Source: Bacillota bacterium (GTDB lineage Bacteria; Bacillota; Clostridia; Peptostreptococcales; Acidaminobacteraceae). Taken from it: a stretch of DNA of 64,000 nt. The position numbers were made by a program, and so were the translations under genes. The notes under the pieces are model-generated. The model did not search any database, had not been told where the DNA came from, and saw only the letters and a program-made list of their open reading frames with translations. Position 1 is the first letter of the stretch, and each line of letters begins with the position of its first letter. The DNA lies in contig JAUMXH010000001.1 of the NCBI GenBank assembly GCA_030529225.1, positions 1 through 64,000 of the forward strand, given 5' to 3'. Positions 1 through 64,000 of the stretch are shown here, piece by piece.

Positions 1-3
1 CTT

Positions 4-660
4 ATGGATGTGAGACGGGCGATCGAGTTAAGAAAGAGTATCCGAAAGTTTACGGATAAAACTATCGCAAAGGATGAATTGGAGTTGATTTTGGACGCGG
101 GAAGGCTGGCGCCTTCGGGAAAGAATTCCCAAAACTGGCACTTCATCGTCATCACCGATCCAAAGGTGAAAAAGGAGATCGGCGAAGTGATTCGGGCCAA
201 GCATAAGACAATTTGTGACGAGATGCGGAAGATCGACGAAAAGAAGGCCGAGCGCTTTGCAAAGTTTCTAAAGCACTTTACCCTATTTTCTTTGGAGGCG
301 CCCGCTCTGATCGTGGTAATGGGCAGGAACTACTATCCTTCAGGCTATTATGAGTACGAGTTGATCGGGGCGGAAAAAAGCTTGATGGATGAGCTCCTTT
401 ACCAAAAAAATCCCGGCATGCAGAGCATCGGTGCGGCCATAGAAAATATGACCCTGCAGGCAATCGAACTCGGCTACGGCTCTTGCTGGCTGACGAGTGC
501 CAATTATGCGGCGGCGGAGATGGAGCGGTATTTTAAAGAGAAGGATTACTTTTTTGAGGAGGAGTATTTCCTGAGTGCGATGCTCGCAATCGGAGAACCT
601 CAGGAACCCAATAACACCCCGCTAAAGAAGCCTTTGGAGGAAGTGAGCACTTGGATTTAA
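4..660 (+). CDS. Nitroreductase family protein (FMN-dependent oxidoreductase)
   Basis: Predicted cytoplasmic flavoprotein of 218 residues. The N-terminal RKSIRKF motif (residues 10-16) and APSGKNSQNW (about 36-45) are the FMN-phosphate and isoalloxazine binding signatures of the nitroreductase fold, and GYGSCWL near residue 160 is the conserved C-terminal FMN contact. The length is normal for the family. Members reduce nitro compounds, quinones or flavins with NAD(P)H; the physiological substrate cannot be read from sequence. The ATG lies three bases inside the window, so its ribosome site is out of view, but the N-terminus aligns with usual family starts. It is followed by the promoter and T-box leader of tyrS, so it is probably not in one operon with tyrS. 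Confidence 0.85.
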   Translation: MDVRRAIELRKSIRKFTDKTIAKDELELILDAGRLAPSGKNSQNWHFIVITDPKVKKEIGEVIRAKHKTICDEMRKIDEKKAERFAKFLKHFTLFSLEAPALIVVMGRNYYPSGYYEYELIGAEKSLMDELLYQKNPGMQSIGAAIENMTLQAIELGYGSCWLTSANYAAAEMERYFKEKDYFFEEEYFLSAMLAIGEPQEPNNTPLKKPLEEVSTWI

Positions 661-690
661 AAAGAGACGCACAGATTTAATAAATATAAC

Positions 691-719
691 TTGACATGTA
701 TGTTTTGTTCTGCTAAACT
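691..719 (+). promoter_or_regulatory. Sigma-A-type promoter of the tyrS T-box leader
   Basis: A perfect -35 box TTGACA (691-696) is followed by a 17-base spacer and a -10 box TAAACT (714-719). Transcription would begin near 726, just upstream of the T-box stem I. Confidence 0.75.
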
Positions 720-727
720 CTTAGGCA

Positions 728-963
728 AGTGATGAAGGCATACATGGTAAATGCTTACCATTAGTAGCTTTGTAAATGTATCTCAGAGAGAGAATGGTCG
801 CTGAAAATTCTCATACATTTGCAGGATAAGTGAATTACGGTGCCGGAGCTGATCCGCAGACCTTAGCGCTAAAGGTAGAGGCATAAGAGTGGCTTATGTA
901 AATGAAGGTGGTACCACGGCGAAAGTCGTCCTTTTTTTGATGGACGTTTGCTGTGGTTTTTTT
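728..963 (+). promoter_or_regulatory. Tyrosine T-box riboswitch leader with intrinsic terminator
   Basis: This leader senses uncharged tRNA-Tyr and controls transcription into tyrS. The T-box sequence GAAGGTGGTACCACGG at 904-919 is near consensus. Stem I is visible: an 11-bp helix pairs 771-781 with 813-823, an AGAGAG bulge region lies at 785-790, and an AGTA S-turn at 763-766. A UAC triplet at 836-838 lies opposite the S-turn and is the best candidate tyrosine specifier. The terminator pairs CCACGGC (914-920) with GCTGTGG (950-956), extends through CGTCC/GGACG, and is followed by a T run. In the antiterminator form the T-box bases 904-919 are sequestered instead. The gene downstream is tyrosyl-tRNA synthetase, which agrees with the specifier. 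Confidence 0.92.
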
Positions 964-981
964 ATTTGGAAGGAGATACTT

Positions 982-2205
982 ATGGACGCATTTAAAGAAC
1001 TTAGTGACAGAGGGTTTATTGCCCAGATAACCCACGAAGAAGAACTGATTGAAGAGATGGCTAAGGGGCCTGTATGTTATTACACAGGATTTGATGCGAC
1101 ATCGGATTCTTTGACAGCAGGACACATGATTCCCGTTATGGCGATGGCTCACATGCAGAGGGCGGGGCACATTCCGGTCGTTCTGATCGGTGGCGGAACT
1201 ACGATGATCGGAGACCCCTCAGACCGAAACGATATGAGAAAGATGATGACCCGTGAGACGATTCAACATAACGCAGATATATTCAGACAGCAGCTCTCGA
1301 GGTTCCTTACCATCGAAGAGGGAAAGGGATACATGGACGACAACGCGAACTGGCTTCTCGACTTGAATTACGTGGAGTTTATTCGGGAGATCGGGGTGCA
1401 TTTTTCAGTCAATAAAATGCTGGCTGCGGAATGTTACAAGAGAAGGATGGGAGACGGCCTCACCTTCTTTGAATTCAACTACATGATCATGCAGGCATAC
1501 GACTTCTTATACCTCAACAGAAAGTACGGAACCAGCCTCCAGATGGGAGGAGATGACCAATGGTCAAACATCCTGGCCGGAGCGGATTTGATCAGAAGAA
1601 AAGAGCAAAAGAAGGCCTTCGGAATGACTTTAAAACTTCTTACCCTTCCGAGCGGCGAGAAGATGGGAAAAACAGCGGGCGGAGCGATCTACCTCGATCC
1701 GAAGAAGACTTCTCCTTACGAATTCTACCAGTACTTCAGAAACACGCCGGATTCGGATGTCAACATCCTGCTCAAACGCCTAACCTTCCTGCCTTTGGAA
1801 GAAATCGCCGAGTACGAAAAACTGGAAGGAAAGGACCTGAACAAGGTCAAGGAAATTTTGGCCTTCGACATCACCGAGCGAGTGCATGGAACCGAAGAGG
1901 CCGAAAAAGCCAAGGAAGCATCAAGGGCGATCTTCAGCGCCGGAGTCATTTCCGACGATATGCCTGAGTTTAAGCTTCCAAAAGCAAAGTTGGAAGAAGG
2001 CTTGGATATCGCAGATCTTTTGGTGGAAATCGGCCTAACCAAGACAAAGGGAGAGGGAAAGCGCTTGATCGGACAGAGCGGAATCAGCCTGAACGACGTC
2101 AAGGTTGAGGATCCGTTCCAAAAAATTACCGAAAAAGACTTTGAAAAATCATACGCCTTGGTACAGAAGGGCAAAAAAGTCTTCATCAAAGTGAGCCTTG
2201 ACTAA
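982..2205 (+). CDS. tyrS: Tyrosyl-tRNA synthetase
   Basis: Class I aminoacyl-tRNA synthetase, 407 residues, that charges tRNA-Tyr in the cytoplasm. The N-terminal catalytic domain shows the HIGH-like element LTAGHMIP and the GGGTTMIGDPS segment. The KMSKS loop reads KMGKT (near residue 223), the form seen in the TyrZ/TyrS-2 type clade. A C-terminal S4-like RNA-binding domain (about residues 335-400) contains KTKGEGKRLIGQSG. The ATG at 982 is chosen because AAGGAG lies 5-10 bases upstream; an in-frame extension to 889 would read through the T-box terminator and is not credible. A strong terminator follows the gene, so it is probably monocistronic and controlled by the T-box. Confidence 0.95.
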   Translation: MDAFKELSDRGFIAQITHEEELIEEMAKGPVCYYTGFDATSDSLTAGHMIPVMAMAHMQRAGHIPVVLIGGGTTMIGDPSDRNDMRKMMTRETIQHNADIFRQQLSRFLTIEEGKGYMDDNANWLLDLNYVEFIREIGVHFSVNKMLAAECYKRRMGDGLTFFEFNYMIMQAYDFLYLNRKYGTSLQMGGDDQWSNILAGADLIRRKEQKKAFGMTLKLLTLPSGEKMGKTAGGAIYLDPKKTSPYEFYQYFRNTPDSDVNILLKRLTFLPLEEIAEYEKLEGKDLNKVKEILAFDITERVHGTEEAEKAKEASRAIFSAGVISDDMPEFKLPKAKLEEGLDIADLLVEIGLTKTKGEGKRLIGQSGISLNDVKVEDPFQKITEKDFEKSYALVQKGKKVFIKVSLD

Positions 2206-2232
2206 GGTCTGAAAGGTGTTTGTGAACAAAAA

Positions 2233-2261
2233 AGAGGTCAATGTGAGATTGACCTCTTTTT
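2233..2261. terminator. Bidirectional intrinsic terminator between tyrS and the DAACS symporter
   Basis: A 10-bp perfect stem AGAGGTCAAT / ATTGACCTCT has a five-base loop, with a T run on the plus side and an A run on the left. It can therefore stop both tyrS and the convergent symporter gene. Confidence 0.9.
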
Positions 2262-2287
2262 CATGCTTTGTTTATTTTGCAGGACTC

Positions 2288-3577
2288 TTATTCCTGTTCT
2301 ATCATACCTGTCATCTCAGCCACTGAGTACGTACATACCAAGTCGCCGGTCACGTTGTTCATCGTTTCAAACATATCGAGGATCGGGTTGATACCGAGGG
2401 CAAGGCCGACGATGATTGCAACCTGGTCCGCCTGCAAGCCCATGTTTTGCAGGATGATGAACAGCAACATCAAGCTTCCGCCGGGAACTCCACCGGCTCC
2501 AACCGATGCCAAAACCGTAGTGATGACAAGGATGGCAAGGGAAGTGAAGGTAAGCTCCACGCCGAACATGTTGGAAGCCAAGACTGCGAACATCGGTAAG
2601 TGTACGCAGACCCCGTCCATATTGACGGTTGCTCCGAGCGGAAGGGCGAAGGATGACAAACCGCTCTTAATTTTCAGATCGTCCTGTGCGACGGTCAGAG
2701 AAACCGGAAGGGTGGCTGCACTACTTCTGGTTACAAAGGCGGTGAGCATGGCCTCTTGAATCGCCATCAGGAACTTGAACGGATTCTTTCTGATTGCGAT
2801 TGCCATAATCATCGGGTAAATGACGAACATCATGATTAGGACGCCCAGGATGACACCCAGGGTAAGCATGACGTAAGGTCCGAACAACAAGGATCCGTAG
2901 AGGGCGAAGTTGACCGAAGTCAGTGCAAAGACACCGATTGGCGTATATGCCAGAATCCAATCGACCATCTTAAAAATACCTTCTTTTGCCGCATCGATCA
3001 AACTGAGAAGTGTGCCGATTGCGCCCTTCATCTTTTCATCACCTGTGCTATCATGTACGATTTTAAGCGCCAATCCGAAGGCGATTGAGAATACGATAAT
3101 TGCCAAAAAGTCGCCGTTAGCAAGGGCGTCGAACGGGTTCTTGAACATACCCAGGAACACGTCTACCAAGGAGCCGCCTGAACTTTGAAGTGCAGAGTCC
3201 CCCGATTGAATCACGGAATCCGATTTCATCAAATCCGCCCATTGAGCTTTTTGAGCCTCAGACCCGCCCGGATTGAACAAGACTGCCAAAACGGAACCGG
3301 AAACTGCTGCCAGCAGAGAAGTAAGCACATACCAAATGATAACTTTCAGACCAATCTTACCGAATTGGCTGGTAGGTAAAGATGCCGCTCCCGAGATGAG
3401 GGATAGGAAAATGACAGGGATAACTATCATTTTCAACATGAAGACAAGAACTTTACCGAACGGTGAAACATACTTTTCGTAGGTCGCTACGTCCATGTTG
3501 GACTTCCATAGAATCAAACCTACTACAAGACCTAATATGAATGCAATTATGATCTTGTAAATCAACTTTTTGTTCAT
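2288..3577 (-). CDS. Dicarboxylate/amino acid:cation symporter (DAACS family)
   Basis: Integral membrane secondary transporter of 429 residues with the glutamate-transporter fold. It has many hydrophobic helices, the HP2/TM7 motif NMDGVC (typical NMDG-T) and the TM8 element DMFETMNNVTGD (401-412). In characterised acidic-substrate members the residue four after the paired Asp-Met is Arg and contacts the substrate side chain; here that position is Glu404, so a neutral or basic substrate is more likely than a dicarboxylate. That is inference from the GltPh alignment. The ATG at 3577 has a GAAAGGAG ribosome site; the upstream in-frame ATG at 3592 overlaps that site. A -35 TTGACT / -10 TATCAT promoter lies upstream. 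It appears monocistronic. Confidence 0.88.
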   Translation of the reverse strand: MNKKLIYKIIIAFILGLVVGLILWKSNMDVATYEKYVSPFGKVLVFMLKMIVIPVIFLSLISGAASLPTSQFGKIGLKVIIWYVLTSLLAAVSGSVLAVLFNPGGSEAQKAQWADLMKSDSVIQSGDSALQSSGGSLVDVFLGMFKNPFDALANGDFLAIIVFSIAFGLALKIVHDSTGDEKMKGAIGTLLSLIDAAKEGIFKMVDWILAYTPIGVFALTSVNFALYGSLLFGPYVMLTLGVILGVLIMMFVIYPMIMAIAIRKNPFKFLMAIQEAMLTAFVTRSSAATLPVSLTVAQDDLKIKSGLSSFALPLGATVNMDGVCVHLPMFAVLASNMFGVELTFTSLAILVITTVLASVGAGGVPGGSLMLLFIILQNMGLQADQVAIIVGLALGINPILDMFETMNNVTGDLVCTYSVAEMTGMIEQE

Positions 3578-3628
3578 TTTAGCTCCTTTCACAAAAATAA
3601 ATTAAGCTTTACTCAAAAGCTAAGAAAT

Positions 3629-3657
3629 ATGATACATAAATCGTAATAAAAAGTCAA
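3629..3657 (-). promoter_or_regulatory. Promoter of the DAACS symporter gene
   Basis: On the minus strand, -35 TTGACT (3652-3657) and -10 TATCAT (3629-3634) are separated by 17 bases. The short leader holds a 6-bp inverted repeat AGCTTT/AAAGCT (3605-3621), a possible operator or small hairpin. Confidence 0.6.
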
Positions 3658-3669
3658 TACGTCAGATAA

Positions 3670-4497
3670 TTATTCACCTGCCCGGGACAGGGTATAAAGG
3701 TCCAATCTTCTATGCTTTAAGAGGGGAAGTTCCCTGCGAACCTTTTTTTCATACTCCGGGTCAATCTCGGCATACAAAATTTCTTCTTCGATGCCCGCCC
3801 TTGCGAGCACTTCGCCCCACGGGGTTGTTACCATGGAATTGGCATAAGAGACATAACTCGATTCCGGATTTCTCGCCGGAGCGCAGGCGCAGTAGAAGAC
3901 CTGGTTGTCGAGCGCCCTTGCCCTGAGGCTCAGTTCCCAATGTGCGGGTCCCGTGGTCATGTTGAAGGCTGCCGGCATCACAATCAGCTCGGCCCCTTGC
4001 TCTACCAAGAGCCTTGAAAATTCAGGAAATCTGATATCATAACAGATCAGGACGCCGACCTTGGCAAAGGGGGTTTCAAAGATGGTGAGATCCCGCCCGG
4101 CCGTCAAGGTTTCCGACTCCATAAATCGTTGACCGCCCTCCACATCGATATCGAAGAGGTGGACCTTCCTGTGCCTGCACAGCTCCGTCCCGTCCGGCGA
4201 AAAGGTGAAGGACGTGTTATACACGGCATCTCCATCCCGCTCCGGCACCGAGCCCGCAACCAGATAAGAGCCGGTCGCGACCGCGATTTCACTGATTTTT
4301 CGGTAGGCGAGGGAGCCTCTCTCGAAAGCGTGAACCGGGAAGTTTTTCGCGTTGTAAATACAAGTAAAAATCTCAGGCAGGACAATCAGATCCGCATCGT
4401 TGCGCGAGGCTTCGAGCGCCAACTCGTGCGCGTGGCGGATATTGGTCTCGGTGTCCTCGACCACCTGCATCTGTATCAGAGCGATTTTAAATGACAT
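3670..4497 (-). CDS. Carbon-nitrogen hydrolase, omega-amidase (Nit2)-like
   Basis: Nitrilase-superfamily enzyme of 275 residues, cytoplasmic. The catalytic triad is complete: Glu42 in LPEIF, Lys111 in HRKVHLFD and Cys152 in LICYDIRFPE. The HRKVHLFDIDVEGG stretch resembles omega-amidases (Nit2/YafV type), which hydrolyse alpha-ketoglutaramate or alpha-ketosuccinamate to the keto acid and ammonia. Other members cleave deaminated glutathione, so substrate assignment is moderate. The length is typical. It lies 58 bases downstream of the small membrane protein gene on the same strand and may be co-transcribed with it. A weak purine-rich ribosome site precedes the ATG. Confidence 0.88.
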   Translation of the reverse strand: MSFKIALIQMQVVEDTETNIRHAHELALEASRNDADLIVLPEIFTCIYNAKNFPVHAFERGSLAYRKISEIAVATGSYLVAGSVPERDGDAVYNTSFTFSPDGTELCRHRKVHLFDIDVEGGQRFMESETLTAGRDLTIFETPFAKVGVLICYDIRFPEFSRLLVEQGAELIVMPAAFNMTTGPAHWELSLRARALDNQVFYCACAPARNPESSYVSYANSMVTTPWGEVLARAGIEEEILYAEIDPEYEKKVRRELPLLKHRRLDLYTLSRAGE

Positions 4498-4555
4498 AAG
4501 TTCCTATCCTTTCCTTGTAGCCGATGAGGCGGGGGAGAGCCGTGCCTCTATCAGA

Positions 4556-5014
4556 TTAAAGATCCGTCGATTTCGAATCACAGTCCTTTTCGGCCTCGTT
4601 CGATTTTTTGCTCGTGTATTTCTTTGCCATTTTGTTGGCTCCGCTGACCACCTTGTAGGCCTTGACGATCGCTTCGTTCACCGAGTTATTGTTTTTAAAG
4701 GTGTCGGTGATGGTCTCCGTCGCCTCCGCGATATTGTCGACACTCGGTTTAAAGACTCCCGTCATATGAGAGACATCCTTTACAATGGCATCCGTGCTTC
4801 CGGAAATGCTGCCGGCATTCTGCAAAATCTTAGTGATGTTTTCCTGGTTCATCAAAATAATCTTGTGGGTCGCCGCGAGGTTTTTAATCGCCTTGGCAAT
4901 CAAGAGAATGATGAAAACCACCAGAACAATCAGTGCGATAATCAGCAGGCTCCATAAAAAATCTTTGACGTTAAAAGTGATAATATAATCCGTATTACTT
5001 GCAAACATTGGCAT
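4556..5014 (-). CDS. Small single-pass membrane protein with helical tail, unknown function
   Basis: 152 residues. One strongly hydrophobic segment (about 19-40, LWSLLIIALIVLVVFIILLI) is followed by a long amphipathic, probably coiled-coil cytoplasmic or surface region (about 45-130) and a charged C-terminus. The layout resembles DUF948-type envelope/stress proteins, but no diagnostic motif was recognised, so the function is unknown. The start is well supported: AGGAGG lies 6 bases upstream of the ATG at 5014, and a good promoter (TTGTAT-17-TATAAT) precedes it. The omega-amidase-like gene follows on the same strand. Confidence 0.75.
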   Translation of the reverse strand: MPMFASNTDYIITFNVKDFLWSLLIIALIVLVVFIILLIAKAIKNLAATHKIILMNQENITKILQNAGSISGSTDAIVKDVSHMTGVFKPSVDNIAEATETITDTFKNNNSVNEAIVKAYKVVSGANKMAKKYTSKKSNEAEKDCDSKSTDL

Positions 5015-5059
5015 GCGGTACCTCCTATCTAAGTTTAGCCATCGCCTTTCGATGTTCTC

Positions 5060-5088
5060 ATTATATATCGTTTCGGGGCCCGATACAA
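5060..5088 (-). promoter_or_regulatory. Promoter of the small membrane protein gene
   Basis: On the minus strand, -35 TTGTAT (5083-5088), a 17-base spacer and a perfect -10 TATAAT (5060-5065). Confidence 0.7.
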
Positions 5089-5126
5089 ATATTTGTTTTT
5101 CCTCTTTTCAGAAATCCCGGACTGTG

Positions 5127-5155
5127 TTTACATTGTCTACTTAGTATGGTACTAT
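5127..5155 (+). promoter_or_regulatory. Promoter of the EEP-rdgB-phosphatase operon
   Basis: -35 TTTACA (5127-5132), a 17-base spacer and -10 TACTAT (5150-5155), ending 24 bases before the ATG at 5180. It is divergent from the promoter at 5060-5088. Confidence 0.6.
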
Positions 5156-5179
5156 TTATATGTTTATTGGGGGTAAAAA

Positions 5180-6280
5180 ATGAAAAAATTATTCAAATTC
5201 TTAATGCAGCTACTGCTAGTGATACTATTGCTTGTCGGCGCCTATTTCGCCTATATGCATTTCTCGTATTACCGAATCGAGGACAATTTGGATCTCAGTT
5301 CGCAGATTGAAAACAATCGGAGCGATCGCCTGGAGCTTGAAGAAGAGTATTCTATGCTCACCTTCAACTTCGGATTCGGCGCTCACGATAAGGACTTCTC
5401 CTTCTTTATGGACAAGGGCAGGATGAAGGACGGAACGCCGGTCAGAGGGACCATGTCGATTGCGAGCAGTAAGGAAAAGGTCATTGAAAATACACAGAAA
5501 CTGGTGCAATTCCTAAAGCGTATGGATGCGGATTTCGTGCTCCTGCAGGAAGTCGATCAGGACAGCACCAGGGGATATCATGTCGACCAGCACAGGAGCG
5601 TCGTGGAGGAGGCGAAGGAGTACGCGAGCATCTTCGACACCAACCTGCATGTGAAGTACCTGCTCTATCCGATCACGGAGCCGCACGGAATGGCCACTTC
5701 CGGACTTCTCACCCTGAGCAGGTACCGAATCGATTCGGCAGTGCACAGGCAGCTCTATATAAATGAAGGATTCATTGAACGCTTTGTCGACCTGGACCGT
5801 TGCTTTACGAGTATGAAAGTTCCCGTAGAGGGCGGCAGGGAGCTCATATTGATCAATCTCCACCTCTCTGCCTACGACAAGGGCGGTACAGCCAGAAAAG
5901 AACAATTGACCCTGCTCAACGAGGTCATGCAGGAGGAGTACGACAGGGGGAACTATGTCATCCTGGGCGGAGACTTCAACCACATCCTGTCCGATTCGTA
6001 CAAAGAGCTGAAAACCGAGCAGGAAAAACCGCATTGGGTCTTTCTGTTTCCGGAGGAGAGTCTGAGTCCGAACTTCAGAATCATTCATTCAGAGAACGCG
6101 GATGAAGTGGGAACCTGCAGAACTTCCGATCTGCCTTATGAAGAGGGCGTGAACTACCGCGCGGTCATCGACGGCTTCATCGTGTCCGACAATGTCGAGG
6201 CGAGCTCCGAGATCATAGATGAGAAGTTCGAGTATACCGACCACAACCCTGTTCTGATGAAGTTCAAGTTGAAACAATAA
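5180..6280 (+). CDS. Membrane-anchored endonuclease/exonuclease/phosphatase family protein
   Basis: 366 residues. One N-terminal transmembrane segment (about 8-27) anchors an extracytoplasmic EEP-fold domain. Visible EEP motifs, in order, are TFNFGFG, LLQEVD (metal-binding Glu), SGLLTLSR, NLHLSAYDKGG, GGDFNH, VIDGFIVSD and YTDHNPV (catalytic Asp-His). Members hydrolyse phosphodiesters or phosphomonoesters of nucleic acids, lipids or inositol phosphates; the substrate here is unknown. It is the first gene of a tight plus-strand operon: rdgB starts 11 bases downstream. The ATG at 5180 is preceded by a GGGGG ribosome site. Confidence 0.85.
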   Translation: MKKLFKFLMQLLLVILLLVGAYFAYMHFSYYRIEDNLDLSSQIENNRSDRLELEEEYSMLTFNFGFGAHDKDFSFFMDKGRMKDGTPVRGTMSIASSKEKVIENTQKLVQFLKRMDADFVLLQEVDQDSTRGYHVDQHRSVVEEAKEYASIFDTNLHVKYLLYPITEPHGMATSGLLTLSRYRIDSAVHRQLYINEGFIERFVDLDRCFTSMKVPVEGGRELILINLHLSAYDKGGTARKEQLTLLNEVMQEEYDRGNYVILGGDFNHILSDSYKELKTEQEKPHWVFLFPEESLSPNFRIIHSENADEVGTCRTSDLPYEEGVNYRAVIDGFIVSDNVEASSEIIDEKFEYTDHNPVLMKFKLKQ

Positions 6281-6291
6281 GAGGTGCTGCT

Positions 6292-6891
6292 ATGAATACC
6301 ATGATTTTTTCGAGCGGAAACGCGGGGAAACTGAGAGAGGTCAGACATTTTTTTGCAGATATGGGCATTGAAATTTTGAGCCTTTCGGAAGTCGGATTGG
6401 ACGGATTTGAAGTGGAGGAAGACAGGGATAGCCTGGAAGGGAATGCTGAGAAAAAGGCGCTTGAGCTCTTTGATCTGGTCGGCAAACCCGTGTTCTCGGA
6501 CGATACCGGACTCTTCGTAGACGCCTTGAACGGGGCGCCCGGTGTGTACTCGGCGAGATATGCCGGGGAAGGGGCGGATTTTCAAGCGAATAGGACCAAG
6601 ATGCTGAGGGAATTGCAAGGGGTTCCGGCGGAAAAGAGGACGGCACGCTTTAAGACCATCATCTGCTATGTGGACCAAGACAGGACCGTTCACTTCTTTG
6701 AAGGAAGGATAGACGGTCACATTTTGGAAGCGGAGACCGGTGATCAGGGCTTCGGCTACGACAGCATTTTCTGTCCCGAAGGAGAGCAAAGAAGCTTCGG
6801 AGAGATGAGTGTGGATGAGAAGGCGGGATTCAGTCACAGGGTTCGCGCCCTTGCGGCATTCAAAGAATTTATGCTCGAATTGCGCAAGTGA
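6292..6891 (+). CDS. rdgB: Non-canonical purine NTP pyrophosphatase (RdgB/HAM1)
   Basis: Cytoplasmic house-cleaning enzyme of 199 residues that converts dITP, ITP and XTP to monophosphates and pyrophosphate. The family signatures are all present: SSGNAGKLREV at the N-terminus, SDDTGLFVDAL with the catalytic Asp, the PGVYSARYAG segment and the C-terminal GFGYDSIF plus SHR motif. The length is standard. It sits between the EEP protein and the histidine phosphatase with 11-12 base gaps, so co-transcription is almost certain. A GAGGTG ribosome site precedes the ATG. Confidence 0.95.
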   Translation: MNTMIFSSGNAGKLREVRHFFADMGIEILSLSEVGLDGFEVEEDRDSLEGNAEKKALELFDLVGKPVFSDDTGLFVDALNGAPGVYSARYAGEGADFQANRTKMLRELQGVPAEKRTARFKTIICYVDQDRTVHFFEGRIDGHILEAETGDQGFGYDSIFCPEGEQRSFGEMSVDEKAGFSHRVRALAAFKEFMLELRK

Positions 6892-6903
6892 GAGAGGAAA
6901 CGG

Positions 6904-7533
6904 ATGAAATTAACGATACTCAGACACGGGGAAACCGATTGGAACAAAAACAGGAGAATACAGGGGCACATAGACATTGAGCTCAACCTCTTCGGCTTAC
7001 AGCAAGCGCATACCTGTGCGAAGTACCTGGCGAACGAGGACTTCGACAAGGTCTTTTCGAGCCCTCTTTCCAGGGCCTACAAAACTGCCGAAATCATTTC
7101 GGCAAAGAAAAAATATCCGATTACTCTTCGTGACGAACTCTTGGAGATCAATATGGGCAAATGGCAGGGTATGGTCTGGTCCGAAATCGTCAGAACGCAT
7201 TCCAATCTCTTTGAAGAATTGGAGCGTTCGGGAGATCTTTCCAAGGTGTATCAGGGGGAATCCTTTCAGGAGATGCAGGACAGGTCGATCGCGTTTCTGA
7301 ATTACTTGGTCGACTCGCCCTATGAGAACGTTTTGGCAGTCAGTCATACCGGTCTGATCAAGGTGATGATTTGTCATGTCTTGGGGCTGGACCTGTCCAA
7401 GAGAAACAAATTTCATATTCACAATCTATCCGTGACGAGGTTGCAATACGCGCCGGACAGGGGGTGGAATGTGCTCAGCCTCAACGAATACGATTACCTG
7501 GATGATTTGTTCCGTCCCGGGGCGAGCTCGTGA
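6904..7533 (+). CDS. Histidine phosphatase family protein (phosphoglycerate mutase-like)
   Basis: 209 residues, cytoplasmic. The LRHGETDWN motif carries the phosphorylated His8. The second His lies in AVSHTGLI, and Glu is provided by LLEINMGKWQGM. The layout fits the small branch-1 phosphatases (CobC/PhoE/GpmB type) that act on small phosphometabolites such as alpha-ribazole phosphate; no cobalamin genes are nearby, so the substrate is open. It is embedded in the same operon as rdgB, with a GAGAGGAAACGG ribosome site before the ATG. Confidence 0.88.
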   Translation: MKLTILRHGETDWNKNRRIQGHIDIELNLFGLQQAHTCAKYLANEDFDKVFSSPLSRAYKTAEIISAKKKYPITLRDELLEINMGKWQGMVWSEIVRTHSNLFEELERSGDLSKVYQGESFQEMQDRSIAFLNYLVDSPYENVLAVSHTGLIKVMICHVLGLDLSKRNKFHIHNLSVTRLQYAPDRGWNVLSLNEYDYLDDLFRPGASS

Positions 7534-7543
7534 GAGGTGCCGC

Positions 7544-7948
7544 TTGAAAAAGAATGACATCTTATTGGTGAGCGTTTTGCTCCTTGTTCTCGGCGGGGTC
7601 TACCTGTTTACGGATCTCTTTTCGTTTTCGACCGGGTCCGCCTATGAAATCCACGTCAGGGACAGTTCCGGAGAGGTCTCTGTCAAACAGTTCAGCGAAG
7701 AAGGGCGTTTTACCCTCCGCTCCGAAGACGAGTCGTTTTGGAATGAATACGAAATCAAGGACGGAGCGGTCAACATGCTGCACTCCAACTGTCGGGATCA
7801 GCTCTGCGTACATATGAAAAAAATAAGTAAGGACGGGGAAATGATTGTCTGTCTTCCCCACAAGGTGTATTTGAGCGTGCACAAAAAAAAGGATGCTGCT
7901 CCTGAAATCGGAGAAGAAAGGGAAAAATTGGATGCGGTCTCGGAATAA
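7544..7948 (+). CDS. NusG domain II-containing protein, membrane-anchored
   Basis: 134 residues. An N-terminal hydrophobic helix (about 6-25) is followed by an exported beta-rich NusG-II-like domain containing SNCRDQLCVHM and CLPHKVYL, the paired-Cys and CLPH signatures typical of this small family. The role is not established; genes of this type commonly sit next to Gx transporter genes in Bacillota, as here. The start is a TTG at 7544 with GAGAGGTG upstream. Upstream in-frame codons overlap the histidine phosphatase gene and have no ribosome site. It overlaps the next gene by 17 bases. Confidence 0.82.
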   Translation: MKKNDILLVSVLLLVLGGVYLFTDLFSFSTGSAYEIHVRDSSGEVSVKQFSEEGRFTLRSEDESFWNEYEIKDGAVNMLHSNCRDQLCVHMKKISKDGEMIVCLPHKVYLSVHKKKDAAPEIGEEREKLDAVSE

Positions 7949-8447
7949 ACGTTACGTGCTTCTCTCGCTCATGATTGCCTTTTCCCTCGTTCTGCGGGTG
8001 GTGGAAGGCTTTTTGCCGGCGACCGCCTTTCTTGCGCCGGGTCTCAAACTCGGACTTGCAAACATTATAACGGTGGTCATGCTCTATCGATTTAAGCCGT
8101 CGGAAACCTTTCTGGTGACGATTGTTCGCGTGATTCTGGGCTCCGTCCTGGGAGGCGGCTTGAGTTCCTTTTTGTATAGCGCGGCCGGGGCCTTACTCAG
8201 CTTTTTTGTGATGCTCTTATTCCGAGGATTGCAGCGTTTTCCGCTTTCCATCGTCGGAGTGTCCGTGCTCGGTGCCGTATTTTTCAACGTCGGTCAACTC
8301 AGTGTCGCGTCTCTGATCATAGGCTCCAAAGGCATTTTTGTCTACTTGCCGATCATGGGACTTCTGTCGATTGTGACGGGGCTTTTTGTGGGCTTGGTGG
8401 CAAAGCGAATCATAGAAAATAAGGTTCTTTGGAAGAACCTTGTCTAA
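7932..8447 (+). CDS. Gx transporter family protein (heptaprenyl diphosphate synthase component I-like)
   Basis: Integral membrane protein of 171 residues with about five hydrophobic helices, including APGLKLGLANIITVV and the Gly-rich GSVLGGGLSSFLYS segments typical of the Gx transporter / HepT-I family. The family is thought to transport a small substrate, possibly linked to isoprenoid or cofactor metabolism, but its function is unproven. The ATG at 7932 is preferred over that at 7893 because GAAAGGGA precedes it. It is the last gene of the operon starting at 5180; two hairpins lie at its end. Confidence 0.82.
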   Translation: MRSRNKRYVLLSLMIAFSLVLRVVEGFLPATAFLAPGLKLGLANIITVVMLYRFKPSETFLVTIVRVILGSVLGGGLSSFLYSAAGALLSFFVMLLFRGLQRFPLSIVGVSVLGAVFFNVGQLSVASLIIGSKGIFVYLPIMGLLSIVTGLFVGLVAKRIIENKVLWKNLV

Positions 8448-8464
8448 ACACGGGGCGAAGCCCC
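8421..8464. terminator. Pair of hairpins between convergent genes, possible terminator
   Basis: AAGGTTCTT/AAGAACCTT (8421-8441) overlaps the end of the Gx transporter gene, and GGGGC/GCCCC (8452-8464) follows. Neither has a strong T run; the first is followed by ATTTTCT on the minus strand. They may end the HD-GYP transcript. Confidence 0.35.
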
Positions 8465-8480
8465 CTCTAACGGATCCATC

Positions 8481-9539
8481 TTAAAGCAACATCCTGGTAA
8501 TGCTCAATTTTTCTTTTCCCATCGACAGGTCATAGATGGTATCGTTGACCTTTACCATCGGTCGGGTAGGGTCTATCTTGTTCATATAGACAACCTCACC
8601 GGTCTCTCCGTTCGAAAGTTCCACTTTCATACCGATAAAACACGACTGTATCGCCTTGACCAAAGGGATGGTCGCTTTGGGAGAGAGCTGTTCGATGCTG
8701 TCATCAAAGAGCTCGGCCGCTATCTTAAAAGGAGAGATTGCGGAGCGATAACACTTGTTGTTGATCGCCGCATCAAAAATGTTGGAAACGCCGACAATTT
8801 GGGCCAGATAGGAGATCTGGGTGCCCCTTAAGCCCATCGGGTATCCGCTGCCGTTGAGTTTTTCGGTCGATTGCAGGATGGCGATGCTGATCTCATCGTC
8901 TATAAAAGGCAGGTCTTTGAGAAATTCGTCGCTGTATAGGGTGTAGCTCTTTATGACCTTCAATTCATCCTCGCTGAGGGGGTCCGTCTTTAAAATCAAA
9001 GACTTGGGAACGCCCAGTTTTCCGACTTGAGAGAAGAGGCCGGCGAGAAAGGACTGCTTGATTCTTTCTACCGGAGATTCTTCCCAATACGAAATCAAGG
9101 CCGACAGGAGGCCGACTCTGATGGAGTGGTTGATGGTGTAGCCGTCGATCTTGGAAAGTTTGTAAAGCAGGCTTACGGCTTGTTCATACTGCGTAATCTC
9201 ATTCACACATTCCAAGGCGATCGGTTTGACCGGAGAGAAATAGTCTTTTCCCAAGAGTTTGATATTTGCAACCGTCACTTTCAGGATGTTCACCATAAAG
9301 CCTTTGTCATCGGCGCTCATCGCCTCCGACTCTTGGGGTGTTTCTTCCGTGCTCAGCGCCTCTTCCGAGCCGGAAGCTTCCGAAACCGCTACAATATTAA
9401 AATCGGTTGTTTTGATTTTTTGAATGATGTCCTCGCTCAAAGCCGAGCCCTTGCTGACCAATAAGAGCCCGTTCTTGTCATAGATATCCTCTTCCAAAAT
9501 GAATGTTTGCTTGGCATCATTTATGTTTATATATCTCAT
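8481..9539 (-). CDS. Degenerate HD-GYP domain protein
   Basis: 352 residues, cytoplasmic. An N-terminal region (about 1-50) resembles the DUF3391-like leader of HD-GYP proteins, then a low-complexity Glu/Ser linker (55-78), then an HD-GYP domain (about 105-310). The GSGYP core (230-234) and LAQIVGVSNIFDA are clear. Canonical HD-GYP enzymes hydrolyse cyclic di-GMP using two or three metal ions. Here the HD pair is Ser170-Gln171, the HHE triplet is Ser224-Thr225-Glu226 and the late Asp is Asn253, so catalysis is unlikely; a binding or scaffold role is the inference. The GGGGG ribosome site and a promoter support the start. Confidence 0.85.
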   Translation of the reverse strand: MRYININDAKQTFILEEDIYDKNGLLLVSKGSALSEDIIQKIKTTDFNIVAVSEASGSEEALSTEETPQESEAMSADDKGFMVNILKVTVANIKLLGKDYFSPVKPIALECVNEITQYEQAVSLLYKLSKIDGYTINHSIRVGLLSALISYWEESPVERIKQSFLAGLFSQVGKLGVPKSLILKTDPLSEDELKVIKSYTLYSDEFLKDLPFIDDEISIAILQSTEKLNGSGYPMGLRGTQISYLAQIVGVSNIFDAAINNKCYRSAISPFKIAAELFDDSIEQLSPKATIPLVKAIQSCFIGMKVELSNGETGEVVYMNKIDPTRPMVKVNDTIYDLSMGKEKLSITRMLL

Positions 9540-9566
9540 CGTAATCCCCCTGCAAAATACCGAACT

Positions 9567-9594
9567 ATTTTAACATAGAAACTCGGGTATGCAA
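9567..9594 (-). promoter_or_regulatory. Promoter of the HD-GYP-like gene
   Basis: On the minus strand, -35 TTGCAT (9589-9594), a 16-base spacer and -10 TAAAAT (9567-9572). Confidence 0.55.
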
Positions 9595-9633
9595 ATAATT
9601 TCGACAGTATCCGATAAAAAACTTAGTTTATTC

Positions 9634-9662
9634 TTGATTTTTTTATTTAAAAGCAATATAAT
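9634..9662 (+). promoter_or_regulatory. Promoter of tRNA-Arg (and probably topA)
   Basis: -35 TTGATT (9634-9639), a 17-base spacer and a perfect -10 TATAAT (9657-9662), placing the start about 10-12 bases before the tRNA. No terminator is seen between the tRNA and topA. Confidence 0.7.
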
Positions 9663-9680
9663 TATCATTGTTTTTTGAGT

Positions 9681-9757
9681 GTCCCCGTAGCTCAGCAGGA
9701 TAGAGCGTTCGCCTCCTAAGCGAGAGGTCACGTGTTCGAATCGCGTCGGGGACGCCA
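9681..9757 (+). tRNA. tRNA-Arg (anticodon CCU)
   Basis: A full cloverleaf of 77 bases. The acceptor stem GTCCCCG pairs with CGGGGAC. A D-arm follows, then the anticodon loop CTCCTAA with anticodon CCT (reads AGG), the T-loop TTCGAAT, discriminator G, and an encoded CCA (9755-9757). It lies 41 bases upstream of topA. Confidence 0.95.
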
Positions 9758-9798
9758 TTTTATTTGTAGTCATTGAGAGTTGGAATCGGAGGAGTTGC

Positions 9799-11868
9799 AT
9801 GCCGAAAAGTTTGGTCATAGTAGAGTCACCGGCTAAGGCAAAAACCATCAGCAAGTTTTTAGGAAGAAATTATACCGTCAAGGCCTCGGTAGGCCATGTC
9901 AGGGATTTGCCGAAAAGCAAGATGGGCGTGGATATAGAAAATGATTTTGAGCCGCAGTACATCACCATCAGAGGCAAGGGGGATGTAATCAAAGAGCTGA
10001 AAAAGGAAGCTAAGAAGGCCGATAGAGTGATTCTCGCAACGGACCCCGACAGAGAGGGCGAGGCGATTGCCTGGCATCTGAAAACCCTTTTGGAGAAGGA
10101 AAATGACACCTTCGAGAGAGTGGCTTTTAACGCGATTACAAAAGACAATGTGAAGAAGGCAATCAAGGCACCCAGAGACATCAATATGAATTTGGTGGAT
10201 GCCCAGCAGGCCAGACGTGTCCTGGACAGGCTCGTCGGATACAGCATTTCACCCCTCCTGTGGGCCAAAGTCCAGCGCGGACTCTCGGCGGGCAGGGTCC
10301 AGTCGGTTGCGACCAGATTGATTTGTGACAGAGAAGAGAGCATACAGAGCTTCGTACCCGAAGAATATTGGAGTATTGAGGCTTTATTTCATGTGGACAA
10401 TCAAAGGTTCACAGCCTCTTTCTACGGCAAAGACAATGAGAAAATGAAGCTCGGCAACAAGGCCGAGGTGGATGCGGTTCTGCAGGCGCTGGGAGAGGAC
10501 TTTGATGTCGTTTCTTCCAAGGTCACTCAAAAGAAGAGAAATCCCATCCTTCCGTTCACAACCTCTACCCTACAACAGGAAGCCTCGAATAAACTCGGTT
10601 TCAGCACGACCAAGACCATGTCGGTCGCCCAGCGTCTCTACGAGGGCGTCAAGATCGGCTCGGCAACGGTCGGTTTGATTACGTATATGCGTACCGATTC
10701 CACGCGCATTGAGCCGGAAGTTTCCAAAGAGACGGCCAAGCTGATTGCTGAAAATTTCGGGGAAGAGTATTTGGGCAAGACCGAGTTTAAGAGCAAGAAG
10801 TCTTCTCAGGATGCCCACGAGGCGATCAGGCCATCTTATCCTTCGTATACGCCGGTGGAAATTCAATCCCATTTGGATAAGGATCAATTTAAACTCTACG
10901 AGTTGATTTGGAGGCGATTTATGGCTTCTCACATGGCGCCTGCCGTCTTTGACAACGTGCAGATCGACCTGAACAACTCCTCTTATACCTTTAAGGCCTC
11001 GGGCTCGAGTATGAGGTTCGACGGTTTCCTGAAGATTTACACCTATTCGAAGCAGACGGACCATCAGATTCCGCTATTGGAAGAAAACCGGAAGATAGCG
11101 GCGAAAAGCATCAACAGTGAGCAACATTTTACCCAGGCTCCTCCAAGGTACACCGAGGCCAGTCTGGTAAAAGAGATGGAAGAGCTCGGAATCGGCAGGC
11201 CGAGTACCTATGCGCCGACCATTTCCACCATCATCGCTAGAGCCTACATTTCCCGAGACAAGAAGAACCTGGTTCCGACGGAGCTCGGTTTCATCGTGAA
11301 CGGCATCATGAAAGAGCACTTTGCCGAGATTGTCGATGTCGATTTTACCGCCAAAATGGAAGAGAGTTTGGACGAGGTCGAAAACGAAGGGGACAAGCAT
11401 CACTGGAAGACCATCATAGGCAAGTTTTATCAAGGTTTTCAGCCGTCTTTGAATCTGGCGGAAAAAGAGTTGGAAAAGATAAACATGGACGTGATGACCG
11501 ATGAAATCTGCGAACTCTGCGGCGCTCATTTGCTGATCAAAACCGGCCGCTTCGGCAAGTTCAAGGCATGCTCAAACTACCCGGACTGCAAGAACACCAA
11601 GCCCATCCTCAACACGATCGGCGTTAAGTGCCCGATTTGTAAGGATGGAGACGTCATCGAGAGAAAAACCAAGAAATTCAAGAATTTCTACGGATGCTCG
11701 CAGTTCCCGGACTGTAAGTTTTCGAGTTGGCACAAGCCGACCGGAGAGACTTGCCCGAACTGTTCGCAGCCGCTCATAGAGTATCGAACCAAATCCAAGC
11801 ATGAGATTCGTTGCATGGACACGAAAACTTGCAAGTACAGTAAGAAAATAGAAGATAAAGACGCATGA
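9799..11868 (+). CDS. topA: DNA topoisomerase I
   Basis: Type IA topoisomerase of 689 residues that relaxes negative supercoils. The N-terminal Toprim domain begins KSLVIVESPAKAKTI and includes DPDREGEAIAWHL. The catalytic Tyr296 lies in LITYMRTDSTR. Three C-terminal zinc-ribbon modules follow (about 572-604, 614-645 and 654-680); the first two have the usual C-x2-C...C-x4/5-C pattern, and the third has looser spacing with C-x2-C then C...C. The length is typical for Bacillota. GGAGGAG precedes the ATG. It overlaps murE by 4 bases (ATGA), so the two are translationally coupled. Confidence 0.97.
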   Translation: MPKSLVIVESPAKAKTISKFLGRNYTVKASVGHVRDLPKSKMGVDIENDFEPQYITIRGKGDVIKELKKEAKKADRVILATDPDREGEAIAWHLKTLLEKENDTFERVAFNAITKDNVKKAIKAPRDINMNLVDAQQARRVLDRLVGYSISPLLWAKVQRGLSAGRVQSVATRLICDREESIQSFVPEEYWSIEALFHVDNQRFTASFYGKDNEKMKLGNKAEVDAVLQALGEDFDVVSSKVTQKKRNPILPFTTSTLQQEASNKLGFSTTKTMSVAQRLYEGVKIGSATVGLITYMRTDSTRIEPEVSKETAKLIAENFGEEYLGKTEFKSKKSSQDAHEAIRPSYPSYTPVEIQSHLDKDQFKLYELIWRRFMASHMAPAVFDNVQIDLNNSSYTFKASGSSMRFDGFLKIYTYSKQTDHQIPLLEENRKIAAKSINSEQHFTQAPPRYTEASLVKEMEELGIGRPSTYAPTISTIIARAYISRDKKNLVPTELGFIVNGIMKEHFAEIVDVDFTAKMEESLDEVENEGDKHHWKTIIGKFYQGFQPSLNLAEKELEKINMDVMTDEICELCGAHLLIKTGRFGKFKACSNYPDCKNTKPILNTIGVKCPICKDGDVIERKTKKFKNFYGCSQFPDCKFSSWHKPTGETCPNCSQPLIEYRTKSKHEIRCMDTKTCKYSKKIEDKDA

Positions 11869-13352
11869 AACTGAATGAATTGTTGAAACAAACGGGCTTG
11901 GAGTATCGCGTCGAGAACGCCTGCTCCGATTCGGCCTTGGATATTCCCGTCAAGCAGTTGGCTGTGGATTCGAGAAAGAAAGCTGAAGATTCAGTTTTCT
12001 TTTGTATTAAGGGAATGACCCACGATTCCCACCTCCTGGTGGATCAGGCGATTGAAAACGGGGCCCTTGCCATCGTATACGATCACAAGGTCGACGCCTT
12101 CCGGGAGCGCTTTTCGGAGCTTCCCTTTATCAAGGTGTCCGACAGCAGGCTCGCCCTGGCTAAAATGGCGGAGTGCTTGCACGGCAACCCCTCGTCTTCC
12201 TTAAAAGTCTACGGGGTGACCGGCACCAACGGCAAGACCAGCGTGTCTTACCTGATCTATAAAATACTATCCAAGTTTGAAAAGTCCGCCTACAACGGGA
12301 CCGCGGGTTCTCTGATCGGAACGGAGCCGGCTGCCTATAAACATCTCACGACGCCGGATACCCTTGACTTGGCCCGCCTCTTTGAACAGGTGAAAGACGC
12401 CTGTTGCGAATCCATAGCGATGGAAGTCTCTTCTCATGCGCTGGATATGAAGCGATCCGCCGGAATCGACTTTGACATTGCGGTATTTACCAACCTGAGC
12501 AGGGACCACCTGGATTATCACAAGACCATGGAGGCCTATCGAGATGCCAAAGCGGAGCTGTTCCGGACCTTAAAGCCGAGCGGCATCGCGGTAATCAACC
12601 TGGACGATGCGGAGGCCGACTTCTTTCAGCAGTCTTGTCTGAATTGCAGGATTGTGACTTACGGAAGCGCACATTCGGCAAGCTATCGCTTTGACGGAAT
12701 CGTTCTGAAACCGAACGGAACGGAATTTCGGCTCACCCATGAGGGAAGGAGCTACCATGTCGGGACCAATTTGATTTCCGAAATCAATGTATACAACCTG
12801 GTCGCCGCGATCGCCGCGCTTCACCAAGGCGGAAAAGACTTGGATGAGATCATAAGGCAGGTCGCGTACGTAGACTTTAACATCGGCAGATTTCAATATG
12901 TGAAATCAGACAAATACTCGGTCATCGTGGACTTCGCCCATACGCCGGATGCCTTTGAAAAAATATTTGCCTTTTCGGATTTGTTTCGGAGCGCAGGGAC
13001 TCGGGTGATTAGCGTATTCGGATCGGCAGGCGAAAGAGATAAGGGCAAGCGTCCGATCATGGGGAGGATTGCGGAGGCGCATTCCGACCGAATCGTTTTG
13101 ACCGAGGATGACAACAGGAGCGAGGCGGTCCTTGAAATCATTCAGGACATCGCGAGCGGAATCGAAGACAAGCGGAAACTGAGCATCGTGGAAAGCCGAA
13201 CGGAGGCAATTCGGAAGGCCTTTGCCTTGGCTGAGGAGGGAGATCTGATTCTCTTACTCGGAAAGGCGGTAGACAGGGTCATGTACCGCGACGGATTCCT
13301 GGAACCCTACGAGGGCGACGATGTGATCGCCGCTCGATTGGCGAACGGCTAA
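11865..13352 (+). CDS. murE: UDP-N-acetylmuramyl-tripeptide synthetase (MurE)
   Basis: Cytoplasmic ATP-dependent Mur ligase, 495 residues, that adds the third amino acid of the peptidoglycan stem. It has the P-loop GVTGTNGKTS (about 117-126), THLTTPDTLDL-type and EVSSHALD substrate segments, TNLSRDHLDYH and the C-terminal Mur ligase domain. The substrate motif DNPR of diaminopimelate-adding enzymes reads DDNR here (in TEDDNRSE, about residue 411). The Arg that contacts the DAP carboxylate is kept but Asn-Pro are replaced, so the diamino acid (meso-DAP, ornithine or another) is unresolved. It overlaps the topA stop by four bases and is followed by pgeF. Confidence 0.93.
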   Translation: MKLNELLKQTGLEYRVENACSDSALDIPVKQLAVDSRKKAEDSVFFCIKGMTHDSHLLVDQAIENGALAIVYDHKVDAFRERFSELPFIKVSDSRLALAKMAECLHGNPSSSLKVYGVTGTNGKTSVSYLIYKILSKFEKSAYNGTAGSLIGTEPAAYKHLTTPDTLDLARLFEQVKDACCESIAMEVSSHALDMKRSAGIDFDIAVFTNLSRDHLDYHKTMEAYRDAKAELFRTLKPSGIAVINLDDAEADFFQQSCLNCRIVTYGSAHSASYRFDGIVLKPNGTEFRLTHEGRSYHVGTNLISEINVYNLVAAIAALHQGGKDLDEIIRQVAYVDFNIGRFQYVKSDKYSVIVDFAHTPDAFEKIFAFSDLFRSAGTRVISVFGSAGERDKGKRPIMGRIAEAHSDRIVLTEDDNRSEAVLEIIQDIASGIEDKRKLSIVESRTEAIRKAFALAEEGDLILLLGKAVDRVMYRDGFLEPYEGDDVIAARLANG

Positions 13353-13385
13353 GAGTGCCGAGCGCGAACGAAGGAGAAAAAACAG

Positions 13386-14159
13386 ATGTCAAATCTACAA
13401 ACGAACCCGTCTTTTCTGTCTTTTGACCTCTTTCAGCCTCATCCTCTGGTCGCGGCCTTCAGTACGAGGCTTGGCGGTCTGAGTGAGGGCGTCTATGAAT
13501 CGATGAATCTTTCGTTTTCCGGAGCGGATGATAGGCAGACTGTGCTTGCAAATTTTAAGTTGTTCGCAAACGCAATCGGGGTCGATTGGGAACGCATGGT
13601 GATGACGAGTCAGGTTCATGAGGACGCCATCCTGATTGCGGGCGAGGAGCACGCCGGCATGGGCGTTGGCGTAGCTCGAACCTTTGAGAGTGTAGACGGC
13701 ATCTATACCGAAAGCAAGGGGCTTCCGATTCTGACGGCTCACGCCGACTGCACGCCGATTTTCTTTTACGATAAGCGGAGGGGAGCGGCCGGATTGGCGC
13801 ATTCTGGTTGGAGGGGGACCTCTCGGAAGATTGCCGAAAAGATGGTCGAACTCTTTCTTTTAAGAGGGTCTCGTGCGGAGGACATTCTCTGCGCGATTGG
13901 CCCCACCATTTGTGTGGATTGTTACGAAGTGGGAAGTGAGGTCGTCGAGGCGATAGAGGCCGCGGTCATTACTCAAAAGGAAAAGCCGCATTTGGACTTG
14001 AAAGAAACGAATCGAAACATGTTAACGGCTTCCGGAATTTTGCCCCGGCACATTGAAATCAGCGAGCACTGTACCAAATGTGACTCGCGCCTCTTCTTTT
14101 CTCACAGGCGCTCCGGGAGCGCCAGGGGAGGTCATGTGGCTTGTATCTGTCTATTATAG
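13386..14159 (+). CDS. pgeF: Multicopper polyphenol oxidase-type protein / purine nucleoside phosphorylase (YfiH/LACC1 family)
   Basis: 257 residues. The zinc-binding His/Cys signatures are present: STRLGG near the start, LTAHADCTPI, LAHSGWRGT, IGPTICVDCYEVG and a C-terminal SHRRSGSARGG. Family members were first called laccase-like and later shown to phosphorolyse purine nucleosides and deaminate adenosine; in some bacteria PgeF clears mis-made peptidoglycan precursors carrying L-Ser, which fits its place directly after murE. GAAGGAG precedes the ATG. It probably ends the topA-murE operon. Confidence 0.88.
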   Translation: MSNLQTNPSFLSFDLFQPHPLVAAFSTRLGGLSEGVYESMNLSFSGADDRQTVLANFKLFANAIGVDWERMVMTSQVHEDAILIAGEEHAGMGVGVARTFESVDGIYTESKGLPILTAHADCTPIFFYDKRRGAAGLAHSGWRGTSRKIAEKMVELFLLRGSRAEDILCAIGPTICVDCYEVGSEVVEAIEAAVITQKEKPHLDLKETNRNMLTASGILPRHIEISEHCTKCDSRLFFSHRRSGSARGGHVACICLL

Positions 14160-14192
14160 CGTATTTTCTCCCTCTTTTGTTCTAGGACTTTC

Positions 14193-14235
14193 AGACCTGT
14201 TTCTTGATTCGATAAAATCAAAAAATAGGTCTTTT
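14193..14235 (+). terminator. Intrinsic terminator after pgeF
   Basis: The outer stem AGACCT/AGGTCT (14193-14198 with 14227-14232) encloses an inner TTGATT...AAATCAA stem and is followed by a T-rich stretch (TTTTCATTTT). Confidence 0.6.
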
Positions 14236-14260
14236 CATTTTATTTAGAATAGTATATAAT
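14232..14260 (+). promoter_or_regulatory. Possible promoter of a short intergenic transcript
   Basis: A perfect -10 TATAAT (14255-14260) has a weak -35 TTTTCA (14232-14237) at 17 bases. About 125 bases downstream lies a strong terminator and no convincing gene lies between, so a small RNA is possible. Confidence 0.3.
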
Positions 14261-14383
14261 ACCTATATCGGAAACGGGCTGCTTCTCAGAAAGCGCTTCT
14301 TTCCGAAATTCCTTTTTTGTTTTTATTCTCTCTACCATAGTGATATGGATAGAAAAAAATGGAGAGTAATGAAAGAAAAGAAA

Positions 14384-14414
14384 AATCCCTTCTGCAAGAG
14401 AAGGGATTTTTTTT
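14384..14414. terminator. Bidirectional intrinsic terminator
   Basis: A 10-bp stem AATCCCTTCT / AGAAGGGATT with a 5-base loop, flanked by A and T runs. It abuts the stop codon of the minus-strand PTS-type permease and also closes any plus-strand transcript from 14255. Confidence 0.85.
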
Positions 14415-15453
14415 ATGATAGAGCGAGGTCTCCGCTCTTGATTTTGCCCATTTTCTTTAGAACGAGGTAGAACAGATAGCTCAGGATTGCCGGTAAGAGG
14501 ATGTGCATGAGCAGAATCATAGGAATCGCTCCGCTTCCCATCGATTCGACGGTTCCGATTTGGCCGACCAGACCGCTGGTTCCCATTCCCGCACCGACCG
14601 GTGTATTTGTCATCCCCAAGACCGCCGAAGCGATAGGTCCAAGGATTGCGCTCGAGAGGATCGGCGGGAGAAAGATCCAAGGATTCTTTACGATGTTTCC
14701 AATCTGTATCATCGAGGTCCCGAGTCCCTGTGCGATCAGGGCACCAAAGCCGTTGTCTTTAAACGAGATGACTGCAAATCCGATCATTTGGCAAGAACAG
14801 CCGATGGTTGAGGCGCCGGCTGCGATTCCGCTCAAGCCGAGCGCGATGGCGATGGCGGCACTCGAAATCGGAAGGGTCAGGATGATGCCCATCACTACGG
14901 ACAAAAGGATGCCCATCGGAATCGGGTGCAAGTGGGCCAGCAAATTGATGAACTTACCCAGTTCACTCATTCCGTAAGAGATATACGGAGCGACAAACAT
15001 GGCGATGACGCTTCCAATGATGATGGATACGCCGGGAACGGCGATGATATCAAGCTTGGTCTTTCCGCTGATAAACTTTCCCGTTTCAGTCGCGAGCAGG
15101 GCGGAAACCAAGGCTCCCGTCGGATCGCCGATGCTTAGGGCTCCGGTGCTGAGGTCGATCGTGCCCGCGCCCAGGGCTCCGCAGACGATTGCAGAGAGCA
15201 TGGCCAGCGGAGGGGCTCCCAAACTCAAGGCGACGCCGGCGCCGATACCGGGACCCATCATAAACTTCGCCACCTTTCCGGCATTGCTCAGTATTTCAAT
15301 CCCCGTGTAGTGCCCAATCTGGGTTAAGATCAGTCCGATGATGAGGGAAGAAAAAAGACCTCTCGCCATACCGTCCAAAACTTTGATGATGTAGTTTCTG
15401 ACGCATAAGCTCCTGCCCTTCTTCCCGTCCTGCCGCTGCTTGCTTTGTTCCAT
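14413..15453 (-). CDS. PTS transporter subunit IIC (PTS_EIIC_2-type permease)
   Basis: Integral membrane protein of 346 residues with about eight to ten hydrophobic segments, rich in Gly. Recognisable segments such as GPGIGAGVALSLGAPPLA, TLPISSAAIAIALGLSG and NTPVGAGMGTSGLVGQIG match the stand-alone IIC family (PF13303 type). No IIA or IIB component, HPr or sugar-metabolism gene is visible in the window, so whether it performs phosphotransfer-coupled transport is unknown. It starts 25 bases after the transglutaminase-like gene on the same strand (GGAGGAGGA ribosome site), suggesting one operon. Confidence 0.82.
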   Translation of the reverse strand: MEQSKQRQDGKKGRSLCVRNYIIKVLDGMARGLFSSLIIGLILTQIGHYTGIEILSNAGKVAKFMMGPGIGAGVALSLGAPPLAMLSAIVCGALGAGTIDLSTGALSIGDPTGALVSALLATETGKFISGKTKLDIIAVPGVSIIIGSVIAMFVAPYISYGMSELGKFINLLAHLHPIPMGILLSVVMGIILTLPISSAAIAIALGLSGIAAGASTIGCSCQMIGFAVISFKDNGFGALIAQGLGTSMIQIGNIVKNPWIFLPPILSSAILGPIASAVLGMTNTPVGAGMGTSGLVGQIGTVESMGSGAIPMILLMHILLPAILSYLFYLVLKKMGKIKSGDLALS

Positions 15454-15478
15454 GATTCAGATTCCTCCTCCTTTTTCG

Positions 15479-17365
15479 CTAATAATCCAAGTAGTTGATT
15501 CGGTCAAAAAACTCTTGGTACACTGCGTTGTCAATATAATAAAATCGATCCAACACCTCGATCGGTTTTGACGTTTTGGTAATCTTGGCATTCGGGTTGA
15601 CGGGCTTATAAGCATCGCCCTGTTCCTTTTTCAGAACCTGGCTGTCCAAGTCGAAAACCCTCCAAGAGCCGCTGATCATACACTCGGTGTAAAGGTGTTT
15701 TCCGTGAATATTCTCGCCCTGAATCAGCCTGCACGGAATTTCCGCGCTGCGCATCAGGGAGCAGAGGTAGATATTGGCATTTATACTGCTTACCCCCTGG
15801 CGGATATCCAAGGTGTCCGCCGATTTCGGTTCGGATTCGGCAAAGTAAGTCGACGGATGGTAGGCGACTTTCCTCGCGGTCGCTTCAAAGATTTTAAGGG
15901 CTACCTGATAGTCGTTCATATAGCTGTCATCCGCATCTCTCTCTTTTAGGATTTGCTCCAAATCCTGTTTTACGTTGCTCGCATCCGGTCTGACAAACTC
16001 GCCGGGAACCAGGTAGTAAATATTCTTTGCCGAGAGGTTGACGATGTTGAATTGAAGCAGGATTTCTTCCCGAGCGTTTTCATCCAACCTGAACAGTTTG
16101 ACATTGTGTTTACCGATGCCGAAGGGAGCGTAAATCAGGGATTCAAACTTTCCGGACTCATCGACGCGAATCACCGAGAGTTTCTTTTGTTTGTTGCGAT
16201 TCACCAAAACATAGAGGTTTTTGCGCTCCGGATCCTCGGTCGTTCCGGCAAACCTGAACTTGTCGTGAATTTCCATACTCGAGTGAAGTTTCGACTTGAT
16301 CAGGAATCCGAGCTCGGAAAGTCTCGGGTACTCGATGTAGTGTTCGTAAACCGTGCTCACATCGTAAGGAGGCAATTTCAGCGATGAGAGGGAGTGTTCA
16401 AAGTCCTGCAACACTTGGTGTTTGAGCGTATTCTTGGAATGTGCAAAGTGAAACTCGTAGCGCTTTCCGTTTTCCACACACAAATAGTGTGCGTGATGTT
16501 TGAGCTCCGGCTCTTCCCTCTCATGCGCTCTGTCTTTCAGTCCGTCCTCCGGCCTCGCCCCGCTTTCTTTGCTCTTCGCTTCGGAGCCCTTCCAATCATC
16601 TGATTCTTGTTTTTGGATTTTTTCTATGCTATAATACTGCACATAAAAGTTACGATTGTCTGTAACTAATTTCGATTTTGATGTATTGATTACATTGAAC
16701 TCATTGGAAGGATGTTCGCTTCTCAGAAGGTTCTCCAAGTAGCTATCCGGGTCGATAGGACTGTCATCATTTGTTATTTTAATTTTAAAACCATATTTTT
16801 CATACGGGTTGTCGATGCCGAAGTAGGAGTCCTTTAAGTAACTCCACCCCTCCGGTAGGGCGATGCTCAGACCGAGTTCTTCAAATTTATATTCTCGATT
16901 GAGTTTAGCATTGAGGTAGACGTATTCCGTGTCAAATCTGCTCGTCAGTTCAATTTTATTCTCCTGCACACGCTCATCCAAATGGAGGAAATCACAGTGA
17001 AATTTTAGAGGAGCATAGGTTTTTCCGTCGATGAGGGTGACCGGTTCACGAAAAGTATGCTTGTTGCCGTTAATATAGATGAAGTTTCTGTCGATGAACA
17101 GCTTTGCAAACGAGTTGTTGTAGTAACAGTTTAACTTTTTTTGGTGCTCATAGTAGTCAGTGTGTGCATGCATCACATCCAAGATATTTTTTACAGGGAG
17201 CATAATCGTTCCGTTTTTTACAAGAACAGGGTCATTCAAGACCAGTGGTTTAGAATTTAAAAAGATAGTGAATTTTTTATCATCAGCGAGATCGGCAGTT
17301 CCAAAAGCGTCAAGAAAGAGTAGTAAGATTGTAAGAAACAGTGTTATGAGGAGTTTTCTCTTCAT
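15479..17365 (-). CDS. Secreted protein with copper-amine-oxidase-N-like and pseudo-transglutaminase domains
   Basis: 628 residues. A signal peptide (about 1-25) is followed by a copper amine oxidase N-terminal-like stalk domain (about 30-145), including IMLPVKNILDVM and KTYAPLKF. A middle region has a Lys/Glu-rich linker near 255-290, and a C-terminal transglutaminase-core-like domain lies at about 500-600. In that core the usual Cys is replaced by Ser526-Ser527 (RQGVSS), while the His (GKHLYTE) and Asp (VFDLDS) elements remain, so thiol catalysis is unlikely. The second ATG (17365) is chosen because GGAG sits one base before the first ATG and 7 before the second. It is upstream of the PTS-type permease gene. 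Confidence 0.8.
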   Translation of the reverse strand: MKRKLLITLFLTILLLFLDAFGTADLADDKKFTIFLNSKPLVLNDPVLVKNGTIMLPVKNILDVMHAHTDYYEHQKKLNCYYNNSFAKLFIDRNFIYINGNKHTFREPVTLIDGKTYAPLKFHCDFLHLDERVQENKIELTSRFDTEYVYLNAKLNREYKFEELGLSIALPEGWSYLKDSYFGIDNPYEKYGFKIKITNDDSPIDPDSYLENLLRSEHPSNEFNVINTSKSKLVTDNRNFYVQYYSIEKIQKQESDDWKGSEAKSKESGARPEDGLKDRAHEREEPELKHHAHYLCVENGKRYEFHFAHSKNTLKHQVLQDFEHSLSSLKLPPYDVSTVYEHYIEYPRLSELGFLIKSKLHSSMEIHDKFRFAGTTEDPERKNLYVLVNRNKQKKLSVIRVDESGKFESLIYAPFGIGKHNVKLFRLDENAREEILLQFNIVNLSAKNIYYLVPGEFVRPDASNVKQDLEQILKERDADDSYMNDYQVALKIFEATARKVAYHPSTYFAESEPKSADTLDIRQGVSSINANIYLCSLMRSAEIPCRLIQGENIHGKHLYTECMISGSWRVFDLDSQVLKKEQGDAYKPVNPNAKITKTSKPIEVLDRFYYIDNAVYQEFFDRINYLDY

Positions 17366-17421
17366 TTTCATTCTCCGTTTTACTCACCTGGATGACAAGC
17401 TTAAATATGCCGTTGACGGTA

Positions 17422-17430
17422 ATTATAACA
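17422..17430 (-). promoter_or_regulatory. Extended -10 promoter element for the transglutaminase-like gene
   Basis: On the minus strand, TGTTATAAT has a TGn extension directly before a perfect TATAAT (17422-17427). No good -35 box is visible. It lies in the 107-base divergent spacer with rho. Confidence 0.4.
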
Positions 17431-17472
17431 TAATCCGATAGGAGAAAAAAGACTTATTTTATGGGAGGAAAC

Positions 17473-19242
17473 ATGGACAGTGAATCGTTAAAAAAAGCCA
17501 AACTCGATGAACTGAGACTCATGGCGAAGGATTTGGGAGTCAAGTATATCCAGAAGTTTAAAAAGAATGAATTGATCGAAGAGATCATCAAGATATCCAA
17601 GCAGAATGAGAGCGCTGAAGCCAAACTTGAGTCCAAGCAACCCAAGACCGGGAACGCTCGGAAGGAGAACCGGGCGGGGAAGGACGCAAAGGAGTCTGCC
17701 AAACCGAAACGAGACAAGGACGAAGCCGCGCAGGGAGCGTCGGAAGGCGGAGTCGAACAGGACCTGAAGCAGGAGGGGAAGCAGTCCGGCAGACAAGGCA
17801 GGACGAACAAGTCCTTCAGAATGAACCCCGGCGCCGGAACGGAGCGGCAAAGAACGAAGACGAATTTGAAGTTCCATGTGGAAAAGGTAACTCACGGCAA
17901 TGCTTCGGAAGCTTCAAAGGAGGGCGCGAGCGAAGACGCTTCCGCTCCCGTCAGAAGCGGAAAGGAAAGCAGTTTTCGATTGAACTTCAAATCCCAAGCG
18001 CCCGGAACTTCCGCCATTTCCCATGAAACTCGGTCGGTTTCGCAGCCCGTCCCGGCTCCGAACGGCAGAGAGCTGCCGCCTGTGGACGACAGACAGGCGA
18101 GGGAAGAGGGAGATCCGGTTGAGGGTGTTTTGGAGCTCGCCGAACAGGGCTTCGGATTTTTGAGGTTCCACAACTTTCTCTCAAGTGAGAACGATGTCTA
18201 TGTCAGTACCCCGCTGATTAAAAAATACAGGCTGAAAACCGGCGATAAGCTGACGGGTTATGCGAAATTTGCGAGGCAGAACGAGAAGTTCAGAGCGCTG
18301 TTCCGGCTGGATGCGGTCAACGGAGAGAAGCCGGAGCTTGCGATGCAGCGACTGCACTTTGACCAGCTGACCCCCGTCTATCCGAAGGAGAGGTTGAGTC
18401 TGGAAATGGGCTCGATCGACTTGGCGAGCAGGATCATCGATATCATCGCGCCGATTGGTAAGGGGCAGAGGGGCTTGATCGTCGCGCCTCCCAAGGCCGG
18501 TAAAACCATCTTATTGCAAAAGATTGCGAAGGCGATTCGGGCAAAGCACCCTGAGGTTGAGCTGATTGTCCTCCTGATCGATGAAAGGCCGGAAGAGGTG
18601 ACCGAAATGAAGCGCCTGATTGACGCGGACGTCATTTACTCGACCTTTGATGAACTCCCCGAGAACCACATAAAAGTTGCGGAAATTGTCTTGGAGCGGG
18701 CAAAGGGTCTGGTGGAAATGAATAAGGATGTCGTGATTCTTTTGGATTCCATCACAAGACTCTCGAGGGCTTACAACCTGACCATGCCTTCCAGCGGCAG
18801 AACCTTGTCCGGCGGTCTCGACCCGGGGGCTCTCCACAAACCGAAGCGATTCTTCGGCGCGGCGAGAAACACCGAGGAGAGGGGCTCTTTGACCATTTTG
18901 GCGACCGCTCTGATTGAGACGGGCAGCAGGATGGACGATGTCATCTTTGAGGAGTTCAAGGGTACCGGCAACATGGAACTCCAACTTTCCCGCAAGCTCA
19001 GCGAGAAACGCGTCTTCCCTGCGATCGATATCAACAAGTCTTCGACCAGAAGAGAGGAGCTTTTGCTCAGCCAGGGCGAGCTCGAAGTCATTTGGAATAT
19101 CAGACGGGCGCTCGCAAACAGCAACGTCCAGGATGTGACCGAATACATTTTGGAGGAGCTGATGGCGACCAAGAACAACAAAGACTTCGTAGAAATTATG
19201 AAAGGCAAGACGACATTCAGCGTGAGCGATTTCGGAGGATAG
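17473..19242 (+). CDS. rho: Transcription termination factor Rho
   Basis: Hexameric RNA helicase of 589 residues. An N-terminal Rho-N/SAP-like helical domain (about 1-45) is followed by a long charged, disordered insert (about 46-210, rich in Lys, Glu, Ser, Ala, Gln). Next comes the cold-shock-type RNA-binding domain starting [17 protein letters not shown] (about 216) and the RecA-like ATPase with Walker A PPKAGKT (about 340) and Walker [14 protein letters not shown] (about 421). The Q- and R-loop regions are conserved. The ATG at 17473 has GGGAGGAAAC before it; the in-frame ATG at 17461 overlaps that site. The recombinase gene follows after one base. Confidence 0.96.
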
Positions 19243-19243
19243 A

Positions 19244-20374
19244 TTGGAAGTGCAGAATAAGGGCTCAAAGCCGAACAATATCGTGGCTTCTCAGAGCAGG
19301 TTGAAGGATGAGTGCGTGGAGTTGGAGCGCGAGCTCCCGGATTTTCTGTACGATTATTTTTTGTATTTGCGCTCCTCCGTCGCCACCTCAACGCGGCACG
19401 CTTATTTGTTGGAACTCAGGTTTTTTCTGAACTATTTGGTGATGGAGACCTCTCTGACGCAAGCGGAGGAAATCAAAAAAATCAGCCTGAAAGAGTTCCA
19501 ATCTTTGAGCGCCAAGGATATCAACCGTTTTTTGAGCGGCTACTGCAGTCACTACGAGAAGTATCTTGACGGCAGGAGAATCGTAATCGAGAACGACAAC
19601 AAGAGTCTCTCGAGGAAAAAATCGGCCCTTGCCGTGATGTTCAAATTTTTGTATCGGGACGGAAGCCTGGATTATGATATCTCCGGCGGTTTCAACCCGA
19701 TTAAGATTCCGAAAAAACAGTCCGATGCAATCAAACGCTTGGAAATCGAGGAAGTGAATCTGATGATGGAGGCGGTCACAAGCGGTGCCGGCCTGGCGAA
19801 AAGCGAGCTCCGATTCTGGGAAAAGACAAAGTATCGGGACAGGGCGATCCTCCTCCTCTTCACGACCTACGGCTTGAGACTGAAGGAACTTTGGCAGCTC
19901 AATGTCTCTTCATTCGATTTTGACAAGGAAGAGTTTACGGTCTACAGAAAGAGAGACAAGCAGGTCAGCATGCCGATCAACAAGAGTGCAAAAAAGGTTT
20001 TGCAGGACTATTTGGAGCTTGAGAGGCCGGGGAACGAGGAACTTGATGAGGAGGACAGGGATGCCCTCTTCCTTTCGTTGCGAAAAAAAAGAATCACCGA
20101 GAAGGCGATTCGCAACCTCGTCAAAAAATATACTTCGATTGCTCTGAAATCGAGTAGGAGACAGGGCTACAGCCCGCATAAATTGCGGGCGACGACCGCT
20201 TCTGCCCTGATTGAATACGGATTTTCCATCTTCGATGTGCAAAATTTGATGGATCACGATCATGTGACGACGACTCAGCTCTATGCCCAGCACAGAAAGC
20301 ACGCAAAGAAAGAGATTATAGATGACTATGAGCTCCTGGATGAAAGGGAACGGAAGGGATCTGAATCACGATAA
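19244..20374 (+). CDS. Tyrosine recombinase, XerC/XerD-like
   Basis: Site-specific recombinase of 376 residues. An N-terminal SAM-like core-binding domain (about 25-125) precedes the catalytic domain, which has the full tyrosine recombinase set: Arg212 (TYGLRLKEL), His312 and Arg315 (PHKLRA), His338 and the nucleophile Tyr347 ([10 protein letters not shown]). It could be the chromosomal dimer-resolution enzyme; the absence of integrase-type N-terminal domains, attachment sites or phage genes argues against a mobile element. The start is TTG at 19244 with GGAGGA just before the rho stop codon, so it is tightly coupled to rho. Confidence 0.88.
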
Positions 20375-20382
20375 AGGGAGGA

Positions 20383-20946
20383 TCAGCGAATGAGCTGTCT
20401 GCTCCTTTGGTAAATGGACACCAGGCTAAGGGCGCTCATAAGGACCACTGTCAGAACCATAATTTGATCAAAAACAGTTCGGTCGATCAGCGATTCCAAC
20501 AGGAGGGTCTGAATCGGCATCGCGTACAGAACGATTGAAACAAAGCGGCCGATCGGGTCGAAAAGAAAGACCCTCTCCCTCCTTGCCTTCCGATTGGATA
20601 AATAGGAAGTGAACAGGAATTCCGAAAACTTAATCAGGGTGACGGCAAGAATCCCAAAGGGCAGGAGGCCTCGCTGATACAAATAATAGTTGGCGCTCAA
20701 AATGAAGAAAAAGTCGGTCGCCACGTCCAGGACGGCGCCCGGCCTGCTCTCTACCCGGTAACGGCGCGCCAGTTTTCCATCCATATAATCGGATAAAAAG
20801 AGGAAGAGAAACAGGGCGCTGCAGACGAATAAACGGCCTTCCTTCAAGAAAATCGCCATGTTGAATGCGATGGTAACGGGAACCCGTGACAGGGTCAGGG
20901 CATTCACAAACAGCCGGATTCGTGATTGAGGAGGATTCTTAGTCAT
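20383..20946 (-). CDS. CDP-alcohol phosphatidyltransferase family protein
   Basis: Membrane enzyme of 187 residues with several hydrophobic helices. The signature D-x2-D-G-x2-A-R-x8-G-x3-D-x3-D is exact (starting DYMDGKLARR, about residue 49). Members transfer a phosphatidyl group from CDP-diacylglycerol to glycerol 3-phosphate, inositol or another alcohol; PgsA-like activity is possible but the acceptor cannot be assigned. Its ATG overlaps the end of the TetR-family gene by 8 bases with GGAGGG upstream, so it is co-translated with that regulator and probably controlled by it. Confidence 0.87.
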   Translation of the reverse strand: MTKNPPQSRIRLFVNALTLSRVPVTIAFNMAIFLKEGRLFVCSALFLFLFLSDYMDGKLARRYRVESRPGAVLDVATDFFFILSANYYLYQRGLLPFGILAVTLIKFSEFLFTSYLSNRKARRERVFLFDPIGRFVSIVLYAMPIQTLLLESLIDRTVFDQIMVLTVVLMSALSLVSIYQRSRQLIR

Positions 20947-21526
20947 TTTTCTTTTCCCTCCGTTCCGATAAAATCCCTTTTACAAAGTAGAGCAATAAGA
21001 ACTGAATGACCTCGTTGTATCCTTCAAAATCCGCCTCCGTGATATGGCAGTCTACAAAGTACATAAATTCGTAGACGCGTTTGAGTTTCTGTAAAACGTG
21101 TTCTTCCAATTCCAGCTCCCGCATCTTCTCTTCAAGGAGGGAGGACAAAAACTGATGAAATCGATTTTCCGCTCTTCCCTGTTCTGAGTCGTAGTAGCGA
21201 TGCAATACCTTTGAAATTTTTGGATTGCTCCACTCGGCCATAATCTTATTTCCGAACAAGTGGCGGTTGGTCACGCTGAAAAGGTCTTCTATCAGCGCTT
21301 CCATCGGTTTCTTCCAGTCGACCTGTTCTACAATCGAGCTTCTTACCCTGTCATTCTCCAGGATGTAAACTTCTAAAAACAGCTCTTCTTTTGACGGAAA
21401 ATACTTATAAAAGGAGCCCGTTGCTATCGAGAGCGCTTCGGTAATCTCGGTAATGGCAGTGTTCTTATAGCCTTTTTTTGCAAAAATGCTTCGCGCCTTT
21501 TGCACGATTTCTTCTTTGCTTAACAT
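20939..21526 (-). CDS. TetR/AcrR family transcriptional regulator
   Basis: 195 residues. The N-terminal helix-turn-helix region (about 5-50) contains IFAKKGYKNTAITEITEAL and GSFYKYFPSKEELF, classic TetR features; the C-terminal ligand and dimer domain is divergent. The ATG at 21526 is preferred (GGAGGG five bases upstream) over an adjacent TTG at 21529. A promoter (TTGACA-17-TATGAT) and a perfect 10-bp inverted repeat lie just upstream, indicating autorepression. The overlap with the CDP-alcohol phosphatidyltransferase gene suggests it senses a lipid or membrane-active ligand; that is inference. Confidence 0.9.
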   Translation of the reverse strand: MLSKEEIVQKARSIFAKKGYKNTAITEITEALSIATGSFYKYFPSKEELFLEVYILENDRVRSSIVEQVDWKKPMEALIEDLFSVTNRHLFGNKIMAEWSNPKISKVLHRYYDSEQGRAENRFHQFLSSLLEEKMRELELEEHVLQKLKRVYEFMYFVDCHITEADFEGYNEVIQFLLLYFVKGILSERREKKND

Positions 21527-21536
21527 CAAACCCTCC

Positions 21537-21568
21537 TATGAATGAACGAAAAATTATATTCATTCATA
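21537..21568. promoter_or_regulatory. TetR-type operator (perfect inverted repeat)
   Basis: TATGAATGAA (21537-21546) and TTCATTCATA (21559-21568) are perfect inverted repeats with 12 bases between. The site begins right next to the -10 box of the TetR gene promoter and reaches its ribosome binding site, so binding would block transcription of the regulator and its partner. Confidence 0.75.
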
Positions 21569-21597
21569 ATCATATCACAGATTTTCTTCGATGTCAA
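21569..21597 (-). promoter_or_regulatory. Promoter of the tetR-phosphatidyltransferase operon
   Basis: On the minus strand, a perfect -35 TTGACA (21592-21597), a 17-base spacer and -10 TATGAT (21569-21574). Confidence 0.8.
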
Positions 21598-21694
21598 AGC
21601 ATAAGATGCTCCGCTTGCTTATCCGCCTTCCTTCCCGCATTTTCCGGAAAGGAAGAACGATGCCTCGGGAAGCATGCTTTTCTTGCGTCCCTTA

Positions 21695-21724
21695 TTGGAA
21701 TTACAAATACGTTTGTGATAGAAT
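21695..21724 (+). promoter_or_regulatory. Promoter of selA-selB
   Basis: -35 TTGGAA (21695-21700), an 18-base spacer and -10 TAGAAT (21719-21724), about 37 bases before the selA ATG. Confidence 0.5.
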
Positions 21725-21760
21725 GTTCATGGTTTAGATTGGATGAGCTAGGAGAAAAGA

Positions 21761-23188
21761 ATGAACAAGAATGAACTCTATAAGACCCTGCCGAAGGTGG
21801 ATGACCTTCTGGCAAGGGAAGGGATTGTGGATTTATCCAAAGAGCTTCCGAATTCCATTATCAATGAAGCAATCAATGAGATTTTGGATGGGATTCGATC
21901 AAAAATAAAGAATTCTACGGAAGACGAGCTTTCTAAATTTTCCGTAAATGTTGATAAAATCGTGCAAGACATTCTCCATTATGCGGGCGACCTCTACGCG
22001 GACAAGCTAAGACCGGTGGTCAATGCGAGCGGGGTTGTGATTCACACCAATTTGGGAAGGTCCGTGTTGAGCCGGGAAGCCGTAAAGGTGGCGATGGATA
22101 ATGCATGTAGATATAACAACCTGGAACTGGATTTGAAGAGCGGGAAGCGCGGGAGTCGCTATCAGCACCTGGAAGACTTGATTTGCAGGGTGACCGGTGC
22201 GGAGGCGGCGCATGTTGTGAACAACAATGCCGCGGCCGTAATCCTGGTCCTTTCGGAGCTCGCCAAGGGTAAGAACATTCCGGTTTCCAGGGGGGAACTG
22301 GTGGAAATCGGCGGGTCTTTTCGGGTTCCCGAGATTATGAAACTCTCCTCTTGTGAGCTGAGAGAGATCGGTTGCACCAACAAGACGAACATCGATGACT
22401 ATAGAAAGGCGATTGACGAGAATACCGCTCTTCTTTTAAAGGTGCACAGCTCCAATTATAAGATTTTGGGATTTACGGATTCGCCGAGTTTGGAAGAACT
22501 CTCCGAGCTCGCGAAAGAAAAAGGGATTCCGTTTTACTATGATATCGGAAGCGGAAGCATCTTCAACTTGACCGAGCTGAAGAGTTTTGAAAAGCCGGTC
22601 GATGAGCCGACCGTTCGCGAGGCGATTGAACGGGGCGTGGACATCGTGAGTTTTTCGGGCGACAAGCTTTTGGGTTCGGCCCAGGCGGGCATCATCGTCG
22701 GGAAAAAAGAGTACATCGATCGGATGAAGAAAAACCAACTCACCAGAGCCCTGCGCGTCGACAAAATCATTATCTCGGTCTTGGAGCAGACCTTTAAGGC
22801 CTATTTGGATACTCGCTTGGCGACTAAGAAAATTCCGACCTTGAGCATGCTTTCGATGACGGAGGAGGAGACGAGAAACCGGGTGGAGGCACTTTTATCC
22901 GTCCTCAAGGAGTACGAAGCCTTTTATCGTTTTGAAATGGTGGAGGATTCTTCCGAAGTCGGCGGCGGTTCACTTCCGGAGAGCAGGATGAAGAGTGTCC
23001 TTCTCTCGGTGGAAGCCGAGGGGCTCAGCGCTGAAAAGCTCCTCAAATCCTTGAGGGACTTTGAAACGCCGATCATAGCAAGAATCAAAAACGACAAGGT
23101 CATGATCGACACCAGGGCCTTACTGGAAGGGGATTTCGAAATCATCCGACGAGCCCTGTACGTGATTCAGAGCAGAAGTGCATCTTAG
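21761..23188 (+). CDS. selA: L-seryl-tRNA(Sec) selenium transferase
   Basis: PLP enzyme of 475 residues that converts Ser-tRNA(Sec) to selenocysteinyl-tRNA(Sec) using selenophosphate. An N-terminal helical SelA domain (LPKVDDLL near residue 6) is followed by the fold-type I catalytic domain, with NASGVVIHTNLGRSVLS and the PLP lysine Lys302 in FSGDKLLGSAQAG. The length is normal. AGGAG precedes the ATG. selB follows 48 bases downstream; selD and the tRNA-Sec gene (selC) are not in the window. Confidence 0.95.
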   Translation: MNKNELYKTLPKVDDLLAREGIVDLSKELPNSIINEAINEILDGIRSKIKNSTEDELSKFSVNVDKIVQDILHYAGDLYADKLRPVVNASGVVIHTNLGRSVLSREAVKVAMDNACRYNNLELDLKSGKRGSRYQHLEDLICRVTGAEAAHVVNNNAAAVILVLSELAKGKNIPVSRGELVEIGGSFRVPEIMKLSSCELREIGCTNKTNIDDYRKAIDENTALLLKVHSSNYKILGFTDSPSLEELSELAKEKGIPFYYDIGSGSIFNLTELKSFEKPVDEPTVREAIERGVDIVSFSGDKLLGSAQAGIIVGKKEYIDRMKKNQLTRALRVDKIIISVLEQTFKAYLDTRLATKKIPTLSMLSMTEEETRNRVEALLSVLKEYEAFYRFEMVEDSSEVGGGSLPESRMKSVLLSVEAEGLSAEKLLKSLRDFETPIIARIKNDKVMIDTRALLEGDFEIIRRALYVIQSRSAS

Positions 23189-23236
23189 AAGGAAGGAAGC
23201 GAGTGTATCGCAGGATGGAAACGGTGAAAAACGAAG

Positions 23237-25135
23237 ATGAGTAATATAATAGTAGGAACTGCGGGGCACATCGATCACGGCAAGTCGACCCTGATCAAAC
23301 GGCTCAGCCACATCGACCCCGACAGGCTAAAGGAAGAAAAAAAGCGAGGCATTACCATAGAGCTCGGCTTCGCCTATTTTGATTTGCCTAACGGCAAGCG
23401 AGTCGGTATCGTGGATGTTCCGGGGCATGAAAAATTCATTAAGCACATGCTCGCCGGGGCGGGAGGAATCGACCTCGTACTTTTGGTGGTCGCTGCGGAC
23501 GAATGCATCATGCCGCAAACAAGGGAACACCTCGATATTTTGGGACTGCTCGGAATCGAGAAAGGAATCATTTGCCTGACCAAGTGCGACATGGTTGACG
23601 CGGAATGGAAGGAAATGGTGAAGATGGAGATTCGCGAGGAGCTCGACAAGAGCTTTCTCAAGGATGCGAGCCTCATCGAAATCTCCCTTGATGACGAGGC
23701 GGGAATCGAGGCGCTCAAGGAAGAAATCGAGAGGCTGGCTTCCGATTTAAAACCTCGAAATGCAAACGGTTCTCCCAGACTTTCGGTCGACCGGGTCTTT
23801 TCCATCACCGGATTCGGAACCGTTGTTACAGGAACCCTTCTTGAGGGTAAAATCTCTGTTGGAGACAGGCTGGACTTGTATCCGAAATCCTTGGAGGCGA
23901 GAATCAGAAACATCCAGGTCCATTCGGAGGATGTGAAGGTCGCGTACGCAGGGCAAAGGGTCGCGATCAATATCGCCAACCTGTCGAAGGATGAAATCGA
24001 AAGAGGGGACGTCCTCGCCGAGAGCGGTACGATGAAACCGGCCTTTATCATCGACGCGACTGTCAGCCTGCTCGAGAATTCCAAGAGGGAACTGCATAAT
24101 TGGGCGCGCGTCCGCCTGTATACCGGGGCAAAGGAGGTGCTCGCGCGAGTGGTTCTTCTGGATCGGGAGACCTTGAAGCCGGGAGAGTCCGCCCTCGTAC
24201 AGTTTCGCTTGGAAGACAAGGTAGTGGTAAAATACAATGACAGGTTTGTGATTCGCTTTTACTCTCCGCTGGAGACCATAGGCGGGGGGACGGTGCTGGA
24301 TTCCAACGCGAGAAAGCACAAGCGCTTTCATGACGAGGTCATTCAGGATTTGATCAGCAAAAATTCAGGGGACGAGGGCATGGTCCTTGAGGACATCATT
24401 TTCAAAGAGTCCGAAAAACTTTTAAGCTTTGAGTACCTGCTCGAAAAGACCGGATTTGACAAGGAGAAATTGCATGCCCTGCTCGAGTCGCTGATTCACG
24501 AGAAAACCGTTCTGCTCTTGGATGGAAGGTATTATTTCCACAACGCCTTCCTCGACGGGAAGAACGATGAACTCTTTGAATACTTGCATCAGTTTTATCA
24601 GAAGAATCCGCTGAAACTCGGTATTGCCAAGGACGAAATCAGGAGTCGTCTCTTCGGGAACATGAAGGCAAAGCTCTTCGACGAGCTTCTGGCCCGAATC
24701 TTTGCCTTTGAAAAGGTCAAGGAGCAGGACGGTCAAATTATGACCGTGGACAGGCGGATCGTGTACGATGCAAAACAGGAAAAAATCAAGGACGCTCTGC
24801 TCAAGTATTATCGGGAGGCGGGATATGGCCCCGAGAACCTGAATCTCGTCGAAGAGGAGCTCGGCATCAAAAAAGCCGACAAGGCGGTCTACGAAAGTTT
24901 GGTGAGCGCCGGGGAACTCGTCCGTCTGAACGAGGCGGTGAACCTGAGCCGGCAGCACTTTGAGGCGGCGAGGGGAAGCCTGCTCGCCGAGTTGGAAAAG
25001 AATGGGGAGATTTCGCTGGCAACTTACCGAGACCTGCTCGGCACTTCCCGAAAAATAGCCGTCGCTCTCTTGGATTATTTTGATAAGGTCGGCTTGACCA
25101 GAAGGGTGGACGATATTAGAAAATTAGCAAAATAA
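23237..25135 (+). CDS. selB: Selenocysteine-specific translation elongation factor SelB
   Basis: GTPase of 632 residues that delivers Sec-tRNA to UGA codons at SECIS elements. The G domain starts [17 protein letters not shown], continues with [10 protein letters not shown] and DVPGHEKF, and has TKCD as the guanine motif. Domains II and III follow, then a C-terminal region (about 370-632) of winged-helix repeats that binds the SECIS hairpin. The length is typical. It sits directly after selA in an operon. No selenoprotein gene was recognised in the window. Confidence 0.95.
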
Positions 25136-25193
25136 CGGGAGTCACATCCCGATTAATCGGAGATATATCGGTAAGAAAGGAAGAGGTGAAGAA

Positions 25194-26012
25194 ATGGCAA
25201 AACAAGGACCTGTAGGAATCGAAGTAGGCGGTTTTCAGCCGTACGATTCAAAGGATAAATTTAAGGCACAGAATAAACAGGGCAACAGAATCAAGAAAAT
25301 GTACGCGGTTGTCAGCGGAAAGGGAGGGGTCGGAAAATCTTCAATCAGCTGTATGTTCGCGGATGCCGCCAACAAGTTGGGATATAAGACCGGTTTGATG
25401 GATGCGGATATTACCGGGCCGTCCGTTCCCAAGATTCTGGGAGTTCATGAAACGGCCGCCGCGACCGAGACGGAGGTCTATCCGGCTCTTACAAAGGGCG
25501 GCATTAAATATATTTCCATCAACCTGTTGCTCGAGGACGATAACGATCCGGTCCTCTGGAGGGGGCCGATTTTGGGCGGCGTCGTGAAGCAGTTTTATGA
25601 GGAAGTCCTCTGGGGCGACATCGACATCATGTTTGTGGACATGCCTCCGGGAACGGGCGACGTTCCGCTCACGGTCTACCAGTCCCTTCCAATCGACGGC
25701 ATCATCATGATCAGCTCTCCTCAGAGCCTGTCCGGCATGATCGTCGCGAAGGCAATCAATATGGCAAATCAAATGAACATCCCCATCGTGGGCATCGTTG
25801 AAAACATGTCCTATTTCGAGTGCCCGGACACCAAGAAGCAGCACAAGATCTTTGGCGAAAGTCACATTGAGGAATTGGCGAATAAGTACGGTTTGAAGGT
25901 GCTTGCCAAATTGCCGATCGACCCTTCGCTCACGGCGCTTTGCGATGCCGGACGTCTGGAAGATATCGCGGAGAATCCGGTCATCGATATCGTCAAAGAA
26001 TACCTTGCCTAA
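25194..26012 (+). CDS. Mrp/NBP35 family P-loop ATPase (Fe-S carrier-like)
   Basis: Cytoplasmic ATPase of 272 residues. The deviant Walker A is SGKGGVGKSS (about 39-48), followed by DADITGPSVP and DMPPGTGDV. Family members (ApbC/Mrp) bind and transfer iron-sulfur clusters through a C-terminal C-x2-C motif. Here that motif reads Cys210-Pro-Asp-Thr213, so the second Cys is gone and classical bridging-cluster binding is doubtful. The ATG at 25194 has a GAGGTG ribosome site. It lies 58 bases after selB, with a flavoprotein gene 12 bases downstream. Confidence 0.9.
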   Translation: MAKQGPVGIEVGGFQPYDSKDKFKAQNKQGNRIKKMYAVVSGKGGVGKSSISCMFADAANKLGYKTGLMDADITGPSVPKILGVHETAAATETEVYPALTKGGIKYISINLLLEDDNDPVLWRGPILGGVVKQFYEEVLWGDIDIMFVDMPPGTGDVPLTVYQSLPIDGIIMISSPQSLSGMIVAKAINMANQMNIPIVGIVENMSYFECPDTKKQHKIFGESHIEELANKYGLKVLAKLPIDPSLTALCDAGRLEDIAENPVIDIVKEYLA

Positions 26013-26024
26013 GGGAAGACGAAA

Positions 26025-27104
26025 ATGGAGTACGATATCATTGTCATTGGGGGAGGCCCTGCGGGTGCCTCCTTTTGCAGGTATATCTCGAAGCGCTATT
26101 CGGTGCTTTTGATTGAAAAGCGTCAGCTTGATCCCCAAGGGAACTATCTTGATGCCAAAGCCTGTGGCGGGCTTTTGAATCTCGAGTGTCAGAGGGAACT
26201 CTCGGTCCAATCCCTGGCCATCCCCAAGGGAGTTTTGCAGGAGCCGCAGATGTTCACCGTCAGAGCCTTCGATTTTGACAATCGGATCAGCAAACATTAT
26301 CAGAAGTCCTATTTGAATGTGGACAGGGCGCTCTTTGACAGCTTTTTGTTGAGCCGAATCGAAAGCCATGTGGACCTCTTGCCTGCGAGCCTCTACCTTT
26401 CCCATGAAATCGCCTCAGGCGCGGTGCGGGTAAAAGTGAAGCAGGGAGAAAAGATCCTGGACCTCACCTGTAAGCGTTTGATCGATGCGAGCGGAGCGAT
26501 TGCGGCCGCGAGCAAAAAAATGCATGCGAGACCGGATTATTACGCCTGTATCCAGCGTCATTACCGCACAAAAGAGCGCCTGCCGTATCTGTTTTCCGTT
26601 TTCGATAAACATGTTACAGACTATTATTCGTGGGGTATACAAAAGGCAGACACCTTAATTGTGGGGTCGGCGATAAGCGATACCAAGAGGGCAAAGGAAA
26701 AGTTCGAGCGCTTGCTGGAACGTTTGGAAGAGATCGGCTTTGATTTGAGTCACGAAGAGAAGCGAGAGGGCTCGCTCTTGTTGAGACCGAAGAGAATGGG
26801 GGATGTCTTCCTGGGCGCAAAGCCGATTCATGTGATTGGAGAAGCGGCGTCCCTGATTAGCCCAAGTTCTTCGGAAGGAATCAGTTTTGCATTGAGAAGC
26901 GGAAGGTTCTTGGCCGACAGTATGAATCGCTCTTTTGTAAATTATCCTCGTGCGTATGAGCGAGCGGCGAGATCCTTGAAGATATCGATGTTCGTGAAGG
27001 AAAAGAAGGCGAGGCTGATGTACTCGAAGAACTCGAGAAGGCTGATCATGAAGAGCGGTGTCTTATCTACAAAAGTGAGGGGAGAAAAAACTTTTACTCT
27101 TTAG
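26025..27104 (+). CDS. FAD-dependent oxidoreductase, geranylgeranyl reductase family
   Basis: 359 residues. The N-terminal Rossmann motif VIGGGPAGAS (8-17) is followed by LLIEKRQL, a middle ACGGLL segment and a second FAD motif, IGEAASLISPSSSEGISFAL, near 275. The layout matches CbrA/geranylgeranyl-reductase-type flavoproteins, which reduce isoprenoid chains or other lipids. No isoprenoid genes are adjacent, so the substrate is unknown; the flavodoxin gene that follows may supply electrons (inference). The spacing with mrp suggests co-transcription. Confidence 0.85.
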   Translation: MEYDIIVIGGGPAGASFCRYISKRYSVLLIEKRQLDPQGNYLDAKACGGLLNLECQRELSVQSLAIPKGVLQEPQMFTVRAFDFDNRISKHYQKSYLNVDRALFDSFLLSRIESHVDLLPASLYLSHEIASGAVRVKVKQGEKILDLTCKRLIDASGAIAAASKKMHARPDYYACIQRHYRTKERLPYLFSVFDKHVTDYYSWGIQKADTLIVGSAISDTKRAKEKFERLLERLEEIGFDLSHEEKREGSLLLRPKRMGDVFLGAKPIHVIGEAASLISPSSSEGISFALRSGRFLADSMNRSFVNYPRAYERAARSLKISMFVKEKKARLMYSKNSRRLIMKSGVLSTKVRGEKTFTL

Positions 27105-27178
27105 AACGTTTTGATGATTGATGACGGAGGATTAGGGTAAATAAGTCCAGAGAGTAGTTGACAAAAAAGGAGTTAGAT

Positions 27179-27601
27179 ATGTCAAAAATAGTTATGGTTT
27201 ATTTGAGCAACACCGGCAATACTGAAAGTATGGCAAATGAAGTACAAAAAGGAATCGAAGAGAACGGCGGAACAGTAGACGTGTTTGTTGCGAGCGAAGC
27301 TGACGCTGATAAAGTTTTGGAATATGATACCATCGTGTTGGGTTGCCCTGCATGCGGTGCGGAAGAGTTGGACGAGGAGTACATCGAGCCTCTCATGCAA
27401 AAATTGGAAGAGCACGGATTGGACGAGAAGAAGATCGCTCTGTTCGGTTCTTACGGCTGGGGCGGCGGCGAGTACATGCAGACTTGGGTTTCAAGAGTCG
27501 AGGATGCAAACGGTACTTTAGTAGCGGATCCTGTGGTAGTGGAAGAAGATCCCGCCGACGTTTTGGAAGCTTGCGTGGCTCTCGGAAAAGCTTGCGTATA
27601 A
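27179..27601 (+). CDS. Flavodoxin
   Basis: Small FMN electron carrier of 140 residues. The phosphate-binding loop SNTGNTE (residues 9-15) and the isoalloxazine-contact segments LGCPACGAE and FGSYGWGGGEYM are clear. The short length fits short-chain clostridial flavodoxins. The ATG at 27179 has AAGGAG seven bases upstream; the in-frame ATG at 27158 has none. The 74-base gap after the flavoprotein gene holds no obvious promoter, so it may be read from upstream. A terminator follows. Confidence 0.95.
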   Translation: MSKIVMVYLSNTGNTESMANEVQKGIEENGGTVDVFVASEADADKVLEYDTIVLGCPACGAEELDEEYIEPLMQKLEEHGLDEKKIALFGSYGWGGGEYMQTWVSRVEDANGTLVADPVVVEEDPADVLEACVALGKACV

Positions 27602-27624
27602 AATCGTGAACGATTCTTTTTAGG

Positions 27625-27653
27625 AAAAGTCATCTGACAGGATGGCTTTTTTT
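27625..27653 (+). terminator. Intrinsic terminator after the flavodoxin gene
   Basis: An AAAGTCATC / GATGGCTTT stem (one G-U pair) with a TGACAG loop and a seven-T tail. Confidence 0.85.
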
Positions 27654-27779
27654 ATATCATGGTAATGGCAAAATTGCCGATAAAATACAGGGAAACTGTG
27701 CGTTAGAATGCGAGATCGATTGAAAAATATTATTTACATGTTAAAAATGACAGGAAACTTATGGATTTTTTAGCTGAAA

Positions 27780-27788
27780 TGATACAAT
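27780..27788 (+). promoter_or_regulatory. Possible extended -10 promoter for the surface-protein cluster
   Basis: TGATACAAT: a TGn extension precedes the -10 box TACAAT (27783-27788), with no clear -35. It is the best candidate in the 263 bases between the flavodoxin and the first SLH gene; the rest of that gap holds only A/T-rich sequence and the flavodoxin terminator. Confidence 0.4.
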
Positions 27789-27864
27789 ACATCTTGGAAA
27801 CAAAAGCAATCGGAATCGGGCGAATAACAAAAGGAAACGGATGGACACGGGACGGGAGAATGGA

Positions 27865-28851
27865 ATGAAGAAAAAAACAGGACTTGTAAGCATTATATTG
27901 TTTGTAGCTTTGCTGATATCGGGAAGCTTGAGTGCGGACATATCTAAGTGGGCCAGGGACGCGGTGTTTCGCATGCACTCACTGGAGCTGATTCCGAAGC
28001 GCATCGATACGGTAGACAGCATGCAAAAGGCGATTACCAGGGAGGAGTTCTCCGAGTTCCTGTTTAATTATTACTCTTATATGACCGGAAACACCGAGAA
28101 GGATTTCATTCAGAAGGGAATCTTTCAAGATACGAAGAATCCAAAAGTGGAGGCCCTGTTTAAGCTCGGAGTGGTCAACGGGATATCCAAAACCGCCTTC
28201 GGACCGGACAAGAAGATCAGTAGGGAAGAGATGGCTACCATGTTTATGAGGTTGATGCGAATGCTCGATTTGGATCTCAAAGAAGGGTCGGCTCAAACAT
28301 TTTCGGACCATCAGACGATTTCCGCCTGGGCGCGGGAGGGGGTTTACTTCTGTAAGGAGAACGCTCTGATCGGAGGAAGGGAGAACAATCGCTTCGACCC
28401 GAAGGCGAACAGCACGGTGCAGGAAGTTGCAAGCATCATCGACCGGGCTTGCAGATACAGGGAAGAGGCTCGAACACGAAACACGAATACGACCGATTTT
28501 AACGGCTTCGCGATTCCGAAAACCAACACATCGGGAATTCGCTTTTCATCGAATGTGCAAGAGGGGCTTGCCCTCCGCGCGGTGCTCGGAAGTTTTGAAC
28601 AATCGAAGAACAAAAGCATAGAAGAGCAGCTGGATGATCTCTACGTCGCGTTTAGGGATCAAATTTCCAATCAAGACCTCCTCCTTTTGACCGACTTGGC
28701 AAGGAAGGAGTGGTCGGTGACGGACCGAAGCTACCCTTACGGGATCACCGAATATGTGAAAGACGGAAAGCGCACGCGGGAAAGACCGGAGCGGAAGCCG
28801 TTCCTGAAAATAGACTACATGGCTCTGATGTATGTAGAGCTGTATCGGTAA
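27865..28851 (+). CDS. S-layer homology domain protein (small)
   Basis: 328 residues, exported. A signal peptide (about 1-24, ending SLSA) is followed by three SLH-like units (about 28-85, 88-140 and 145-195) with family hallmarks such as FGPDKKISREEMATMFMRLMRML and AREGVYFCKENALIGG. The C-terminal 130 residues are unassigned. SLH triads bind secondary cell-wall polymer, usually pyruvylated. The ATG at 27865 has GGGAG six bases upstream; the in-frame ATG at 27841 has none. It is the first gene of a run of six envelope genes with gaps below 35 bases. Confidence 0.85.
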   Translation: MKKKTGLVSIILFVALLISGSLSADISKWARDAVFRMHSLELIPKRIDTVDSMQKAITREEFSEFLFNYYSYMTGNTEKDFIQKGIFQDTKNPKVEALFKLGVVNGISKTAFGPDKKISREEMATMFMRLMRMLDLDLKEGSAQTFSDHQTISAWAREGVYFCKENALIGGRENNRFDPKANSTVQEVASIIDRACRYREEARTRNTNTTDFNGFAIPKTNTSGIRFSSNVQEGLALRAVLGSFEQSKNKSIEEQLDDLYVAFRDQISNQDLLLLTDLARKEWSVTDRSYPYGITEYVKDGKRTRERPERKPFLKIDYMALMYVELYR

Positions 28852-28869
28852 AAGAATCAAAAAGAAAGC

Positions 28870-31800
28870 ATGAGTAGGAAGAAAACAATGAAGAGATGGA
28901 ATAGACGGATATCAATGTTGCTCGCGATTGCGATGCTGTGGACCAATACCCTTATCTACGCGCCGCAGCCCGTACATGCCGACAAGAACGGAAGGATGAT
29001 TATAGAGGAGATTTACTTCACCGAAAAACACGAGGATCCGCAGAACCCGTTTAACGTGACCGGTGGGGAAATTTCCTTCCTTGGACACAATTTGGACGCG
29101 AGCAGGATGCTGTATGCGAAGAAGACGACGACCGGATTTTTCCCGTTTCCGCAAAATCCCGAGAATCAGGATAATGACTTTTTTCTGAAGATTATTCTTT
29201 CAGCCGAGGAGGCCCGGGATTTTAAAGGGGAGATTTTGGTTCACGGGGACGGGGTCAACCGCAAGTTTCAGTTTCGAACCGAGAACATTCCCTATATCAA
29301 GAGTTCCGATAAAAAGTATGTCGATTACAGTGATGCCGGAGCGGGCGGGGAACTTACGCTCGATATTTCCAACAACACCCTGCCAAGGCCGACCTTAAAA
29401 TTCGGCTACGGAAGCAGCGGAACCAACGACACGCCGATCCCGTATCAGGGACAGCCTTCGCTTACCTTCAGGCCCAAGCCGTCTCCTCAGTACGGAAGCC
29501 ACTCGATTTCCATTACGGAGAGCGTCAGCGATCAGGAGGGCTTGGCTCCCGGGGAGAAGGTGAAACTCTTTACCGAGTACAAGTACGACAAGATCTTTGT
29601 GTTGACCGAAGAGCTCGATTTAAGGGTTCTTACGCTCTATCCGAACGTTGCAACAAAGGGTTCCTACATCAATTTGGAATCGGACAAAATCCGGGATTCG
29701 ATTGAGTACAGGGTCTACTTTTTGGACAACGGCCCGAACGGTGAGGTTTTGAGCGACCATAAGATGTATACCGTCAAAAGGGATGACTTTTTTAAGGAAA
29801 ACGGCAAGCAGAAAATGCGCGTCATGGTTCCGGACAACGAAGACTTCAAGACCGGAGAGAAGAAGGTCGTGGTCACCAGGGTCGTCAACGGTGAAATCGT
29901 TGCCAGAAGCAAGGAAGAGTTGCTTTTGAATGTGATAGACGGAAAATTCGCTCCCGTCATCAATGAAATCAAGCCCGACACCGGCTCGGGCGAGGGCTCG
30001 GATGCTCAGATCATCGGAAAAAATATATTGATTCCGGACATTCCTTCTTTGATCGGTGAGGTCCCGGAGCCAAGCTTCGTGAACCCGGGCATCGAACAGG
30101 TTTTGACTTACGATGTGGGAAATGCGAACTTAACCTTCAACGGAAAGCGCGTCACCGCATTGACTCGTAAAATTTCCGCGACCGTCGGCAGACAGGCGAC
30201 CATCAAAGGCTTTGACGTACAGGGGCTCGATGACTTTATCGACATTCGTATCGATTCAATCGGTAACGTCGCGCCGATCACCGTAGATGTCCTGGTCGAG
30301 ACCGTGACTACAATTCGAACCGCGGACGGAAAGAGCTACGAGTTCAATCAATCCGCTACGAAGAAGAATGCCTATACCTTTATCAACAGTTCTCAGACAC
30401 CGAAGATCGAGGCGGTTCATCCGAAAGAGATCCAAGTGATTCCGAACGGCTTAAAGTACAACCCGAAGGAAGAGACCTTGATTTCGATTGAGGGGGACGG
30501 TTTTTTTGTGAACAAATTTTCGGATGACAATGCGACTGTAAGAATAAACTATCCAAGAATCTTTATCCAGAACGGGGAGAAGGTCGGCGAACAGCCCTAT
30601 ATCGCGAAGTTTGATAAGAGCGGAGCGCCTTCGGGAAAGGCCTTTGTTAAGGTGCTGAAAAACGGACGGGAAAGTTTTCTGCTCAAGGACCCGAATCAGG
30701 GTGAGACCGAGGAGAACAAGGTGCTGGTCGGAATGGAGATTTTGAATGACAAGGATGAGCCGGTCAGCGGAAGCAAGGACAATGAAATCGGGAAACGAAT
30801 CGTTCTGTATATTCCGAAACAGCTGGAAGTGGTAAAACTCGGCGGCAAGTATATCCAAATCATTAACCCGAAGAGAAACTCCGACGCTTACGGAACTCAT
30901 GGCATCAGCACAAAGGAAGTCATTTTCTTCCAAACTGCCAAGAATGAGCCCGTCATTTCGAGTGTGGTTCCGAACATCGTTCCGATTACCGGAAAACAAA
31001 AGGTCCTTGTCACGGGCGCGAACTTTGACGAGGGGGTCAAGGTCTATATTGACGGTAAGCTTGTGGAAGGCGTGAAGAGAAGTTCCAATGAAGCCGGAAA
31101 CGAGATGGTTCTCACCTTTGAAGCTCCGCCGGGCAGAGAGGGAACGACTCAAATTCAAGTTGTCAACCCGGATGGGGGAACGGATGTCAAAGAGTTTCAT
31201 TATATCAAGTCTCTGGGACAGGATCCCAAGCTTCTTTCGATCAGCCCCGACAAGGGTTCCGCGAACACCTTGGTCATTGCTAACGGTGATAATTTCGTCA
31301 GGCCGAATCCGACCGCGAAAGGGACCGTCGGTTTGGATGCCTATAAACTGATCGGAAGCAGAATCTTTGTAGACGGTAGAGACGTCAATGAGTACAAGAC
31401 CAATTCGGACGGCGGCATCCTCTTTGCTCCTTATTCGAGTCCCGCCAAAGAAGTCGTTTTGAAGGCGGAGAAGAACAAGGCCGAGCTCAGCAAGCTGCAT
31501 GAAAACGCGGTTTTGGAAGACGCGACCTTTGGCCGTTTTTACAACTTTACCAAGGATGACAAGGGAAATCCGGCCCTCTTCGACGGCGCCGAGATCAAAT
31601 TCCGATTCGAGGCGGAGGGCGCTGATTTGTACGCGATCGATGCCGAGGGAAACAAGATCAAGCCGGTGACGGTCAGTGAAAACAAGATTGTGATAGGGAG
31701 CGGTGCGAGCAAGACCGAAATCCACGTCTCTATGGATACCAATATTTTGAGGCTTTCCAAGGACAAGAACGGAAGCATCCGTGCGGATTTGGCCGACTAT

Positions 31801-34800
31801 GCCGAGGCAATCACCTTAAAAGAGACGAACAATGATATTTTCTATACCCTAAGAAAGGAAATCAACCAAGAGATCGTCTTGAGTTCAGGCGGAACCAAGT
31901 ATACGATTTTCTCGGAGCTGATCGATAAGAACGGCGGACAAACTTACGACAACGCCGAGCTGAAGGCCCGCGACAAGAACGGAAACACTTATAAAATCAC
32001 CGTTACAGCGGACGGCTTCCGCTTTAAGGATTTAGCGTTCCAAATGCTCAACCCTTACGTTGAAAAGGATGGCGTCATCGTCGGTCAAAAAGTGAAAATC
32101 ATCTCAAAAAAAATGCTTCAATTTGTGGTTCCGACCCTCTATTCCGGCACCGGATTCAAAGAGGTCAAAGTCGTGAACCCGGACACCAAGAGCGATAAAC
32201 TGGAAAAGGGATTTTACTACTACCACCAGCCCGCGACCCATCCGATCATCAGCAGTATCATTCCGAATCGAGGCGCGGTCAGCGGGGGCTATCTGGTGAC
32301 CTTGACCGGACATGACTTCTTTGAATCGACGAGCGTCTTCTTTGATGGGATACCGGTATCTAAGGAAGGCAAGAGCGTCAGCATAGACGGCAAGAGCATG
32401 CAGGTCAGGGTTCCCGCGTACCCGATCGACATCAGCACGGTCTTTGGTGTGGGCGAAATCACGGTTCCGGTGAGTGTGGTGAATACGGATGGAGCGAGTT
32501 ACAGTGTAGAGAAAGGCTTCACCTATGTCAAGCCTGCTTCCGCACCGAAAATCAAGGAGATTAAACTGGATAACGGAAGCTCCACCGGCGGCGAGCTTGT
32601 CGTAATCACGGGAGAAGACTTCCGATTTTTCGAGCCTTACATCAATATGCCGGGCGGTACTTACGAGTACGAGCCGGGCAGGGACTTGTATACCGACCTG
32701 AATGCCCACCTTTCTACCAACCCGCCAAAATGGGACGACCTTTTGGCAAAGGCCAGAAAGTACAAAGAGCTCGTCAACGGCGTCGAGCACGAGGTCGACC
32801 TTTGGGAGGGAAAACAGTTTGAAGGAGGCAAGTCTTACTACGGGTATACCGAGTACTTTGATTCTAAGATATTGCCGATCGTTTTCTTCGGTAACCAAAA
32901 GGCGAAAATCGTTGAGTTTGAAACGAACTATTTGAAGGTGTTGACGCCTCCGGGCAAGGGAACGGCGGTCGATGTCAGATTGATCAACAACGATTCGGGT
33001 CTCAGTAACTCGGTGACTTATACCTATTCGAGTACCAATCCGACCATTGATTACATCAATCCATCGAGCGGAGCCCGCGTCGGCAGCGAGATTCGCGAAC
33101 TGATCGGTTCAAATTTCTACAAGTGGCCGATGAAGATTTACAAGAACAGCGATGCGCCTGTCATAGGCGAGATTGTGGAAGCCGACAGGGTGGACACCTT
33201 ACTGCGATTCGGCGAGCTCACCAACCAAACGATCCCGATCGGCTCGGAAAATGACGGAAGAATCAACGCCAATCACGCGGTGGTAAGAATTGAGGGCGGA
33301 CTCAGAGTGTCTTTTGACGGGAAGAAAAAACAGCTCCACGTCTCGATTGAGGAGGGCGGAAGGCTGTACCAAAGAGTGTATGGAAACTTTGAGGGGGACG
33401 AGGTCTTTATCCCTGCAAACCAGCTCAAGGACGATGCCGGAAACTACTATAAACCGTCCGGCTTTGACTACGACAACGACAAGGTTTACAACGAGAAAAA
33501 CTACTACGAACTCATCGGTGTCAAGGTAGATAAGATAGATAAGAGATTGATTGTGTCTCGGGGCTATTCTCCGGAGAACCGTTTGGATACGACCGGAAAA
33601 ATCGTGCTCAAAACCCCGTCCTACTACACGATTGGAACGGTTAAAGTGCACTTTTACAACACCGACGGCGGGACGGCGGAGACCGACTATACCTATTTGA
33701 ACCCCGCTTCCAAGCCGCTGATCATCTCTGCGAAACCGATGGACATCATTCCGAAGAAATCGACCGAGAACGATACCGACGAGGATCAAAGAATGGTGCA
33801 GGCGAGTACCAAGGGCGGAGCCAGGGTTGAGATTGAGGTTATGGACCTCAGGGACGATCCGAAGCTCTTCTTTGGAACCAAGGCCGTCAACATCATTGAA
33901 ATCGTGAATAACAAGGACACTCAGACCATTATTGCCGAGGTGCCTGCGGGCACGGATGCCGAAATCGGGGAGAAAAAACCGATCATCGTGGAGAACAAGG
34001 ATGGCGGAATCGCAATCTCTACCGACAAGAGCAAGCTCGGCAAGGACAAGAGGCTCCTCTTCTTCATTTACAGAAAGCCGCTCAGCGATCCGGTCATCAA
34101 AGAGATTGTTCCGGAAAAAACCTCACAATACGGCGGGCACACGATTGAAGTGAGGGGACAGGATATTCGTAAGAATGCCAGCATCATTCTGGGTTCCAAG
34201 GGAGGAATCCCGGTGAGCCCGACGGAGGTCGATCCGTTTGGACGCTTCTTGAAGTTTGTGATGCCTGCGGGAATCAGACCGGGCCCAATTGATGTGCAAA
34301 TCCAGAACGCCGACTTCGGTTTGGTTACCTTGAAAGACGGCCTGAAGATTATCAGTTATCCGGAGCTGGACAGCGAGGTCAGAGACGGAAAGAACGTTGC
34401 GGAAGTGACGGTGCTCAGCACGGAGGGCGGACAGGTCATCACGCTGAGAGGTAAAAACTTTATGGACGGCGCCAAGGTCTACTTCGGTGGAGACAGGAAA
34501 GAACTCGGATTTCAGGATAAGAACGGCGTCAAGGGATTCTTCAGGGATGACAAGTATTATTTGTTGACCCAAGCCGTGGAGGCAGGCAAGGTGGAATTTG
34601 TGGACTCTCATACCTTGAAGGTGCACACGCCTAAGATGGACAATGAGAAGATTCACAGCATCACGGTGATCAACCCCGACGAGGGTATGAGTGACGGGGA
34701 ACTGCAGATCAAGTATTCGCTTCCGAAGCCGTCGGCTACACACTCTCTGAAGGCGAGCATTGTAAACGACAAGTACATCAAGCTCTACGATTACGTGAGT

Positions 34801-35721
34801 GATAATGTCAAATACTACACAATTTTTGCGTACTTCGGCAACAAGAAGGAGAGCGAACTGAAGAAAAACAATTATACGGATTTTAAAGCGCTTGCAACGA
34901 CGAGCAGGGAGCCGTACAAATTGGATTTCCTAGAGGGCTTTGACAGGACGGAAAGCAAACATTACCTCCACTTCGTGGTGAAGGGAGTCAATGATTTCGG
35001 TTCTTCTTCATGGTCCAATATCGCGACCCTAAAATACCAAGAGTTCAAACAGTTGGAGTTTCCTTCACCGAAAAAGCCGAATGTACCGAAAGACGGGAGC
35101 CGTCCGGCCTTTGAAAAATACGGTAAGCTCACTCTGCAAGGGAAGAAGGGGGAGCTCCTCTTCGACAAGGCGATTGCTGAGAGGACGAGCCTGAAGTTCG
35201 GGTATGAGGAAACGGCGAATGGGAAGCATCTGGACCTGTTGTTCGCCAAAAATGTGATTTTGAACAGCAAGGACCTGGCGATCGAGACCCCGCTCTTCTA
35301 CACAACCTTAAATCCGAATGTATTCGGCGCTTCGGTATTCAACCGTTACCTCGTCGGCACTTCAGCCTACGGGAACCTTGAAATTAAGTGGGAGGAAGAT
35401 TTTAACACCTCCGCGGCGGAGTCCAAACTGAGCGCAACGAACAGGCAACTAAAGACGGTTTCTCCGGTGTTGACAGTGAATGCGAAGGCGAGAACCGCGC
35501 AGGGGGGCAAAGAGATTCCGAAGTTGGATCAGAGCTTCAAGTTTGCGATGAAATTGGATGCTCCCGAAATCGTTTATGACAAGAGTAAAGCCTTGTATCT
35601 ATACAAGTATGACATCAAGCAGGGAACTTGGCGGCAAGTAAACGTTGAGCGTCTGGCAGGGGCAAATTTGTTAAGATTTACTGCGGACGGACCGGCTTAC
35701 TATGTCTTGTGTCAGTTCTAA
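28870..35721 (+). CDS. Giant IPT/TIG-repeat surface protein
   Basis: 2,283 residues, exported. The signal peptide occupies about 1-37 (ending PVHA). About ten Ig-like IPT/TIG modules are recognisable by their P-x-I-x-x-I-x-P...G...V-x-G-x-x-F pattern, starting near residues 361, 511, 694, 786, 1123, 1226, 1390, 1615, 1740 and 1830; for example VVPNIVPITGKQKVLVTGAN and SIIPNRGAVSGGYLVTLTGH. A fibronectin-III-like module lies at about 1950-2060 and a beta-rich C-terminal domain ends in YYVLCQF. No LPXTG motif, transmembrane tail or SLH triad is visible. An alternative ATG at 28888 has a better ribosome site (TAGGAAG). It is probably a fibre or adhesin held by its SLH-bearing neighbours. Confidence 0.85.
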   Translation: MSRKKTMKRWNRRISMLLAIAMLWTNTLIYAPQPVHADKNGRMIIEEIYFTEKHEDPQNPFNVTGGEISFLGHNLDASRMLYAKKTTTGFFPFPQNPENQDNDFFLKIILSAEEARDFKGEILVHGDGVNRKFQFRTENIPYIKSSDKKYVDYSDAGAGGELTLDISNNTLPRPTLKFGYGSSGTNDTPIPYQGQPSLTFRPKPSPQYGSHSISITESVSDQEGLAPGEKVKLFTEYKYDKIFVLTEELDLRVLTLYPNVATKGSYINLESDKIRDSIEYRVYFLDNGPNGEVLSDHKMYTVKRDDFFKENGKQKMRVMVPDNEDFKTGEKKVVVTRVVNGEIVARSKEELLLNVIDGKFAPVINEIKPDTGSGEGSDAQIIGKNILIPDIPSLIGEVPEPSFVNPGIEQVLTYDVGNANLTFNGKRVTALTRKISATVGRQATIKGFDVQGLDDFIDIRIDSIGNVAPITVDVLVETVTTIRTADGKSYEFNQSATKKNAYTFINSSQTPKIEAVHPKEIQVIPNGLKYNPKEETLISIEGDGFFVNKFSDDNATVRINYPRIFIQNGEKVGEQPYIAKFDKSGAPSGKAFVKVLKNGRESFLLKDPNQGETEENKVLVGMEILNDKDEPVSGSKDNEIGKRIVLYIPKQLEVVKLGGKYIQIINPKRNSDAYGTHGISTKEVIFFQTAKNEPVISSVVPNIVPITGKQKVLVTGANFDEGVKVYIDGKLVEGVKRSSNEAGNEMVLTFEAPPGREGTTQIQVVNPDGGTDVKEFHYIKSLGQDPKLLSISPDKGSANTLVIANGDNFVRPNPTAKGTVGLDAYKLIGSRIFVDGRDVNEYKTNSDGGILFAPYSSPAKEVVLKAEKNKAELSKLHENAVLEDATFGRFYNFTKDDKGNPALFDGAEIKFRFEAEGADLYAIDAEGNKIKPVTVSENKIVIGSGASKTEIHVSMDTNILRLSKDKNGSIRADLADYAEAITLKETNNDIFYTLRKEINQEIVLSSGGTKYTIFSELIDKNGGQTYDNAELKARDKNGNTYKITVTADGFRFKDLAFQMLNPYVEKDGVIVGQKVKIISKKMLQFVVPTLYSGTGFKEVKVVNPDTKSDKLEKGFYYYHQPATHPIISSIIPNRGAVSGGYLVTLTGHDFFESTSVFFDGIPVSKEGKSVSIDGKSMQVRVPAYPIDISTVFGVGEITVPVSVVNTDGASYSVEKGFTYVKPASAPKIKEIKLDNGSSTGGELVVITGEDFRFFEPYINMPGGTYEYEPGRDLYTDLNAHLSTNPPKWDDLLAKARKYKELVNGVEHEVDLWEGKQFEGGKSYYGYTEYFDSKILPIVFFGNQKAKIVEFETNYLKVLTPPGKGTAVDVRLINNDSGLSNSVTYTYSSTNPTIDYINPSSGARVGSEIRELIGSNFYKWPMKIYKNSDAPVIGEIVEADRVDTLLRFGELTNQTIPIGSENDGRINANHAVVRIEGGLRVSFDGKKKQLHVSIEEGGRLYQRVYGNFEGDEVFIPANQLKDDAGNYYKPSGFDYDNDKVYNEKNYYELIGVKVDKIDKRLIVSRGYSPENRLDTTGKIVLKTPSYYTIGTVKVHFYNTDGGTAETDYTYLNPASKPLIISAKPMDIIPKKSTENDTDEDQRMVQASTKGGARVEIEVMDLRDDPKLFFGTKAVNIIEIVNNKDTQTIIAEVPAGTDAEIGEKKPIIVENKDGGIAISTDKSKLGKDKRLLFFIYRKPLSDPVIKEIVPEKTSQYGGHTIEVRGQDIRKNASIILGSKGGIPVSPTEVDPFGRFLKFVMPAGIRPGPIDVQIQNADFGLVTLKDGLKIISYPELDSEVRDGKNVAEVTVLSTEGGQVITLRGKNFMDGAKVYFGGDRKELGFQDKNGVKGFFRDDKYYLLTQAVEAGKVEFVDSHTLKVHTPKMDNEKIHSITVINPDEGMSDGELQIKYSLPKPSATHSLKASIVNDKYIKLYDYVSDNVKYYTIFAYFGNKKESELKKNNYTDFKALATTSREPYKLDFLEGFDRTESKHYLHFVVKGVNDFGSSSWSNIATLKYQEFKQLEFPSPKKPNVPKDGSRPAFEKYGKLTLQGKKGELLFDKAIAERTSLKFGYEETANGKHLDLLFAKNVILNSKDLAIETPLFYTTLNPNVFGASVFNRYLVGTSAYGNLEIKWEEDFNTSAAESKLSATNRQLKTVSPVLTVNAKARTAQGGKEIPKLDQSFKFAMKLDAPEIVYDKSKALYLYKYDIKQGTWRQVNVERLAGANLLRFTADGPAYYVLCQF

Positions 35722-35741
35722 GTACTGTCTTGGAGGAAGAA

Positions 35742-38732
35742 ATGAAAAAAATACTATCCTTATTGCTTGCGATCGTGATGGTCGGGACTGTCCTTACGGC
35801 AGACCCGGTCTACACGGATCCGTATGATGAAATACAGGAAACCTTTACCTATACTTCGTTTGAACATAAGTTGCCTGAGACAATCAATAAAATCGACGGG
35901 ACGAGCGACTTTAGAACAGTCGTGGCCAATTATGATTTTCGCGACCTCACGGCCTTCTATAAAAAGGCTGCTACCGAGCTTGCGGTTCTGGGAATTGTAA
36001 GCGGGAGCGGTAGGAACGTGTTTTCCGGAAATGCGGAGCTGAGTAACATCCAGACCGTCACCATGCTCGTTCGATTTCTGGGCGCGGAAAAGCAAGTGAA
36101 GGACAGGGTGAAGGCGGAAAATCCGGATATCCCGAACAGCAAACTGAACGGTTACTATCAGGACGCCTTCATGGACTATGCGCTGACGAACGGAATCATT
36201 GAAAGCAAGGAAATCAAGTATCACGATAAGGTGAGCCGTGAAAACATGGCTCTTTGGATGGTGAATGCTACCAAAATCAGTTCCGAGAACAGTCTGCCTC
36301 CGGTGATTTCGGATAAGAATCGAATCCAACCGAAAGCGGAACAGGCCATTTACGCGGTTCTGGATCACGGCCTCATGAGCACCTTTGCCGATGGGACATT
36401 CAAGCCTCGGAATCTTGTGAAACGAGAGCATTTTGCGAAGATTCTGTCGGCTACCCTGAACAAATTTCCGCAAAATTTCGGCGTCGAAAAGAAATTTGCA
36501 ATCGTCGTCGGCGTGCAGCCGGAGAGCGTGGAAGGAAACCGCTATACCAATTTGATAGTAAAGAACGAGGAGAGCGAGCTTGAGATCATCCGCTACGGAA
36601 CCCTCGCAAATGAGACGGAGATCGGTTTTCCGGTCCTGAACGGAAATTTGATGTATCCCGGGGCGATTCAAAAGGGGATGGAGCTAGAGCTTCTTTTAAA
36701 AGACGGCAAAATTATCCTGGCCACCGTTCTTGATCAGAATCAAGTGAAGCACGCGATTGTGCAAAAACAGCTTTCCGAACCCGGCGTCGATGTCCTGCAA
36801 GGCGTGGTGAAGTCGAATACGAGCGAGAAACGCTCCGCCGAGCAGGAAAAATGGATTCGCACCAGGCTCAGGGTGGAATTGGACGATGACAGGGTCGTGG
36901 ACTTTCTGCAGGAAAGGAACCAAATCACCAACATCGACAACGATGTCCTCGTTCTTGGAAAAAACGGATTTATTCCGATCGAAGCGCTCAGAAAGAACGA
37001 TACGGTCACGGCCTATGTCAAAAACGACAAGGTCTTGTTTCTGAAACTCGGGACGGAGCCTCTGCAGAACATTACGGGCAGTATTCGTCAGATAGAAGTT
37101 CCGAAACCGAAGTCGGCGGAGGAGCAGGAAGAAAGCAAGCCGTTTATTAAAGTCTACACGGACGACGGGAGGCTCGTGGACCTTCCGGTCAATGATCAGA
37201 CTGTATATTATATCAATCAGTACGGAGCAAAGTTGGAAGACTTGAAGCTTGGGGCGAGGGTGAATGTCGTCGTCCTGAGGGGATATGCAAGCTTTGTCAA
37301 CGCCTCTTCGTATCAGCCGCCGAGCGGATACATTCCCAAGGAAGGAAAGATTGCCTATGTGACTGTCAAGGAACTTGGAGACAAGTATTTTACGGTGCAG
37401 GAAAACGGGGATAAGATTGCGGTCTTCGACGGAGTGACCAAAATTACCAAACAGGGCAAGGCGATTCGCTTTCAGAGCCTGAAGTCCGGAGACAAAGTGA
37501 AACTCTATTTTGACGACATTTACAGCAAGGCGCCGAGCAGGATCGAAGTCAGCGAAGCTGCGACTAAGGTACAGGGTATTCTGAAAGGAAAGGTGCTCGA
37601 CTACAGCAATGCGACGGGATTTCTGTCGGTCTTGGATTTGATGCAGTTGGATAACGCGAGCTGGGTGAAGATGCCGGATCATATGAAAAAGTATAAGCTC
37701 GATGAAGATGTTCGCATCTATGCGAATGGACGGATTCTTTCTCGGGAGAGCTTGAATCCCGCCGTCGGAGAGAATATTTACCTCGTTTTGAGAGACGGAG
37801 AGCTCAGTCAGGCCGTCTTTTCTGCCGGCCGCGAAAGAAATTTCAGCAACACCGTCAAATCCTACGACAATGTGTTGAATCAGTTGCAGTTAGCGAACGG
37901 CAGGAATCTGAGATTTGGAGAGGACACCATCTTTGTCGAGGACAACAGATTGGTCGGAAAGGATAGCTTGGAACAGGGAAAGGCCCTGCAAATATTGAGC
38001 AACGAAATCGCCGGCGATGAGTACGCGAAACTTGTGAGCATCTTGGATCAGAATGAAGATTTCTTCGACAGAATCTATCTTGCGAGCATCGATGAAGTGG
38101 ACGAATATACCTTGACCATTCGTGACTATACGCAGGTCAGAGATATGAAATTCTCTCCGGTCAAATCGTCGGGAAAGCAGATCGACCTGTATAACGAGTC
38201 GAGTATTTATGCGATAGACAGCAAAAAACTCCTGTCAGCGCAGGACTTGTTCCACGGCGATTATTACCGGAAAAGATACAAGGAAAAGAATGACAAGAGG
38301 TCCATCAGCAACAAGGGGCTCGAATACAAGCGATACTACGGCATCTTCTTTGTCGATGCCCAAGATAAGTTAATCGCGGCCAAGATCAGGCACAAGGGGA
38401 TTTTTGAAGACGATTTGTTCGATGACAGGCTGAAAAAAGAGTCGGATGTACCGAAGGAGATCGACAAGGTAAGGCAGAGACTCAGTTTCACGAGGGGGAC
38501 AATCGCGGAATTCAACACCGACTGGCAGAGAATTTCCTTGAACAATTCCTTCCAATTCTTTGAATTTGACAAGAAATGGAAGCCGAATCGAGAAGCGACC
38601 GTCATCAGCTTGCGAAATGCTTTGATTATAAAAAATGAAAAAGTGATAGATTATGAGGAATTACGGGTAGATGATAAAGTATATGCCATACGGGATGACG
38701 AAAAGGTTCTGTTCATGTATGTGGAGGAATAA
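35742..38732 (+). CDS. Large SLH protein with tandem beta-modules
   Basis: 996 residues, exported. A signal peptide (about 1-20) is followed by three degenerate SLH units (about 55-250), including FADGTFKPRNLVKREHFAKI. The remainder (about 255-996) is made of roughly seven related beta-rich modules of about 85-130 residues. Each opens with G-x-I/V-x-x and closes with a pattern like G-D-x-V...V-x-F, e.g. LRKNDTVTAYVKNDKVLFLK and LRVDDKVYAIRDDEKVLFM. GGAGGAAGAA precedes the ATG at 35742; an upstream in-frame start would overlap the IPT gene. The next gene starts directly after its stop codon. Confidence 0.82.
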   Translation: MKKILSLLLAIVMVGTVLTADPVYTDPYDEIQETFTYTSFEHKLPETINKIDGTSDFRTVVANYDFRDLTAFYKKAATELAVLGIVSGSGRNVFSGNAELSNIQTVTMLVRFLGAEKQVKDRVKAENPDIPNSKLNGYYQDAFMDYALTNGIIESKEIKYHDKVSRENMALWMVNATKISSENSLPPVISDKNRIQPKAEQAIYAVLDHGLMSTFADGTFKPRNLVKREHFAKILSATLNKFPQNFGVEKKFAIVVGVQPESVEGNRYTNLIVKNEESELEIIRYGTLANETEIGFPVLNGNLMYPGAIQKGMELELLLKDGKIILATVLDQNQVKHAIVQKQLSEPGVDVLQGVVKSNTSEKRSAEQEKWIRTRLRVELDDDRVVDFLQERNQITNIDNDVLVLGKNGFIPIEALRKNDTVTAYVKNDKVLFLKLGTEPLQNITGSIRQIEVPKPKSAEEQEESKPFIKVYTDDGRLVDLPVNDQTVYYINQYGAKLEDLKLGARVNVVVLRGYASFVNASSYQPPSGYIPKEGKIAYVTVKELGDKYFTVQENGDKIAVFDGVTKITKQGKAIRFQSLKSGDKVKLYFDDIYSKAPSRIEVSEAATKVQGILKGKVLDYSNATGFLSVLDLMQLDNASWVKMPDHMKKYKLDEDVRIYANGRILSRESLNPAVGENIYLVLRDGELSQAVFSAGRERNFSNTVKSYDNVLNQLQLANGRNLRFGEDTIFVEDNRLVGKDSLEQGKALQILSNEIAGDEYAKLVSILDQNEDFFDRIYLASIDEVDEYTLTIRDYTQVRDMKFSPVKSSGKQIDLYNESSIYAIDSKKLLSAQDLFHGDYYRKRYKEKNDKRSISNKGLEYKRYYGIFFVDAQDKLIAAKIRHKGIFEDDLFDDRLKKESDVPKEIDKVRQRLSFTRGTIAEFNTDWQRISLNNSFQFFEFDKKWKPNREATVISLRNALIIKNEKVIDYEELRVDDKVYAIRDDEKVLFMYVEE

Positions 38733-40346
38733 ATGCGAAAGTCTTGGAAGAAATATCTGATTGCCCTGAGCGTACTCACATATTTTGTGTTGGGCTCGCT
38801 CCGGGCCGATGAGTCGCTTCTCTTCGGGGGAATCAAGAGGGAGGAGCTCGCCAATAAAAAGGGAACCTTTGTCTTTGAAGAACTTTGTTTTATGACCGGC
38901 GAACCTGTTCTGTTAAGGGGCACGGTAGTCATTCCGCCGAAGAATCCGGAGAAGGACGAGTACAGCGTGACTTTAAAGTATGCCCTTGCCAGTGCCGATA
39001 AAAAAATCAAGCTCGACCGTTCGGTTACGTATGACGTTGTAAACAAGAAGAATCCGGAGCTGAATCAAGTCATCAGTAATTGGACCGTTAAGTCGGGGGG
39101 CATTAAGGAAACAGTGTCGATTGAAGGCGAGGTCTTTACCTTGAGCTCTTACGAGTTTGACAATTCGATGATCAGTGACCTCAAGCCGGCGGGTCAGTTT
39201 GACAACGCGAGCTTACACTATAAAAAAGTATTTCATACCGCGGAGCCTCACTTGGATGAAGGAAAAAAAATCAGCATCACCGGAGACAGTCAGACCTTCG
39301 CATCTTACAAGAACTTTTGGAGCGGCGTGAACAGCACGAAGATCAACCAAAAGATCGAGTTTGAAACCCTGCCGGGTTCCACCCTGCAGCGAAAGTACGG
39401 ACCGAAGGACGGAAAGAAGCCGGAGGAGAAGAACACCAACTGGCAGGCCGATGTGATTTACAGCTTTTCGGAGAAAGTACAGTCTAAATTCGACTATGTG
39501 AAACACGGCGCCAAGAATACCAGTTTCCGAAAAGGGCTTTTAAAATCGACCAATTATGAGTATAATGTAAGTTATGACTATAACTTGCCGTCTCAAACGG
39601 CCACGGCCGGAGAGAAGGAAAACGGGCAAGGAGAGAAGGCGCCGGACACTGCTAAAAGAAAGACCGGGAAGATTGATTTGGATGCCTACAGGTATGACAG
39701 TTCAACGATGCTGCCGATTCCAAAGTACAACGACGTGGCTGCCCACTGGGCGGAGGAGTCGATCTTTAAGATGGCGAGCTTGGGCGGCTTTGACTTGGAT
39801 TCGAGTTTCTTTCCCGACGTCACGATTACCAGGGCGCAGTTTGCCAGGGCCATCCTGAACGCGATTGATTCGGTCGAGCCGGAGAGCCCTGAAAAACGAA
39901 AGACCGAATTTATAAAGTCGCAGAGAAAGGGCGCCAAGGAGCTTCCTTTCGACGATGTCCGAAGGGACAGCGAGTACTACGTTTTTGTGGAAGCCGTGAA
40001 CGAGAGAGAGATGATGTTCGGAGAGGGAGACAGGCAATTCTTGCCGAATCGGCCTCTGACCAGGGAAGAGGCGATCACGATCATGATCCGCTCCCTGGGA
40101 GTGGATGATGTCGCTCCTTCGCTCCCGTTTGAGACTGTGTTTTTGGATGATGACAGGATTGCCGGATGGGCCAAACCGTCCATCTATCAAGCGGTGGACT
40201 TCGGCATCATCGACGGCTATGAGGACGGGACCATCAAGCCCAAGAAGTTGATGACGAGGGCGGAGGCCAGCCAAATGCTGGTCGGATATATCGAACACAT
40301 GAGGAAGGAGATTCCGAAAGATTACAAGAGACTCCTTCAGGAGTAA
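38733..40346 (+). CDS. SLH protein with N-terminal beta domain
   Basis: 537 residues, exported. A signal peptide (about 1-27, ending LRA) is followed by an unassigned beta-rich region of about 280 residues, a Gly/Glu/Lys linker (near 290-310) and three C-terminal SLH units (about 325-530). Good SLH matches include AAHWAEESIFKMASLGGF, FLPNRPLTREEAITIMIRSL and DGYEDGTIKPKKLMTRAEAS. The SLH triad is at the C-terminus, the reverse of the preceding gene. GGAGG lies five bases before the ATG, which follows the previous stop codon without a gap. Confidence 0.87.
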   Translation: MRKSWKKYLIALSVLTYFVLGSLRADESLLFGGIKREELANKKGTFVFEELCFMTGEPVLLRGTVVIPPKNPEKDEYSVTLKYALASADKKIKLDRSVTYDVVNKKNPELNQVISNWTVKSGGIKETVSIEGEVFTLSSYEFDNSMISDLKPAGQFDNASLHYKKVFHTAEPHLDEGKKISITGDSQTFASYKNFWSGVNSTKINQKIEFETLPGSTLQRKYGPKDGKKPEEKNTNWQADVIYSFSEKVQSKFDYVKHGAKNTSFRKGLLKSTNYEYNVSYDYNLPSQTATAGEKENGQGEKAPDTAKRKTGKIDLDAYRYDSSTMLPIPKYNDVAAHWAEESIFKMASLGGFDLDSSFFPDVTITRAQFARAILNAIDSVEPESPEKRKTEFIKSQRKGAKELPFDDVRRDSEYYVFVEAVNEREMMFGEGDRQFLPNRPLTREEAITIMIRSLGVDDVAPSLPFETVFLDDDRIAGWAKPSIYQAVDFGIIDGYEDGTIKPKKLMTRAEASQMLVGYIEHMRKEIPKDYKRLLQE

Positions 40347-40402
40347 AGGGATAAAAACGGAACATTTGTGATTGGATGAAGAATTGTGAAAAGGGGGACG
40401 TT

Positions 40403-41779
40403 TTGGAATTTAAGTGGAAAAAGGTATTATGTTTGCTACTGACGGTAGCTTTTCTTGCGACTCCGGTCAGCGCACTGACGGAGAGGCAATCGAGCTGGTT
40501 TAAGATGATGGAAAACGATTTCGTGGCAAAAGGAAGGGGAATCGACCAAGATGGATATGCAGGATTCCAGTGTGTGGACCTTGTAAATAACTATGTTACG
40601 AATTTGTTTCCGGATGCGAATCTTGGAAATAAGGCATATTCCAAGAGCATCGGGTTCGGGAATGCCAGGGAGCTCTACGCGGCAGCGAGTGACGCCTATT
40701 TTGAGAAAATTCCCTTTGTAGACGGCATGGTGCCAAGGAGCGGCGACATCGCTGTTTGGGGGAAGGCCGGCACCGGTTTTACATCGAGCGGTCATGTAGG
40801 AATTGTATATTATGCGGATAAAAGCAATTTGGTGATGCTCCACCAGGACGGTTACGGCAGACCCTACGTGTTTAAAGAAGAGAGCGGTTACAACAGACTC
40901 TACAACTACAATGGCGCACTGATCGGATTTTTAAGACCGAGAGACTCAAAAATTAAAGAAATAAACCCGTCTATGCCAATCGAAAAGTATGAAGTGGAAA
41001 TGGCACAGAACGGTCAAATAAAAGTGGATTTAAATGATGAAAAATATAGGGCGCTGGTGGATCTGAAACTGATCAGCCCGAGCCAAACGCAGAGTGCGGC
41101 GGATGCTTTGGACAGATTGCAAGCCGTGGTTCTGGTAACAAGACTGAGCGGAAACGAACAGTTGGTAAAAAAAATCAGCGAAGAGGACTTGATTCGCGGA
41201 CTGGCCAATATCAGTGACTTAGATGAGATTCCGAATTGGGCGAGACCGTATGTCGCCTTTGCAATCAATGAAGGAATCATTTCCGGCGTTTCCAAGACGG
41301 CGGACAACAAGATTGTCTTCGGGCCGAATGAACCGATTTCGGGAGCGGTCTTTTCCACCATCCTGTTTCGAAGTTTGGGTTACGAGGTGAATGATTTAGG
41401 CAAGGCAAATGAAATTTACAAGAACATGATTTCGTACTACAACGCTTCGGAACTGAATTACGAGAACATTGTTGTGAATCCGAAAGCGGCGGCGACCTCT
41501 TCGCAAAAGCCGGAGGAGCTGAGAGCCGTTTCAAAAACCTTGGAGGAACTTGCTCCCGCAGCGAAAAAGGGAGAGGTTAATTTGCAAGACACCGCCATTG
41601 ACCTGGTAGCAAAAGACAGGGTGAGCAGAAACGATGCGGCAAAGATCATGTACGATGTACTCGCGTATGCCAATGCGGTAGAGAACGGCAAGTTGAGCAA
41701 GCTCACCTTGAAAGAGTATTTGGTACAGAAGCAAGTGTTTGAAAAAGACTTGTTAATGAAGGCCCTCAAACAAAAGTAG
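40403..41779 (+). CDS. CHAP-domain cell-wall hydrolase fused to SLH-like repeats
   Basis: 458 residues, exported. A signal peptide (about 1-25) is followed by a CHAP amidase/endopeptidase domain (about 30-180) with catalytic Cys57 in FQCVDLV and His131 in SSGHVGIV, and degenerate SLH-like units from about 205 to 440. It probably cuts peptidoglycan peptide bonds while bound to wall polymer. TTG at 40403 is preferred as start because AAGGGGGA precedes it; the in-frame ATG at 40376 has no ribosome site and would add nine polar residues before the signal peptide. ctpA-like follows. Confidence 0.83.
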   Translation: MEFKWKKVLCLLLTVAFLATPVSALTERQSSWFKMMENDFVAKGRGIDQDGYAGFQCVDLVNNYVTNLFPDANLGNKAYSKSIGFGNARELYAAASDAYFEKIPFVDGMVPRSGDIAVWGKAGTGFTSSGHVGIVYYADKSNLVMLHQDGYGRPYVFKEESGYNRLYNYNGALIGFLRPRDSKIKEINPSMPIEKYEVEMAQNGQIKVDLNDEKYRALVDLKLISPSQTQSAADALDRLQAVVLVTRLSGNEQLVKKISEEDLIRGLANISDLDEIPNWARPYVAFAINEGIISGVSKTADNKIVFGPNEPISGAVFSTILFRSLGYEVNDLGKANEIYKNMISYYNASELNYENIVVNPKAAATSSQKPEELRAVSKTLEELAPAAKKGEVNLQDTAIDLVAKDRVSRNDAAKIMYDVLAYANAVENGKLSKLTLKEYLVQKQVFEKDLLMKALKQK

Positions 41780-41804
41780 ACCGTCCTGAGCAAAAGGGGG
41801 ACAG

Positions 41805-43169
41805 ATGAAACGAATACTCCTGCTGTTCCTTCTACTCCTATGCACCGGCTTTTCGACGCTGAGCGCGGATGAGTTGGGGAACAGAACCGATTTTTTGATT
41901 GACGTCTCGAGCGAGATCGACTACATCCTCGAGCATTACTACGGGGACATCAATGAGCAGACCCTTCGAAAAGGGCTGCTCGACGGGATGCACAAGGCGA
42001 TCGACCCTTGGACCAATTCTTATACCGAGGCGGAATACAAGATATTTGTAGACAATCTCAGCGGTGAATTTGTCGGCTTGGGAATCTATGTGGAAAAGTC
42101 CGGCGACCACGTGCTGATTACCGAGGTCATTGAAGGTGGCGCGGCGGAGAAGGCCGGGCTGAAATCCGGAGACAGAATCTATGCGGTCGATCAAAAATCG
42201 ATTGCAACGCTAGATATTGATCAAGTGGTCTCTCTTTTGAGCGGAAAGAAGGATAGCCCTGTCAGTCTTCAGATTATGAGGAAGGGGAAGGTTGTCAAGG
42301 AGACCCTGCAAATTTTCAGGAAGTCCTTTGTCATCAAGTCGGTCAAGCACTACTTGCGTGATGGAATCGATGTGATTGAAATCGATCAATTCGGTGACAG
42401 AACCTACAGCGAATTTTTGGACGCGATGCAAAAGGTGGATCCCGGGAAGGGTTTCCTGATCGATCTCAGAGACAATCCCGGCGGCTATCTGGACTCGGCC
42501 GTACAAATTGCGGATGAATTGCTTCCCAAGGATTTGCTCATTACCGTCGTGCAGGATAAGTATAACAAGAACTTTATGAACTCGCAGAAAGAGGGGCGAA
42601 AAGAAAAACTCGTCGTCCTGGTCAACGAGAAGACGGCATCGGCGAGCGAAATTTTGGCCTCGGCCCTGCAGGACCACAATCGGGCCGTTCTGGTGGGCGA
42701 TAAAACGTTCGGAAAGGGCCTGATACAGCAGTTGGGTCGCTTTGGTGGCAGGTACATCAAGCTTACCATCGGCGAGTACAAGAGTCCGAAGGGTTCCGTC
42801 ATAAACGGAGTCGGTGTTCTTCCCGATTATAGGGTCAGTCCGGAGCAGGAACTCTTTGCCCTTCACTCCGAATTCAAACCTCTTCTATCGTATACTGAAT
42901 GGAAGTATGGAGACACAAATGACGAGTTGATCGGAATCAAGCAGAGGCTTCGCTATCTCGGGAACCGCTTGCAGATGAATCCGCACTTTGATCGGGAACT
43001 CTTACAGGTCGTGAATCAATTTAAGAAGGAAAGCGCCTTAAAAGAGGACGGAAAAATTGAGGAAACCTTTAAGCTCGCCCTCGATCGGGAAGTCAAGAGA
43101 AAGGCCGCGGAAACGGCAAAGGAAAAGCAGTTGAAGAAGGCGATTGAGCTGATGAAAGCTACGAACTGA
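41805..43169 (+). CDS. C-terminal processing protease (S41 family) with PDZ and wall-binding-like tail
   Basis: 454 residues, exported by an N-terminal signal (about 1-22). The PDZ domain (about 85-165) has GLGIYVEKSGDHVLITEV. The S41 catalytic domain has Ser279 (TASASE) and Lys304 (TFGKG), the classic Ser-Lys dyad spaced by 25 residues. The tail (about 370-440) resembles a PG_binding_1 fold, with IKQRLRYLGNRL and FDRELLQVVNQFKKES. Such proteases cut exported proteins or activate sporulation and wall enzymes. As the last gene of the envelope cluster it may process its products. A GGGGGA ribosome site precedes the ATG. Confidence 0.93.
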   Translation: MKRILLLFLLLLCTGFSTLSADELGNRTDFLIDVSSEIDYILEHYYGDINEQTLRKGLLDGMHKAIDPWTNSYTEAEYKIFVDNLSGEFVGLGIYVEKSGDHVLITEVIEGGAAEKAGLKSGDRIYAVDQKSIATLDIDQVVSLLSGKKDSPVSLQIMRKGKVVKETLQIFRKSFVIKSVKHYLRDGIDVIEIDQFGDRTYSEFLDAMQKVDPGKGFLIDLRDNPGGYLDSAVQIADELLPKDLLITVVQDKYNKNFMNSQKEGRKEKLVVLVNEKTASASEILASALQDHNRAVLVGDKTFGKGLIQQLGRFGGRYIKLTIGEYKSPKGSVINGVGVLPDYRVSPEQELFALHSEFKPLLSYTEWKYGDTNDELIGIKQRLRYLGNRLQMNPHFDRELLQVVNQFKKESALKEDGKIEETFKLALDREVKRKAAETAKEKQLKKAIELMKATN

Positions 43170-43214
43170 GACGCTTTGATTCGGCTCCCGTCTTTCCACG
43201 ATATAAGATTTAAA

Positions 43215-43260
43215 AAATCCCTCCCGCTTTCGGAAAGAAAGCTCGGAGGGATTTATTTTT
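43215..43260. terminator. Intrinsic terminator of the surface-protein cluster
   Basis: The outer 10-bp stem AAATCCCTCC / GGAGGGATTT encloses a TTTC/GAAA inner hairpin and is followed by ATTTTT. The A-rich left flank lets it serve the convergent MFS gene too. Confidence 0.85.
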
Positions 43261-43270
43261 AGTCTGTCTG

Positions 43271-44506
43271 TTATGACAGAGATTGTTTTGATTTTTTCAT
43301 TATCACCGCTACAAAGAGGGATGCACCCGCAAAAATCAGAATGGAGAGGTAGGAGAGTTGGAAAGACCCTCCCGATTGTTCCCTCAGACAGTGAGAGAGC
43401 GTCGGTCCCACCGTTGCGGCTACAATCAACTGTAGGTTGATGATGCTGAAGTTGCTCGGGTAGTACTTTGGGCCGTAGGTATCCTTGATGACGCAAGAGG
43501 CCAGGGCAGGGGAACATCCGTAGCTGATTCCGCAAGAGAGAAGTCCCAGTATGCCTAAAATTGTAAGGCCGGTATAGTAGCCCGCGAGGAGGAGGATGCC
43601 GGAAAGGAGTAAAAAGGCAACGGTTGAAAAGACCGCGAAGCTCTCTCCCTTACTGTCATAGACCTTGCCGATGAAGATCCTTCCGCCGCCGTTCGCGACC
43701 GAAACCATCAGGCCTATGATGGCCGAAGCTCCGAAACTTTGAGCGATCTGGCTCGCGCTTCCGATGATCATCAGTCCGCAAGAACAAATCAGAATGTTCC
43801 AGATGATAAACCACGCAAAGAATCCGGTTTTGAGCATTTGCTTAGAATTGTAGTCCTTGTGGGCAACTTGCTTTTGAGTGAGTTTAGCCTTGTCAAAATC
43901 CGCCTTGTCCTGTTTTACCCCCATAATGTACGCGCATATGATCAGAGGAGGGAGGAAGAGGAAGGACAAAATAAAGAAGGTGGTGCCGATTCCATAGACC
44001 TTTTCGATCGCCGATGCCAGAGATCCCAGCACGATACCGCCGAAACCGAATCCGAGCATCAGGACGCCCGATGCCAAACCTACCTTATCCGGGAAGTGCT
44101 CCATCACCCCGCTCAGGATTCCGTTGTAACCGAAGCCGACCCCGGTTCCGCAGAGGACTCCGTAAAAGAGATACATCTTGAGAGCCGGAGAGAGGGTTTC
44201 CGCCGACAGGGTCGACATCAGGACCAAGCCAACAAAGACGAGGACCGAAGAGATCAGTATGCGGTATCTGGAACTGATGATGCGTGCGGAAAACCCGCTG
44301 ATCAGACCTCCCACGCAGAAGAAGATGATGGAAATCGTGAAGGTCAGAGACAACTGTTGGTCGGTAATCACCGGAATGAGCTCCTTGAGCGGAGACTTAA
44401 AAATGGACCAGGCGTAAATCATCCCCAAGAATAAGAGGGCGATGGCGCCTGAGATCAAATAGGTGTACTTTGATAAGCCTTTCTTGTTTGCCTTTTCATG
44501 TGTCAT
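43271..44506 (-). CDS. OFA-type MFS transporter (oxalate/formate antiporter family)
   Basis: Major facilitator of 411 residues with about twelve hydrophobic helices. Family hallmarks include GMIYAWSIFKSPL in TM1 and GTGVGFGYNGILS plus FPDKVGLASGVLMLGFGFGG between TM4 and TM5. The family exchanges or takes up small monocarboxylates and dicarboxylates; the substrate here is not identifiable. GGGAG precedes the ATG by nine bases. It lies 70 bases downstream of the lipoprotein hydrolase gene on the same strand; a 23-base near-perfect inverted repeat lies in that gap. Confidence 0.87.
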   Translation of the reverse strand: MTHEKANKKGLSKYTYLISGAIALLFLGMIYAWSIFKSPLKELIPVITDQQLSLTFTISIIFFCVGGLISGFSARIISSRYRILISSVLVFVGLVLMSTLSAETLSPALKMYLFYGVLCGTGVGFGYNGILSGVMEHFPDKVGLASGVLMLGFGFGGIVLGSLASAIEKVYGIGTTFFILSFLFLPPLIICAYIMGVKQDKADFDKAKLTQKQVAHKDYNSKQMLKTGFFAWFIIWNILICSCGLMIIGSASQIAQSFGASAIIGLMVSVANGGGRIFIGKVYDSKGESFAVFSTVAFLLLSGILLLAGYYTGLTILGILGLLSCGISYGCSPALASCVIKDTYGPKYYPSNFSIINLQLIVAATVGPTLSHCLREQSGGSFQLSYLSILIFAGASLFVAVIMKKSKQSLS

Positions 44507-44538
44507 GTCTTTACTCTCCCTGTAGTATGCTGTTTGGG

Positions 44539-44561
44539 AACCGATCCGTCACGGACCGGTT
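44539..44561. repeat. Inverted repeat upstream of the MFS gene
   Basis: AACCGATCCGT (44539-44549) and ACGGACCGGTT (44551-44561) pair at 10 of 11 positions around one central base. No T run follows on either strand, so it looks more like a protein-binding site or RNA hairpin than a terminator. Confidence 0.55.
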
Positions 44562-44576
44562 TCGATTCTCCTATGG

Positions 44577-45767
44577 CTATTCTGTAGTATCGCCGGCCGC
44601 TTCGGGTTCTACACTCGCTTCCGGCACCGCATCGGTAGCGGGCTCTTTGTTTTCAGATTGCTGTTCTTCCGCGCTCTTTTCTTGGCTCTGCTGCTCCGCC
44701 TGTTCTCTTTTAATTTTCTTTATTTCATCTTCACTTCTCTTGTGCCCGTTGATGAATTGAATGACGCTGTCCACGAACTCCTGATTTAACGGCGCCTTTA
44801 CATTGCTGTATATCTTGATGTGTTCTTCCCGGTCTTCCTTAGTGGAAGCGTCCTTCATCACGTGGCTCATTTTATCGATCAGGACCGGCTTGTTGTTATC
44901 CAATACGTCGGCCAACAATTTGGCGTCCTTTTCCTTAATTTGGATATCATTCTTTCCTTGAATGATCAGAATCGGTGTCGCTGAGATTTGTTTGTAGGCG
45001 ACGGTCGGATCATAGCTCATCCAGTCGATCAAATAGTTTTGAATGCTCGGCTTGAACAGGGGTTCTACCAGTTTGCTGACTTCCGGTACGCGTTCCCCCT
45101 TCTTCAACTTGTTCAAAACATTGTTGGATTCGGTCACAACCTCCGCCGTATTGAGCTCATTCTCTTTGATCTGCTCTTTGAGGATGATATCAATGCTCCT
45201 TCCGGCCCCCGCCACGGAAATAAAGCCGTCCACCGGCGTATCCTTAATCGCAAGGGCTCCAAACAGGGCACCTTGGGAATGTCCGAGCAGGAAGACGTCG
45301 GTAAACTGATTGTCTTTCTTTAAATAGTGGATTAGAGTGGAGATGTCCTGCACATAGTCGTTCACTCTGATTTTTTCTTCGTCAATCTGGATATTATTGG
45401 AGTCAAAGGATCCTCTCTTATCGTAGCGCAGACTGGCAATGCCGTTCTTAGCCAACTCGATGGAAAGTTGTCCGAATTCATTGGCGATTCCGTTCTTGGG
45501 AACGGGGCCTGAACCGGGAACCAGGAGGACCACCGGCATGCTGTTTCCCTTCGTCTGCTTCGGTGTAGTCAAAATGCCTGAGAGCTCTCCGCCTTCCACG
45601 CCCACCTTCACAAGCTCGTCATGGTAACTTGTTTCCGTCTCTTTTTCCTGATTCTTTTCCTGATCTGTCGTTTGCTTGGTATCATCCGTCTTTTCTTCTT
45701 TGCTTCCGCAGGCGGAAACACTCAAGAGTAAAAGTAAGGACAAGAAAGCCGCTAATAGTTTTTTCAT
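44577..45767 (-). CDS. Lipoprotein alpha/beta hydrolase
   Basis: 396 residues. A type II signal peptide has the lipobox LSVSAC, with Cys20 as the lipidation site; an acidic Lys/Glu/Gln linker runs to about 48. The hydrolase domain (about 50-345) has an oxyanion-loop VPGSGP segment, nucleophile motif GHSQG, Asp in IQGKNDIQ and His in MSHVMKD. A Glu/Gln/Ala-rich tail ends the protein. It probably acts as an extracellular membrane-tethered esterase or peptidase; the substrate is unknown. A TATAAT-type -10 lies at 45795-45800 on the minus strand. The MFS gene follows and may share its transcript. Confidence 0.87.
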   Translation of the reverse strand: MKKLLAAFLSLLLLLSVSACGSKEEKTDDTKQTTDQEKNQEKETETSYHDELVKVGVEGGELSGILTTPKQTKGNSMPVVLLVPGSGPVPKNGIANEFGQLSIELAKNGIASLRYDKRGSFDSNNIQIDEEKIRVNDYVQDISTLIHYLKKDNQFTDVFLLGHSQGALFGALAIKDTPVDGFISVAGAGRSIDIILKEQIKENELNTAEVVTESNNVLNKLKKGERVPEVSKLVEPLFKPSIQNYLIDWMSYDPTVAYKQISATPILIIQGKNDIQIKEKDAKLLADVLDNNKPVLIDKMSHVMKDASTKEDREEHIKIYSNVKAPLNQEFVDSVIQFINGHKRSEDEIKKIKREQAEQQSQEKSAEEQQSENKEPATDAVPEASVEPEAAGDTTE

Positions 45768-45794
45768 TTGTTGAAACCTCCCATTTTAACGAAA

Positions 45795-45800
45795 ATTATA
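45795..45800 (-). promoter_or_regulatory. -10 box of the lipoprotein hydrolase gene
   Basis: A perfect TATAAT on the minus strand, 28 bases before the ATG at 45767. Only a weak -35 (TACAAT) is found at 17 bases. Confidence 0.4.
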
Positions 45801-45900
45801 CCATGTTTCGCCTCCGTATTGTATAACAATTTTTTTAATATTGCAGGAATGATTATGATTTTCACTCAGTTTATAATTTTAAAGAGAAGCGCTTATGTAC

Positions 45901-45928
45901 TTGTAATAATTTTTAAAAAGGGTATAAT
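45901..45928 (+). promoter_or_regulatory. Promoter of the Rrf2 regulator-cysteine desulfurase operon
   Basis: -35 TTGTAA (45901-45906), a 16-base spacer and a perfect -10 TATAAT (45923-45928). A perfect 10-bp palindrome TAATCGATTA (45945-45954) lies just past the start and could be an operator. The roughly 95-base leader then folds into hairpins at 45954-45972 and 45981-45993. Confidence 0.7.
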
Positions 45929-46033
45929 ATATGATATTAAATGATAATCGATTAAGGTCGAAAGGCGGCCTTTGTATTCGGGACGACGCGTCCGATCAAA
46001 AGGGGCTTTTCTCTTAAAAGAAAGGAAGTGCTG

Positions 46034-46504
46034 ATGTTTTTTACGACAAAGGGTAGGTATGGATTGATTTCCATGTTTGAACTCGCGAAACTGGACGGCT
46101 TCGGGCCGGTTCCTCTTTCGGAGATTTCAAAAAGGGTGTCGGTTTCCCTGGGCTATTTGGAGCAGATTTTTTTGGTGCTCAGAAAGAGCGGTTTGATCAA
46201 GAGCGTCAGGGGAGCCAAGGGCGGATATGTTCTGGCTAAGAGACCGTCTGAAATCAGTGTCGGAGATATCCTTAAAAACCTGGAGGGCCCCCTGGTTGCC
46301 GCCGAGTGCGTGATGAAGGGGGAAACCGAGGCGGGAACCTGCGATACTTACGATTCCTGCGCGACCAGGGTAGTCTTGACCAAGGTCACGCAGGCGGTCG
46401 ACAAGGTCATAGAATCCACAAGTTTGCAGGACATGTTGGTGGACGCTTACTTTGTAGCGGGCATCAAAGGCTTGCATCCGACGGAGCCGGAAGATAAGAA
46501 ATGA
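46034..46504 (+). CDS. Rrf2 family transcriptional regulator, IscR-like
   Basis: 156 residues. A winged-helix DNA-binding domain at the N-terminus has TKGRYGLISMFELA and RGAKGGYVLAK. Three Cys at 92, 103 and 109 (ECVMKG...TCDTYDSC) lie where IscR binds its [2Fe-2S] cluster; CymR-type regulators lack them, so an Fe-S-sensing IscR-like role is preferred. The ATG at 46034 has AAAGGAAG six bases upstream; a GTG at 46028 overlaps that site. Its stop overlaps the cysteine desulfurase start by four bases, so it likely controls its own operon. Confidence 0.92.
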   Translation: MFFTTKGRYGLISMFELAKLDGFGPVPLSEISKRVSVSLGYLEQIFLVLRKSGLIKSVRGAKGGYVLAKRPSEISVGDILKNLEGPLVAAECVMKGETEAGTCDTYDSCATRVVLTKVTQAVDKVIESTSLQDMLVDAYFVAGIKGLHPTEPEDKK

Positions 46505-47643
46505 GAAAGCTGTATTTAGACTATAGCGCGAGCACCCCGGTCAAGCCTGAAGTCTTTGACTTTGTGCGGGAGTATCTGACCGATTCCTTTGGAAACGCTT
46601 CCAGTTTGCACAGTTTTGGGGTCAAGAATAAGGATGCGCTCTTTCGAGCCAGAAAGAGTTTTGCAAAGGCGATCAACGCCGGCTCCTCGGAAATTTATTT
46701 TACTTCCGGGGGAAGCGAGGCCGACAACTGGGCGCTGAAAGGCGTGGCCGAGGCCTACGGAGAGAAGGGGAAGCACATCATCACGACAAAAATCGAGCAT
46801 CCCGCAATCTTGCAAACGGCCCAACACCTGGAGCGTTTGGGTTACGAGCTCACTTACCTTTCCGTCGATGAGCACGGATTGATTTCCTTGGAAGAGCTGC
46901 GAGACTGCATTCGGGAGGATACCATCCTCGTATCGGTCATCTTTGTGAACAATGAAATCGGAACCGTGCAGGATATACAGGCGATCGGGAACCTTTGTAG
47001 GGAGAGGAAGGTTCTCTTTCACAGCGATGCGGTCCAGGCCTTTTCCAATGTGAAGATTGATGTAAAAGCCTTGCCGGTGGACCTGTTGAGTTTTTCAGCT
47101 CACAAGTTTTACGCCTTGAAGGGCTGCGGGGCTTTGTATGTCAGGCAGGGCGTAAAATTGGGGTGCTTGCTGGATGGCGGCAGTCAGGAAATGGGGATGA
47201 GAGCGGGGACCGAGAACATTCCGGCCATCGTCGCGATGGGCAAGGCCGCCGAATTGGCGACGGCGCAGTTGGAGGAACACATTCAAAAACTGACAGCGCT
47301 CAGAGACTATACCGTGAAGAGGGTCTTGGAAGAAATTCCGCATGCGAGGTACAACGGGCATCCGACCGAGAGGCATCCGGGCATCCTTCATTTTTCGTTT
47401 CGGAATGTGAATGCGAACGCCCTTTTGATCGCCTTGGATCGTTTGGGAATTGCTGTTTCTGCAGGGTCTGCCTGCAGCAGCGGATCGTTAAAGGCCAGCC
47501 ACGTGCTCCGGGCGATCGGTCTGCCGGACGAGTGGGCCTTGGGCTCCGTTCGAATCAGTATGGGAGATTTTACCGAGCGGGAAGACTGTGATTACCTTGT
47601 GGACAGCTTAAAAAAAGTGATTGAAAAAATTTTTAGTAAATAG
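46501..47643 (+). CDS. Cysteine desulfurase (NifS/IscS family)
   Basis: PLP enzyme of 380 residues that removes sulfur from cysteine for Fe-S clusters or thiolation. The N-terminal LDYSASTPVKPEV motif is present, the PLP lysine is Lys202 (FSAHKFYALKG), and the persulfide Cys325 lies in SAGSACSSGS, the loop type of group I enzymes. GSEADNWALKG is also typical. It overlaps the IscR-like gene (ATGA). No scaffold gene (iscU/nifU) follows; next comes fur after 125 bases with its own promoter. Confidence 0.94.
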   Translation: MRKLYLDYSASTPVKPEVFDFVREYLTDSFGNASSLHSFGVKNKDALFRARKSFAKAINAGSSEIYFTSGGSEADNWALKGVAEAYGEKGKHIITTKIEHPAILQTAQHLERLGYELTYLSVDEHGLISLEELRDCIREDTILVSVIFVNNEIGTVQDIQAIGNLCRERKVLFHSDAVQAFSNVKIDVKALPVDLLSFSAHKFYALKGCGALYVRQGVKLGCLLDGGSQEMGMRAGTENIPAIVAMGKAAELATAQLEEHIQKLTALRDYTVKRVLEEIPHARYNGHPTERHPGILHFSFRNVNANALLIALDRLGIAVSAGSACSSGSLKASHVLRAIGLPDEWALGSVRISMGDFTEREDCDYLVDSLKKVIEKIFSK

Positions 47644-47684
47644 TTTTTTAACTGATAATAGAAGGGGAGCTTTTTTTAAAAGTC

Positions 47685-47713
47685 TTGTAATTTTAAGGGG
47701 TCTGTGCTATTAT
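47685..47713 (+). promoter_or_regulatory. Promoter of fur
   Basis: -35 TTGTAA (47685-47690), a 17-base spacer and -10 TATTAT (47708-47713), overlapping the Fur-box-like site. Confidence 0.7.
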
Positions 47714-47716
47714 TAA

Positions 47717-47735
47717 GATAATGTTAATGATAATT
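47717..47735. promoter_or_regulatory. Fur-box-like operator upstream of fur
   Basis: GATAATGTTAATGATAATT matches the classical 19-base Fur box at 15 of 19 positions and lies just after the -10 box, as expected for autorepression. Metal specificity (Fe, Mn or Zn) cannot be read from it. Confidence 0.6.
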
Positions 47736-47767
47736 GACAGGAAAACATTGAACTTGGGAGGGTTAAT

Positions 47768-48196
47768 ATGTTTATTGAAGAGGTGAAAGGTGTATTGAGA
47801 AGTAACGGCTACAAGCTTACTCCTCAGAGAAGGGTTGTTCTGGAGGTCATGCTGAAAAATAAGAAGTCTCATATGTCTGCGGAAGAACTTTACGATAAGG
47901 TGAGAAAAGAGCTTCCGGACATCGGATTGGCGACCGTTTATAGAACCTTGCAGTTGTTGTATCGTCTGAATATTCTATCCAGAATCAGTTTTGACGACAG
48001 CGTTTCCAGATATGAGATTAAGCATAACATGGATGATCACCAGCATCATCATCTGATCTGCAAAAAATGCGGAAAGATAGAGGAAGTTCATGTCTATATG
48101 CTGGAAGAATTGGAAAAATATATCAATAAAGAATTTAAGTTCAAAATCATCGACCATTCGCTGAATTTTGAGGGTGAATGCAAACAATGCAGGTAA
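47768..48196 (+). CDS. fur: Ferric uptake regulator family protein (Fur)
   Basis: Metal-dependent repressor of 142 residues. The winged helix has YKLTPQRRVVLEVML and GLATVYRTLQLL. The metal-binding region has HHHLICKKCG, and the structural zinc site is completed by the C-terminal CKQC. These segments resemble Bacillus Fur more than PerR or Zur, but paralogue assignment by eye is tentative. GGGAGGG lies before the ATG. A Fur-box-like site overlaps its promoter. A weak A/T hairpin follows, then the rimP promoter. Confidence 0.9.
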   Translation: MFIEEVKGVLRSNGYKLTPQRRVVLEVMLKNKKSHMSAEELYDKVRKELPDIGLATVYRTLQLLYRLNILSRISFDDSVSRYEIKHNMDDHQHHHLICKKCGKIEEVHVYMLEELEKYINKEFKFKIIDHSLNFEGECKQCR

Positions 48197-48225
48197 ATTT
48201 TTTTGATAAAAAATTGGGGTTTTAC

Positions 48226-48255
48226 TTGTTTTTACTACCTGTTTCATGCTAAAAT
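48226..48255 (+). promoter_or_regulatory. Promoter of the rimP-nusA-infB operon
   Basis: -35 TTGTTT (48226-48231), an 18-base spacer and -10 TAAAAT (48250-48255). Transcription would start just before the leader hairpin at 48273. Confidence 0.55.
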
Positions 48256-48272
48256 AAGCCGTAGTTGTTCAT

Positions 48273-48300
48273 AGAGTGGGTTTCTACCCACTCTTATTTA
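48273..48300 (+). promoter_or_regulatory. rimP-leader-type transcription attenuator
   Basis: A perfect 8-bp stem AGAGTGGG/CCCACTCT with a six-base loop, followed by TATTTA, lies between the rimP promoter and the rimP start. A short GAGUGGG...CCCACUC hairpin in this spot matches the described rimP (ylxS) leader of Bacillota, a premature terminator thought to control the nusA operon. It could also simply stop upstream transcription. Confidence 0.65.
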
Positions 48301-48347
48301 TGAAATGCATTGTAAAAAATGGAACTAAGAAGAGAACGGAGAGAAAT

Positions 48348-48836
48348 TTGAAACAAAATAAAAAGGTGTTGCTTGAAATCATCGAGGACTTGTTTGAAAG
48401 CGGAACTGTCGAAGAGTTCGTTCCGTATGAACTTGTCCACGCCGAGTATGTGAAAGAGGGCAAGGAAAGATACTTGCGATTGTATGTTGACACTGAAGGA
48501 GGCGTCTCACACGAGGACTGTGCTCTGGTCAGCAGAAAACTGGGCGATATCCTGGATGAAAAAGACTTGATCAAAGAGGCCTACATTCTCGAAATTTCAT
48601 CTCCGGGAGTGGAAAGGCCGCTCAAGAAGCTTCGCGACTTTGAACGATTCCTCGGGGAAAAGGTCGAGGTAAAGCTCTACGCTCCGCTTGAGGGGCTCGG
48701 GTTAAAGGTTTTGATCGGGTACATTGATTCCGTGAACGGCGAAGATATTATAATTGAACTCGAAAGTGACGAGAAGCTGATAACGATACCGTTTGAAAAA
48801 ATTGCTTCTTCCAAGCTCGTGTTCAGTTTCGAATAA
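48348..48836 (+). CDS. rimP: Ribosome maturation factor RimP
   Basis: 162 residues, needed for 30S subunit maturation. The N-terminal domain has RYLRLYVDTEGGVSHEDC, then VSRKLGDILDE and the conserved LEISSPGVERPL; a C-terminal SH3-like domain follows. TTG at 48348 is chosen because ACGGAGAG lies four bases upstream and the resulting length is usual; the in-frame ATGs at 48276 and 48300 fall in the leader hairpin and lack ribosome sites. nusA follows 15 bases downstream. Confidence 0.93.
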   Translation: MKQNKKVLLEIIEDLFESGTVEEFVPYELVHAEYVKEGKERYLRLYVDTEGGVSHEDCALVSRKLGDILDEKDLIKEAYILEISSPGVERPLKKLRDFERFLGEKVEVKLYAPLEGLGLKVLIGYIDSVNGEDIIIELESDEKLITIPFEKIASSKLVFSFE

Positions 48837-48851
48837 GGAGGAGGGATACTG

Positions 48852-50075
48852 ATGAGTGCTCAAATACTGGAAGCAATCGAGAATTTAGCGAAGGAAAAAA
48901 GTCTGCCCAAAGAATTGCTGATTGAGGCGATCGAGGCGGCTCTGATCAGCGCTTATAAAAAAAGCTATCCTGAGGCGAATTCGGTGAAGGTAAATTTTGA
49001 CCCTGAGACCGGAGAAGTTAGCGTTTACAACGTGCTGTTGGTCGTAAAAGACAAGCAGGCCGCCTTGGACATCAAGTACCAGGACTTTGAAGAGGGAGAA
49101 GAGGTTGAAATTCCGGACACCATCCTGCTGGAAGAGGCGAGAGAGTACATTCCTGAAATTCAGCCGGGGGATTCGATCGAAAAGGAGGTCACCCCCGATA
49201 ACTTCGGAAGGATTGCCACCCTTACGGCGAAGCAAGTCATTTTACAGAGAATCCGAGAGGCCGAAAGAAAGCAGATTCTTTCAAAGTATTCCAAAAAGCT
49301 CGGCGACATCATCAGCGGAAGAGTGCAGCGGGTCAGCAGAGGGGAAGCCTTTGTTGAGCTTGACGGATCGATGGCAAAAATGCTGAAGGAAGAGCAAATT
49401 GAGGGGGAATACTACGATACCAGACCGTCACACAGCGAACCCTTAAAATTCTTGGTGGTCGACGTGATCGATCCGAGTGACGAGAAGGCCGAGCCCGAGC
49501 AGGATCCGAGAAAGGCAAAGAAGAAGAGAAAGGACAAGTCCATTCTGATTTACCTGTCAAGAGCGAGAAAAGAGCTGGTAAGCCGACTCTTTGAACTCGA
49601 AGTTCCGGAAATCCATGACGGGGTTGTAGAAATCAAGTCAGTGGCAAGAAGAGCCGGGAACCGAAGCAAGATGGCGGTTTACGCTGTCGACATGAACGTC
49701 GATGCGGTCGGTGCTTGCGTAGGACAGAGAGGCTCCAGGGTCCAAAGAGTGGTAAATGAACTCAGGGGAGAAAAGATCGACATCGTGAACTGGTCCGAGA
49801 ATCCGGCCATCTTTATTGCAAACGCCTTGAGTCCGGCGAAGGCGGTCAAGGTGGAAGTGGACGAGGAGAAGAGACGATCGGTCGTAATCGTTCCGGATTC
49901 GCAGCTGAGCCTTGCAATCGGCCAGGATGCGATCAACGTCTCTTTGGCGGCCGAGTTAACCGGCTATTCGATCGATATCAAAACCGAGAGCGAGGAGTAC
50001 GAAGCGCAAAACCAAGAGGCTCCGGGCGCGTTTGAAGAGCGGTTTGACGGCGAACTTGCCGAAGAGGTAGAGTGA
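48852..50075 (+). CDS. nusA: Transcription termination/antitermination factor NusA
   Basis: 407 residues. An N-terminal RNA polymerase-binding domain, an S1 domain (about 130-205, ISGRVQRVSRGEAFVEL) and two KH domains (from about 230, with VGACVGQRGSRVQRVVNEL and the second ending at LAAELTGYSIDI) are visible. It has a short acidic tail and lacks the C-terminal acidic repeats of enterobacterial NusA, as is usual in Bacillota. GGAGGAGGG precedes the ATG. The ylxR GTG overlaps its stop. Confidence 0.97.
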   Translation: MSAQILEAIENLAKEKSLPKELLIEAIEAALISAYKKSYPEANSVKVNFDPETGEVSVYNVLLVVKDKQAALDIKYQDFEEGEEVEIPDTILLEEAREYIPEIQPGDSIEKEVTPDNFGRIATLTAKQVILQRIREAERKQILSKYSKKLGDIISGRVQRVSRGEAFVELDGSMAKMLKEEQIEGEYYDTRPSHSEPLKFLVVDVIDPSDEKAEPEQDPRKAKKKRKDKSILIYLSRARKELVSRLFELEVPEIHDGVVEIKSVARRAGNRSKMAVYAVDMNVDAVGACVGQRGSRVQRVVNELRGEKIDIVNWSENPAIFIANALSPAKAVKVEVDEEKRRSVVIVPDSQLSLAIGQDAINVSLAAELTGYSIDIKTESEEYEAQNQEAPGAFEERFDGELAEEVE

Positions 50076-50359
50076 TCGAGTCTATGATAAAAAAGAAGAA
50101 ACCTGTAAGAAAATGTGTCGGTTGCAGACAACAGAGTGAAAAGAATGAGTTTATCCGATTGGTAAAACTCAAGACCGGCGAAGTGCTCGTTGATTTTACA
50201 GGCAAGCAAAACGGACGAGGCGCGTATATTTGCAAAAACGTTGATTGTTTCAACAAGGCCAGAAAAGAAAATGCGTTTCAAAGAGCGTTTAAATGTCAAA
50301 TACCGGATGAGACCTTTGACGGAATAGAGACGGAGTTGGAGCGTGTTACAAAAGATTAA
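50072..50359 (+). CDS. ylxR: YlxR family RNase P modulator-like protein
   Basis: 95 residues. The KPVRKCVGCR motif near the N-terminus and GRGAYIC with nearby Cys are the YlxR signatures. YlxR has been reported as an RNase P modulator/nucleoid-associated RNA-binding protein. The likely start is GTG at 50072 (GTGA overlap with nusA, GAGG upstream); ATG at 50084 is the alternative. It lies in its conserved place between nusA and the L7Ae-type gene, overlapping the latter by 17 bases. Confidence 0.92.
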   Translation: MIESMIKKKKPVRKCVGCRQQSEKNEFIRLVKLKTGEVLVDFTGKQNGRGAYICKNVDCFNKARKENAFQRAFKCQIPDETFDGIETELERVTKD

Positions 50360-50690
50360 AACGATGTTGGGGTTTGCGAGCAAGGCGGGAAAGCTGTCTT
50401 GCGGACAGGAGCAGGTGATTCGTTCCGTGCGTATGCAAAAGGCCCACCTTGTCATTCTTGCTCTCGATGTTTCGGAAGCATCGAAGAAAAAAATAAGAGA
50501 TAAATGTACTTACTATGAGGTAGCGTGGATAGAGTTGTTGGACCGAGCGGACTTATCAAAGTGCATCGGAAAAACGGACAAAACATGTGTGGCGATCAAT
50601 GATCAGGGGTTTGCAGAGACGATTCTTCGCTATTATGAGGAAATGCAAAGCCGAGCGATAGAGGAGTTTAAGGGAGGTGTCAACAGATGA
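50343..50690 (+). CDS. ylxQ: L7Ae/L30e family ribosomal protein-like (YlxQ)
   Basis: 115 residues. The L7Ae-type fold is shown by [18 protein letters not shown] and [18 protein letters not shown], which bind kink-turn RNA. The start is GTG at 50343 with GGAG seven bases upstream. It overlaps ylxR on the left and infB on the right (ATGA), so it is fully embedded in the operon. The C-terminus is a little longer than in Bacillus YlxQ. Confidence 0.92.
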
Positions 50691-53308
50691 AAAATCCAAG
50701 AATTTACGAGGTTGCAAAGGAGTTGGGAATATCCAGTCAGGAACTGAGAGACAAGTTGGTCGCTGACGGATACGATATCAAAAATAACTTCAATGCCGTT
50801 GGACCGGAACTTTTGGCATACATTCGAAAAACTTACGATGGGAATCTTGCGCCTCAGCAGACGGAAAAAGAAGAGAAAAATCCGGATTCGGGCGTGATGA
50901 TTGAGGAGAAAAGCTCGGACTTGAAGCCCAAGCAATTTGTCGTCAGACGTGTGCGAAAAGCCGAAGCGGATGAGGAGAAGAACGCGGAGCTGAAAGCGAA
51001 GAAGCTTGCGGAAGAGCAACGCTTGGCAGAGGAAGCCAAACGCCTGGAAGAAGCAAGGCAGGCCGAAGAGTTGAGAAAAGTCGAAGCGCTGAAACAGGCG
51101 GAAGAAGCGAGAAAACTCGAAGAAGAAAGATTGCAGGAGCAGAAGAGAATCGAAGAGGCGGCAAAGAAAAAGCTGGAGGCCGAAGAGTCTGCCAGAAAAA
51201 AACTGGAGATGGAAGAGGAACTCGCCAAAAACAACATGAAAAAACAAGAAAAGAATGCGTTTGAAGAAGATTCGGAAGCGAAGTCGGATCTCAAAAAAGG
51301 AAAGAAGGCCACTCACAAAAGAGAAGAGGCGGCCGAAGAGGACCTAAAGGGCGCCAAGGGCAAGAAAAAAGCGAAGAAGAAAGAGCGCAGGAAGGGGTCT
51401 CAGCGCAATATCATTGATGAGTCGATGAGGTCGGAGTTGGAAAAAACGGACCTGAACTTTGGCAAGAAGACGATGAAGAAAAAGAAAAAGAAAGTGAAAA
51501 GGACGGACGAGGACTTCTTTGATTTGGAACATGAAGATGAGGCGAGTGGCGGAATGACAGTTACCCTGAAGCCTAGAATGACCGTAGGGGATTTTGCGGA
51601 TCTCATCGAGGTCAAGAGCAACGACATCATCCTGAAATTGATGAACCTCGGCATCATGGCGACCATCAACCAATACATCGACTTTGACGTGATGGAGCTG
51701 ATTGCCGAAGAGTACGAGATAGAGGTTGAACTCGAAGAGGAAAAGGTCGATGAGGCGATTTTGGATTACGATTTTGAAGATGACGAGAAGGATTTGAAAT
51801 CGAGAGCACCGGTCGTCACCGTCATGGGTCACGTTGACCACGGTAAAACCTCGTTGCTGGATGCGATTCGATCGACCAGCGTCATAGAGAAAGAGGCCGG
51901 CGGAATCACCCAGCACATCGGTGCTTCCGAAGTAAAAATTAACGGTAAAAAGATTGTCTTCCTGGATACTCCGGGCCACGAAGCCTTCACTTCGCTCAGA
52001 GCGAGGGGGGTTCAGCTGACCGACATCGCGATTCTCGTAGTGGCGGCCGATGACGGGGTGATGCCTCAAACCATAGAGGCGATCGACCACGCAAAGGCGG
52101 CCGACGTTCCGATCATCGTCGCAATCAACAAAATCGACAAACCGGATGCGAATCCGGAGCGCGTGATCAAGGAACTTTCCGAGCATGGCGTGCTTCTCGA
52201 AGATTGGGGCGGGGATGTAGTCGGCGTTCAGGTTTCGGCGAAACAAAATCAAAACATCGATACCCTATTGGAGATGGTCATTCTGGTCGCCGAGATGATG
52301 GAATTGAAAGCGAACCCTGACAGAAATGCCTTGGGTACCGTCATTGAGGCCCATTTGGACAAGGGTAGAGGCCCTGTTGCGACCGTCCTGGTTCAGAACG
52401 GAACCCTGCACATCACCGACGCCTTCGTCTGCGGGACCACTTACGGCAGAATTCGTGCGATGTATAACTCGAAGGGTAAGCGCATTAAAACCGCCGAGCC
52501 TTCCACTGCGGTCGAAATCATCGGTATGAGTGAAGTGCCGATGGCCGGAGACCGGTTCTTTGCGGTCAACACCGACAAGGAAGCCAGAAAGATTGCCGAG
52601 GAGAGAGAACTCGCGAAGAAGGCGGAAGATTTGGAGAAGAGCGCACAGAAAGTCAGCCTGGAAGACCTGTTCAACCAAATTCAGTCCGGAAAACTCAAGA
52701 CTTTGAACCTGATTATCAAGGCGGACGTGCACGGATCCATCGAGGCGATCAAACAGTCGCTTGCAAAATTGAAGTCGGACGAGGTCAAAATCAACATTCA
52801 GCACGCGAACATCGGTGCGATAACCGAATCCGATATCATGCTCGCTACGGCTTCGAACACGATCATCCTGGGATTCAACGTGAGACCTTCGTCGGCCGTA
52901 ATCGAGATGGCTAAGAAGGAAAATGTTGAAATCAAAACCTACCGTATCATCTACGAACTCTTGCAGGACGTGGAAGACGCTCTCACCGGTATGTTGGCTC
53001 CGAAGTACCAGGAGAAGCAACTGGGAGAGGCCGAGGTCAGAACGACCTTCAAAGTGCCTGATATCGGAACCATTGCGGGAGCTTACGTGTTGAGCGGTAA
53101 AATCTTGAGAAAATCGGATGTGAGACTGCTTCGCAACGGCGTCATCATCTTCGAGGGCAAGTTGTCTTCTCTGAAGCGTTTTAAAGATGACGTGAAGGAA
53201 GTGGCTGCCGGCTACGAGTGCGGCATCGGCATCGAAGGCTTCAATGACATCAAAGACGGAGATTTGATTGAAGCTTATGAGATTGAAGAAATCAAACAAA
53301 CACTATAA
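50687..53308 (+). CDS. infB: Translation initiation factor IF-2
   Basis: GTPase of 873 residues that places initiator tRNA on the 30S subunit. An IF2-N helix ([16 protein letters not shown]) begins the protein. A long Lys/Glu/Ala coiled-coil and basic region spans about 60-290, then a second IF2-N motif. The G domain begins at [11 protein letters not shown] (about 381), with DTPGHEAF and NKID, followed by domains II, III and the C-terminal initiator-tRNA-binding domain. It overlaps ylxQ by four bases. Confidence 0.97.
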
Positions 53309-53322
53309 AAAGGATTGAAGGA

Positions 53323-53712
53323 TTGAAATACAGTAGAACATTGAGGATTTCCGAGGAAATCAAGAAAATAGTCAGCTCCCTGATTATGAACGAGCTGAAG
53401 GATCCCGGGATTGCGCCGTTTACGACCGTAACCCGGGTCGAAACCACAAACGACCTTCGCTTCACGAATATTTACATCAGTATCTTGGGGCAGGACGCCG
53501 ACCACGATGAGACCATCGATGCGTTGAATCGCGCGAAGGGCTTTATCAGACGTCAAATCGGTTCGGAGCTCAATCTGCGCTATACGCCGGAGCCTGTCTT
53601 TAAGTACGATGCGTCGATTGAGTATTCCAGACACATGTCCGACTTAATCAGCGGACTGAACATCCCGAAAGAGGATGAGGCGGAATCTGAACGAGAGAGC
53701 GACGAGGCGTAG
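53323..53712 (+). CDS. rbfA: Ribosome-binding factor A
   Basis: 129 residues; a KH-fold protein that aids 16S 5' end maturation and cold growth. It starts KYSRTLRISEEIKKIVSSLI and continues with NELKDPGIAPFTTVTRVE. A Glu/Ser-rich tail (about 112-129) is slightly longer than usual. The start is TTG at 53323 with AAGGA directly upstream in an AGGATTGAAGGA context. The DHH gene begins 8 bases after its stop. Confidence 0.94.
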   Translation: MKYSRTLRISEEIKKIVSSLIMNELKDPGIAPFTTVTRVETTNDLRFTNIYISILGQDADHDETIDALNRAKGFIRRQIGSELNLRYTPEPVFKYDASIEYSRHMSDLISGLNIPKEDEAESERESDEA

Positions 53713-53720
53713 GTGAGGCT

Positions 53721-54677
53721 ATGAAATACGCTTTCGATTTTAGCAGCTTCCAAGAGATTGCCGTCTTCCCGCACCAATCGCCGGATGGCGACGCGATCGG
53801 ATCTGCCGTTGCGATGGCCCTCTATTTGAAAGAAATCGGAAAGAGGGTGGTGATTTGCATCGACGATGAAATCCAGTATGAACTGCGCTTCCTCTGTGCC
53901 TACGCGGACTTCGTTACGTACGAGGAGGCTCTCGGCCTGTATCAGAATTGGGATTTCTGTGTCAGTGTGGATTGCGCGGACAAGGCCAGGCTCGGCAGAA
54001 GGGCCATGTTTACGGAGGGGAAAGAGCTCCTGAACATCGACCATCACCACACCAACCCGCTCTTCGGCGAGTACAATATCGTGGATAAAAATGCGCCGGC
54101 GGCCTGTGAAGTGATTTACCATATGCTGAAAGAAAACGGCTTTGCGATTACAAAAGAAATCGGCGAAGCCATTTATACCGGCCTTTCGACAGATACCGGG
54201 AACTTCCTGTATGACAATGTGAGGCCGGAAACCTTTTTGGTTGCCTCGGAGTTGTTGCGGCTCGGCATCGATAAGGCGAAGATTGTCTTTGAACTCTATC
54301 AAAACAAGCGGAGTGAAAAAATCAGGCTTCACGCGGATGCCATCAATCAAATCACCTTTCACAAAGGCGGAAGCCTGGCGATGACCTATGTGGACGATGA
54401 GATGCTCTTACGAAACGGCGCCAGCATGCTGGATACGGAGGGAATCTGTGAGTCTCTTCGCGATATCAGGGGCGTTGAAGTTGCTTGTTTCCTGAAGGAG
54501 AAGAGAGAGGAAGACGGAAGTTTTTCTACCAAGGTCAGTATGAGGGCGCTTCCTATGCACGATGTGTCTTCGGTCGCCTCAAGTTTTGGAGGCGGGGGGC
54601 ACAAGGCGGCGGCCGGATTTACTCTGGAAGCCGACAAAGAAAAAGTAAAAGAATTGCTTTTACAAAAATTTGATTGA
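53721..54677 (+). CDS. DHH family phosphoesterase (NrnA-type nanoRNase/pAp phosphatase)
   Basis: 318 residues. DHH motifs are HQSPDGDAIGS (metal binding), SVDCADKARLG, NIDHHHTN (the DHH triad), then GLSTDTGNF. The DHHA1 domain ends with FGGGGHKAAAGF. NrnA proteins degrade 2-5 nt RNA fragments and convert pAp to AMP; other DHH-DHHA1 members cleave cyclic dinucleotide products. The place between rbfA and truB is the conserved one for NrnA-like genes in this operon. Confidence 0.92.
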   Translation: MKYAFDFSSFQEIAVFPHQSPDGDAIGSAVAMALYLKEIGKRVVICIDDEIQYELRFLCAYADFVTYEEALGLYQNWDFCVSVDCADKARLGRRAMFTEGKELLNIDHHHTNPLFGEYNIVDKNAPAACEVIYHMLKENGFAITKEIGEAIYTGLSTDTGNFLYDNVRPETFLVASELLRLGIDKAKIVFELYQNKRSEKIRLHADAINQITFHKGGSLAMTYVDDEMLLRNGASMLDTEGICESLRDIRGVEVACFLKEKREEDGSFSTKVSMRALPMHDVSSVASSFGGGGHKAAAGFTLEADKEKVKELLLQKFD

Positions 54678-54689
54678 TAGGAGAGGTTC

Positions 54690-55598
54690 ATGCCGGCTCA
54701 AAGCGGTTTTATTTTGTTAAATAAGAAGGAGGGTGTCAGTTCGCACAGCGCATTGACACCTTTAAAAAAGTTGCTCCCGAAGAACACAAAAATCGGACAC
54801 ACCGGAACCCTCGATCCGAATGCGACCGGTCTCTTGCCGGTGGCTGTCGGCAGGGCGTCCAAGTTCATTCAGTACCTGGGTGAGCATCCTAAAAAATACA
54901 GGGCCGGCATCCTGTTCGGAAGAAAGACTGACAGTGGCGATATTTGGGGGAAGACTTTGGCTGAGCTCGAAATCCGGAAGAATTCGGAATGTGAGCACGC
55001 GGAAAAGCTGACCCTTTTCCGGGACCGGATGAAGGGCTTCTTGGGAAAAATCAGTCAAGTCCCGCCTATGTATTCGGCCATTAAGAAAGACGGAAAGCCG
55101 CTTTACAAGTACGCCAGGGAAGGCATCGAGCTGGAGAGATCGGCCAGAGAGGTTGAAATCTACCAAATTGATATCCTGGAATTTGACTATCCGAATGTGA
55201 CGATAGAAGTGGAGTGCTCCAAGGGGACTTACATCAGGACTTTGATCGAGGACCTGGCGGAATCGATGGGCGAAATGGCTTGTATGAGTTCGCTTCTGCG
55301 CTTGAAGTCGGACGGGTTCGATCTGAAAGATGCTCAAAAAATAGAGGAATTTCAGACTTATAAAGATCTTCGGGACAAATTGATTCCGATTGAAAAGGTC
55401 TTTGAAAGACTTCCCAAAGTGCAGGTCGATGCGGCACACGCAAAGCACATCAAAAACGGAGTTCCGGTTGATTTGTCGAGGTTTCCGAGCCGGGAATCGG
55501 GCGTGTTCGGATACTATTCCGTTTGTGATGAGCGGGAACTTATGTTCGCGCTGGCGGAGCGAAACGAAGAGCAGTTTAGAACGGTAGCGGTGATTTAG
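54690..55598 (+). CDS. truB: tRNA pseudouridine(55) synthase TruB
   Basis: 302 residues. Converts U55 of tRNA T-loops to pseudouridine. It has the catalytic Asp motif GHTGTLDPNATGLLP (about 33-47), KKYRAGILFG, the QVPPMYSAIKKDG segment and CSKGTYIRTLIEDL. The C-terminal PUA-like end is short. GGAGAG precedes the ATG, 12 bases after the DHH gene. Confidence 0.96.
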   Translation: MPAQSGFILLNKKEGVSSHSALTPLKKLLPKNTKIGHTGTLDPNATGLLPVAVGRASKFIQYLGEHPKKYRAGILFGRKTDSGDIWGKTLAELEIRKNSECEHAEKLTLFRDRMKGFLGKISQVPPMYSAIKKDGKPLYKYAREGIELERSAREVEIYQIDILEFDYPNVTIEVECSKGTYIRTLIEDLAESMGEMACMSSLLRLKSDGFDLKDAQKIEEFQTYKDLRDKLIPIEKVFERLPKVQVDAAHAKHIKNGVPVDLSRFPSRESGVFGYYSVCDERELMFALAERNEEQFRTVAVI

Positions 55599-55607
55599 GA
55601 AAATACT

Positions 55608-56525
55608 ATGTTTGACAGAAAGAATACTATGATATCCCGGGAAAAGGTCGCCATTGCAATGGGCGCCTTCGACGGAATCCACAAAGGACATCAGCTCATC
55701 ATCAACAAGATGATGGCGGAGGCAAAAGAGAGAGGTCTCTTATCCGCCGTTTACACCTTTAACAATGTTCCCAAGTCGGTGAACCGTCCCGAGGAATCGA
55801 TTCATATTTTAAAAGCGGGGGATAAGTACGAACTCCTGAAGGAGATGGGCGTCGACATTGTCTATATGCACGATTTTGATGACAAGTTGATGATGACCTC
55901 CCGAGAAGATTTTATTAAGAATCTCTACCAATATTTTGACATCAAGCTGATCGTGGTCGGAAAGGATTTTCGCTTCGGTCACAAGGTGCAGGGGGATGTT
56001 CGCTGGTTGGAGGAAAACCAAGCGCATTACGGCTTTGAACTGATCGCCTGTGATTTTTTTGAGTTGGAGGGTGAGAAGGTCTCTTCCACTACAATCCGAA
56101 ACCTGCTCAGAGCCGGAAACCTGGAAGGTGCGCAGGAACTTCTCGGAAGGCACCATTTCATAAAGGGAAGGGTGGTTGACGGGCGAAAGGTAGGCCGAAA
56201 GCTCGGCTTTCCGACTGCGAATGTCGAAGTTTACCCGGAAATGGCCGTCATTTCGAACGGGGTTTACTACACCAGAACCCTGGTCAAAGGGAAGCGTTTT
56301 CACAGCGTCACAAACATCGGAAACGTACCGAGTTTCAGCGGCGCGCCCTTTAGCGTTGAAACCTATATTTTAGACTTCAATCAGGATATCTACGGAGAAG
56401 AAATCAAGGTTGAATTTATAGAAAAACTCAGAGAGGAAATCAAGTACGACAACACGACGGATTTGATTCGTCAGATTGAGGACGATGTGCGTGTCGCGAG
56501 GGAATTATCTCGAAACTGCGAGTAG
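55608..56525 (+). CDS. ribF: Bifunctional riboflavin kinase/FAD synthetase
   Basis: 305 residues making FMN and FAD. The N-terminal nucleotidyltransferase domain has AIAMGAFDGIHKGHQ (the HxGH-type motif) and VGKDFRFGHKVQGD; the C-terminal flavokinase domain has GRKLGFPTANVE and TNIGNVPSF. The ATG at 55608 is 9 bases after the truB stop, with a GGAAAA ribosome site; an in-frame ATG at 55629 is possible but has weaker spacing. dtd follows. Confidence 0.95.
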   Translation: MFDRKNTMISREKVAIAMGAFDGIHKGHQLIINKMMAEAKERGLLSAVYTFNNVPKSVNRPEESIHILKAGDKYELLKEMGVDIVYMHDFDDKLMMTSREDFIKNLYQYFDIKLIVVGKDFRFGHKVQGDVRWLEENQAHYGFELIACDFFELEGEKVSSTTIRNLLRAGNLEGAQELLGRHHFIKGRVVDGRKVGRKLGFPTANVEVYPEMAVISNGVYYTRTLVKGKRFHSVTNIGNVPSFSGAPFSVETYILDFNQDIYGEEIKVEFIEKLREEIKYDNTTDLIRQIEDDVRVARELSRNCE

Positions 56526-56546
56526 AATCGGAGACAGGGGTGAAGT

Positions 56547-56993
56547 ATGAGGGCAGTGGTTCAAAGAGTTAGTCAGGCATCGGTCAGTGTAGAGGGAAAA
56601 ACGGTTTCCGAAATAGGGCGCGGCTTTATGGTTCTGATCGGCGTGGAACAGGGTGACGGCGAGGACGATGCGCGTTATCTCGCGGAGAAGCTTCTTCATT
56701 TGAGAGTCTTTGAGGACGAAGATGACAAGATGAATCTATCTATCATGGACGTGGGCGGGGAAATGCTCCTCGTCTCACAATTTACCCTGCTCGGCGATTG
56801 CAGAAAGGGCAGAAGACCGAGTTTTGTAAAGGCGGAGAGGCCGGAAGAAGCCGACAGACTCTACGAGGCGGTGTGCGAGATCCTCTCCCAAAGCCTTCCG
56901 GTAAAAAAAGGAGTTTTCCAGACCCATATGATGGTTTCTCTGGTCAATGACGGTCCGGTAACCCTCCTGATCGACAGTAAAAAAGGGTTTTAA
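56547..56993 (+). CDS. dtd: D-aminoacyl-tRNA deacylase
   Basis: 148 residues. Hydrolyses D-amino acids from mischarged tRNA. Signatures are [15 protein letters not shown] at the N-terminus, [12 protein letters not shown] (the SQFTL motif) and the C-terminal Gly-Pro motif with an atypical [10 protein letters not shown] sequence. Length and motifs are standard. GACAGGGGTG precedes the ATG. It probably ends the rimP operon. Confidence 0.95.
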
Positions 56994-57031
56994 ATCGTTT
57001 CTCTTCTGCGACTGCGATTCGAGGCAAGGAA

Positions 57032-58189
57032 ATGTTGGCGTATTTACTGGGATACATCCTCTTGTTTGTCACCGTTCATACTCCTTGGCAATTTGTATTG
57101 ATTTCGCTTGCCTCCTACATTTTTTCGCCCGAGCGGGAGAGGGAGCGCATTCTGCTCTCCTTTCTGTTGGCATTTCTTCTCTTTGTGTTTTTTCTGTCTC
57201 CAAACTTAGCGCAGCTGCAAATGCAAGCTTCTGCGGGCGCGGATTTCTTTGATGTTTCCTTTCTTCGGGCGATTCGTGACGAGATTGGGCAAAGGCGGTC
57301 GGGCTTATCCGAGCTCTCCCGGGAACTCTATTCCTCGCTGATCTTGGGGGATTTGAAGGGCGCCGGTAAGCTGGGTGCTCTGGTGAAGGAACTTGGAATC
57401 GTCCATCTTTTTGTGATTTCCGGCTTTCATTTCAGCATTTTATTTTCTTCGATGAGTCTCCTCCTGCAGAAAGTCATGCGCCTGCCCTATAAAATCACGC
57501 TTATCATGGTGTTGATTGCATCGACCCTGTATTATCTGATACTTCCGGTGGGCTTCGGTTCGAGCCGGGCGTATTTCACGATCGTTCTTGGAATCTTAGC
57601 ATTTTTCTTGGGCAGGAGCACGGATTCGGAGAATGTCCTCTATACCGTCAGCCTCTTTTGGATTCTTTTGTTCCCCGCGGACCTCTTTCGCCTCGGTTTT
57701 CAACTCACCTTTGTAGCGACCTATTTGGTCGTTCTGTGCGCCAGAATAGAGTGGGTCAGGGAATTGGAGAGTCGGGTTTTGCAAAATTTGATTCTCTCGC
57801 TGATGGTATCCTTCGGGGTATCGGCCTTTCTCGCATTCAAAGGCGCCGAGTTCGCTATCTTTTCTTTCCTGTTGGTTGCCGTTTCCACGCCCGTGATTTC
57901 ACTTTTGATGGGTTTGATGTTCCTCTACGCCATCCTTCCTTTCGGCAGCTCTCCTGTAAGTTTGGGACTTGCCCGGGGAATTGATTTTCTCGCTCGGATT
58001 TACAGCGACTTTTTACACCGCTTTTCGGAACTGGGTTCTTATCAGTGGCTCTTGCCGATTAAACTTGCCATCCTCATGCAGGTTCTCCTCTTGATGCTTT
58101 TTTTCTCCGGAAAACTGGCTTCTTACGGATGGAGCCGCAGGTCTGTCGCGATGCTTTCGGCCCTCGTACTCTTTTGTTTTCTGTTCTAA
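57032..58189 (+). CDS. Minimal ComEC/Rec2 family protein (core membrane domain only)
   Basis: 385 residues with about nine to ten hydrophobic helices. The ComEC competence core is clear: LYSSLILGDLKG, VHLFVISGFHFSILFS and SRAYFTIVLGILAFFLGR. Usual ComEC proteins (about 700-800 residues) also have an N-terminal OB/DUF4131 region and a C-terminal metallo-beta-lactamase-like domain; both are absent and no remnant follows the stop. The place before holA is the normal comEC location. DNA uptake through the membrane is the family role; whether this short form transports DNA is uncertain. An AAGGAA ribosome site lies next to the ATG. Confidence 0.82.
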   Translation: MLAYLLGYILLFVTVHTPWQFVLISLASYIFSPERERERILLSFLLAFLLFVFFLSPNLAQLQMQASAGADFFDVSFLRAIRDEIGQRRSGLSELSRELYSSLILGDLKGAGKLGALVKELGIVHLFVISGFHFSILFSSMSLLLQKVMRLPYKITLIMVLIASTLYYLILPVGFGSSRAYFTIVLGILAFFLGRSTDSENVLYTVSLFWILLFPADLFRLGFQLTFVATYLVVLCARIEWVRELESRVLQNLILSLMVSFGVSAFLAFKGAEFAIFSFLLVAVSTPVISLLMGLMFLYAILPFGSSPVSLGLARGIDFLARIYSDFLHRFSELGSYQWLLPIKLAILMQVLLLMLFFSGKLASYGWSRRSVAMLSALVLFCFLF

Positions 58190-58255
58190 CCCGTTTCCCG
58201 GGCTAAAGAATCAAAAGTCTTTTTTTATTGTATAGGCAACCTGCAAACAATGTGT

Positions 58256-58261
58256 TATAAT
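58256..58261 (+). promoter_or_regulatory. Possible -10 box for holA
   Basis: A perfect TATAAT, 26 bases before the holA ATG; no good -35 at 16-18 bases. Just upstream at 58204-58228 is a weak AAAGA...TCTTT hairpin with a T run that may end the ComEC transcript. Confidence 0.35.
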
Positions 58262-58287
58262 AGGGTCGATAACTTTAAGGTACAAGA

Positions 58288-59346
58288 ATGGGGGTACTGT
58301 ACTTGTCGTACACGGAGTATTACAATGATTACCTTTCCGGGGCAGTAAAGAACATCTATGGGTTTTACGGGCCTGAAACGTTTATCATGAATTCAATGAT
58401 TGATCTTTCAAAGAAGAAGTTCGTCGCCGAAGGACTCGAATCCGTCGATTGTATGGATTTTGATGCGAAGGGTTTGTCGTACAACGATGCGAAAAAAATT
58501 CTGGATCATTTGCCCTTCGGGTCGGAAAGACGAATTATCATTATGAGAAACCCCGATTTTATTGATACTGAAAAATGGAAAAAAGAAAAATTGGATTCTT
58601 TTTTTGAACTGCACTTGAAGTCGGACTATTTGCTTACTTTTCTGATATTTGACAAGCTTGATAAAAGAAAATACGGTCCGAAAGCCTTGGAGAAGGTAGG
58701 AAGGCTCGTCGAATTTTCCAAGATTACTCGCGAGGAATTGCTCCGTTGGATCGCCGGAAAATTTCAGGAACGCAAGAGGTCGGTGGATAGGGAGACCGTT
58801 CATTTTATCGCGGACAACAGCCTGTATTTGGAAAAAGACGGTGTCGATGATCTCGCTTCCCTCTACTCCCTGATCCAAGTTTTATGTGATTCCGTTTCAA
58901 ACGGGAAAGTGACGCTCCAAGAGGTCAAAAAGCACCTGGATTTGAAAGTAGAGAGCAATGTGTTCAAGTGGAGAAACCTGCTTCTTATGGGGAGGGCTGC
59001 GGAGTCGATCCGCTACCTGCACGCCCTTCTCATCGAGAAAGAGCCTCCCATTAGACTCCTTTCTCTCCTCACCGGTCAGATTAGGGATTTATACTTGTAT
59101 TCCCTTCTGAAAAAGGCAAGGCTGGATGAGCGGGAGATTGCCAAAAAAATGGGGAAACAGCCGTTTATGCTGAAGGATTTGGACGCTTTGTTACATTCGA
59201 ATCTGTTCCCGCATCTGCAGGAAGTGACGGAAACGCTTTTGGACTATGACGACATGTTGAAAATCGGCGGTTTTGACGGAGCCTTGGCACTACAGGATTT
59301 GGCATTCAAAATACAAAGGATTCACAAGAAAGAAATGACGGCTTAG
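58288..59346 (+). CDS. holA: DNA polymerase III subunit delta
   Basis: 352 residues; the clamp-loader wrench subunit that opens the beta clamp. NIYGFYGPETFIMNSMIDL matches the family N-terminus, and the delta C-terminal collar domain (about 215-345) includes LLTGQIRDLYLYSLLKKA. The family is weakly conserved but the length, domain layout and placement after comEC support the call. AAGG lies seven bases before the ATG. Confidence 0.9.
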   Translation: MGVLYLSYTEYYNDYLSGAVKNIYGFYGPETFIMNSMIDLSKKKFVAEGLESVDCMDFDAKGLSYNDAKKILDHLPFGSERRIIIMRNPDFIDTEKWKKEKLDSFFELHLKSDYLLTFLIFDKLDKRKYGPKALEKVGRLVEFSKITREELLRWIAGKFQERKRSVDRETVHFIADNSLYLEKDGVDDLASLYSLIQVLCDSVSNGKVTLQEVKKHLDLKVESNVFKWRNLLLMGRAAESIRYLHALLIEKEPPIRLLSLLTGQIRDLYLYSLLKKARLDEREIAKKMGKQPFMLKDLDALLHSNLFPHLQEVTETLLDYDDMLKIGGFDGALALQDLAFKIQRIHKKEMTA

Positions 59347-59359
59347 GTTAGGAGGATTT

Positions 59360-59899
59360 ATGAACATTGAGGCTATGGAGCAGAGCTTGGAATTTTCGAA
59401 AGAGGAAATTGCGGCGAGAGTGAAGGAGCTGGGGGAGCAGATTACCAAAGATTACGAAGGCAAGAATCTTTTGATTGTACCTCTTTTAAAAGGTGCGTTT
59501 ATTTTTGCTTCCGATTTGATCAGAGAGATCAATCTCAAGTTGGCCATCGACTTCATGACGACCAGCAGTTATGAGAACGCCTTTGAGAATCTTGGGACTG
59601 TAAAGATCATGAAGGATCTGGAAAAAGATGTGAGAGAATATGACGTGCTAATCGTAGACGACATTGTGGACAGTGCCATCACTCTGAAAACCATCAGCGA
59701 GTATATTTTGAAGAAGAATCCGAAATCCCTGAAAACGTGTACGTTTTTGGATAAACCTGAAAGAAGACAGGTTGCATTTTCTCCTGACTATTGCGGTTTT
59801 GAAGTGGAAAACAACTTCATTGTAGGGTATGGTCTTGACTATGGTGACTTTTACAGAAACGTGCCGTATATCTTCTCAGTCAGACCAAAAGAGAGTTAA
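59360..59899 (+). CDS. Hypoxanthine phosphoribosyltransferase paralogue with altered PRPP loop
   Basis: 179 residues. The HPRT fold is clear: VPLLKGAFIFASDLI, MTTSSYEN (flexible loop), DKPERRQV and the C-terminal GYGLDYGDFYRNVPYI. The PRPP-binding loop reads VDDIVDSAITLK (99-110) where HPRTs have V-E-D-I/L-I-D-T-G-x-T-L: Glu is Asp100, and the Thr-Gly pair is Ser105-Ala106. The loss of the loop Gly suggests weakened or changed PRPP use. A canonical paralogue lies at 61483. GGAGG precedes the ATG. Confidence 0.85.
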   Translation: MNIEAMEQSLEFSKEEIAARVKELGEQITKDYEGKNLLIVPLLKGAFIFASDLIREINLKLAIDFMTTSSYENAFENLGTVKIMKDLEKDVREYDVLIVDDIVDSAITLKTISEYILKKNPKSLKTCTFLDKPERRQVAFSPDYCGFEVENNFIVGYGLDYGDFYRNVPYIFSVRPKES

Positions 59900-59922
59900 A
59901 TTTATTGGAGTAAAAAAGATTT

Positions 59923-61464
59923 ATGGAAAGTGTTAATTTTGAAAGTTTTAATCTCAAGGAACCCGTGTTAAGAGCTTTAAAAGATATGGGTTTTGACGGG
60001 CCTACCGAGGTGCAAAAAAAGGTGATTCCCGTCGCGAACGAAGGCAAAGATTTGATTGTTCTGTCAAAGACGGGGTCGGGAAAGACCGCTTCCTTCGGAA
60101 TTCCCATTATCAACGAAATCATCGATGACTTGAACGGAAAGGCAAAGGCGCTGATCTTGACTCCGACCAGAGAGCTCGCTCTCCAGGTTTGCGGAGATTT
60201 GAAGCAGATTGCCGCGCACAGCGACATCAAAACGACCTGTGTCTACGGTCAACACAATATGAATACCGAAGTTTCTGAGCTGGATGAGGGAGCCGATTTG
60301 ATTTTCGGAACCCCGGGCAGGACGCTGGATCACTTGCGTTCAGGGACCATGGATTTGTCTGAAATCAAATATTTTGTGCTCGATGAAGCGGACCGGATGT
60401 TGACCATGGGATTTATCGAGCAGGTCGAGGCCATCATCAAGTTCCTCCCGAAAGACAGACAGACCCTGCTCCTGTCCGCCACGATGCCGTTTGAGATTAT
60501 GAATATCTGCTGGCAGTATATGAATTCTCCGGTCGAGGTAAAGCTGGAGTCGGAAACCAAGACGGTCGAGAGGGTCAAACAGGTCTACTACAGGGTCGAA
60601 GCCAATCGAAAGAGGGAGGGCCTCTACAAGGTCATCTGTCTGTATCGCCCGGAGAGTTTGATCATCTTCTGCAATACCAGGTGGCAGGTCGACAGGCTCA
60701 AGAGCTTCCTGGAAGAAAAAGGATTCTCTGTAAAGGGGATACACGGAGGGGTCTCTCAGAAGGGGAGGACCACCACCATGGAGTCCTTTAAACGCGGCGT
60801 CAATGACATCCTGGTAGCTACGGATGTTGCAGCCAGAGGAATTCACGTGGACGATTTGGAAATGGTCATCAACTATGATGTGCCGGTAGAAAAAGACAAC
60901 TACGTGCACCGAATCGGAAGAACCGGAAGAATCGGCAATTCGGGAATCGCGGTGACCCTAGCCTGCTCGGAAGATATGTATTCTCTGTATGAAATCGAAG
61001 AGCATATCGGTTCGATGATCAGCGAGGTGGAGTTCCCGGCGGACGACAAGATGCAGGAATCGTATCGTTTGGCGAAGGACTTCTACAAATTGAAGAACAG
61101 CGGCTCAAGGAGTGGAGACGGCAAGGGTAAGCGCTACAAGAAACCCGCTTCAAAGCCTGCCAAGGCAAAGCCGGCTGCCGCTAAGAGAAAACCGTTCAAG
61201 AAACCGCTCAAAGCGAAAAAGAAAACGGAAGAGACTAAGAATGTTGTTTTTGTATTTAACAACGGGGAGAAGGAAGCGCAAGCTCCAAAGCCGCAGGCCA
61301 AAAAGAGAAAAGCTTCAGAAGCTTCGGCTCCAAAGAAGCCATTTGTAAAGAAGAAACCGGATACGTCCGTCGTTTCGGCTTCTACCGCTCCAATCGAAGT
61401 GAAAGAAGCGGAGAAACCGGCAAAATTGTCGTTTTTCAAACGTCTGTTCGGAAGGAAAAAATAG
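59923..61464 (+). CDS. DEAD-box ATP-dependent RNA helicase
   Basis: 513 residues. Motifs in order: Q-motif region at the N-terminus, Walker A SKTGSGKT, PTRELA, GTPGR, DEAD (VLDEADRML), SAT (LLSATM), ATDVAARGIH and HRIGRTGR. A Lys/Pro/Ala-rich basic tail (about 390-513) ends in FFKRLFGRKK and probably aids RNA or ribosome binding; CsdA/DbpA-like specificity is not clear. It stands between two HPRT genes on the same strand with gaps of 23 and 18 bases. Confidence 0.95.
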   Translation: MESVNFESFNLKEPVLRALKDMGFDGPTEVQKKVIPVANEGKDLIVLSKTGSGKTASFGIPIINEIIDDLNGKAKALILTPTRELALQVCGDLKQIAAHSDIKTTCVYGQHNMNTEVSELDEGADLIFGTPGRTLDHLRSGTMDLSEIKYFVLDEADRMLTMGFIEQVEAIIKFLPKDRQTLLLSATMPFEIMNICWQYMNSPVEVKLESETKTVERVKQVYYRVEANRKREGLYKVICLYRPESLIIFCNTRWQVDRLKSFLEEKGFSVKGIHGGVSQKGRTTTMESFKRGVNDILVATDVAARGIHVDDLEMVINYDVPVEKDNYVHRIGRTGRIGNSGIAVTLACSEDMYSLYEIEEHIGSMISEVEFPADDKMQESYRLAKDFYKLKNSGSRSGDGKGKRYKKPASKPAKAKPAAAKRKPFKKPLKAKKKTEETKNVVFVFNNGEKEAQAPKPQAKKRKASEASAPKKPFVKKKPDTSVVSASTAPIEVKEAEKPAKLSFFKRLFGRKK

Positions 61465-61482
61465 TAGATATAGGGGGCAAGC

Positions 61483-62010
61483 ATGCATAGGAATGTGAAA
61501 GAGACCATCAGCGCGATTGAAATCGATCGGATTGTGAGCGAATTGGCCGAACGAATCAGCGAGGACTACAGGGACAAAAATCCGATTGTGGTGGGCATCC
61601 TGAAAGGGGCCAATGTCTTCGTCGCGGACTTGATTCGAAAGCTGGATTTTTTCTTGGAAGTGGATTACATGGTGGTTTCCAGCTACGGTCTTTCCACAAC
61701 GAGTTCCGGGGCGGTCCAAATCCTGAAGGATTTGAGTTCGGATGTCAATCAGAGGGACATCATTGTGGTCGAGGACCTGATAGACACCGGCCTGACCTTG
61801 TCCTATTTGAAGGACAACCTCTTGGCGCGAAAGCCGAATTCTCTAAAAATATGCACCCTCTTAAATAAGCCGAGCAGAAGAAAGGTTGAGATTGACATCG
61901 ACTATGTCGGAAGAGATATCGAAGACTATTTTGTGGTCGGATACGGAATCGATTATGCTGAAAAATACAGGAATCTGCCGTATATCGGTATGGTTCGGGA
62001 AGAAAAGTAG
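61483..62010 (+). CDS. hpt: Hypoxanthine phosphoribosyltransferase (canonical paralogue)
   Basis: 175 residues; salvages hypoxanthine or guanine to IMP or GMP with PRPP. The motif set is complete: GILKGANVFVADLI, the VVSSYG flexible loop, the PRPP loop VVEDLIDTGLTL (95-106), NKPSRRKV and VVGYGIDYAEKYRNLPYI. This copy is likely the active enzyme, in contrast to the altered copy at 59360. AGGGGG lies seven bases before the ATG. Confidence 0.94.
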   Translation: MHRNVKETISAIEIDRIVSELAERISEDYRDKNPIVVGILKGANVFVADLIRKLDFFLEVDYMVVSSYGLSTTSSGAVQILKDLSSDVNQRDIIVVEDLIDTGLTLSYLKDNLLARKPNSLKICTLLNKPSRRKVEIDIDYVGRDIEDYFVVGYGIDYAEKYRNLPYIGMVREEK

Positions 62011-62028
62011 TAGTGTGGGAGGTATAGG

Positions 62029-62673
62029 ATGAATAAGTACATTGATCATACATTGTTAAAGGCGGATGCCGGCTTGGAAGATATCAACCATTTGATAGAA
62101 GAAGCCTTGGAATATCATTTCTACTCGGTTTGTGTGAACCCCTGTTATGTCAAGAAGGCGAAAGAGGCGCTGAAGGATAAGGACGTCAAGGTTTGTACCG
62201 TCATCGGGTTCCCTTTGGGACAGAATACCGTAGAGACCAAGGTCTTTGAAGCGATCAATGCCGTAAAAAACGGGGCCGACGAAATTGATATGGTGATCAA
62301 CATCGCCGCTTTGAAAGCCAAGAATCAAAAGTACGTCTTCAATGAAATCAAGCACGTCAGAGATGCCATCCCGCAGGAAACGGTTTTAAAAGTCATCATC
62401 GAGGTCTGTCTGTTGGAAGATGAAGAAATTGCGCTTGCTTCTCAAATCGCTGCGAAGGCGGGAGCCGATTTTGTCAAGACTTCTACCGGATTCAGCACCG
62501 GCGGCGCGACGGTAAAGGCGATCAACATCATCAAAGACAATATTCCGGAGGGCGTAGGAATCAAGGCTTCCGGGGGAATCGTCGATATAGAGAGGGCAAA
62601 GCTCATGGTGGACACCGGGGCGACCAGAATCGGATCAAGTAAATCAGTAATCATAGTTAAAGGGCAACAATAA
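62029..62673 (+). CDS. deoC: Deoxyribose-phosphate aldolase
   Basis: 214 residues; cleaves 2-deoxyribose 5-phosphate to acetaldehyde and glyceraldehyde 3-phosphate. The N-terminal YIDHTLLKADAG, the VCTVIGFPLGQN strand and the Schiff-base lysine in DFVKTSTGFSTGGAT are diagnostic. GGGAGG precedes the ATG. Its TAA stop is directly followed, in the same frame, by the GTG start of mtaB. With hpt it suggests a nucleoside-salvage theme. Confidence 0.95.
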   Translation: MNKYIDHTLLKADAGLEDINHLIEEALEYHFYSVCVNPCYVKKAKEALKDKDVKVCTVIGFPLGQNTVETKVFEAINAVKNGADEIDMVINIAALKAKNQKYVFNEIKHVRDAIPQETVLKVIIEVCLLEDEEIALASQIAAKAGADFVKTSTGFSTGGATVKAINIIKDNIPEGVGIKASGGIVDIERAKLMVDTGATRIGSSKSVIIVKGQQ

Positions 62674-64000
62674 GTGTTTGGAGAACAACAGTTTAACCTA
62701 TGCTCTTCCATCAACAAGACCAAGACCTTTTTGGTGGAGACCCTGGGTTGTAAAGTGAATCAATATGAGAGCATGGCGGTGAAGTCGCTCCTGACGGAAG
62801 CCGGCTATGTCGAAGTCGAAATGGATGAGGATGCCGATATCATCATCATCAATACCTGCAGTGTGACCCACATGGCCGACAAAAAATCGAGGCAGACGAT
62901 TCGGAGAATCGTTCTGCGAAACCCGTCCGCCCTGGTTTTGGTAATGGGTTGCTATGCGCAGGTGAATCCCGAGGCGATCAAGGAAATCGAAGGTGTCGAT
63001 ATCGTGATCGGGACGGAAGGAAAGAGCAAGATCGTAGAAGTCTTGAACGCGCATTTTGCAGGTGCCGGTTTGCCGGTCTTCGAGAGCGCGCAAGACAGCT
63101 TCAAGATGAAGAGTTACGAGGAGATTCGAACCCGGTACCAACCGGACAAAGCCAGGGCCTTTATCAAGGTGCAGGACGGATGCAATCTCTTCTGCTCCTA
63201 TTGCATCATTCCCTATGCCAGGGGAAGGATTCGCAGCAGGAATATTGACGATGTGATCAGCGAGGTTCGTTTCCTGGGAGAGACCGGTTACAGAGAGGTG
63301 GTTCTGACCGGAATTCACCTGAGTTCCTACGGCCTCGATTGGCAGGACAGGGCGGATCCGAACTTCGGTTTTCGTCTGATTGACCTGATAGAGTTGATTT
63401 CGCAGAAGGTCCCCGAGATACGAATTCGTTTGGGTTCTCTGGAGCCGGGCATCGTCAGTGCGGACTTCGCCGACAGGATCGCTCGGATTCCGGGAATTTG
63501 TGACCAATTTCATCTCTCACTGCAGAGCGGTAGCGACAGCATCTTAAAAGCGATGAACCGGCGCTATGATACCGAGACCTATTGGAAGGCGGTCCAAAAC
63601 CTAAGGCGCGTCTTCGATAAGCCCGCCATCAGTACCGACGTCATCGTCGGTTTTCCGGGAGAGACCGAGGCGCTCTTTGAAGAAACCATGGATTTTTGTC
63701 AAAAAATCGGATTTGCCAATTTGCACGTGTTTCCGTATTCTCCCAGAGAGGGAACTCCTGCGGCGACGATGCAGGGACAGGTTCAAAAACAGTGTAAAAC
63801 CGACCGAGTGAATCGACTGATTGCCCTGGCCGAGCAGATGGAGTCCGAGTACTTGAACTCCCTGGTCGGAACGGAGCAGGAAATCATCATTGAACAGGAA
63901 GAGGAGGGCGTGCTCAGTGGCCATGCGAGGAATTATGCGCGTGTCTATATGGACCTTCCGGAACATCGCTTTGATTTGCACAAAAAAAATATATTGAACT
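62674..64000 (+). CDS. mtaB: tRNA threonylcarbamoyladenosine methylthiotransferase MtaB (partial, runs off window)
   Basis: Radical-SAM enzyme that adds a methylthio group to t6A37 of tRNA. 442 codons are visible with no stop before the window end. The N-terminal UPF0004 domain has three cluster Cys: LGCKVNQYES, NTCSVT and MGCYAQ. The radical-SAM motif C-x3-C-x2-C is GCNLFCSYC, followed by SLQSGSDSILKAMNR; a TRAM-like domain begins near the end. MtaB rather than MiaB is preferred from LGCKVNQYE. The start is GTG at 62674 with AAGGG nine bases upstream; no other in-frame start has a ribosome site. Confidence 0.92.
   Translation, partial: MFGEQQFNLCSSINKTKTFLVETLGCKVNQYESMAVKSLLTEAGYVEVEMDEDADIIIINTCSVTHMADKKSRQTIRRIVLRNPSALVLVMGCYAQVNPEAIKEIEGVDIVIGTEGKSKIVEVLNAHFAGAGLPVFESAQDSFKMKSYEEIRTRYQPDKARAFIKVQDGCNLFCSYCIIPYARGRIRSRNIDDVISEVRFLGETGYREVVLTGIHLSSYGLDWQDRADPNFGFRLIDLIELISQKVPEIRIRLGSLEPGIVSADFADRIARIPGICDQFHLSLQSGSDSILKAMNRRYDTETYWKAVQNLRRVFDKPAISTDVIVGFPGETEALFEETMDFCQKIGFANLHVFPYSPREGTPAATMQGQVQKQCKTDRVNRLIALAEQMESEYLNSLVGTEQEIIIEQEEEGVLSGHARNYARVYMDLPEHRFDLHKKNILN

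Follow-up and report, generated by a model that had tools for sequence, protein, structure and literature searches.

Is a tight run of genes for exported envelope proteins one dedicated surface system, and what would such a system build? The question is raised by positions 27865-43169 of a 64,000-nucleotide stretch of DNA (the window, by which we mean the whole stretch analysed), which a sequence-only reading had taken for a six-gene assembly system for a surface fibre or a surface layer.

The exported cluster and its host genome

Six tightly packed plus-strand genes, all for exported proteins, were found at 27865-43169, bounded by strong hairpin terminators. The gene starts given below were chosen by Shine-Dalgarno sequence.

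27621..27654, plus strand: intrinsic terminator of the preceding flavodoxin-like gene, a 15-pair hairpin then a T run (z -4.3); upstream border
27865..28851, plus strand: p1, exported SLH protein (Pfam SLH 2.3e-14, three repeats)
28870..35721, plus strand: TIG, giant exported IPT/TIG (Ig-like) protein of 2,283 residues (Pfam TIG 4.7e-42, six stretches)
35742..38732, plus strand: p3, N-terminal SLH triad then a string of small OB-like beta barrels (SLH 1.8e-9)
38733..40346, plus strand: p4, long-stranded beta domain (~41-327) then three SLH repeats (~332-520; SLH 1.2e-23)
40403..41779, plus strand: CHAP-SLH putative wall hydrolase (CHAP 5.6e-10, SLH 5e-6), TTG start
41805..43169, plus strand: S41/PDZ carboxy-terminal processing protease, exported (Peptidase_S41 3.8e-41, PDZ 5.5e-13)
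43215..43254, no strand assigned: intrinsic terminator ending the cluster (-24.2 kcal/mol, z -4.7), common to the convergent gene 43271-44506

With these starts the intergenic gaps within the cluster were 0 to 56 bases, and 6/6 products begin with a hydrophobic segment resembling a signal peptide. The sequence-only reading was accurate on these points: it had described six consecutive one-strand genes with gaps below 60 bases, signal peptides on all six products, a combination of SLH anchors with an Ig-like giant, and a single strong closing terminator. Its count of four SLH triads held in part. Triads were found in p1 and p4, and that of p3 is divergent in sequence and clear in the structural model; the CHAP protein has one clear repeat only. 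A simple scan returned promoter and terminator-like counts no higher than in shuffled sequence, and no promoter stood above chance. The co-directional exported cluster is probably one transcript. Upstream in the window, at 23237-25135, lies a gene for SelB, the selenocysteine-specific elongation factor, and the organism therefore probably makes selenoproteins.

The window's genome is a 1.74 Mb draft, 95% complete. It holds 62 SLH repeat matches, so that SLH genes per se are unremarkable here. The SLH ligand is produced by enzymes of the polysaccharide pyruvyl transferase type, and a PF04230 homologue is encoded in this genome (G000:C23:2445-3251, 2.6e-36); a pyruvylated polymer is predicted from the gene. 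With a signal peptide and an SLH triad each, p4, p3 and p1 are predicted to be SLH-anchored surface proteins. Neither Omp85 (PF01103) nor the SpoIVA ATPase had a match in the 95% complete genome, which fits a non-sporulating monoderm. A sporulation role of the locus was rejected, since a genome without SpoIVA carries it and it is hence not confined to spore formers.

Conservation of the TIG-p3-p4 core

A gene order conserved in no relative had been set beforehand as a refutation of the sequence-only reading, and the outcome went in favour of that reading. TIG, p3 and p4 occurred in this order in dozens of genomes, separated by a median of 13 and 15.5 bases. Each of the dozen or so families sampled in the taxonomic order showed it, as did contigs of Fusibacter, Thermotalea, Anoxynatronum, Lutispora, Tissierella, Peptoclostridium and Tepidanaerobacter. 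Among 118 related genomes at the order level, full-length matches to p4 were found in 54, to TIG in 53 and to both in 48; nearly all of the regions compared had the trio in this order, usually followed by the S41 protease and by pyrG (CTP synthase). At the class level (391 genomes), p4 was matched over its full length in roughly 60 genomes across many families and TIG in 23. The class-level p4 loci without TIG retained p3-p4-S41, and two genomes of this kind we take to be C. thermocellum ATCC 27405 and R. cellulolyticum H10. TIG was missing while p3-p4 persisted in several families, and is thus not essential to p3-p4.

In an even sample of 299 genomes from the whole phylum, 59 had p4 and 48 had TIG, and TIG never occurred without p4 (both, 48; p4 only, 11; TIG only, 0; neither, 240). 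The Fisher test, which ignores shared descent, gave p about 3e-45 for this co-occurrence. Loci picked by p4 alone outside the class carried TIG and p3 in 19/20 cases and the full trio order in at least 18/20; the 19 include L141, where TIG and p3 are present and a longer ORF on the opposite strand hides p4 from the ORF list. The one locus of the twenty that lacks TIG, L139, reads p3-p4-S41. Across distinct p4 loci, p3 was nearby in 86/88, one of the two exceptions being a contig end. TIG was nearby in 67/88, which is not a frequency because the loci were sampled partly by TIG presence; the 299-genome phylum sample provides the unbiased figure. In three genomes (G024, G034 and G055) the distance from TIG to p3-p4 is 15 to about 130 kb (L053/L054, L071/L072 and L045/L055), with all three genes retained.

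Divergence within the trio was also correlated over 30 loci, in a phylogeny-dependent measure. For p3 and p4, r was 0.97, and 0.96 with pyrG held constant; for TIG and p4, r was 0.80, and 0.74 after pyrG correction. This speaks for contact of p3 with p4 above all, and more weakly for contact with TIG. Synteny and co-inheritance of the trio can come from shared vertical descent.

The other three genes were not conserved to this extent. Among the related loci compared, p1 homologues were found only at L033, L034, L053, L060, L061 and L071, which belong to the window's own family. In many other families the gene directly upstream of TIG encodes, in place of p1, a bigger Ig-like protein that matches Big_5, Big_2 or TIG (420-1440 residues; 23 of these proteins form one similarity group). 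Such an Ig-like gene lies directly 5' of TIG at L041-L044, L065-L067, L069, L070 and L073-L078, and also at L082, L087, L090, L119 and L120. The CHAP-SLH protein contains the catalytic-type motifs QCVDL and GHVGIV. No counterpart of this hydrolase was found at any related locus examined, so that at this locus it was seen in the window's genome only, and its gene seems to have been inserted recently into an otherwise conserved operon.

The product of the sixth gene matched TIGR00225 'prc' above the cut-off (8.6e-80). With its S41 and PDZ domains and its candidate catalytic residues, Ser in TASASE and Lys in FGKG, it is predicted to be a C-terminal processing protease. It follows p4 in 39 loci and is a common neighbour in part of the phylum only. 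The protease is missing beside the trio in many lineages and is therefore no fixed component. Families that lost TIG (L139 in genome G687, and L103-L118) kept p3-p4 with the S41 protease directly behind, and TIG-bearing families outside the class were mostly without an S41 neighbour. What remains of the proposed six-gene dedicated system is thus the TIG-p3-p4 core, with p1 restricted to one family, CHAP-SLH found here only and S41 optional.

Architecture of the core proteins

TIG is one copy per genome, and its relatives can be aligned over 2,000 residues across the phylum, with size and full-length colinearity conserved. The family has a median of 2,094 residues, with IPT/TIG domains and, in most members tested, a C-terminal fn3 domain. 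The window's TIG also matched Pfam TIG_SUH (1.1e-5) and, twice, the NCBIfam model CoaZ_rpt_PGGG (3.7e-19). No carbohydrate-binding module was found in TIG, and neither an SLH repeat (0/82) nor a C-terminal membrane segment (0/82) was found in its family.

The AlphaFold model of p3 (pLDDT 79.5) consists of an SLH triad (Z 15.8 to 3pyw) and about eight small barrels. In the predicted structure the barrels resembled the OB barrel of CusF (Z 10.3), and the top Foldseek match to the array was ribosomal protein S1 (E 5.1e-9). Relatives of p3 are either long and SLH-bearing or short (about 550 residues) and mostly devoid of SLH.

Three C-terminal SLH repeats were present in 95/95 relatives of p4, which have 480-552 residues. 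The predicted structure of p4 (pLDDT 79.5, 20 sequences) places its SLH part at Z 16.7 to 3pyw and shows the N-terminal domain as some eleven long strands arranged in an antiparallel meander. This beta domain is not covered by any Pfam model, and the solved structures related to p4 by sequence cover SLH parts only. The beta-domain part matched a single plasmid-set record, NZ_CP154629.1 (L144) of Acetoanaerobium noterae, where the p4-like gene is unannotated. This record is chromosome-sized (2.6 Mb). Viral proteins compared by fold matched the SLH part only; on the plasmid set and these viral folds, a phage or plasmid origin was set aside.

The nearest non-SLH structures to the p4 beta domain were porins (NanC, Z 8.2 over 182 residues). 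OmpM joins SLH to an outer-membrane barrel (PMC10628300), and the long-stranded meander with porins as its best non-SLH neighbours would suit a relic of an OmpM-like outer-membrane tether, inherited from a diderm ancestor and now placed on a monoderm wall. A Z of about 8 is, however, a level possible from common arrangement alone, and the Foldseek probability was low. In p4 the candidate barrel comes first and is followed by three SLH repeats, whereas OmpM has the reversed order and one SLH. The more hydrophobic face of the p4 strands is up to about 20% charged, a composition that is not lipid-facing, and Omp85 was found in 0/21 p4-carrying genomes (the window's and 20 others), with controls positive in 7/14. 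We regard descent from such a tether as very improbable.

Candidate roles and known systems

We give about even chances to the reading that the products of the core, TIG, p3 and p4, make up a single complex on the cell surface of monoderm anaerobes that use SLH. SLH is always present in p4, sometimes in p3 and never in TIG, and the simplest model therefore has p4 as the anchor, p3 as the bridge and TIG as the projecting part. We infer for the trio a physical complex with the following partners and role. As the universal anchor, p4 would bind the pyruvylated secondary wall polymer through its three SLH repeats, and its beta domain would hold partner proteins. The bead string of OB-like barrels in p3 may act as a spacer or second contact, with an SLH triad of its own in the long forms. 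TIG would be a fixed-length Ig-like chain that lacks an anchor and is held by p4 and p3 as a projecting stalk or outer scaffold; the fibre of the sequence-only reading is possible for a TIG-containing complex. The S41 protease would probably trim or turn over the trio products, and in this genome local opening of the wall may be the task of the CHAP enzyme. Because the trio is single-copy, fixed in length and deeply conserved, a structural or housekeeping role at the surface is favoured for it over that of a variable adhesin.

A substrate- or cell-binding adhesin fibre for biofilm or attachment, with TIG displayed by p4 and p3, is nevertheless suggested by the chain of TIG and fn3 domains and by the further large Ig-like protein (Big_5, Big_2, TIG) directly upstream in many relatives. 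Adhesins vary in repeat number and presence, whereas TIG is colinear over its full length and single-copy across the phylum; together with the lack of any carbohydrate-binding module found in TIG, this makes an adhesin unlikely in our judgement. S-layer proteins are commonly Ig-rich and SLH-bound, and here a giant exported Ig-rich protein adjoins SLH anchors, as would be expected if TIG (or p3) were a crystalline S-layer subunit and p4 and p3 its wall anchors. The proteins of the TIG family have no wall-anchoring domain of their own, and the gene is single-copy with a conserved size, unlike typical fast-changing S-layer genes. In genome G449, which we take to be C. thermocellum, the known S-layer protein Cthe_2348 is apparently encoded elsewhere, by a position estimated from gene numbering. 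The 'surface-layer' of the sequence-only reading, understood as a crystalline lattice, is thus disfavoured, and we hold a lattice subunit to be a rather poor prospect.

The genes of the trio might instead be separate envelope genes that form no complex and are kept together by a stable neighbourhood near pyrG, which often follows the cluster, so that the whole region is syntenic. Against this, the median gap from the trio to pyrG is 222 bases and those within the trio are 13-16, more than tenfold smaller. TIG occurs in the phylum sample only where p4 does, genomes in which the trio is split still have all of it, and divergence within the trio is correlated beyond that of pyrG. A mere neighbourhood appears to us a little less credible even than a lattice subunit.

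Returning to a single surface complex, we consider that the trio probably builds an overlooked standard part of the cell surface in this anaerobic Gram-positive phylum. A more specific version, which we advance tentatively and with its two parts taken jointly, is that the trio could be surface machinery ancestral to the phylum (a non-lattice outer scaffold of defined length with p4 as dedicated anchor and a general envelope function) and that the p4 beta domain may lack close relatives among solved structures. The usual view of SLH proteins is one of loose, fast-changing surface decorations; the trio is instead single-copy, with order and length kept. Its spread over a phylum with biotechnologically used anaerobes points to a standard, unstudied clostridial envelope element. 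The p4 family could serve as a marker, and as a test case for how SLH-type walls hold large unanchored proteins.

A search of open papers aimed at the locus or its parts found none that describes the locus, in line with the sequence-only reading, which had not recognised it as a described locus; this is weak evidence, most subscription papers lying outside the scope of the search. NCBIfam NF058597, 'choice-of-anchor Z repeating domain', covers part of the repeat type through its two matches in TIG (3.7e-19). It names a repeat and does not name the TIG protein, the operon or a function. Three known systems resemble the trio in part. Sap and EA1 of Bacillus anthracis and SpaA of Paenibacillus alvei share the SLH triad fold, predicted here in p4 and long p3, and the pyruvyl transferase homologue; the present system differs from them in being a single-copy set of three different proteins, with a giant partner without SLH and no lattice evidence. 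OlpA, OlpB and SdbA of Clostridium thermocellum are alike in that a wall anchor displays another protein non-covalently. In contrast to these cellulosome anchors, p3, p4 and TIG had no cohesin or dockerin match at the thresholds used. The OmpM/SlpA connectors of diderm Terrabacteria, like p4, are exported proteins in which SLH and a long-stranded beta domain occur together, but p4 has the reversed order, a triple SLH part, no Omp85 machinery and strands unsuited in composition to facing lipid. The locus appears to join known kinds of parts in a conserved, undescribed assembly.
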